NCBI GenBank assembly: GCA_016793845.1
Contig: JAEULI010000134.1
Span: 1 to 33,333, forward strand
Direction: 5' to 3'
Source: Sphingosinicella sp.
GTDB lineage: Bacteria > Pseudomonadota > Alphaproteobacteria > Sphingomonadales > Sphingomonadaceae
Length of the DNA: 33,333 nt
This document shows, piece after piece, positions 1-33,333 of this stretch; within the stretch, counting starts at the first letter, position 1, and each line of letters starts with the position of its first letter. The position numbers and the translations under genes are program-made. The notes beneath the pieces are model-generated. The model did not search any database, was not told where the DNA came from, and saw only the letters and a list, made by a program, of their open reading frames with translations.

Positions 1-1091
1 TGCTCGAGAAGTTCAGCGCCGAGTGCAAGGCCGAGGGCGACAAGGTCCGTGAGCTGGGCGGTCTGTTCGTGCTCGGCACCGAGCGCCACGAGAGCCGCCG
101 CATCGACAACCAGCTGCGCGGTCGTTCGGGCCGTCAGGGCGATCCGGGCTTCTCGCGCTTCTACCTCAGCCTTGACGATGACCTGCTGCGCATCTTCGGC
201 CAGCAATCGATGCTGAACCGCATGATGCAGTCCGGCCTCGAAGAGGGTGAGGCGATCGTCCACCCGTGGATCTCGAAGGCCATCCAGACCGCGCAGAGGA
301 AGGTCGAGGCCCGCAACTACGACGTCCGCAAGCAGCTCCTCCAGTACGACGACGTGATGAACGACCAGCGCAAGGTGGTCTACGAGCAGCGCGCCGACGT
401 GATGGATTCCGAAACGCTCGGCGATGTCGTTTCAGACATGCGCTCCGAGACCGCGAACGACCTCGTGGCGCTGCACTGCCCGGCCGGAAGCTACCCCGAG
501 CAGTGGAACGTCGAAGGGCTGAGGGCCGATCTTGGACGCCTGTTCGCGCTCGACCTGCCTATCGAGGATTGGATCGGCGAGCAGGCGGTCGATCAGGAAA
601 TCTTCATCGAGCGCATCGAGGCGGCCGCGAAGGACGCGCTTGAGGCGAAGACGGCGAACATCCCAGCGGAAACGTGGACGCAGATCGAGAAGAGCTTCCT
701 CCTCCAGGCGATCGACCACCACTGGAAAGAGCACCTCGCGACGCTCGACGCGCTGCGCGCCGTCATCCACCTGCGCGCCTATGCGCAGAAGCAGCCGATC
801 AACGAATACAAGCAGGAAGCTTTCGCGCTCTTCGAGCGGATGCTCGTCAACATCCGCGAGGAGGTGACGCGGATGCTCAGCCATGCGCAGTTCGAAATGG
901 CGCCGCCGCCGCTGCCGCGCACCCCGCCCGAGTTCCTGACGACGCACATCGACCCCTTCACGGGCGAAAACGATTCGCTCGCCGTCGATCCCGATCAGCT
1001 TGCGGAGACGGCGGGCGCCGTTGGCCGTAATCAGCCCTGTCCCTGCGGCTCGGGCAAGAAGTATAAGCACTGCCACGGCGCGAAGGACTAA
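1..1091 (+). CDS. secA: Protein translocase ATPase SecA, C-terminal part (5' end outside window)
   Basis: This is the C-terminal ~363 residues of SecA, the cytosolic motor ATPase that drives preproteins through SecYEG. The frame is open from base 3, so the gene starts upstream of the window. Visible features are the end of the second nucleotide-binding domain ([20 protein letters not shown], with the arginine-finger region, then QGDPG), the helical scaffold and wing region, and a C-terminal zinc motif [14 protein letters not shown]. The zinc motif binds SecB and phospholipid in characterised SecA proteins. A Pro-rich linker ([10 protein letters not shown]) precedes the zinc tail. The next gene follows after 24 bases. 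Identification is secure; only the N-terminal part is missing. Confidence 0.98.
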
Positions 1092-1115
1092 CCCTTCGCT
1101 TCTGAGGGGGGTGAA

Positions 1116-2378
1116 ATGCTGAAACTGGCACTTGCCGCCGCCGCGCTGCTTTCAGGCGCGGCGCAGGCGGAAACCGTCGTCGTTACCGCTGACCGCATGG
1201 TCGATGTGGTCGCCGGGAAGACCGTGGCGAACCCGGTGGTGGTGATCACCGACGGGCGGATCGTCTCGGTCTCCGGCGGCGCGGGCATCCCGGCGGATGC
1301 GAAACGCGTCGATCTGCCCGGCATGACGCTCGTGCCCGGTCTCATCGACATGCACGTCCACCTCGACGGCTCGCCCGTCTACGGTGGCTACAACAGCCTC
1401 GTCTTTACCGACAGCTTCTGGACCGTGGTGGGCGCGGCGAACGCGCGCGCCATGCTGGAGGCGGGGTTCACCACCGTCCGCAACGTCGGCTCGGCGGGTT
1501 ACGCGGACGTCGGCATCAAGCAGGCGATCGAGGAGGGCTTCGCGAAAGGGCCGCGAATCGTTCCCGCCGCCTATGCGCTCGGCGCCACCGGCGGCCACTG
1601 CGACGAGACCTATTTCCCGCCGTCGTTCCATCGCAAGGGTGAAGCCGTCGGCGATTCGCCCGATGAACTCCGCCTGCGCGTGCGCGAGCAGCGGAAGTAT
1701 GGCGCGGAGGTCATCAAGGTGTGCGCCACGGGCGGCGTCTTCTCCCGCAACACCGAGCCCGGCCAGCAGCAGCTCTCGGAGGCCGAACTGCGCGCCATCG
1801 CCGACGAGGCGCACATGTGGGGCCTGAAGGTCGCCGCGCACGCGCACGGCACCTCCGGCATCAAGGCGGCGATTCGTGCCGGCATCGACACGATCGAGCA
1901 CGCGAGCCTGATCGACGCAGAGGGCATCCGCCTCGCCAAGGAGCGGGGCGCGGTGCTGGCGATGGATATCTACAACACCGAGTACACGCAGGCTGAGGGC
2001 CGCAAGAACGGCGTGCTGGAGGACAATCTGCGGAAGGACCGCGAGATCGCCCAGATCCAGCGGGATGGCTTCCGTGCCGCGCACAAGGCGGGCGTGAAGA
2101 TGGTCTTCGCGTCCGATGCGGGCGTGATGCCCCATGCGGAGGTCGGCAAGCAGTTCCGCGTGATGGTGGAGTACGGCATGACGCCCATGGACGCGATCCG
2201 CGCGGCGACGCGCAGCGCGGCCGAGGCGCTGGGCCGCGAATCGGACGTCGGCGCGATCGCGCCGGGCCGCTACGGAGACCTCATCGCGGTCGCCGGCGAC
2301 CCGACGGCGGACGTGACGCTGCTCGCGAATGTTCCTTTCGTGATGAAGGGCGGCGACATCGTGAAAGATGCGCGCTGA
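1116..2378 (+). CDS. Exported metal-dependent amidohydrolase (imidazolonepropionase / Xaa-Pro dipeptidase-like)
   Basis: A 420-residue amidohydrolase-superfamily enzyme with a Sec signal peptide (residues 1-18, ending in GAAQA), so it probably acts in the periplasm. The metal-site pattern is complete: HVH at about 80-82, a Lys at about 201 in VIKVCATGG that fits the carboxylated bridging lysine, His 244 in HAHG, His 262 in IEHAS, and Asp 334 in SDAG. Exported members of this subgroup commonly hydrolyse dipeptides or acylated amino acids, but substrate cannot be read from the sequence. ATG 1116 follows a G-rich stretch (GAGGGGGGTGA). The gene is co-directional with secA and may be read through from it; nothing else suggests a functional link. 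Confidence 0.87.
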   Translation: MLKLALAAAALLSGAAQAETVVVTADRMVDVVAGKTVANPVVVITDGRIVSVSGGAGIPADAKRVDLPGMTLVPGLIDMHVHLDGSPVYGGYNSLVFTDSFWTVVGAANARAMLEAGFTTVRNVGSAGYADVGIKQAIEEGFAKGPRIVPAAYALGATGGHCDETYFPPSFHRKGEAVGDSPDELRLRVREQRKYGAEVIKVCATGGVFSRNTEPGQQQLSEAELRAIADEAHMWGLKVAAHAHGTSGIKAAIRAGIDTIEHASLIDAEGIRLAKERGAVLAMDIYNTEYTQAEGRKNGVLEDNLRKDREIAQIQRDGFRAAHKAGVKMVFASDAGVMPHAEVGKQFRVMVEYGMTPMDAIRAATRSAAEALGRESDVGAIAPGRYGDLIAVAGDPTADVTLLANVPFVMKGGDIVKDAR

Positions 2379-2419
2379 GCGCATCGCCGAAGACCCGCGG
2401 AGAACCGTCACAAAAGCCG

Positions 2420-2448
2420 TTGACCTTGGGGGGAGGCGCGCATATAAG
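2420..2448 (+). promoter_or_regulatory. Sigma70-type promoter of the str operon
   Basis: TTGACC (2420-2425), a 17-base spacer, then TATAAG (2443-2448). Spacing is ideal and only one base differs from consensus in each hexamer. Transcription would start near 2455, giving a leader of about 220 bases before rpsL. This is the best promoter match I found in the window and fits a highly expressed operon. Confidence 0.75.
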
Positions 2449-2523
2449 CCGCGCCCGTACTCGCGGGCTGGTGGTAGGCGTTCGTCCTAGACGCTGTCCT
2501 GGAACGGGTTTTTAGAGCTGATA

Positions 2524-2611
2524 GGCCGCAAGGCCGCGAAATAAGGGTCCGGGTGGGGCCGTTAAGGTGCCCGCCGGGACCGTTTGCATTTGTCCGCGAA
2601 TCGATCGCGGA
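2524..2611 (+). promoter_or_regulatory. Structured 5' leader of rpsL with three hairpins
   Basis: Three inverted repeats lie in the untranslated leader. First, GGCC-GCAA-GGCC (2524-2535) has a GNRA-type loop. Second, a long hairpin (2546-2581) pairs GGTCC with GGACC and GGTGGG with CCCGCC, 11 base pairs with one G/G mismatch, one G-U pair and a 12-base loop. Third, TCCGCG-N7-CGCGGA (2593-2611) is perfect. No T-run follows the long hairpin, so it is not a plain intrinsic terminator. A role in ribosomal-protein feedback or antitermination is inference. The rest of the stretch 2379-2673 shows no gene. Confidence 0.5.
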
Positions 2612-2673
2612 TGCTTTGCGCGCGGCCGGCCCTGAGGCTCGCATGGATTTGGAAACAAGAGGCTGAAGCGTTA

Positions 2674-3045
2674 ATGCCGACGATCAACCAGCTGGTCCGC
2701 AAGGGTCGGAATCCGCAGAAGGCGCGCAACAAGGTGCCGGCGCTCGAAGCGAATCCGCAGAAGCGCGGCGTGTGCACGCGCGTCTACACGACGACCCCGA
2801 AGAAGCCGAACTCGGCGCTCCGCAAGGTGGCCAAGATTCGCCTGACCAACGGTTTCGAGGTGATCGGCTACATCCCGGGTGAAGGCCACAACCTTCAGGA
2901 ACACTCGGTGGTGCTCATTCGCGGCGGCCGCGTGAAGGATTTGCCGGGCGTGCGTTACCACGTGCTGCGCGGTGTTCTTGACACCCAGGGCGTCAAGGAT
3001 CGCAAGCAGAGCCGTTCGAAGTACGGCGCCAAGCGGCCTAAGTAA
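2674..3045 (+). CDS. rpsL: 30S ribosomal protein S12
   Basis: A 123-residue S12, the usual length, starting [13 protein letters not shown]12 sits at the decoding centre of the small subunit. The universally conserved [12 protein letters not shown] loop and the [12 protein letters not shown] loop are present. The first holds the lysine changed in streptomycin-resistant mutants and the second holds the aspartate methylthiolated by RimO in other bacteria; both are wild type here. The frame stays open upstream to 2584, but only ATG 2674 gives the family N-terminus, with AGAGG 12 bases or so upstream. First gene of the str operon; rpsG follows after 12 bases. Confidence 0.98.
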
Positions 3046-3057
3046 GGAACTAGAGAA

Positions 3058-3528
3058 ATGGCTCGTCGTCGCCGTCCGGAGAAGCGCGAAATTCTCCCCG
3101 ATCCCCGCTTCGGGGATGTCACGCTCACGAAGTTCATGAACCTCGTGATGTATCAGGGCAAGAAGTCGGTCGCTGAAACGATCGTCTACAGCGCCCTCGA
3201 CAACATCGAAGCGAAGATGAAGAAGGACCCGGTCGGGATCTTCCACGACGCGCTCAACAACGTGAAGCCGGGCATCGAAGTCCGCAGCCGCCGCGTCGGC
3301 GGCGCGACCTACCAAGTGCCCGTCGAGGTGCGTCCGGACCGTTCGCAGGCGCTGGCGATTCGCTGGCTGATCTCGGCGGCGCGCAACCGCAGCGAGAACA
3401 CCATGTCGGCGCGCCTTTCGGGCGAACTGATGGACGCCTCGCAGAACCGCGGTACCGCCGTGAAGAAGCGCGAAGACACGCACCGTATGGCCGAGGCGAA
3501 CCGCGCCTTCGCGCACTACCGCTGGTAA
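3058..3528 (+). CDS. rpsG: 30S ribosomal protein S7
   Basis: A 156-residue S7 of normal length, beginning [21 protein letters not shown]7 starts assembly of the 30S head by binding the 3' major domain of 16S rRNA and lines the E site. The motifs [16 protein letters not shown] and the C-terminal [15 protein letters not shown] helix region are typical. It sits between rpsL (12-base gap) and fusA (19-base gap), the standard str order. In enteric bacteria S7 represses its own operon through the rpsL–rpsG spacer. Here that spacer is only 12 bases, so that mechanism cannot use it, and any feedback site would have to be elsewhere, for example in the rpsL leader. Confidence 0.98.
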
Positions 3529-3547
3529 AGATTAAGGACTGATCGCA

Positions 3548-5623
3548 ATGGCCCGCAGCCATCCGCTCGATAAATATCGCAACATCGGCATCATGGCGCA
3601 CATTGATGCCGGCAAGACGACGACGACCGAGCGAATCCTCTATTACACCGGCAAGTCCTACAAGATCGGCGAAGTGCACGAAGGCACGGCGACGATGGAC
3701 TGGATGGAGCAGGAGCAAGAGCGCGGCATCACGATCACGTCTGCCGCGACGACCTGTTTCTGGAACGATCACCGCATCAACATCATCGACACGCCCGGCC
3801 ACGTCGACTTCACCATCGAAGTCGAGCGCAGCCTTCGCGTGCTCGACGGTGCCGTTGCGTGCTTCGACGGCGTTGCCGGCGTGGAGCCGCAGTCGGAGAC
3901 GGTGTGGCGTCAGGCCGACAAGTACCGCGTTCCGCGCATGTGCTTCGTCAACAAGCTCGATCGCACGGGCGCCAACTTCGAACGCTGCGTCCAGATGATC
4001 AAGGACCGCCTCGGTGCGCGTCCGCTGGTGCTTTACCTCCCGATCGGCATCGAGAGCTCGTTCAAGGGTCTCGTCGACCTCGTCGAGGACCGCGCGATCA
4101 TCTGGCTCGAGGAGTCGCTGGGCGCAAAGTTCGAGTATCAGGACATTCCGGCCGAGCTCAAGGACGCTGCAGAGCTTGCCCGCCAGGAACTCATCGAGAT
4201 GGCCGTCGAGCAGGACGATGCCGTCATGGAAGCCTACCTCGAAGGCAACGTTCCCGATCCCGCGACGCTGAAGGCGCTGATCCGCAAGGGTACGCTGAAC
4301 TTCGCGTTCGTGCCGGTGCTGTGCGGCTCGGCGTTCAAGAACAAGGGCGTGCAGCCGCTGCTCGACGCCGTCGTCGACTATCTGCCGAGCCCGCTCGACG
4401 TGCCGGCCGTGCAGGGCGTCAAGCTCGACGGCGAGACGGTCGATACCCGCAAGGCTGACGACAGCGAGCCGTTCTCGGCGCTGGCGTTCAAGATCATGAC
4501 CGACCCGTTCGTCGGCACGCTCACCTTCGCGCGCATCTACTCGGGCAAGCTCGAGGGTTCCTCCACCGTGCTCAACTCGGTGAAGGACAAGAAGGAAAAA
4601 ATCGGTCGTATGCTCCTGATGCATGCGAACGAGCGTGAAGACATCAAGGAAGCCTACGCGGGCGACATCGTTGCGCTTGTCGGTCTCAAGGAAGTCACCA
4701 CGGGCGAAACGCTCTGCGCGCCGAATGCGCCGATCATCCTGGAGCGCATGGAGTTCCCGGATCCGGTCATCGAGGTCGCGGTCGAACCGAAGACCAAGGC
4801 CGACCAGGAGAAGATGGGCATCGCGCTCAATCGTCTGGCGCAGGAAGACCCGAGCTTCCGCGTGTCGTCGGACATGGAAAGCGGCCAGACCATCATCAAG
4901 GGCATGGGCGAACTTCACCTCGAAATCCTCGTCGATCGCATGAAGCGTGAGTTCAAGGTCGAGGCGAACGTTGGCGCGCCGCAGGTGGCGTACCGCGAAT
5001 CGCTCGCGCGCAAGGTCGATATCGACTACACGCACAAGAAGCAGTCAGGCGGTTCGGGTCAGTTCGGCCGCGTGAAGATGACGGTCGAGCCGGGCGAACG
5101 CGGCCAGGGCGTGCTTTTCGTCGACGAGGTCAAGGGCGGCAACGTTCCGCGCGAATACATCCCTTCGGTCGAGAAGGGCATTCGCGAGGTTGCGGCTTCG
5201 GGTTCGCTGATCGGCTTCCCGATCATCGACTTCACCGCGACGCTGACGGACGGTGCCTACCACGACGTCGACTCGTCGGCGATGGCGTTCGAAATCACCG
5301 GTCGTGGTGCGATGCGCGAAGCGGCCCAGAAGGCCGGCATCAAGCTGCTCGAGCCGGTGATGAAGGTCGAGGTGGTGACGCCCGAGGAGTTCATGGGCGA
5401 CGTTATCGGCGATCTCAATTCGCGGCGCGGCCAGATCCAGGGTACTGACAGCCGCGGCAACGCGCAGGTGGTCGAGGCGATCGTGCCGCTGGCGAACATG
5501 TTCGGGTACGTCAACCAGCTCCGTTCTTTCTCGCAGGGCCGGGCGCAGTACACGATGCAGTTCAGTCATTACGAGGAAGTTCCGGCGAACGTCGCCGAGG
5601 AAGTCAAGGCGAAGCTCGCCTGA
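3548..5623 (+). CDS. fusA: Elongation factor G
   Basis: A 691-residue EF-G, the full family length. This GTPase moves tRNA and mRNA through the ribosome and, with RRF, recycles ribosomes. GTP-binding elements are in order: AHIDAGKTT (about 17-25), the switch region [12 protein letters not shown] (about 58-69), DTPGHVD (81-87) and NKLD (135-138). Domain II, domain III ([18 protein letters not shown]) and domains IV–V with the GGSGQFG loop follow. ATG 3548 is preceded by AAGGACTGATCGCA. Third gene of the str operon. Only one fusA copy is in the window and nothing in it looks unusual. Confidence 0.98.
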
Positions 5624-5689
5624 GAATTTGGTTGGCAATCGGAATTGGCCGCGAGGCCAGAGACAGCAGAAGACAAGAGGGTTAGAGAC

Positions 5690-6880
<1,191 letters not shown>

Positions 6881-6894
6881 GCGAAAGCATATCG

Positions 6895-6934
6895 CCGGTC
6901 CGGCACGAAAACGTGCCGGACCGGTTTGCTTTTG
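6895..6934 (+). terminator. Rho-independent terminator after tuf
   Basis: A perfect 13-bp GC-rich stem, CCGGTCCGGCACG pairing with CGTGCCGGACCGG around an AAAA loop (6895-6924), followed by TTTGCTTTTG. It separates the str and S10 operons. Arms and loop are read directly from the sequence; the interrupted T-tract may allow some read-through. Confidence 0.88.
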
Positions 6935-6949
6935 CCGGTTGATTGTCAG

Positions 6950-6967
6950 GGCCGAAATTGGTCGGCC
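6950..6967. repeat. Short palindrome between tuf terminator and rpsJ
   Basis: GGCCGA-AATTGG-TCGGCC is a perfect 6-bp inverted repeat 26 bases before rpsJ. It lies just downstream of TTGTCA (6943-6948), a possible -35 element, but no good -10 follows at normal spacing. It could be an operator or a small RNA hairpin. The spacer from terminator to rpsJ is only ~60 bases, so there is no room for a long S10-type leader. Confidence 0.35.
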
Positions 6968-6993
6968 AAATAAAGGTTTGAACGGGTACCCGC

Positions 6994-7308
<315 letters not shown>

Positions 7309-7326
7309 CCTGACGTTTTAACTCAA

Positions 7327-7357
7327 GCCCGCTCCGCGGAGTGGGCCTCTGAAGAGG
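7327..7357 (+). promoter_or_regulatory. Overlapping hairpins in rpsJ–rplC spacer covering the rplC Shine-Dalgarno
   Basis: GCCCGCTCC pairs with GGAGTGGGC (7327-7346; one G-U pair, tight loop). A second repeat, CCTCT-GA-AGAGG (7346-7357), overlaps it by one base and its 3' arm contains the purine-rich ribosome-binding stretch of rplC. The hairpins are seen; a role in tuning rplC translation is inference. Confidence 0.35.
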
Positions 7358-7370
7358 AAGGAACAGGATC

Positions 7371-8135
7371 ATGCGCACTGGCGTGATCGCAAAGAAGGTG
7401 GGAATGACCCGGCTGTTCAAGGATGACGGCCGGCACGTTCCTGTGACGGTCCTCAGCCTTGAAGGCTGCCAGGTCGTTGCGCAGCGCACCGAGGACCGCG
7501 ACGGTTATGTCGCGCTCCAGCTCGGTGCCGGCACCGCGAAGGTTAAGAACGTCGCCAAGCCGCAGCGCGGCCACTTCGGCAAGGCCGAAGTCGAGCCGAA
7601 GGCGCAGGTTGTCGAATTCCGCGTGACGGAAGATGCGCTCGTCGATGTGGGTGCCGAACTTTCGGCCGACCATTTCGTCGCGGGCCAGTATGTCGACATC
7701 ACCGGCTCCACGCAGGGCAAGGGCTTCGCCGGCGCCATCAAGCGTTGGGGCTTCGGCGGTCTGCGCGCGACGCACGGCGTGTCCGTCTCGCACCGTTCGC
7801 ATGGTTCGACGGGTAACCGCCAGGATCCCGGCAAGGTCTTCAAGAACAAGAAGATGGCCGGCCACATGGGCGCCCGCAACCGCACGCAGCAGAACCTCGA
7901 GATCGTCGGCACCGACGTCGCGCGCGGTCTGATCTTCGTCAAGGGTTCGGTCCCCGGTCACAAGGGTGGTTGGCTCGAAGTGCGCGACGCCGTGAAGGTG
8001 GCGCGTCCTGGCGAGGCTCCGTATCCGGCCGGCGTCCGCACCGCGAACAACAATGAAGCGGCCCCCGCCGAGGCCCCGGCTGAAACGCCGGCTGCCGAGA
8101 CGGTCGAAACCGCCACCGACGGCCAGGAGGGCTGA
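7371..8135 (+). CDS. rplC: 50S ribosomal protein L3 with acidic C-terminal extension
   Basis: A 254-residue L3, a primary 23S rRNA-binding protein that reaches the peptidyl-transferase centre. The core runs from [16 protein letters not shown] to about residue 215, with the loop [24 protein letters not shown]; Gln 151 lies where PrmB methylates L3 in E. coli. The E. coli protein is ~209 residues. The extra ~35 residues here are Ala/Pro/Glu-rich ([19 protein letters not shown]), probably disordered, and unlikely to be part of the fold. ATG 7371 follows AGAGGAAGGAACAG. It is two bases upstream of rplD, so the two are probably coupled. Confidence 0.98.
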
Positions 8136-8137
8136 AC

Positions 8138-8758
8138 ATGAAGATCAAGGTACAGACCCTCGACGCGAAAGCTGCTGGCGATGTCGAACTGAACGACGAG
8201 ATCTTCGGTCTCGAACTTCGCACCGACATCCTGCACCGCGTCGTCAACTGGCAGCTCGCCAACCGTCGCGGCTACGCCCGCGCCGCCCGCGAGCGTTCGG
8301 ATGTTGCACGCACCGGCAAGAAGTTCGGTCGCCAGAAGGGCGGCGGTACGGCTCGTCACGGCAACCGCCGCGCTCCGATCTTCATCGGCGGCGGCAAGGC
8401 CCACGGCCCGCGCGCCCGCTCGTTCGAGCAGAGCCTGAACAAGAAGATCCGCGTCCTCGGCCTCAAGACCGCGCTGTCGGCGAAGGCAAAGGAAGGCAAG
8501 CTCATCGTCCTCAAGGACCTCGAGCTGAAGGATGCCAAGACGAAGGCGCTGCGCGAGCAGCTCGGCAAGCTCGGCATTACCAGCGGCCTCTTCATCGACG
8601 GCGACACGCCCGCGAACTTCCGTCTGGCCTGCGCGAACCTCTACAAGGTTGACGTGCTGCCGGTCATCGGCGCGAACGTGTACGACATCCTCAATCACGA
8701 CACGCTCGTCCTCACGACGTCGGCGGTCGAAAAGCTGGAGGCGCGCTTCAATGGCTAA
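8138..8758 (+). CDS. rplD: 50S ribosomal protein L4
   Basis: A 206-residue L4, which binds 23S rRNA domain I and whose long loop lines the exit tunnel. The tunnel loop is visible as [35 protein letters not shown] (given here as adjoining segments [15 protein letters not shown] and [13 protein letters not shown]), followed by the conserved [13 protein letters not shown] near the C-terminus. It begins two bases after rplC and its last 8 bases overlap rplW. In E. coli L4 also represses the S10 operon through a long leader, but no such leader is present ahead of rpsJ here. Confidence 0.97.
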
Positions 8759-9068
8759 AGCTGCGAAGAAGGCCGAGATCGCGCTGGAGCACTACGACGT
8801 GATCCTGTCGCCGGTCATCACCGAGAAGTCGACGCAGGTGTCGGAATACAACCAGGTTGTGTTCCACGTCGCGAAGACCGCGACCAAGCCCGCCATCAAG
8901 GCGGCGGTCGAAGCGCTGTTCGATGTCAAGGTGAAGGGCGTGAACACGCTCATCGCCAAGGGCAAGACGAAGCGCTGGAAGGGTCAGCGCTACATCCGCT
9001 CCGACGCGAAGAAAGCCGTCGTGACGCTCGCCGAAGGCGAGTCGATCGACGTGACCACGGGAATCTAA
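8751..9068 (+). CDS. rplW: 50S ribosomal protein L23
   Basis: A 105-residue L23, located at the tunnel exit where trigger factor and SRP dock. It begins [21 protein letters not shown], and the family signature SPVITEKST is at about 20-28. A Lys-rich loop ([20 protein letters not shown]) follows. The start is set by ATGGCTAA at 8751, where the last codons and stop of rplD overlap the first codons of rplW by 8 bases. The frame is open further upstream inside rplD, but that extension is Arg/Ser-rich out-of-frame translation and not L23. Confidence 0.97.
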
Positions 9069-9071
9069 GCC

Positions 9072-9911
9072 ATGGCGCTCAAATCCTATAACCCCACCAG
9101 CGCAGCGCGCCGCGGCCTCGTCCTCGTCGACAAGTCGCAGCTCTTCAAGGGCAAGCCCGTCAAGGCGCTGACCGAGGGTCTCCACAAGTCCGGCGGCCGC
9201 AACAACCAGGGCCACGCCACCGCGCGCGGCATTGGCGGTGGTCACAAGCGTCGCTATCGCATCGTCGATTTCAAGCGTCGCAAGTGGGACGTGTCGGCCG
9301 TTGTCGAGCGGATCGAGTATGACCCGAACCGCACGGCGTTCATCGCCCTCGTGAAGTACGAGGACGGCGAGCTGAACTACATCCTCGCACCGCAGCGTCT
9401 TGCTGTCGGCGACACGGTCGTCGCAGGCAAGAAGACCGACGTGAAGCCGGGCAATGCGATGGAAATCGGTCAGATGCCGGTCGGCACGATCGTCCACAAC
9501 GTCGAGATGAAGCCCCGCAAGGGCGGCCAGATCGCACGTTCGGCAGGCACCTATGTGCAGGTCGTCGGCCGTGACCGCGGCATGGCGATCGTCCGCCTCG
9601 GTTCGGGCGAGCAGCGCTACGTCCCCGCCGATTGCATGGCGACGGTCGGCGCGGTGTCGAACCCCGACAACTCGAACCAGAACCTTGCCAAGGCCGGTCG
9701 TAACCGCTGGCTCGGCAAGCGTCCGCTGACGCGCGGTGTCGCCAAGAACCCGGTCGACCACCCGCACGGCGGTGGTGAAGGCCGCACCTCGGGTGGCCGT
9801 CATCCGGTGACCCCGTGGGGCAAGCCGACGAAGGGTGCCAAGACCCGGAACAAGAAGAAGGCGTCGAGCGCGATGATCATCCGTTCGCGTCACGCGAAGA
9901 AGAAGAGGTAA
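9072..9911 (+). CDS. rplB: 50S ribosomal protein L2
   Basis: A 279-residue L2, required for subunit association and peptidyl-transferase activity. The N-terminal OB-like domain ([21 protein letters not shown] split at its glycines) and the C-terminal SH3-like domain are both present. The essential histidine is in the motif [23 protein letters not shown] 9072 is three bases after the rplW stop. The last residues (RSRHAKKKR) are the usual basic tail. Length and motifs are standard. Confidence 0.98.
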
Positions 9912-9914
9912 GCC

Positions 9915-10190
9915 ATGGCGCGTTCCGTCTGGAAGGGTCCGTTTGTCGACCTGCACCTTCTGAAGAAGGCCGAGACCGCCCAGGATTCCGGTGCGCGTGC
10001 GCCGATCAAGACCTGGTCGCGCCGCTCGACGATCCTGCCGCAGTTCGTTGGCCTCACCTTCAACGTCTACAACGGCAAGAAGTTCGTGCCGGTGACCGTC
10101 AACGAGGACATGGTGGGCATGAAGCTCGGCGAGTTCGCGCCGACGCGCACCTATTTCGGCCACACCGCCGACAAGAAGGCGAAGAGGTAA
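9915..10190 (+). CDS. rpsS: 30S ribosomal protein S19
   Basis: A 91-residue S19 of normal length, which forms a complex with S13 in the 30S head near the A and P sites. It begins [18 protein letters not shown] and contains the conserved [22 protein letters not shown] region (adjoining parts [11 protein letters not shown] and [11 protein letters not shown]) and [10 protein letters not shown] at the end. It lies three bases from both rplB and rplV, with a GTAAGCC-type spacer carrying little room for an independent ribosome-binding site, so translational coupling is likely. Confidence 0.97.
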
Positions 10191-10193
10191 GCG

Positions 10194-10580
10194 ATGAGCA
10201 AGGCTGCAAACCCCCGCCGCGTCGGCGAGCGCGAAGCGCTCGCGGTGGCGACGACCGTGCGCGGTTCGGCATACAAGCTGAACCTCGTTGCCGGTCTCAT
10301 CCGCGGCAAGAAAGCCGGCGATGCGCTCAACATCCTCACCTTCTCCACGAAGGCGATGGCGGTTGACGTCCGCAAGGTTCTCGCCTCGGCGATCGCGAAC
10401 GCTGAAAACAACCACAACCTCGACGTCGATGCGCTCGTGGTGAAGGAAGCCAGCGTCGGCAAGTCGATCACGATGAAGCGCTGGACGCCGCGCGCGCGCG
10501 GCCGCTCGGCGAAGATCATGAAGCCGATCAGCCGTATCCGCATCGTTGTGCGCGAAGCGGACGAAGAGGCAGGAGCGTAA
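10194..10580 (+). CDS. rplV: 50S ribosomal protein L22
   Basis: A 128-residue L22, which contacts all 23S rRNA domains and lines the exit tunnel with L4. The fold signature is visible as the N-terminal [18 protein letters not shown], then [18 protein letters not shown], and the tunnel hairpin loop around [17 protein letters not shown]. Compared with E. coli L22 (110 residues) the N-terminus is longer by about 15 residues ([20 protein letters not shown]), which is common in alphaproteobacteria. The start at 10194 is three bases after rpsS. Two bases separate it from rpsC. Confidence 0.97.
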
Positions 10581-10582
10581 AC

Positions 10583-11278
10583 ATGGGTCACAAGACTTCC
10601 CCCATCGGCCTCCGGCTGCAGATCAACCGCACCTGGGACTCGCGCTGGTTCGCGGATGGCGACGACTACGGCCGTCTGCTGCTCGAGGATCTCAAGATCC
10701 GCAACTTCGTGATGAAGACGCTGCCGCAGGCGGCGATCTCGAAGGTGGTGATCGAGCGTCCAGCGAAGCTGTGCCGCGTGTCGGTGTATGCTGCGCGTCC
10801 GGGCGTGATCATCGGCAAGAAGGGCGCGGACATCGACAAGCTCCGCCGCCAGCTCGCCGCGATGACGTCGAGCGAGGTGTCGCTGAACATCGTCGAGATC
10901 CGCAAGCCCGAGGTTGATGCGAAGCTCGTCGCGCAGTCGGTCGCCGACCAGCTCGTGCGCCGCGTCGCGTTCCGCCGTGCCATGAAGCGCGCCGTTCAGT
11001 CGGCGCTGCGTCTTGGCGCAGAGGGTATCCGGATCACGTGCTCGGGCCGTCTTGGCGGCGCCGAGATCGCGCGCACCGAATGGTACCGTGAAGGCCGCGT
11101 TCCGCTGCATACGCTGCGCGCGAACGTGGACTACGCGGAAGGCCAGGCGCACACGGCGTACGGCGTTTGCGGCGTCAAGGTCTGGATCTTCAAGGGTGAG
11201 ATCCTCGACCACGACCCGCTCGCGCAGGACCGGATCATGATGGATGCACAGACGTCGGGAGTCCGGCCGGCGCGTTAA
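10583..11278 (+). CDS. rpsC: 30S ribosomal protein S3
   Basis: A 231-residue S3, which guards the mRNA entry channel and has helicase function with S4 and S5. The N-terminal part [20 protein letters not shown], the KH domain with [15 protein letters not shown] (GxxG loop GKKG), and the C-terminal domain ([19 protein letters not shown]) are complete. It begins two bases after rplV. Unlike most neighbours it is followed by a real spacer of 63 bases that holds two hairpins before rplP. Confidence 0.98.
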
Positions 11279-11335
11279 GGTCGAAAGACCATAACTGCGT
11301 CGCCTGATCGAGGACCGATTCCTGTCAGAAGGCGA
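11279..11335 (+). promoter_or_regulatory. Two RNA hairpins in the rpsC–rplP spacer
   Basis: Immediately after the rpsC stop, GGTC-GAAA-GACC (11279-11290) is a perfect stem with a GNRA tetraloop. A second, longer stem (11300-11335) starts with TCGCCT pairing AGGCGA, and inside it CTGA/TCAG and AGGA/TCCT can pair. It ends seven bases before the rplP start codon. This is one of only a few true spacers in the cluster. Function is inferred: processing, protection or translational control. Confidence 0.45.
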
Positions 11336-11341
11336 TAAGAG

Positions 11342-11761
11342 ATGCTGCAACCGAAACGCACCAAGTTCCGCAAGGCCCACAAGGGCCGTATTCACGGCAA
11401 CGCCAAGGGCGGTACCGAACTCAACTTCGGCGCCTATGGCCTGAAGGCGCTCGAGCCGGAGCGCGTCACTGCGCGCCAGATCGAATCCGCGCGTCGTGCC
11501 ATCACGCGCCACATCAAGCGCCAGGGTCGCCTCTGGATCCGCATTTTCCCGGACGTTCCGGTCTCCCGCAAGCCTGCCGAAGTCCGCATGGGCTCGGGCA
11601 AGGGTGCGCCGGAATACTGGGTCGCCCGCGTGAAGCCGGGCCGCGTGATGTTCGAGCTCGATGGCGTCAGCTACGAGGTCGCCGCCGGCGCCTTCGAACG
11701 CGCTGCCGCTAAGCTCCCGATCAAGACGAAGCTGATCGCTCGTCTTGGCGACCAGCACTAA
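11342..11761 (+). CDS. rplP: 50S ribosomal protein L16
   Basis: A 139-residue L16, a late-assembly protein at the A-site side of the peptidyl-transferase centre. Conserved segments are [39 protein letters not shown], and [19 protein letters not shown]. The start at ATG 11342 follows a hairpin-rich 63-base spacer with AAGGCGATAAGAG ahead of it. Length and motifs match the family. rpmC follows after 15 bases. Confidence 0.97.
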
Positions 11762-11776
11762 GGAAGGGATGCAGCC

Positions 11777-11986
11777 ATGAAGCACGCAGACCTCAAGACC
11801 AAGACTGACGACCAGCTCTCCGCTGATCTCGCACAGCTGAAGAAGGAGCAGTTCAACCTGCGCTTCCAGGCGGCGACCGGCCAGCTGGAAAAGGCGAGCC
11901 GCGTGCGCGAGGTGCGTCGCACCATCGCGCGTATTCGGACGCTGCAGAACGAACGCGGTCGCGTCAGCGCCGCTGCCGAAGCCTGA
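11777..11986 (+). CDS. rpmC: 50S ribosomal protein L29
   Basis: A 69-residue L29, a two-helix protein near the tunnel exit next to L23. The conserved core is the [33 protein letters not shown] region (seen as [18 protein letters not shown] and [12 protein letters not shown]). It begins [18 protein letters not shown] after AAGGAAGGGATGCAGCC. It sits between rplP and rpsQ as in the standard S10 order. Confidence 0.96.
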
Positions 11987-11997
11987 AGGGAATAACG

Positions 11998-12234
11998 ATG
12001 CCGAAACGCGTCCTCGTCGGGCAGGTAGTCTCCGACAAGACCGACAAGACGGTGGTTGTGAAGGTCGAACGCCGGGTTCAGCACCCGCTGTACGGCAAGA
12101 TCATCCGCCGCTCGAAGAAGTATCACGCGCACGATGAAGCCAATGCCTTCAAGGCCGGCGACACCGTGCGGATCGAGGAATGTGCGCCGATCTCCAAGCT
12201 GAAGACGTGGCGCGTCACGGAAAAGGTGAGCTGA
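11998..12234 (+). CDS. rpsQ: 30S ribosomal protein S17
   Basis: A 78-residue S17, an OB-fold protein that binds the 5' domain of 16S rRNA early in assembly. It begins [20 protein letters not shown] and carries the signature [17 protein letters not shown] near the end, with the [19 protein letters not shown] loop in the middle. GAAGGGAATAACG precedes the ATG. One base separates its stop from the rplN start. It is the last gene of the S10 group. Confidence 0.97.
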
Positions 12235-12235
12235 C

Positions 12236-12604
12236 ATGATCCAGATGCAGACGAACCTCGACGTCGCGGACAACAGCGGCGCGAAAAGGGTGCAGTGCAT
12301 CAAGGTGCTCGGCGGTTCGAAGCGCCGTTTCGCCACCGTCGGCGACGTGATCGTCGTTTCGGTGAAGGAAGCGACGCCGCGCGGCCGCGTGAAGAAGGGT
12401 GACGTGCACCGCGCCGTCATCGTTCGCACCGCGAAGGACATCCGCCGCGCCGATGGCACCGTGATCCGCTTCGATTCGAATGCGGCCGTGCTCATCAACA
12501 AGAGCGAGGAGCCGATCGGCACCCGCATCTTCGGGCCGGTGGTGCGTGAACTGCGCGCCAAGAAGCACATGAAGATCATCAGCCTTGCGCCGGAGGTCCT
12601 CTAA
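12236..12604 (+). CDS. rplN: 50S ribosomal protein L14
   Basis: A 122-residue L14 of exactly the usual length, which forms intersubunit bridges with 16S rRNA. It begins [20 protein letters not shown] and contains the signature [20 protein letters not shown] and the ending REKH-like [19 protein letters not shown]. The start at 12236 is one base after the rpsQ stop; a second ATG three codons in is less like the family. The stop codon is directly followed by the rplX start. First gene of the spc group. Confidence 0.98.
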
Positions 12605-12928
12605 ATGTCCGCAGCGAAGATCAAGAAGGGTGACCGCGTCGTCGTCCTGTCCGGCAAGGACAAGGGCAAGCACGGCGATGTCACGAAGTCGCTCCCGAAG
12701 GACGGCAAGGTCGTCGTGTCGGGGATCAACATCGTGGTTCGCCACGTGAAGCCGAGCCAGGCCAATCCGCAGGGTGGGCTGGAGCGTCGCGAGGCGCCGA
12801 TCCACGCGTCCAAGGTGGCGCTCGAGGATCCGAAGACCGGCAAGCCGACCCGCGTCGGTTTCCGTATCGAGAAAGACGGCAGCAAGGTGCGTGTCGCCAA
12901 GCGGTCGGGTGAGGTGATCAATGGCTAA
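12605..12928 (+). CDS. rplX: 50S ribosomal protein L24
   Basis: A 107-residue L24, one of the two assembly initiators of the large subunit. The KOW motif is clear: [20 protein letters not shown], followed by [19 protein letters not shown] and a C-terminal [20 protein letters not shown]. The ATG abuts the rplN stop with no spacer, and its last 8 bases (ATGGCTAA at 12921) overlap rplE, the same arrangement as rplD/rplW. Confidence 0.97.
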
Positions 12929-13505
12929 GGCAGAACGCGTGAAGCCGCGCCTTCAGAAGGTGTATGAAGAGCAGGTGCGCGCCGCGCTCACCGAGCGCTT
13001 CGGCTACAAGAACGCGATGGAAGTCCCGGGCATCGAGAAGATCGTGCTCAACATGGGCGTGGGCGACGCGACGCAGGACAAGAAGCGCATCGATGCGGCG
13101 CTTGCCGAGATGATGCAGATCGCTGGCCAGCGTCCGGTGGTCACGAAGGCCCGCGTCTCGATCGCGCAGTTCAAGCTGCGCGAGGGTATGCCGATCGGCG
13201 TGAAGGTGACGCTGCGGTCCGACCGCATGTGGGAATTCCTCGATCGCCTGATCAACATCGCGCTGCCGCGCGTGCGCGACTTCCGGGGCGTGAATCCGAA
13301 GTCGTTCGACGGCCGTGGCAACTACGCGATGGGCGTCAAGGAACAGATCGTGTTCCCCGAGATCAACTATGACCAGGTCGAAAAAGTCCGGGGCATGGAT
13401 GTGATCATCACCACCACCGCGAAGACGGACGAGGAAGGCCGCGAGCTGCTGCGTGCGCTCAACATGCCCTTCACCGACCGCGACGAAACCCAGAAGGCCG
13501 CGTAA
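12921..13505 (+). CDS. rplE: 50S ribosomal protein L5
   Basis: A 194-residue L5, which binds 5S rRNA and contacts P-site tRNA and S13. Conserved parts are [54 protein letters not shown] and [20 protein letters not shown]. The C-terminus has about 10 residues beyond the E. coli length (179), ending DRDETQKAA. It starts inside the rplX 3' end. A 31-base spacer precedes rpsN. Confidence 0.98.
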
Positions 13506-13536
13506 GCGCGGTCGCTATAGGAGCTGAACTTAAGTC

Positions 13537-13842
13537 ATGGCGAAACTGAGTTCGATCAACAAGAACGAGCGTCGGAAGAAGCTCGTGAAGCAATATGCGG
13601 GCAAATATGCTCGCCTGAAAGCGATCGCGAACGACGAGAGCAAGGATGAGACGGAGCGTCTGATGGCGCGCCTGAAGCTTGCCGAGATCCCGCGCAACGC
13701 AAACCCGACGCGCATCCGCAACCGGTGTGAACTCACCGGCCGTTCGCGTGCGTATTATCGCAAATTCCGCTTGAGCCGCATCATGCTCCGGGAACTGGCC
13801 AACAAGGGCCTGATCCCGGGTGTGACGAAGTCGAGCTGGTAA
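13537..13842 (+). CDS. rpsN: 30S ribosomal protein S14, zinc-free type
   Basis: A 101-residue S14, in the 30S head near S3 and S10. It is the long form without the zinc ribbon: only one cysteine is seen, in [20 protein letters not shown], whereas the short zinc form has two CxxC pairs. The C-terminal [18 protein letters not shown] matches the family. GAGCTGAACTTAAGTC precedes the ATG. Standard spc position between rplE and rpsH. Confidence 0.97.
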
Positions 13843-13858
13843 GGAAAGGATCGATCCC

Positions 13859-14257
13859 ATGTCGATGACCGATCCGCTGGGCGATATGCTGACCCGCATC
13901 CGCAATGGTCAGCAGGCCCGCAAGGACTCTGTTCTCACCCCGGCCTCCAAGCTGCGCAGCCACGTTCTCGACGTGCTGCAGCGCGAAGGCTTCATCCGTG
14001 GCTATGCTGCCGCCGACACCGGCCAGGCGATGCGCGAGATCCGTATCGATCTCAAGTATTTCGAAGGCCAGCCGGCGATCCAGCACGTGCAGCGCGTCTC
14101 GAAGCCGGGCCGCCGCGTCTATTCGGGCGCGAAGGATCTGCCGCGCGTCCGCAATGGCCTCGGCATCACCATCGTTTCGACGCCGAAGGGCGTTCTCTCC
14201 GACGCGGAAGCGCGCGAGCAGAACGTTGGCGGCGAAGTGCTCTGCCAGGTCTTCTAG
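13859..14257 (+). CDS. rpsH: 30S ribosomal protein S8
   Basis: A 132-residue S8, an rRNA-binding protein of the 30S central domain. The N-terminus [18 protein letters not shown] and the C-terminal signature [20 protein letters not shown] are clear, ending [14 protein letters not shown] 13859 has AAGGAAAGGA upstream; a second ATG at 13865 (MTDPLGDM) is equally plausible. In E. coli S8 represses the spc operon at an rRNA-like site near the rplE start. I could not recognise such a site here, where rplE begins inside rplX. Confidence 0.97.
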
Positions 14258-14268
14258 GGGTATTCACG

Positions 14269-14802
14269 ATGTCACGCATTGGAAAAAGACCCGTGAGCGT
14301 ACCTGCAGGCGTCACCGCGACGCTGGCCGATGGCCGGCTGTCGGTGAAGGGTCCGAAGGGTGAGCTCAGCATCGTCACGCACGACGACATCAGCTACGCG
14401 GTCGAGGACGGACGCATCTCCGTGGGTCCGGCGAACACGACCCGGCGCGCCCGCGACTTCTGGGGTATGCAGCGCACGCTCGTGCAGAACCTGGTGACCG
14501 GCGTCACCGAGGGCTTCACGAAGACGCTGGAGATCACCGGTGTCGGCTACCGCGCGAACGCGCAGGGCAACACGCTGAAGCTGCAGCTCGGCTACAGCCA
14601 CGATGTCGACTTCGCGATCCCGGAGGGGATCACGGTGAAGACGCCCGATCAGACCACGGTCGAGATTTCGGGCATCGATCGCCAGAAGGTCGGCCAGGTG
14701 GCTGCAGAGATCCGTCGCTGGCGGAAGCCGGAGCCCTACAAGGGCAAGGGCATCAAGTACCGCGGCGAGTTCATCTTCCGCAAAGAAGGCAAGAAGAAGT
14801 AG
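14269..14802 (+). CDS. rplF: 50S ribosomal protein L6
   Basis: A 177-residue L6, two duplicated alpha/beta domains near the factor-binding site of the large subunit. It begins [19 protein letters not shown] and contains [21 protein letters not shown]-type sequence ([19 protein letters not shown]) and the C-terminal signature [21 protein letters not shown]. It lies 11 bases after rpsH and two before rplR. Normal length; nothing unusual. Confidence 0.98.
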
Positions 14803-14804
14803 CG

Positions 14805-15161
14805 ATGGGCAAGAAACTCACACCATTCGAACAGCGCCGCCGCCGCGTGCGGACGGGGCTTCGGCTGAAGGCCGGCACGCGTCCCCGCCTGTCGGTGCAC
14901 CGCTCGTCGCAGCACATCTACGCGCAGATCATCGACGACGCCGCGGGCAAGACGATCGCTTCGGCCTCCACGCTCGACAAGGACGTGAAGGGCCAGGCCG
15001 GCGCGACCGTGTCGGCAGCGACCGAAGTCGGCAAGCGTCTCGCCGAACGTGCGAAGGCAGCGGGCATAACGCAGGTTGTTTTCGATCGTGGCGGCTTCCT
15101 GTTCCACGGCCGGGTGAAGGCGCTCGCCGAGGCGGCGCGCGAAGGCGGATTGGAGTTCTAG
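14805..15161 (+). CDS. rplR: 50S ribosomal protein L18
   Basis: A 118-residue L18, which with L5 and L25 binds 5S rRNA in the central protuberance. It begins [19 protein letters not shown], followed by [20 protein letters not shown] and the C-terminal [28 protein letters not shown] (adjoining parts [15 protein letters not shown] and [13 protein letters not shown]). It starts two bases after rplF and ends one base before rpsE, so coupling is likely. Confidence 0.97.
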
Positions 15162-15162
15162 T

Positions 15163-15864
15163 ATGGCTGACGAAACCCAGATCGACGCCCCAGAGGCGGA
15201 AGCCGTCGAAGCCGAAGGCCGTGGTCGTCGCGGTCGCGGCGGACAGGGCCGTGAAGGCGGTGGACGTGGACGTCGCGACGATCGCGGCGGCCGCGGCAAT
15301 CGTCGCGAGCCGCGTCAGGAGCCGGGCGAGGAGCTGATCGAAAAGCTCGTCCACATCAACCGCGTCTCGAAGACGGTGAAGGGCGGCAAGCGCTTCGGCT
15401 TTGCAGCACTCGTCGTCGTTGGCGACGGCAAGGGCCGCGTCGGCTTTGGCCACGGCAAGGCTCGCGAAGTGCCGGAAGCGATCTCGAAGGGCACTGCCGC
15501 CGCCAAGAAGGCGATGGTCCGCGTGCCGCTGCGCGATGGCCGCACGCTGCACCACGACGGCTTCGGCCACTTCGGCGCGGGCAAGGTTTACGTGCGCTCC
15601 GCGCCGCAGGGCACCGGCATCATCGCCGGCGGTCCGATGCGCGCTGTGTTCGAAAGTCTTGGCGTTGCCGACGTCGTCACGAAGTCGGTCGGCACCAACA
15701 ACCCCTACAACATGATCCGCGCGACCTTCGAGGCGCTGAAGGAACAGGCTTCTCCGAAGGCCGTTGCCCAGCGCCGCGGCAAGAAGATCGCCGACCTCAT
15801 CGGCCGTCGGGGCGATGTGTCCGGCGCTGCCGTGCAGGTCGAAGCCGACGCGGTCACGGAGTAA
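15163..15864 (+). CDS. rpsE: 30S ribosomal protein S5 with long Arg/Gly-rich N-terminal extension
   Basis: A 233-residue S5, which guards the mRNA channel and influences decoding accuracy. The S5 core starts near residue 55 ([20 protein letters not shown]) and includes the dsRBD-like part and the [19 protein letters not shown] and [13 protein letters not shown] segments. KTVKGG sits at 70-75, against 23-28 in E. coli, so about 47 residues are extra. These are an acidic stretch ([12 protein letters not shown]) followed by RG repeats ([19 protein letters not shown]), probably disordered and RNA-binding. ATG 15163 is one base after rplR; no later start is plausible. Confidence 0.97.
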
Positions 15865-15870
15865 GTCATC

Positions 15871-16047
15871 ATGGCGAAGATCAAGCTCAAGCAGGTGGGT
15901 TCGCCCATCCGCCGCACCAAGGACCAGCGCGCAACGCTCGTCGGGCTCGGCCTCAACAAGCTCCACCGCACGTCGGAGCTGGAGGATACCCCCGAGGTTC
16001 GCGGGATGCTCCGCAAGGTCCAGCACATGGTGCAGGTCATCAACTAG
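15871..16047 (+). CDS. rpmD: 50S ribosomal protein L30
   Basis: A short gene of 58 residues beginning [20 protein letters not shown], with the L30 signature [20 protein letters not shown] and ending [14 protein letters not shown]30 is a small peripheral protein of the large subunit. It starts 6 bases after the rpsE stop, in the standard rpsE–rpmD–rplO order. A 79-base spacer with a terminator-like hairpin follows, which is unusual at this junction. Confidence 0.97.
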
Positions 16048-16060
16048 AACAGATTCGATC

Positions 16061-16095
16061 GCCCTCTTTCTTCGCGAAAGGGGGCTTTCGAATTT
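16061..16095 (+). terminator. Terminator-like hairpin (possible attenuator) between rpmD and rplO
   Basis: GCCCTCTTTC (16061-16070) pairs with GAAAGGGGGC (16076-16085): 10 base pairs with one G-U and a TTCGC loop. It is followed by TTTCGAATTT, a broken T-tract. It would not be a full stop, because rplO, secY and adk lie just downstream with no clear promoter of their own, but it could reduce their transcription. Hairpin is seen, function inferred. Confidence 0.45.
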
Positions 16096-16126
16096 GGCGC
16101 GACAATAGCGAAAGCGAGTGCACACA

Positions 16127-16606
16127 ATGAAAATCAGCGATCTCAAGGACAACAAGGGCGCCCGCAAGAGCCGTACGCGCGTTGCGCGCGGCATCGGTTC
16201 GGGTCTCGGTAAGACCGCAGGCCGCGGCCAGAAGGGCCAGACCAGCCGTTCGGGCGTTGCCATCAACGGCTTCGAGGGCGGCCAGATGCCGCTCCACATG
16301 CGTCTGCCGAAGCGCGGGTTCAACAACCCGTTCGCCAAGGACTACGCCATCGTCAATGTCGGCACGATCCAGCGCGCGATCGACGAGAAGACGCTCGATG
16401 CGAAGGCCGCTATCGGCGCTGCCGAACTGCTTGCCGCGAACCTCATCCGCAAGTCGAAGCACGGCGTCAGCCTGCTCGGCAAGGGTGAGCTGAAGGCGAA
16501 GCTCGACATCACCGTCGCGCGGGCCTCCAAGGGCGCGCTTGCGGCAGTCGAGAAGGCCGGCGGCAAGGTCACGACGACGGTTGTCGCTGAGTCCGCCGAG
16601 GGCTGA
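16127..16606 (+). CDS. rplO: 50S ribosomal protein L15
   Basis: A 159-residue L15, an assembly protein deep in the large subunit. It begins [22 protein letters not shown], followed by the glycine-rich [22 protein letters not shown] and [23 protein letters not shown] three codons upstream (16118) is in frame, but ATG 16127 gives the family N-terminus. It sits 79 bases after rpmD, with an attenuator-like hairpin between them, and 108 bases before secY. In E. coli this is the usual gene before secY. Confidence 0.97.
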
Positions 16607-16714
16607 CACGGATTTTTCGGGGCGTGGGCATGGCACAAAGCCGTCCCGCGCCCTATCTAGTTCCGGTCGCCGGCCGTATCGGGGGCAGGGCAGAGCTTTT
16701 TCCGGGGTAACGTG

Positions 16715-18064
16715 ATGGCGTCAGCAGCCGAACAACTCGCAGCCAATCTCAATTGGGGCTCGTTCTCCAAGGCGACCGACCTCAAGAAGCGGCTGTGGTT
16801 CACGCTCGGCGCGCTCATCGTCTTCCGCCTGTGCTCGTTCGTGCCGCTGCCCGGCATCGATCCGGTTCAGCTTGAACTCCTGTTCGATCAGACGCGCGGC
16901 GGCGTACTCGATTTCGTCAACATGTTCTCGGGCGGCGCGCTCGAGCGCATGTCGATCGTCGCGCTCAACATCATGCCGTACATCACGGCCTCGATCATCG
17001 TGCAGCTCATGACCTCGCTGTCGCCTTCGATGGCGCAGCTCAAGAAAGAGGGCGAGAGCGGCCGCAAGAAGATCAACCAGTATACGCGCTACGGCACTGT
17101 GGCGCTCACGCTGTTCCAGGGCTACGGCATCGCGGTTGGCCTCGAAGGCTGGGGTGCGGGTCAGGGCGCGTCCGCCGTGCTCGATCCGGGCTGGTTCTTC
17201 CGCATCACCACGATGATCACGCTGCTTGGCGGCACGATGTTCCTGATGTGGCTGGGCGAGCAGATCACCGCGCGCGGCATCGGCAACGGCATTTCGCTCA
17301 TCATCATGGCGGGCATCGTCGCAACGCTTCCGGGCGCGCTTGCCGGCCTCTTCGAGCAGGGCCGCACGGGCGCGATGTCAGGGATCGTGATCCTCGCGAT
17401 CATTCTCGCGGTCATCCTCGTCATCGCGTTCATCTGCTTCATGGAGCGCGCGCAGCGGCGCATCCTCGTGCAGTATCCAAAGCGCCAGGTGGGCAACCGG
17501 ATGTCGCAGGGCGAAAGCTCGCACCTGCCGCTGAAGCTCAACACCGCGGGCGTCATTCCGCCGATCTTCGCCTCGTCGCTGCTGCTGATGCCGCTCACGG
17601 TGGCGCAGTTCGCCGGGCAGAATTCGCAGAACGAGTGGATGATTGCGGTCACCACGGCGCTGCAGCACGGCTCGCCGCTCTACATGTCGCTCTATGCGTT
17701 CGGCATCATCTTCTTCTGCTTCTTCTACACGGCTGTGGTCTTCAATCCCGAGGAGACGGCGGACAATCTGAAGCGGCAGGGCGGCTTCATCCCCGGCATC
17801 CGTCCGGGCGAGAAGACGACGCAGTATCTGGATTATGTGCTCACGCGCATCACGGTGGTCGGCGCGGCGTATCTCACGCTCATCTGCCTCATCCCCGAAT
17901 TCCTGATCTCGTCGTTCGCGCTGCCGTTCTACTTTGGTGGCACTTCACTTCTGATCGTCGTCAACGTAACGATGGATACGGTCGCGCAGATTCAATCGCA
18001 TCTGCTTGCGCACCAGTATGAGGGGCTCATCAAGAAGGCGAAGCTGAGGGGGAATCGGCGTTGA
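16715..18064 (+). CDS. secY: Preprotein translocase channel subunit SecY
   Basis: A 449-residue inner-membrane protein with ten predicted transmembrane helices, the pore of the SecYEG translocon. Motifs include the N-terminal LKKRLWFTLGALIVFRL, LNIMPYITASIIVQL, the GNGISLIIMAGI helix and the cytosolic loop RRILVQYPKRQVGNR, whose arginine region binds SecA and ribosomes. A GTG at 16712 directly precedes ATG 16715; I chose the ATG. The 108-base gap after rplO shows no convincing promoter. Its stop codon overlaps the TTG start of adk (TTGA, 18061-18064). Confidence 0.97.
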   Translation: MASAAEQLAANLNWGSFSKATDLKKRLWFTLGALIVFRLCSFVPLPGIDPVQLELLFDQTRGGVLDFVNMFSGGALERMSIVALNIMPYITASIIVQLMTSLSPSMAQLKKEGESGRKKINQYTRYGTVALTLFQGYGIAVGLEGWGAGQGASAVLDPGWFFRITTMITLLGGTMFLMWLGEQITARGIGNGISLIIMAGIVATLPGALAGLFEQGRTGAMSGIVILAIILAVILVIAFICFMERAQRRILVQYPKRQVGNRMSQGESSHLPLKLNTAGVIPPIFASSLLLMPLTVAQFAGQNSQNEWMIAVTTALQHGSPLYMSLYAFGIIFFCFFYTAVVFNPEETADNLKRQGGFIPGIRPGEKTTQYLDYVLTRITVVGAAYLTLICLIPEFLISSFALPFYFGGTSLLIVVNVTMDTVAQIQSHLLAHQYEGLIKKAKLRGNRR

Positions 18065-18708
18065 ACATCATACTGCTCGGCCCGCCGGGGGCGGGTAAGG
18101 GCACGCAGGCCAGCAAGCTCGTCGAAGAGCGCGGCATGGTGCAGCTATCGACCGGCGACATGCTTCGCGCGGCGGTGAAGGCGGGAACGCCCGTCGGTCT
18201 CAAGGCGAAGGCCGTGATGGACGCGGGCCAGCTCGTTTCCGACGAGATCGTCTCCGACCTCATCGGCGACAAGCTCGACGAGATGGGGCCGGACAAGGGC
18301 GCGATCTTCGACGGCTATCCGCGTACCGCGGCGCAGGCTGCTTCGCTCGATGCGATCCTCGCCGCGCGGGGCCGAAGCCTCAAGCACGTCATTGAGCTCG
18401 ATGTCGATGAAGACGCACTCGTCGAGCGCATCACCGGCCGCTTCACCTGCGCGAAGTGCGGCGAGGGCTATCACGATAAGTTCAAGCAGCCGAAGACAGA
18501 GGGCGTCTGCGACGTCTGCGGCGGCACCGAATTCAAGCGCCGCCCCGACGACAACGCCGAGACGGTCCGCACGCGCATGGCCGAATATCGCGCCAAGACC
18601 GCGCCGATCCTGCCGATCTACGAAGCCCGCGGCCTCGTGAAGCGCGTCGACGGCATGGCGGACATGGACGACGTCGCCGCCAGCATCGCCGCGATTCTGG
18701 ACGCCTGA
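18061..18708 (+). CDS. adk: Adenylate kinase, zinc-LID type, TTG start
   Basis: A 215-residue adenylate kinase, which balances ATP + AMP and 2 ADP. The P-loop GPPGAGKGT is at 7-15, followed by LSTGDMLRAA, the NMP-binding helices and DGYPRT (84-89). The LID has four cysteines at 130, 133, 150 and 153 (CAKC … CDVC), the zinc-binding long form. The family N-terminus MNIILLGPPG begins at a TTG codon that overlaps the secY stop by 4 bases; no ATG is possible before the P-loop. The spc cluster normally continues to rpsM here, but 6 kb of unrelated genes follow. Confidence 0.96.
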   Translation: MNIILLGPPGAGKGTQASKLVEERGMVQLSTGDMLRAAVKAGTPVGLKAKAVMDAGQLVSDEIVSDLIGDKLDEMGPDKGAIFDGYPRTAAQAASLDAILAARGRSLKHVIELDVDEDALVERITGRFTCAKCGEGYHDKFKQPKTEGVCDVCGGTEFKRRPDDNAETVRTRMAEYRAKTAPILPIYEARGLVKRVDGMADMDDVAASIAAILDA

Positions 18709-18749
18709 CGCGCTTCCGGGCACACTCCTCTGAACGAGGGGAGGGACTC

Positions 18750-19274
18750 ATGCGCTTCATTCTGCTCGCACTGATGCTTGCGGCCACGCCTGCTGTTGCG
18801 GACGTGCCTGCTGCGGACGTGAAGGTCAGCGAAACCGGCTTTGTCGTCGAGAACAGGGCGGTCGCGTCCGCCGCGCCCGATGCGGTGTGGGCGGCGCTCG
18901 TCACGCCCGCGCGCTACTGGAATCCGGATCACAGCTATTCCGGCAAGGCGGAGAACTTCACGCTCGATGCCAAGGCGGGCGGCTGCTTCTGCGAGGCGCT
19001 CACCAGCGGCGGCTCGGTCGAACACATGCGCGTCGTGTTCGCCATGCCCGGCAGCACGCTGCGCCTCGTCGGCGGTCTCGGCCCCCTGCAATCGGAAGGC
19101 GTCGCTGCCACGCTCACATGGGCGCTGAAGCCGGCCCCGGGCGGCACCGAGATCACGCAGACCTATGTCGTCGGCGGGCACATGCGCTTCGATGTTCCGG
19201 CGACCGCGCCTCTCGTGGGTCAGGTGCTGAACGAACAGCTCACGCGCCTCGCCGCGCTGTTTCCCCGGCACTGA
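18750..19274 (+). CDS. Exported SRPBCC-family (START/polyketide cyclase-like) protein
   Basis: A 174-residue protein with a signal peptide (residues 1-17, LALMLAATPAVA then DVP) and an SRPBCC-type helix-grip domain. The pattern seen is FVVENRAVASAAPDAVWAAL at the start, the PARYWNPDHSYSG segment, and a C-terminal amphipathic helix (APLVGQVLNEQLTRLAALF). Such domains bind hydrophobic ligands; the ligand is unknown. Two adjacent cysteines (GGCFCEAL) are odd for the fold. ATG 18750 follows GGGGAGGGACTC. It is 41 bases downstream of adk, with no clear terminator between, and five bases upstream of the ModE-like gene. Confidence 0.75.
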   Translation: MRFILLALMLAATPAVADVPAADVKVSETGFVVENRAVASAAPDAVWAALVTPARYWNPDHSYSGKAENFTLDAKAGGCFCEALTSGGSVEHMRVVFAMPGSTLRLVGGLGPLQSEGVAATLTWALKPAPGGTEITQTYVVGGHMRFDVPATAPLVGQVLNEQLTRLAALFPRH

Positions 19275-19279
19275 ACCGC

Positions 19280-19660
19280 GTGGCGATCATCGGGCCCCTC
19301 AAACTCAAGGCGCAGATCTTCTGCGGCGGCGAGCCCGCGATCGGTCCCGGCAAGGCCGATCTCCTCGAAGCCGTCGACCGCGAGGGCTCGATCTCGGCGG
19401 CAGGCCGCGCGATGGGCATGAGCTACCGCCGCACATGGCTTCTCGTCGACAGCCTCAACCGGTGCTGGAAGGAGCGCGTCGTGGAAACGACGGCGGGCGG
19501 CGGCGCAGACAAGGGAACGCGGCTCACGCCCTTCGGCCGCACGGTGCTCGAAACCTACCGCGCCTTCGAGGCGAGGCTCGCCGAGGCGACGGGGGATGCG
19601 TCCTACCGGAAACTCACCAGCCTGCTGCGCGACACGCCCCTGCCGCCGCACGAGCCCTGA
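19280..19660 (+). CDS. ModE-type winged-helix DNA-binding protein lacking a ligand domain
   Basis: A 126-residue protein starting at GTG 19280 (MAIIGPLKLKAQIF). It matches the N-terminal domain of ModE/ModE-like regulators: GPGKADLLEAVDREGSISAAGRAMGMSYRRTW holds the helix-turn-helix (parts DLLEAVDREGSISAAGRAMG and MSYRRTWLLVDSLNR), followed by the wing (GGGADKGTRLTPFGRTVL) and the dimerising helix. The C-terminal molybdate-binding TOBE domains are absent, so it may not sense molybdate. It lies five bases after the SRPBCC gene, suggesting co-transcription, and ends three bases from the convergent peroxidase gene. Target genes are unknown; the neighbours are plausible. Confidence 0.82.
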   Translation: MAIIGPLKLKAQIFCGGEPAIGPGKADLLEAVDREGSISAAGRAMGMSYRRTWLLVDSLNRCWKERVVETTAGGGADKGTRLTPFGRTVLETYRAFEARLAEATGDASYRKLTSLLRDTPLPPHEP

Positions 19661-19663
19661 TCG

Positions 19664-20653
19664 CTACAGTCGCTTGCCGCAGGCGCTTTCGGGAAGTGCG
19701 AATTGCGGATCGGTCACGAAGCCCTGATCGGTCAGCGCGTTCAGAAAAGCGGCGATGTCGTGCATGTGTGCAGCCGTGATCGACGGGTTGTGCGCGGCGA
19801 CCGCATCTTCAAGCGTCGCGGCGCGGCCATCGTGCAGATAGGGCGCGGTCAGCGCGACATTGCGCAGGCCGGGCGTGCGAAAACGCCCATCGTCTTCCGC
19901 GCTGCCCGTCGTCTCGCCGAGGCCGCGATCGTCGTGGACGGGCAGCAGCCTGTGGTAACCGCCATCGGTGAAATTCGGTCCCGCGTGGCAGTTGGCGCAG
20001 CCTTGCGTTTGGAACAGGTGTTCGCCGCGCGCGGCGCCTTCGGGTAGCGGTGCTTTGCCCCGGCGCGCGCGGTCCCACGGCGTGTCGAACGCGATCAGCG
20101 TGCGCTGGAACGCGCCGAGCGCCTTTGCGACGGCAGCGGTCGTGATTTCGCCGCGCATTTCCGGGAATGCCTTGCGGAACATCCTCACATAGCAGGCGTC
20201 GCGCGCCAGCCGCCTCACCAGTTCGGCGTCTTTGCCCTTCATGCCCATCTCGACCGGGTGCTCGCCGAACAGGGGTACTGTGACCTGCGCCTCCAGCGTG
20301 GTGAGACCGGGATCGGCGAAGGTGAGCGCTGGCAGCCAGCCGACATTCGCGAGCCCCGGCACATTGCGGCGCCCGGCATCGTCCAGCGCGCCGGGGCGTG
20401 TCCGGTTGTCGTCCGCGAAGCCGTGTTTTTGCGCATGGCAGGTGCCGCACGACATGGTGCCGTTGATCGACAGGTCCGCTTCGTAAAAGAGCCGCCTGCC
20501 GAGTGCGACCTTGGCGGCCGACATGGGATTGTCGGCAGGCACGGGCGGCGGCGCGACGCCGCGCGGCAAGGACGGCCAACGCCAGTGCGGCGCGGCCCCG
20601 GCCAGCACGGCGCAGACGGTGAGAAATGCGAGCGCGCGCAGCAATGCGCTCAA
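19664..20653 (-). CDS. Di-haem cytochrome c peroxidase / MauG-family protein, TTG start
   Basis: A 329-residue periplasmic protein with two c-type haem sites, CGTCH (69-73) and CANCH (219-223). The spacing of about 150 residues and the motifs QKHGFADD, FTDGGYH and RNVALTAPYLHDGR are those of the CcpA/MauG superfamily. Such enzymes reduce hydrogen peroxide or oxidise protein side chains or metal ligands. The frame is open up to 20827, but the stretch before 20653 is out-of-frame translation of the upstream gene. TTG 20653 overlaps that gene's stop (TTGA) and gives a clean signal sequence (ALLRALAFLTVCAVLAGAAP). Co-transcribed with the secreted protein upstream. Confidence 0.88.
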   Translation of the reverse strand: MSALLRALAFLTVCAVLAGAAPHWRWPSLPRGVAPPPVPADNPMSAAKVALGRRLFYEADLSINGTMSCGTCHAQKHGFADDNRTRPGALDDAGRRNVPGLANVGWLPALTFADPGLTTLEAQVTVPLFGEHPVEMGMKGKDAELVRRLARDACYVRMFRKAFPEMRGEITTAAVAKALGAFQRTLIAFDTPWDRARRGKAPLPEGAARGEHLFQTQGCANCHAGPNFTDGGYHRLLPVHDDRGLGETTGSAEDDGRFRTPGLRNVALTAPYLHDGRAATLEDAVAAHNPSITAAHMHDIAAFLNALTDQGFVTDPQFALPESACGKRL

Positions 20654-21168
20654 GGCAGCCGCGCCACCATCACCTGCACCGCGCTCTCGCCGTTCGCCGC
20701 GATCTGCAGCGTGTAGCTGCCCACCTTCAGCGGGAAATCGACCATCTTGCGGATCCCCGAGCAGGCGGGGCCGTGGCCGTGCGCTGTCGAGACGACCGCC
20801 GCCTTTCCATTCAGAACGTCGATCCACGCGGCGCTACCCAGCGCGACGCGGTAAGTGCCGTCCGTGTCGGCACGAAAGCCGAACATGCCGCCGTAGCTCA
20901 CCGAGCCGCCGGGCTTTTCGGGTCGGGCGAGATAGCGCACCTCGCTGGTCGGTTTCAGTGCCGCTTCGATCCGGTGGCCGGTCGGGAGAGCCGCGGCTTT
21001 CAGCGTCTTCGCATCGCCAGTGGCCTCCACCGTGCCATGGGCGCTGCCCCAGCCTGCGAGCTCGGCGGGGAGCGTGGGTGAGTCTGTGCAGGCCTCCGCG
21101 TGCTGGGCCTGTGCGGCACCGGGCAGGCTCAGCATCGCGGCGATCAGAAGCAGGCGACGAGATGACAT
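20650..21168 (-). CDS. Small secreted protein of unknown function coupled to the peroxidase
   Basis: A 172-residue protein starting MSSRRLLLIAAMLSLPGAAQAQ, a clear signal peptide cleaved after about residue 21. I do not recognise the family with certainty. The mature part has alternating beta-like segments, two cysteines (27 and 136) that could form a disulphide, and a HGHGPACSGIRK segment (130-141) that might bind a metal. The frame continues to 21213, but ATG 21168 has AGGAAAG at good distance. Its stop overlaps the TTG start of the di-haem peroxidase, and a TonB receptor is divergent upstream, so a shared role in uptake or oxidation of a metal or ligand is likely. Confidence 0.7.
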   Translation of the reverse strand: MSSRRLLLIAAMLSLPGAAQAQHAEACTDSPTLPAELAGWGSAHGTVEATGDAKTLKAAALPTGHRIEAALKPTSEVRYLARPEKPGGSVSYGGMFGFRADTDGTYRVALGSAAWIDVLNGKAAVVSTAHGHGPACSGIRKMVDFPLKVGSYTLQIAANGESAVQVMVARLP

Positions 21169-21207
21169 TTGGGCTTTCCTTCCCGATGAACAGCTATATA
21201 CGGCCAA

Positions 21208-21218
21208 ATACATTGTAT
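21208..21218. promoter_or_regulatory. Palindrome ATACA-T-TGTAT in divergent TonB-receptor / secreted-protein promoter region
   Basis: A perfect palindrome with a one-base centre in the 96-base region between two divergent genes, next to TATATA (21195-21200). The surrounding bases are clearly AT-rich for this genome. Position and symmetry suggest an operator for a dimeric regulator acting on both genes. Which regulator is not evident; it is not a recognisable Fur box. Confidence 0.4.
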
Positions 21219-21264
21219 CGGCGAGGATAGCGCCGAACCCGTCTCACAAGAAAGGGGAAACTCC

Positions 21265-23346
21265 ATGCGCTTTTCGGTCATCCTTGCTGCGTCTACCGCG
21301 CCTCTCGCCTTTGCGTCGCTCCCCGCGGCAGCAGCAGATGTGGAACCGGACAGCGCCTTCACGCTCGGCCAGATCATCGTCACCGCGCCCGAGCAGGAAG
21401 GCATCGCCATCGCGTCTTCCACGCTGTCGTCGGAGGCGATCTACACGTTCAACCGCAACACGCTCGACGAGGCGGTCAGTCTGATGCCCGGCGTCTCCGC
21501 CTCGAACAGCGGCGGTTCGCGCAACGAGCGGCTGATCTTCGTGCGCGGCTTCGATCGTTTTCAGGTGCCGCTCTCGATCGACGGCGTCCGCGTCTATCTC
21601 CCCGCCGACAATCGCCTCGATTACGGCCGCTTCCTCACACCCGACATCGCCGAGCTTCAGGTGGCGAAGGGGTATGTCTCGGTGCTCGACGGTCCCGGCG
21701 CGATGGGCGGCGCGGTCAACCTCGTTACGCGCAAGCCCACGAAGGCGCTGGAAGCCGAGGTGCGCGGCACGCTCGCGCTCGATCGCGGCGCCGATTACGC
21801 GGGCTACAACGTCTTCGCGCTGCTCGGTACGCGGCAGGAGAAATGGTACGCGCAGGGTTCCTACACGCGGAACTTCCAGGACCATTGGGATCTGCCCGGC
21901 GGCTATGAAGCTGCGGCAGGCTCGGTCGAAGACGGCGGCGAGCGTGAGTTCACCCGCACGGAGGATTGGCGCGTCAACGTGAAGCTGGGCTTCACGCCGA
22001 ACGCCACGGACGAATATTCGATCAGCTACACGCGGCAGGAAGGCGCGAAGAACGCGCCGCTCCATGTCACCGACACGGCGACGCAGCGCAATTGGGCGTG
22101 GCCGCAGTGGGACGTGGAGAGCATCTATTTCCTCTCGACGACGGCGCTGGGCGACAATGCCACGCTGAAGACCCGGGCCTACCGCAACAAGCTCGACAAC
22201 CTGCTCCGTTCCTTCGATACCGCCGCACAGACGGCGCAGACACGCCCGCGCGCCTTCAACAGCCCGTATAACGACACCGCATGGGGCGGCTCGGCGCAGC
22301 TCGATGTCGATCTCACCGACAGCTACGGCCTCAGCGTCGCCGCGCACTACCGCCGCGACAAGCATATCGAGTCGCAGCAAGTCTTCCCGGCCGGCACGTG
22401 GGAGCCCGATCAGGAGAACCTCGAGGAAACGTGGAGCGTCGCGGTCGAGAACCGTCTCGCGCTGTCGCCGACGCTCACGTTCACCGCCGGTGCCAGCTAC
22501 GACTGGCGCGATCTGAAGCGTGCGGAGGAATATGGCGCCGTCCCGGGTCTTCCGGGCAATCGCCTGTTCTCCTATCCGATCCGCAACAGCAGCGCGCTGA
22601 ACGGGCAGGGGCGGCTCGTCTGGGCGCCGGACGATGCGACGCGCGTCCACGCCAGCATCTCGTCGCGTGCACGCTTCCCCACTGTCTTCGAACGCTTCAG
22701 TTCGCGCTTCGGCGGCGCCACCTCGAACCCGGACCTGAAGGCGGAGCGCGCCACCAATTTCGAGATCGGCGGCAGCCGCCAGTATGGCGCTGTACGCGTG
22801 GAAGGCGCGGCGTTTTACTCGCGCGTCACCGACGTCATCGTTGCCTTCCCGACCATCATCGAGGTCTGCACGGCGCCCGGTGTCTGCGATCCGCAGGCCG
22901 TCACGCAAAGTCGCAACCTCGGCAAGGGCGACTATTACGGCGTCGAGCTGTCGCTCGATGCGCGCCTCGGCGAGACGCTCGGCCTCGGCGCCAACTACAC
23001 GTGGACGCACCGGAACCTCGACGACCCCTCGAACGCGGCGTTCGAGCCCACGGGTGTGCCGGAACACAAGGCGTTTGTCTGGGCGGACTGGTCGCCGGTC
23101 TCGCGCCTCCACATCGTCCCGAATGTCGACATCGCGTCGAGCCGCTGGACCGTGAACACGGCCGGCACGCGCTACTACAAGACCGGCAGCCACGTGCTCG
23201 CCAACCTGCGCATCGATTTCGACGTGATGGACAACGTCACGCTCGGCATCGGCGCGCGCAACCTGTTCGACGAGAATTATCAGCTCACCGACGGCTTCCC
23301 GGAGCCGGGCCGCAGCTTTTTCGCGAGTCTCAGGGCTCGGCTGTAG
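21265..23346 (+). CDS. TonB-dependent outer-membrane receptor
   Basis: A 693-residue receptor with signal peptide ([18 protein letters not shown]), a TonB-box-like [10 protein letters not shown] segment (about 33-42), the plug domain ([54 protein letters not shown]), and a beta-barrel ending in the typical [20 protein letters not shown] and terminal aromatic/hydrophobic pattern. Such receptors import ferric siderophores, haem, copper complexes or other scarce ligands using TonB energy. Substrate is not evident. AAGGGGAAACTCC precedes the ATG. It is divergent from the secreted-protein/peroxidase pair and overlaps the convergent MFS gene by 17 bases. Confidence 0.93.
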
Positions 23347-24604
23347 GCCGCACCATCAGCAGCCCAATGAAACTCACCAGCGCCGCGCCCGCGAGATAGA
23401 GCCCGACCGGGGCCAGCCCGCCCCGGTCGGCGAGCGCCTGCGCGATGTTGGGCGCAAGGCCGCCGCCGAGGATGCCGCCGACGTTGAACGCCATCGAAGC
23501 ACCCGTGTAGCGCACGCGCGCCGGGAACAGGCCGGGCAGGAACGCGCCAAGCGGGCCGTAGACGAAGCCCATCATCAGAAGCGCGAGTGCGAGGAATGCG
23601 AAGATCGGGAACAGCGCCCCGCCTTCCATCATCGGCGCCATCAGCAGCGCCGTGGGCACGGTGCCGATGCAGCCCGCCATCAGGATGAAGCGCGGCGTCT
23701 TCACGTCCGAAAGCCAGCCCGCGATCAGGATGCCGATGGCCATGAACAGGATCGCGCCGAGCAGGAGGGAGAGGAACGTCTCGCGCGGGATGCCGAGCGT
23801 CGTTGTGCCGTAGCCGAGCGCGAAGGCGGTCGCGAGGTAGAAGATCGCGAAGCAGCAGACGACGGCGAGTGTGCCCGCCAGCGTCTCGCGCCAGTGGTCC
23901 TTCAATAGCAGGGCGAGCGGCACCTTCGGCGGTGGCCCCTGCTCCATCGCAGCGGCGAAGACAGGCGTCTCGGTCAGCTTCAGCCGCACCCAGAGGCCCA
24001 CGCCGACGAGCACGGCGCTCGCGAGGAACGGCAACCGCCAGCCCCACGCAAAGAACTGCTCCTGCGTGAGTGTGAGGCCGAGGATCAGGAACAGGCCGTT
24101 CGCCGCGATGAAACCCACCGGCGCGCCGAGTTGCGGGAACATGCCGAAACGCCCGCGCCAACCGGGTGGCGCATTCTCCACCGCGAGCAGCGCCGCGCCG
24201 CCCCATTCGCCGCCAAGCCCGAAGCCCTGCCCGAAGCGCAGGATGCAGAGCAGCAGCGGCGCGATCCACCCGGCGGTCTGGTAAGTCGGCAGGAAGGCGA
24301 TGGCGAGCGTCGACCCGCCCATCAGCATCAGCGAGGCGACGAGCGTGGACTTGCGCCCGATGCGATCCCCGAAGTGCCCGAACACGCTGGCGCCGAGCGG
24401 CCGCGCAAGAAACGCGATGCTGAAGCTCGCGTACGACATCATCAGCTGCACTGATGGCGATTCGGCGGGGAAGAACAGCGGACCGAAGACCAGCGCCGCC
24501 GCCGTCACGTAGATATAGAAGTCGTAGAACTCCACCGCCGTGCCGACGAGGCTCGCCGTCAGCACGCGCCGCGTCGATGGCGGCAGTTGTCCGGCTTCAG
24601 CCAT
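23330..24604 (-). CDS. MFS transporter, metabolite:H+ symporter type
   Basis: A 424-residue inner-membrane protein with 12 predicted helices. The metabolite-H+ symporter subgroup (ProP, KgtP, ShiA relatives) is indicated by the N-terminal [20 protein letters not shown], motif [16 protein letters not shown] (76-90) and [21 protein letters not shown] after helix 4. Substrates in this group are organic acids, osmolytes or shikimate; which one applies is not visible. GGGGGATCGC precedes ATG 24604. It is transcribed away from rpsM and its stop lies inside the 3' end of the TonB receptor gene. Confidence 0.9.
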
Positions 24605-24707
24605 GCGATCCCCCGTTCATGTTCTTGCAACCGCCGATGGCGATATGCGATGCACGCGTCAACTGTCTGCCGCGTTTCATATCTTGACACCGGCTTCGCC
24701 CGCCCGC

Positions 24708-24736
24708 TTGACATGGGCCGATTCGGCTCCTATCTC
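24708..24736 (+). promoter_or_regulatory. Probable promoter of the alpha operon (rpsM)
   Basis: TTGACA (24708-24713), 17 bases, then TATCTC (24731-24736). The -35 is perfect, the -10 is weaker. A second perfect TTGACA lies 24 bases upstream (24684-24689) without a matching -10. Start would be near 24743, leaving a leader of about 125 bases. A separate promoter is expected here because the operon is detached from adk. Confidence 0.6.
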
Positions 24737-24825
24737 CCCCGCATCCCGAGTGAATCGCATTCCGGCGGCGCATATTGCGTGCTCGCCGGTTTTGTGTGTT
24801 CATTGGGGTTTCACGCTTTGAGATA

Positions 24826-24846
24826 GGCCCGCGCGCCCACGCGGCC
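24826..24846 (+). promoter_or_regulatory. Hairpin in rpsM leader
   Basis: GGC-(C)-CGCG pairs with CGCG-GCC around a six-base loop, with one bulged C. It ends 9 bases before the AGGAG ribosome-binding site of rpsM (24856-24860). Possible feedback site; function is inference. The rest of 24605-24868 holds the promoter and nothing else I can support. Confidence 0.3.
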
Positions 24847-24868
24847 TGTGGAGCTAGGAGAACCGTCT

Positions 24869-25237
24869 GTGGCACGTATTGCGGGCGTTAACATCCCGAC
24901 CAACAAGCGCGTCGTGATTGCCCTTACCTATATTCACGGCATCGGCCGTACCACCGCTGCGAAGATCTGCTCGACGCTTGGCTTCCCTGCCGAGCGCCGC
25001 GTTCAGGACCTCACCGATCAGGAAGTCATCCAGATCCGCGAGATGATCGACCGCGATCACACGGTTGAGGGTGACCTCCGCCGTGAGACCTCGATGAACA
25101 TCAAGCGTCTGATGGACCTCGCTTCGTATCGCGGCCTTCGCCACCGCAAGGGCCTTCCGGTCCGCGGTCAGCGCACGCACACGAACGCCCGCACCCGCAA
25201 GGGCAAGGCGAAGCCGATCGCCGGCAAGAAGAAGTAA
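24869..25237 (+). CDS. rpsM: 30S ribosomal protein S13, GTG start
   Basis: A 122-residue S13, at the top of the 30S head where it contacts P-site tRNA and L5. It begins (GTG) [20 protein letters not shown] and carries [11 protein letters not shown] and the C-terminal signature [20 protein letters not shown]. The frame is open seven codons further up from an ATG-less start, but GTG 24869 has AGGAG eight bases upstream and yields the exact family N-terminus. First gene of the alpha operon, separated from adk by 6 kb. Confidence 0.97.
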
Positions 25238-25261
25238 GCGAGCAAAAGGGAGCTATTCGAA

Positions 25262-25651
25262 ATGGCACGGGAACCGGCTCGCATCAAACGGCGCGAGCGC
25301 AAGAACATCACGTCGGGCGTCGCGCATGTGAACGCCTCTTTCAACAACACCATGATCACCATCACGGACGCGCAGGGCAATGCGATTGCCTGGTCGTCGG
25401 CCGGTACGATGGGCTTCAAGGGCAGCCGCAAGTCGACGCCTTACGCCGCGCAGGTCGCAGCGGAAGACGCCGGCAAGAAGGCTGCCGAGCACGGCGTGCG
25501 CACGCTGGAAGTCGAAGTTCGGGGCCCGGGTTCGGGTCGCGAATCGGCGCTCCGCGCGCTGCAGGCGGTCGGCTTCCAGATCACCGCGATCCGCGATGTG
25601 ACGCCGATCCCGCACAACGGCGTGCGTCCGCCGAAGCGCCGCCGCGTCTGA
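25262..25651 (+). CDS. rpsK: 30S ribosomal protein S11
   Basis: A 129-residue S11 of usual length, on the 30S platform near the E site and the Shine-Dalgarno helix. It contains the conserved [37 protein letters not shown], and the C-terminal [30 protein letters not shown] precedes the ATG. It is 24 bases after rpsM. A spacer of 82 bases with a UUCG hairpin follows before rpoA; rpsD, which lies here in enteric bacteria, is missing as usual for alphaproteobacteria. Confidence 0.98.
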
Positions 25652-25695
25652 CGCCTCGCGCGTTCGCCAAAGCGTTTCGTCCGAAAATCCTATGC

Positions 25696-25713
25696 GGCGG
25701 GCTTCGGCCCGCC
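25696..25713 (+). promoter_or_regulatory. UUCG-capped hairpin in rpsK–rpoA spacer
   Basis: GGCGGGC-TTCG-GCCCGCC is a perfect 7-bp stem with the very stable UUCG loop. No T-run follows, so it is not a simple terminator. It ends nine bases before the AAGGGGAAG ribosome-binding site of rpoA. Might be an RNA-processing barrier or a punctuation element between S11 and RNA polymerase alpha; inference. Confidence 0.45.
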
Positions 25714-25733
25714 AGCCCGCGAAGGGGAAGACA

Positions 25734-26780
25734 GTGGCCGTAATTGCAAAGAACTGGCAGGAACTGAAGAAACCCAACAGCCTCGAAGTGAAGGCCGGCG
25801 CGGACAAGGCGCGGAAGGCGACGTTCGTCGCCGAGCCGCTGGAGCGCGGCTTCGGCCTCACGCTCGGCAATGCGCTTCGCCGCGTGCTGCTCTCCTCGCT
25901 GCAGGGTGCGGCCGTCACCTCGATCAAGATCGACGGCGTGCTGCATGAGTTCTCTTCGCTCGCCGGCGTGCGTGAAGACGTCACCGACATCGTGCTCAAT
26001 GTGAAGCAGGTTGCGGTGAAGATGCTCGACGAGATGCCGAAGCGTCTGCACCTCACCGCGTCGGGCCCGGGCGAAGTCACCGCCGGCCAGATCTCGGTGA
26101 CGGGCGATATCGAGATCATGAACCCCGATCTCGTCATCTGCACGCTCGACGAGGGCGCCACGCTCAACATGGAACTGACGGTCGAGACCGGCAAGGGCTA
26201 CGTGCCCGCGTCGCAGAACCGCCCGGCGGACGCGCCGATCGGCCTCGTGCCGGTCGATGCGCTCTACTCGCCGGTGCGTCAGGTCGCCTACAAGGTGGAA
26301 AACACCCGCGTCGGCCAGGAGCTCGACTACGACAAGCTGACGCTGACGGTCGAAACCGACGGCACGGTGACCCCGGACGATGCGCTCGCTTATTCGGCGC
26401 GTATCCTTCAGGACCAGCTGGCACTCTTCATCAACTTCGACGAGCCGACCGCGATCGCCGCCGTTCCCTCCGCTGCTGCCGCGGCGCAGGAGGACGAAGG
26501 TGCCATCAACCGCTACCTCCTCAAGAAGGTGGACGAGCTGGAGCTTTCGGTCCGCAGTGCGAACTGCCTGAAGAACGACAACATCATCTACATCGGCGAC
26601 CTCGTTCAGAAGACCGAGGCCGAGATGCTCCGCACGCCGAACTTCGGCCGCAAGAGCCTCAACGAGATCAAGGAAGTCCTCTCGCAGATGGGCCTCCGCC
26701 TCGGCATGGAAATCCCCGGCTGGCCGCCGGAGAACATCGAGGAACTCGCCAAGAAGCTCGAACAGGAAATCATGGGCTAA
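25734..26780 (+). CDS. rpoA: RNA polymerase alpha subunit, GTG start
   Basis: A 348-residue alpha subunit. The N-terminal assembly domain (residues 1 to ~240) has the dimerisation motif [20 protein letters not shown]; after an Ala-rich linker ([14 protein letters not shown]) comes the C-terminal domain that binds UP elements and activators ([37 protein letters not shown]). The frame is open from 25692, but GTG 25734 fits the family N-terminus ([17 protein letters not shown]) and follows AAGGGGAAGACA. It is the third gene of the alpha operon, 105 bases ahead of rplQ. Confidence 0.97.
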
Positions 26781-26860
26781 AGGCTTCGGCCTTACCCAGC
26801 ACGGGTTTGGGCGGCGCCCGGTTCTGCCGCCTGGTCCGGAGTACCTTGCACGGCTCCGTG
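26780..26860 (+). promoter_or_regulatory. Three hairpins in the rpoA–rplQ spacer
   Basis: AAGGC-TTCG-GCCTT overlaps the last base of the rpoA stop codon (26780-26793). GGCGGC pairs with GCCGCC around ten bases (26810-26831). CACGG-CT-CCGTG lies at 26849-26860. None is followed by a T-tract. They fill most of the 105-base spacer. A role in mRNA processing or differential stability of rpoA and rplQ is inference. Confidence 0.4.
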
Positions 26861-26885
26861 AACAAACGAGAAGGAAGTTTGAGAC

Positions 26886-27305
26886 ATGCGTCACCGCGTA
26901 GGACACCGTAAGCTCGGCCGTACCACGAGCCACCGTCAGGCGATGTTCCGCAACATGGCCGCCGCGCTGATCAAGCACGAGCAGATCACGACCACGCTGC
27001 CGAAGGCGAAGGAACTTCGCCCGTACGTGGAAAAGCTGGTCACGCTCGCCAAGAAGGGCGGCCTTGCCAATCGCCGTCTCGCGCAGTCGCGCCTGATGGA
27101 CGAGACGCAGCTGAAGAAGCTCTTCGAGGTGCTCGGCCCGCGTTACGAGGGTCGCCCCGGCGGCTACATCCGCGTGCTGAAGGCCGGCATCCGTGGCGAC
27201 GACGCCGCGCCGATGGCGATCATCGAGTTCGTCGATCGCGACACCAGCGCCAAGGGTCAGGATTCGGGTCCGGTGCAGTCGTTCGACGACGCCGAAGCCG
27301 CCTGA
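26886..27305 (+). CDS. rplQ: 50S ribosomal protein L17
   Basis: A 139-residue L17, located near the tunnel exit. It begins [23 protein letters not shown] (first part [19 protein letters not shown]), followed by [28 protein letters not shown] and [23 protein letters not shown]-type sequence. The C-terminal acidic tail ([14 protein letters not shown]) is slightly longer than in E. coli. GAAGGAAGTTTGAGAC precedes the ATG. Last gene of the alpha operon, ending 25 bases before a strong terminator. Confidence 0.97.
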
Positions 27306-27328
27306 TCAGGCGCTTTCGCTGAAAGAAC

Positions 27329-27365
27329 AAGGGCCGCGCCTTCGGGTGCGGCCCTTTTCTTTTTC
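27329..27365 (+). terminator. Rho-independent terminator of the alpha operon
   Basis: GGGCCGCGCC-TTCG-GGTGCGGCCC (27331-27354) has ten pairs with one G-U and a UUCG loop, flanked by AA and followed by TTTTCTTTTTC. This is the strongest terminator in the window. Confidence 0.93.
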
Positions 27366-27389
27366 GGCGCACCCAATAGGGTGCCGCCT

Positions 27390-28526
27390 ATGACCGACTT
27401 CCGCTTCGACTACGGTCCCCGCGTGCTTTCGGGCACTGGGCGCAGCACGTCCGTTTCCGATCTCGTGCCCGAAGGCCCCGTACTTGTCGTCACCGACAAG
27501 GGCGTGCGCGGCCTCGGCCTTGCCGATCCGATGCTCGGCGCGCTCGGTGATCGGGCGCTAGTGTTCGATGCGGTCGAAGCCGACCCCTCCGCGGCGACGG
27601 CGCTTGCCGCCGTGGCGGCCGGGCGCGAGGCGGGGGTCACGTCGGTCATCGGTTTCGGCGGCGGCAGCCCGATGGACGTCGCCAAGGTCGTCGCCTACCT
27701 GCTCGGCTCGGGCGATGATCTGGATGGCATTTACGGCGTCGATCAGGCGAAGGGCGCGCGCCTGCCGCTCGTGCTCATCCCCACCACCGCCGGCACCGGT
27801 TCCGAAGCCACGCCGATCGCGATCCTCACCGTTGGCGGTGCGGAGAAGAAGGGCGTCGTAGCCCGGCCGCTGTATGCGGACTGGGCGATCCTCGATGCAT
27901 CGCTCACCTTCGGTCTGCCGCGCGGCGTCACTGCCGCCACCGGCATCGACGCGATGGTCCACGCCATTGAGGCGTTCACGACGAAGCGCCTCAAGAACCC
28001 GCTGTCGGACGCGCTCGCGAAGGAAGCGCTTCGCCTCCTCGGCGCCAACATCCGCCGCGCCTGCGATGATCCCGCCAATCCCGACGTGCGCGGCGCCATG
28101 CTGCTCGGCTCGCACCTTGCGGGTGTCGCTTTTTCCAATGCGCCGGTCGCGGGCGTTCACGCGCTCGCCTATCCGCTCGGCGGGCATTTCCATGTGCCGC
28201 ACGGGCTTTCGAACGCGCTGATGCTGCCGCATGTGCTCGGCCACAACATGGCCGCCGCTCTACCGCTCTATGCCGACCTCGCACCGATCCTCGATCCGTC
28301 GCTGGCATCGCTCGGTCGTCAGGCACAGGCGCAGGGCCTCGTCGAGGCGCTCGTCGCCATCGCCGCCGATTGCGGAGTACCGGCGCGTCTCCGCGATGTC
28401 GGCGTGAAGGCGGACGATCTCGATCTTCTCGCGTCGGAAGCGATGAAGCAGCAGCGCCTGCTCATCAACAACCCCTGCGAGATCGACCTTGCCGATGCCC
28501 GCCGTCTCTACGAGGCCGCGTTTTGA
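27390..28526 (+). CDS. Iron-containing alcohol dehydrogenase family protein
   Basis: A 378-residue group III (iron-type) alcohol dehydrogenase, a cytosolic NAD(P)-dependent oxidoreductase. The nucleotide site GFGGGSPMDVAK (88-99) and PTTAGTGSEAT (131-141) are clear. Metal ligands by spacing are Asp 187, His 191, His 257 and His 271, matching the D-x3-H … H-x13-H pattern of FucO. The exact substrate (simple alcohols, maleylacetate or others) cannot be assigned. A GTG at 27381 is an alternative start; ATG 27390 has AGGG eight bases before it. Its TGA stop overlaps the TTG start of the thioesterase gene, so the two are translationally coupled. Confidence 0.88.
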   Translation: MTDFRFDYGPRVLSGTGRSTSVSDLVPEGPVLVVTDKGVRGLGLADPMLGALGDRALVFDAVEADPSAATALAAVAAGREAGVTSVIGFGGGSPMDVAKVVAYLLGSGDDLDGIYGVDQAKGARLPLVLIPTTAGTGSEATPIAILTVGGAEKKGVVARPLYADWAILDASLTFGLPRGVTAATGIDAMVHAIEAFTTKRLKNPLSDALAKEALRLLGANIRRACDDPANPDVRGAMLLGSHLAGVAFSNAPVAGVHALAYPLGGHFHVPHGLSNALMLPHVLGHNMAAALPLYADLAPILDPSLASLGRQAQAQGLVEALVAIAADCGVPARLRDVGVKADDLDLLASEAMKQQRLLINNPCEIDLADARRLYEAAF

Positions 28527-28966
28527 GCCGCGAACCCTTCCGTGCCCGCGCCGACTACGCCGCCTTCCGCCGCATCACCACGCGCTGGGCGGACAACGAC
28601 GTCTACGGCCACGTCAACAACGTCGTCTATTACAGTTGGTTCGATACGGCGGTGAACGCGCACCTGATCGAGGCGGGCGTGCTCGACATTCACGGCGGCG
28701 CCGTCATCGGCCTCGTCGTCGAGACCGGCTGCCGCTACGCAGCGCCGCTCGCCTTCCCGCAAGCCATCGATGCGGGCATCCGCGCCGCACACATCGGCAC
28801 CTCCTCCGTCCGCTACGAAGTTGGCCTGTTCGCCGAGGGCGAGACAGAGGCCGCCGCCGAGGGCTTCTTCATCCATGTCTACGTGGACCGCGAAACCCGC
28901 CGCCCCGTGCCGCTTCCCGCCCCCTTGCGCGCCGCGCTGGAGGCGATTTCGGTTCATCGCGGATAA
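28523..28966 (+). CDS. Acyl-CoA thioesterase, 4HBT hotdog family, TTG start
   Basis: A 147-residue single hotdog-fold protein of the 4-hydroxybenzoyl-CoA thioesterase/YbgC/FadM group, which hydrolyses acyl-CoA. The signature is TTRWADNDVYGHVNNVVYYSWF (parts TTRWADNDVYGHVNN and VVYYSWFDTAVN) with candidate catalytic Asp 24/26; the rest of the strand order fits (CRYAAPLAFPQAIDAGI, SVRYEVGLFA, EGFFIHVYVDRETRRPVPLP). The only start that fits is TTG 28523 within TTGA, the stop of the alcohol dehydrogenase. Coupling implies both act on the same pathway, perhaps acyl or aldehyde metabolism; inference. Confidence 0.88.
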   Translation: MSREPFRARADYAAFRRITTRWADNDVYGHVNNVVYYSWFDTAVNAHLIEAGVLDIHGGAVIGLVVETGCRYAAPLAFPQAIDAGIRAAHIGTSSVRYEVGLFAEGETEAAAEGFFIHVYVDRETRRPVPLPAPLRAALEAISVHRG

Positions 28967-29014
28967 AGCTCGTCGGGCGCATACCGGTCCCGCATCATCG
29001 GCGGGGTAAGTCCT

Positions 29015-29644
29015 ATGCGTAAGGTCATGAGTTTCGGCGTCGCCACGGCCATCGTGGTCTCTTCCATGGCGGGGATTCCCGGGTTCGCGAACACGCCGCT
29101 CGGCGTGTCTGAAGCCCATGCCGACGGGCGCTACGGGCGCCGCCATCATCGCCGCGGCGACGGCTTCGATCTCGGCGACGCGATCGTCGGCGCCGTGGTC
29201 GCCGGCGGCCTCATCGCCGTCCTCTCCGGCGCGTCCAAAAAGAAGAAAGAGGAAGAGCAGGAGCGCCCGCTCGATTCGGGCTGGGAGCCCGAAGGCGACT
29301 GGAACCGCGACGGCACCTATGGCCGCCCGGGCAGCAGCGCCGGTAACAGCGATTGGGGCTGGCAGGACCGCGACTGGAAGAACCGCACCAGCGAAGAGCG
29401 CGCCGCCATTTCCACCTGCGCGCGCGAAGCCGAAGACCTCGGCAGCCGCTACGGGCGCGAGGCGCGCGTGAACGATATCCGGGGTCTGGACCGGCAGGGC
29501 GGCGAATACCGCGTTTCGGGCCGCGTCGAGATGCGTGGCGACGACCGTGATGATGACAGCCGCCGCGACGAAGGCTTTTCCTGCTACGTCCGGGGCGACC
29601 GCATTACCGACTTCCGCTTCGAAAGCGCCTACGCGGGCCGCTGA
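29015..29644 (+). CDS. Exported or membrane-anchored protein of unknown function
   Basis: A 209-residue protein I cannot name. It has an N-terminal signal-like segment (FGVATAIVVSSMAGIPGFAN), a His/Arg-rich stretch (RYGRRHHRRGDG), then a glycine-rich hydrophobic helix (LGDAIVGAVVAGGLIAVLSG, about 52-71) followed by KKKKEEEQER, which would stop a membrane segment. The C-terminal half is highly charged with two cysteines (ISTCAREAE; GFSCYVRGDR) framing a small beta-rich domain. Possibly an envelope protein with a periplasmic C-terminal domain. ATG 29015 follows GCGGGGTAAGTCCT. No operon partner is evident. Confidence 0.7.
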   Translation: MRKVMSFGVATAIVVSSMAGIPGFANTPLGVSEAHADGRYGRRHHRRGDGFDLGDAIVGAVVAGGLIAVLSGASKKKKEEEQERPLDSGWEPEGDWNRDGTYGRPGSSAGNSDWGWQDRDWKNRTSEERAAISTCAREAEDLGSRYGREARVNDIRGLDRQGGEYRVSGRVEMRGDDRDDDSRRDEGFSCYVRGDRITDFRFESAYAGR

Positions 29645-29670
29645 GTGGCCTCGCGCGCGCGGCGCGGCTA

Positions 29671-29703
29671 GGCTGGTCTCCTGCCCCCTACAGGAGACCA
29701 GCC
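29671..29703 (+). promoter_or_regulatory. Perfect 13-bp hairpin burying the DUF924 ribosome-binding site
   Basis: GGCTGGTCTCCTG (29671-29683) pairs perfectly with CAGGAGACCAGCC (29691-29703) around a seven-base loop. The 3' arm contains AGGAG (29692-29696), the only Shine-Dalgarno match, seven bases before the TTG start that directly follows the stem. No T-run follows, so it is unlikely to be a terminator. The gene should be poorly translated unless the stem is opened. Confidence 0.6.
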
Positions 29704-30252
29704 TTGTCCGTCCAAGAAGATGCCGCCGCCGTTCTCGCTTTCTGGTTCGATGAACTGACACCCGAGCAGCACTGGACGAAGTCGTCCGATCTCGACGCTG
29801 AAATCGCCCGCCGTTTCGGCCCGCTGCGTGATCGTGCGCTTGCCGACACGTCGCCGTGGACGCGCGACGCGGATACGCTGCTCGCCGCGGTCATCCTGCT
29901 CGATCAGTTCTCGCGCAACATCCACAGGGATACGCCGCGCGCGTTCGAGGCGGATGCCGCCGCGCTCGATCTCACGCTCTACGGTATCGGTGAAGGCTGG
30001 CACCGGCATATGGAACCCGTCCGGCGCGGCTTTTTCTACATGCCGCTGATGCACGCCGAGGATCGCGGCGTGCAGCGGTTCGCGCTGCGCTGCTTCGCGC
30101 AGCCCGGTCTCGACCATCAACTCGACTTCGCGCGCGATCACGCAGCGGTCATCGAACGCTTCGGCCGCTACCCGACGCGCAATGCCATCCTCGGGCGCAT
30201 GTCGACACCGGAGGAGCTGGACTATCTCAGCCAGCCGGGCATCGGTTGGTAA
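29704..30252 (+). CDS. DUF924 family protein, TTG start
   Basis: A 182-residue protein of the DUF924 family, all-helical with TPR-like structure and no established function. Family features seen are VLAFWFDELTPEQHW near the N-terminus, RFGPLRDRAL, AVILLDQFSRNIHRDTPRAFEADAAAL-type sequence (ILLDQFSRNIHRDTPRAFEA), FFYMPLMHAEDRGVQ, and RFGRYPTRNAILGRMSTPEE at the end. It starts with TTG directly after a 13-bp hairpin that contains its Shine-Dalgarno sequence. It converges with metA, ending 24 bases from it. Confidence 0.88.
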   Translation: MSVQEDAAAVLAFWFDELTPEQHWTKSSDLDAEIARRFGPLRDRALADTSPWTRDADTLLAAVILLDQFSRNIHRDTPRAFEADAAALDLTLYGIGEGWHRHMEPVRRGFFYMPLMHAEDRGVQRFALRCFAQPGLDHQLDFARDHAAVIERFGRYPTRNAILGRMSTPEELDYLSQPGIGW

Positions 30253-30276
30253 CGGGGGGCTGGTAGCCGCGCCCGT

Positions 30277-31197
30277 TCAGCCCCGGCTGATGTCCGCCAT
30301 GTCGAACGGCGTCGTCTGGTAAATCTGGTTGATCCAGTTGCCGAACAGCAAATGCGCGTGGCTGCGCCAGCGGTTCTGCGGCGTTGCGGCAGGGTCGTCG
30401 CCGGGGAAGTAGTTCTTCGGCACGTCGATCGGCTTTCCGGCGTCGCGGTCGCGGAAATATTCCTCGGCGAGCGACGTGGAATCATATTCCACATGGTTGA
30501 ACATGTGCAGCGATCGGTGCTGCGGGTCTTCGAGAAGGCAGAGCCCCGTCTCCGCGCTCTCGGCGAGCACGGTGATGCCGTGGTCTTCGGGCAGGTCCTC
30601 GCGCCGCACTTCTGTCCAGCGCGAAACGGGGATCGCGAAATCGTCCGAAAAGCCGCGCAGGTAAGGGGAGGCGGGGGCAAGATTGTGGTGTTCGAAGACG
30701 CCGAACGCCTTCTTGTCCAGCGCGTGTTTGGGCACGCCGTGGAAATGGTGCACCGCGGCCTGCGCTCCCCAGCAGATGTTGAAGCTGCCGTGCACGTTCG
30801 TCTGCGTCCAGTCGAACACACGGCGCAGCTCGTCCCAATAGCCCACCTCTTCGAACGGCAGCAGCTCCACGGGCGCGCCGGTGGTGATGAAGCCGTCGAA
30901 ATATTCGTGCCGAATGTCGCTCCACGGCCGGTAGAACGACAGCATATGGTCGGCGGAGGTGTTGCGCGGAACGTGGCCGCTCATCCGCACCAGTGTCAGC
31001 TCCACCTGCAGCGGCGTCGCGCCGATCAGCCGCGCGATCTGCGTTTCGGTGCGGATCTTGTTGGGCATCAGGTTGAGGAGCCCGATGCGGAGCGGCCGGA
31101 TATCCTGCCGCACGGCATCCGCTTCGCCCAGGATCATCACGCCCTCGCGCTCCAGCGTGCTGCGGGCGGGCAGGTCGTCGGGAATCTTGATCGGCAT
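30277..31197 (-). CDS. metA: Homoserine O-acyltransferase MetA; Glu 111 predicts acetyl-CoA use
   Basis: A 306-residue MetA, the first committed step of methionine synthesis, acylating the hydroxyl of homoserine. Catalytic residues match E. coli numbering: Cys 142 ([10 protein letters not shown]), His 235 and Glu 237 (MFNHVEYDS). Residue 111 is Glu ([10 protein letters not shown]); work on the family ties Glu at this position to acetyl-CoA and Gly to succinyl-CoA, so this is predicted to be a homoserine O-acetyltransferase despite the usual 'succinyltransferase' name. The frame is open to 31332, but ATG 31197 ([20 protein letters not shown]) is the family start, with GAGGA 11 bases upstream. 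A structured leader precedes it. Confidence 0.94.
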
Positions 31198-31200
31198 CGA

Positions 31201-31333
31201 CGCGTCTATCCTCGGGTCGCTTTCCGGGTAAGACGCGGTGGCTTGATCCGTTTGGTTGCCGGCTCGGCCACATCCTCCCCGAAGGGAGCGCCACCTTGCC
31301 CGGAAAGCAGGTTGGCGTTGGGCTGAACCCAAC
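31201..31333 (-). promoter_or_regulatory. Structured metA leader, candidate riboswitch or attenuator
   Basis: Reading toward metA: GTTGGG/CCCAAC hairpin (31333-31317); GCTTTCCGGG (31308-31299), which pairs perfectly with CCCGGAAAGC (31228-31219); nested GGTGGC/GCCACC (31295-31290 with 31242-31237); inside it CTCCC-UUCG-GGGAG (31288-31275) and GCCG-AGC-CGGC (31268-31258). CGCGTCT (31237-31231) pairs with AGACGCG (31207-31201), looping out the ribosome-binding site, and excludes or pseudoknots with the 10-bp stem. The segment GGCAACC recalls S-box RNAs, but I cannot assign a known SAM class. Regulation by a methionine-cycle metabolite is inference from context. Confidence 0.6.
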
Positions 31334-31390
31334 TCTTGATGTGATGCCGTCTGTAGGCGGCTTTGCGCCGTCTCTCAAGAGGGAAGGCGC

Positions 31391-31422
31391 GTCCCCGCCG
31401 GGTGTGCGTGCCCGGCGGGGAC
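31391..31422 (-). terminator. GC-rich hairpin after the PEP-CTERM gene
   Basis: A perfect 12-bp stem, GTCCCCGCCGGG with CCCGGCGGGGAC around an eight-base loop, begins 11 bases after the PEP-CTERM stop. The downstream tract (GCGCCTTCCCTCTT) is only weakly T-rich, so termination is probable but may be incomplete, allowing some read-through into metA. Confidence 0.6.
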
Positions 31423-31432
31423 GGCAGGAGCG

Positions 31433-32065
31433 TCAGATCGCGCGGCGGCGGCGCGCGAAGCCGAGCGCACCGAGGCCCATCGCGACGAGCGCGAGGCTGG
31501 CCGGCTCCGGCACGTCGGCGCTGTTGAAGCGCACTTCCGAAAGGCCCGAGGCTTCCCACGCTTCGTAGATGGTGCCGTAGGTGTAGTTGCTGAGGATATC
31601 GAACTGCACGAAGCGCGCGGCGCCTGAAAGCGCGATGGTCTGCGCGGTGATCGGCGAACCGTCGGGCGCACGGTCCAGCGTGCCCGTGAAGATCTCGGTG
31701 AAGCTGGCGCCGTCGAGCGAAACGAGCACGCGGAAGTCCTTGATGCCGCGGTCGAGCGTGGAGATCACCGGCGTGTTGGTGCCGAAGTTGAACTGCCAGA
31801 TGTCCGCGCTCGCGAGGTTGAAGAGCCCGCCGAGGTCGAACGTCACCTGCGCCTTGCTCGCGCCGAGGTCGGTCATCCACATGTTGGCGTAGTTCGAATC
31901 GTGCAGATCGCCCGAAAGGCCGCTGCCGTTGATCAGGTTTTGGGCGTTGTAGGCGCCATTGTTGAACGTGCTGCTGGCGGTGGCGGAAACCGGCGTGATC
32001 ACCGCCGCCTGCGCGGACGCGGCGAGAACGGCGGACGCGGCGGCGCCGAGGAGAAGCTTGAGCAT
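31433..32065 (-). CDS. Exported PEP-CTERM protein with discoidin-like domain
   Basis: A 210-residue secreted protein. Signal peptide at 1-20 (LLLGAAASAVLAASAQA); a galactose-binding/F5-8 type C-like domain from about 22 to 180 (SATASSTFNNGAYNAQNLING; YANMWMTDLG; KDFRVLVSLDGASFTEIFTG; RFVQFDIL; SEVRF); and a C-terminal sorting signal with VPEP (185-188), a hydrophobic helix (LALVAMGLGALGFA) and RRRR. Exosortase cleaves such signals in exopolysaccharide-making bacteria, so one is expected elsewhere in the genome. The frame runs on upstream to 32215 but ATG 32065 gives the clean signal peptide. Confidence 0.85.
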   Translation of the reverse strand: MLKLLLGAAASAVLAASAQAAVITPVSATASSTFNNGAYNAQNLINGSGLSGDLHDSNYANMWMTDLGASKAQVTFDLGGLFNLASADIWQFNFGTNTPVISTLDRGIKDFRVLVSLDGASFTEIFTGTLDRAPDGSPITAQTIALSGAARFVQFDILSNYTYGTIYEAWEASGLSEVRFNSADVPEPASLALVAMGLGALGFARRRRAI

Positions 32066-32096
32066 ACGAATACCCCTGTCGTCGGTTGGCGTAACA

Positions 32097-32113
32097 CTGG
32101 CGCTCATCGCCAG
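32097..32113 (-). promoter_or_regulatory. Small hairpin upstream of the PEP-CTERM gene
   Basis: CTGGCG-N5-CGCCAG, a perfect 6-bp inverted repeat 31 bases before the PEP-CTERM start. Could be an operator or leader hairpin. The rest of 32066-32280, which is the divergent region toward guaA, shows no convincing promoter in either direction. Confidence 0.3.
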
Positions 32114-32280
32114 CGTTAACCATGTCTCGCGGCGGCGGCTGACAGTGCGATGACGATTCGGGGAAGCTTTCGTGTGATTCCGTTTCCGATGTTGCGACAG
32201 CGCGCGCCCCGCCACTGGACACGCATCCGCGCCAAGGCTAACCCGGCCGGAATCCCACGTTCTGATCCTCGAGGCCCCGC

Positions 32281-33333
32281 GTGACCGTTCCCCACGGCGA
32301 TTCCATCCTCATTCTCGATTTTGGCAGCCAGGTGACGCAGCTCATCGCCCGGCGCGTGCGCGAGGCGGGGGTTTATTGCGAGATCGTGCCGTTCTCCGGC
32401 GGCGAGGCCGCGATCGGGCGTCTGAAGCCCAAGGGCATCATCCTGTCGGGCGGTCCCGCCTCGGTGACGGAAGGGGCGAGCCCCAAGGCGCCGGGCGCAG
32501 TGTTCGAGGCCGGCGTGCCGGTGCTCGGCATCTGCTACGGCGAGCAGACCATGTGCGCCGAGCTCGGCGGCAAGGTCACGCCCTCCGATCACCGCGAATT
32601 CGGCCGCGCCTTCATCGAGATCGTGCGCGATTGCCATTTGTTCGACGGCCTCTGGAACACCGGCGAGAAGCATCAGGTGTGGATGAGCCACGGCGACCGC
32701 GTGGAGGCGATTCCCGCCGGGTTCGAAGTTGTGGCGAAGTCTGACGGCGCGCCGTTCGCGGCGATCGCAAACGACGAGCGCCGCTTCTACGGCGTGCAGT
32801 TCCACCCCGAGGTCGTGCACACGCCGGACGGCGCGAAGCTGCTGTCGAACTTCGTGCGCCATGTCGCGGGCTGCACCGGCGACTGGTCGATGGCGGGCTA
32901 CCGCGACGCGAAGATCGCCGACATCCGCAAGCAGGTCGGCAAGGGCAAGGTGATCTGCGGGCTTTCGGGCGGCGTCGATTCGGCGGTCGCGGCGGTGCTG
33001 ATCCACGAAGCGATCGGTGATCAGCTCACCTGCGTGTTCGTCGATCACGGCCTGATGCGCTCGCAGGAAGCCGAGGAAGTCGTCTCGCTGTTCCGCGGCG
33101 CTTACAACATCCCGCTCGTCCACGTGGACGCCGAGGAACTGTTCCTGTCCGGCCTCGCGGGCGTGTCGGACCCCGAAGCCAAGCGCAAGTTCATCGGCAA
33201 GACCTTCATCGACGTGTTCGAGGCCGAGGCGAAGAAGATCGGCGGCGCCAAGTTCCTGGCGCAGGGCACGCTTTACCCTGATGTGATCGAGAGCGTCTCG
33301 TTCGTGGGCGGCTCTTCGGTGACAATCAAGAGC
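32281..33333 (+). CDS. guaA: GMP synthase (glutamine-hydrolysing), N-terminal part; runs off window end
   Basis: The first 351 codons of GuaA, which converts XMP to GMP using glutamine and ATP. The class I glutamine amidotransferase domain has the nucleophile Cys 85 (LGICYGEQ) and His 175/Glu 177 ([10 protein letters not shown]). The ATP pyrophosphatase domain starts near 215 with the P-loop SGGVDS (229-234). The frame is open to the last base, so the C-terminal dimerisation domain lies beyond the window. GTG 32281 follows GAGG with a six-base gap; the reading [21 protein letters not shown] starts eight residues in, as in the family. Divergent from the PEP-CTERM gene. Confidence 0.97.

Follow-up and report, generated by a model that had tools for sequence, protein, structure and literature searches.

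The metA leader of Sphingosinicella sp. raises the question of which regulatory RNA it contains and how that RNA would act on the gene. The window, that is, the whole 33,333-nucleotide stretch of DNA that was analysed, carries metA on the minus strand at 30277-31197, with its ATG at 31197-31195. The 306-residue product matches PF04204 (426.5 bits) and the NCBIfam model NF047918, MetA_acetyl (461 bits; cut-off 460.5), and its score for the succinyl equivalog TIGR01001 falls under the cut-off of that model. In the leader, an initial annotation had described two mutually exclusive long pairings and proposed a riboswitch of unassigned class. The product of the gene upstream (31433-32062, minus strand) is a PEP-CTERM protein (23.8 bits to TIGR02595, against a cut-off of 16), and just past the stop codon of that gene, ahead of the riboswitch, lies a 10-bp GC hairpin, CCCCGCCGGG/CCCGGCGGGG (31420-31393, minus strand), without a T run.

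The class can be assigned. When the whole window was compared with all 4227 Rfam families using cmscan, the sole match above a gathering score was to RF01725, the SAM-I/IV riboswitch aptamer, at 31347-31242 of the minus strand (56.7 bits; gathering score 41.1), and all of the model positions (1-99 of 99) are covered. Four matches were obtained at E up to 1, and RF01725 was the only family listed among them on the minus strand, one weaker match of the same clan at this site having been omitted by the program. Plus-strand matches to Magnesium-II, sbcD and CRISPR-DR29 each scored under gathering and were taken as chance; the one to Magnesium-II lies opposite the 10-bp pairing described below, over its reverse complement. 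The RF01725 match is unique within the genome assembly of the window (83% complete), and 44 nt separate it from the start of metA. Judged by its sequence, the metA leader is a SAM-I/IV riboswitch, a known class, and its ligand would, by family membership, be S-adenosylmethionine (SAM). The initial annotation had itself held that a clear match to an established family would make the element known rather than new, and the Rfam search it proposed, RF01725 included, returned such a match.

The anatomy of the family can be followed through the match, here given in minus-strand order. According to the RF01725 alignment, P1 (31342-31270) pairs ACATC (31342-31338) with GATGT (31274-31270), with the conserved AAGAG following. 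The alignment likewise places P2 (31333-31317), P3 (31316-31290) and P5 (31268-31258): P2 is unsplit, with six continuous pairs between GTTGGG (31333-31328) and CCCAAC (31322-31317) around the loop TTCAG (31327-31323); P3 contains the conserved CCAACC ... AAGGTGG core and the loop L3 (31306-31300); and P5 joins GCCG (31268-31265) to CGGC (31261-31258). P4 (31288-31275), taken from the sequence and the minimum-energy fold, pairs CTCCC (31288-31284) with GGGAG (31279-31275). The 3' strand of PK-2, CGGA (31250-31247), has its partner TCCG (31304-31301) in L3, as indicated by the alignment and by covariation between L3 and the tail. All of the conserved core elements, CATCAAGAG, CCAACC, AAGGTGG and GATG, are present. 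P5 followed by PK-2, in which L3 pairs with the 3' tail, and a methionine gene (metA) downstream are both features of SAM-I/IV, and the window anatomy agrees with published descriptions of the class (PMC2864571, PMC6890682, PMC5393176). The term riboswitch in the initial annotation is thus borne out by the RF01725 score and by metA downstream, but the unassigned class is not, given the full-length match above gathering and the family anatomy including PK-2. That the leader represents a new class is very improbable on the same evidence, even though the junction on which the proposal was built can be drawn from the sequence.

Neighbouring classes are distinguishable from the window leader. SAM-I (S-box, RF00162) shares the core around AAGAG and the P3 strands; nevertheless, the window P2 lacks the kink-turn internal loop, and P5 and PK-2 are present. 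The SAM-I/IV class corresponds to the SAM-I-IV-variant of Weinberg et al. (2010), and its P2 is without the internal loop found in SAM-I and SAM-IV (PMC2864571). SAM-IV (RF00634) has the P5 and PK-2 subdomain in common with the window, but its description includes PK-1 and P2a/P2b and no P4 (PMC6890682), whereas the window has P4 and a single P2. A CTGAA complement to the whole P2 loop TTCAG, as PK-1 would call for, is absent from the window leader. SAM-II (SAM_alpha, RF00521) also lies upstream of metA in other alphaproteobacteria and is the usual metA class in Rhizobiales and Rhodobacterales (PMC4239095); it has a different fold, however, and is not among the four cmscan matches at E up to 1. 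With RF01725 the only minus-strand family at that threshold, and with a P2 unlike that of either SAM-I or SAM-IV, a SAM-II, SAM-I or other methionine-related leader is extremely unlikely. Within the SAM-I/IV class, the window differs from the crystallized aptamer in two respects. The 3' tail of the latter stops at the PK-2 strand (PMC5393176), while in the window a 44-nt platform with a ribosome-binding-site hairpin follows the aptamer match; and this platform offers the window L3 another partner besides PK-2, over 10 bp.

Both long pairings of the initial annotation exist on the minus strand. The 10-bp helix consists of ten perfect pairs between GCTTTCCGGG (31308-31299), which shares bases with L3, with PK-2 and with the uppermost part of P3, and CCCGGAAAGC (31228-31219), whose CCCGG is also the inner stem over the ribosome-binding site. 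The 7-bp stem, CGCGTCT (31237-31231) with AGACGCG (31207-31201), closes a hairpin (31237-31201) whose loop contains the ribosome-binding site GAGGA (31213-31209), with inner pairs to GAGGA in the minimum-energy fold. The 10-bp helix joins L3 to the loop of this hairpin, and the mutually exclusive pairings around the ribosome-binding site are borne out. Because the helix takes up bases that belong to L3, to PK-2 and to the upper end of P3, it is incompatible with PK-2 and with the SAM-bound fold. Perfect helices of at least ten pairs arose in 1/300 dinucleotide shuffles of the 133-nt leader and those of at least seven in 143/300; of the two pairings, only that of 10 bp is thus of unusual length. 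The folding energy of the 171-nt leader lies 5.0 standard deviations below that of shuffles, and its minimum-energy fold contains the 7-bp hairpin with the inner ribosome-binding-site pairs and lacks the 10-bp helix. The junction that had been proposed, a 10-bp helix enclosing a 6-bp helix and two hairpins, can be traced in its pairings, the 6-bp helix being GGTGGC (31295-31290) with GCCACC (31242-31237); however, it is not the aptamer but a competing fold in which P3 and PK-2 are disrupted.

Covariation was examined in 69 metA and 39 ltaE-like leaders, of which 76 were kept after dropping those at least 0.9 alike, with a permutation test that swaps partners within a gene type and does not preserve relatedness. 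L3 matches its own PK-2 tail (z -6.0, 0/1000 permutations, 76 leaders), and it does so at stricter similarity thresholds (z -4.6, -3.2 and -2.3 with 31, 13 and 7 leaders). Similarly, the first half of each platform matches the second half from the same leader (z -5.9, 0/1000 permutations, 76 leaders; z -2.9, -3.2 and -2.6 at the stricter thresholds, again with 31, 13 and 7 leaders), while L3, P4 and P5, used as controls against the first half in the same leader sets, gave z from +0.8 to -1.5. These covariations argue that both PK-2 and the ribosome-binding-site hairpin are selected. The 2014 work of Trausch et al. on the SAM-I/IV structure reportedly regards a pseudoknot as part of the switch.

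We consider it probable that the SAM-I/IV riboswitch lowers metA translation when S-adenosylmethionine is plentiful, alternating between a 10-bp state and a state with PK-2 and the hairpin. With SAM bound, P1, P2, P3, P5 and PK-2 would form; PK-2 would hold L3, and the platform would adopt the hairpin in which the ribosome-binding site is paired, turning translation off. When SAM is absent, L3 together with the upper end of P3 would release PK-2 and form ten pairs with the hairpin loop, which would pull the CCCGG strand off the ribosome-binding site and turn translation on. The direction, off with SAM, is suggested by the function of the gene. Control is presumably translational rather than transcriptional: a scan of 31150-31500 for simple patterns found no intrinsic terminator between the aptamer and metA, and transcription termination was set aside as the platform at metA for want of a terminator-like site in that range. 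The earlier proposal of a metabolite-responsive leader controlling metA translation thus holds in so far as the family and the exclusive pairings around the ribosome-binding site support it, but not in its class, and its metabolite would come from family membership.

In the folding model, either the aptamer was enforced, with the PK-2 bases merely kept free so that the pseudoknot is unscored, or the 10-bp helix was enforced. Under these constraints the ensemble energy of the window RNA (L001) is -72.7 kcal/mol with the aptamer and -72.8 kcal/mol with the 10-bp helix, and the unpaired probability of the ribosome-binding site is 0.40 and 0.78, respectively. Among other leaders of the genus, the corresponding energies are -66.9 and -60.4 kcal/mol in L014, where the 10-bp state is 6.5 kcal/mol worse, -72.6 and -74.7 in L020, -68.9 and -65.3 in L022, and -68.0 and -67.5 in L027; the ribosome-binding site goes from 0.40 unpaired in the aptamer state to 0.54, 0.78, 0.72 and 0.69, respectively, in the 10-bp state. 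A two-state translational switch between the 10-bp helix and PK-2 is plausible. The AUG is predicted to be paired in both states in L001 and L020 (unpaired 0.00 to 0.01), its partner being sequence 5' of the aptamer. A pairing of the 31351-31343 region with the metA start was considered and dropped, as it is broken in L022 and L027.

The 10-bp helix turned up in no genomes other than the six of the window's genus, three of which have one mismatch in it; perfect L3-platform runs of 9 or 10 occur, among 108 leaders, in L001, L022 and L027, all of this genus, and the remainder of the genus (L014, L020 and L025) has a single C opposite U. As L3 is identical in all six genomes, the helix has no compensatory change, and as the L020 and L025 leaders are identical, the genus offers five distinct cases. 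In the comparison of relatives that the initial annotation had proposed, the 7-bp hairpin covaries in metA and ltaE-like leaders, but the 10-bp helix does not. A leader of another genus, L016, has the same L3 and no matching platform, and is outside the 15 leaders with a run of at least 6. A general pairing of L3 with the platform in all leaders was not supported, 353/500 permutations being as good (76 leaders). It is conceivable that the 10-bp helix is a by-product, with CCCGG kept for the ribosome-binding site, L3 kept for PK-2 and their complementarity partly due to chance. Switching would then proceed solely through PK-2 and P1, or through a conserved GCCAC that competes with P3 or with P1/P5. 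The absence of compensatory change, the mismatch in three of six genomes and the restriction to one genus speak for such a by-product; so does GCCAC itself, which many metA leaders carry 3' of PK-2 and which complements GGTGGC of P3 and GTGGC of P1/P5. Nevertheless, ten perfect pairs are rare in shuffles, and a match to L3 of this kind arose in 0/2000 shuffles of the platform. Moreover, L020 and L025 offset their mismatch by extra pairs at the other helix end (duplex -22.5 kcal/mol versus -23.1 in L001), and GGTGGC and GTGGC are nearly invariant, leaving no covariation to read for GCCAC. The L014 duplex reaches -18.6 kcal/mol without added pairs, and 39/500 shuffles are as good. We regard the by-product reading as rather doubtful, and presume that the 10-bp helix is used in the cell.

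A second aptamer element, P2, is related to the platform over a wider range of leaders. Among the 69 metA leaders, 45 have GACGC in the P2 hairpin together with GCGTC in the platform, three have the first only, nine the second only and 12 neither (Fisher p 9e-6, relatedness uncorrected). Six of the nine with GCGTC only are those of the window's genus, and two more of the nine, L011 and L013, carry GGCGC, with G-U pairing. In the permutation test, the P2 loop matches the first half of the platform (z -5.4, 0/1000 permutations, 76 leaders; -3.0, -3.4 and -2.3 at the stricter thresholds) and not the second (z -0.1, -1.3, -0.4 and -0.8, same sets). For 83 held-out leaders of other genes, P2 against the platform gave z -6.9 (67 kept), -5.1 (47) and -2.4 (18), with controls of -3.0, -2.4 and -2.4 for P4 and -2.2, -2.2 and -1.8 for L3; these controls are not clean, so P2 does not stand out at the strictest threshold. 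Among 93 leaders less than 0.85 alike, 17 scored at least 8, where 3.5 were expected and the maximum over 2000 permutations was 10, and 25 scored at least 7, where 7.6 were expected. The matches extend to 11 pairs in L100, ten in L104 and L064 and seven in L183, the last with an unrelated sequence. For SAM-I/IV leaders in general, complementarity of the P2 loop and its 5' strand to the platform thus exceeds chance expectation. Because the matches often include the P2 5' strand, pairing would open P2.

In L104 and L047 the aptamer is followed by a hairpin that resembles a terminator and has a T run; by eye, the P2 match overlaps or abuts its 5' arm, and these are apparently transcriptional versions. 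The P2 complement coincides with the arm bound to the ribosome-binding region to a greater extent than other placements do (0.69 versus 0.47). The simple idea that the P2 strand opens the ribosome-binding site is nevertheless disfavoured: blocking the match in the isolated platform exposed the site no more than blocking random stretches did (0.40 versus 0.42), the effect being larger in 24/67. In the window, no stretch of at least four bases in the first part of the platform is complementary to the P2 loop TTCAG, and the common match is absent for the P2 loops of the genus (TTCAG and variants). Lacking this match, the genus is without the common P2 contact but has the L3 contact, which suggests that one genus swapped the P2 contact for another aptamer loop; in these few, related sequences, L3 may have taken its place, and the wiring of the switching part looks unusual. 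We tentatively propose, at somewhat less than even confidence, an undescribed switch common to SAM-I/IV leaders, in which the P2 5' strand and loop would pair with the strand of the platform whose other role is to sequester the ribosome-binding site or to form a terminator, P2 being the moving part. In the window's genus this partner would have been lost and the task moved to the P3 loop, which would choose between PK-2 and the 10-bp helix. No paper on SAM-I/IV in Sphingomonadales or on its expression platform was found in the open-licence literature searched. The metA leader adds one more SAM-I/IV riboswitch, before a gene for which control of this kind would be expected, and is of value as an entry to the expression platform. 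The comparison yields a rule that can be put to the test, P2 strand against platform, and the aptamer structure of this class has been solved.

RF01725 was found in 6/6 genomes of the window's genus, in 36/298 sampled genomes of the family and in 56/396 of the order (55 over the cut-off; this sample overlaps that of the family). An exact-pattern scan of named genomes gave at least 119 stretches, which by record title are mostly from alphaproteobacteria, with some from Oxalobacteraceae, among the matches listed. One of the aptamers (L096, CAMAXW010000003.1) lies in a record titled as a Klebsiella pneumoniae MAG, which is possibly mislabelled or a mixed bin. From 199 loci, six were off the aptamer pattern (L023, L024, L036, L039, L164 and L182) and two had no readable gene (L044 and L114); protein motifs divided the 191 classed leaders into 69 metA, 39 ltaE-like, four aspartokinase/homoserine dehydrogenase, two tdh and 77 other. 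The label ltaE is our own, assigned through a motif that we take to mark such genes. A family search of one example per non-metA type returned Beta_elim_lyase (PF01212) for L029, L-threonine 3-dehydrogenase for L019 and aspartokinase with homoserine dehydrogenase domains for L003. The leaders of ltaE-like genes include L028, L029, L032-L035, L037 and L038, with PF01212 checked in L029 only, whose NCBIfam aldolase match is under the cut-off. An association of SAM-I/IV with threonine-aldolase-like genes was not found in the literature searched, and genes leading from threonine to glycine are no obvious target for control by SAM.

The platform of the aspartokinase/homoserine dehydrogenase leaders differs from the metA type: in L003, L006 and L008, the P1 3' strand (GGACGATGC in L003) has, by eye, a 9-nt downstream complement (GCATCGTCC). 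Two SAM-I/IV aptamers per genome were observed in G115 (L021 and L038), G256 (L004 and L031) and G447 (L158 and L176); those of G256 are about 3.4 kb apart, and in G115 one stands before metA and the other before an ltaE-like gene.
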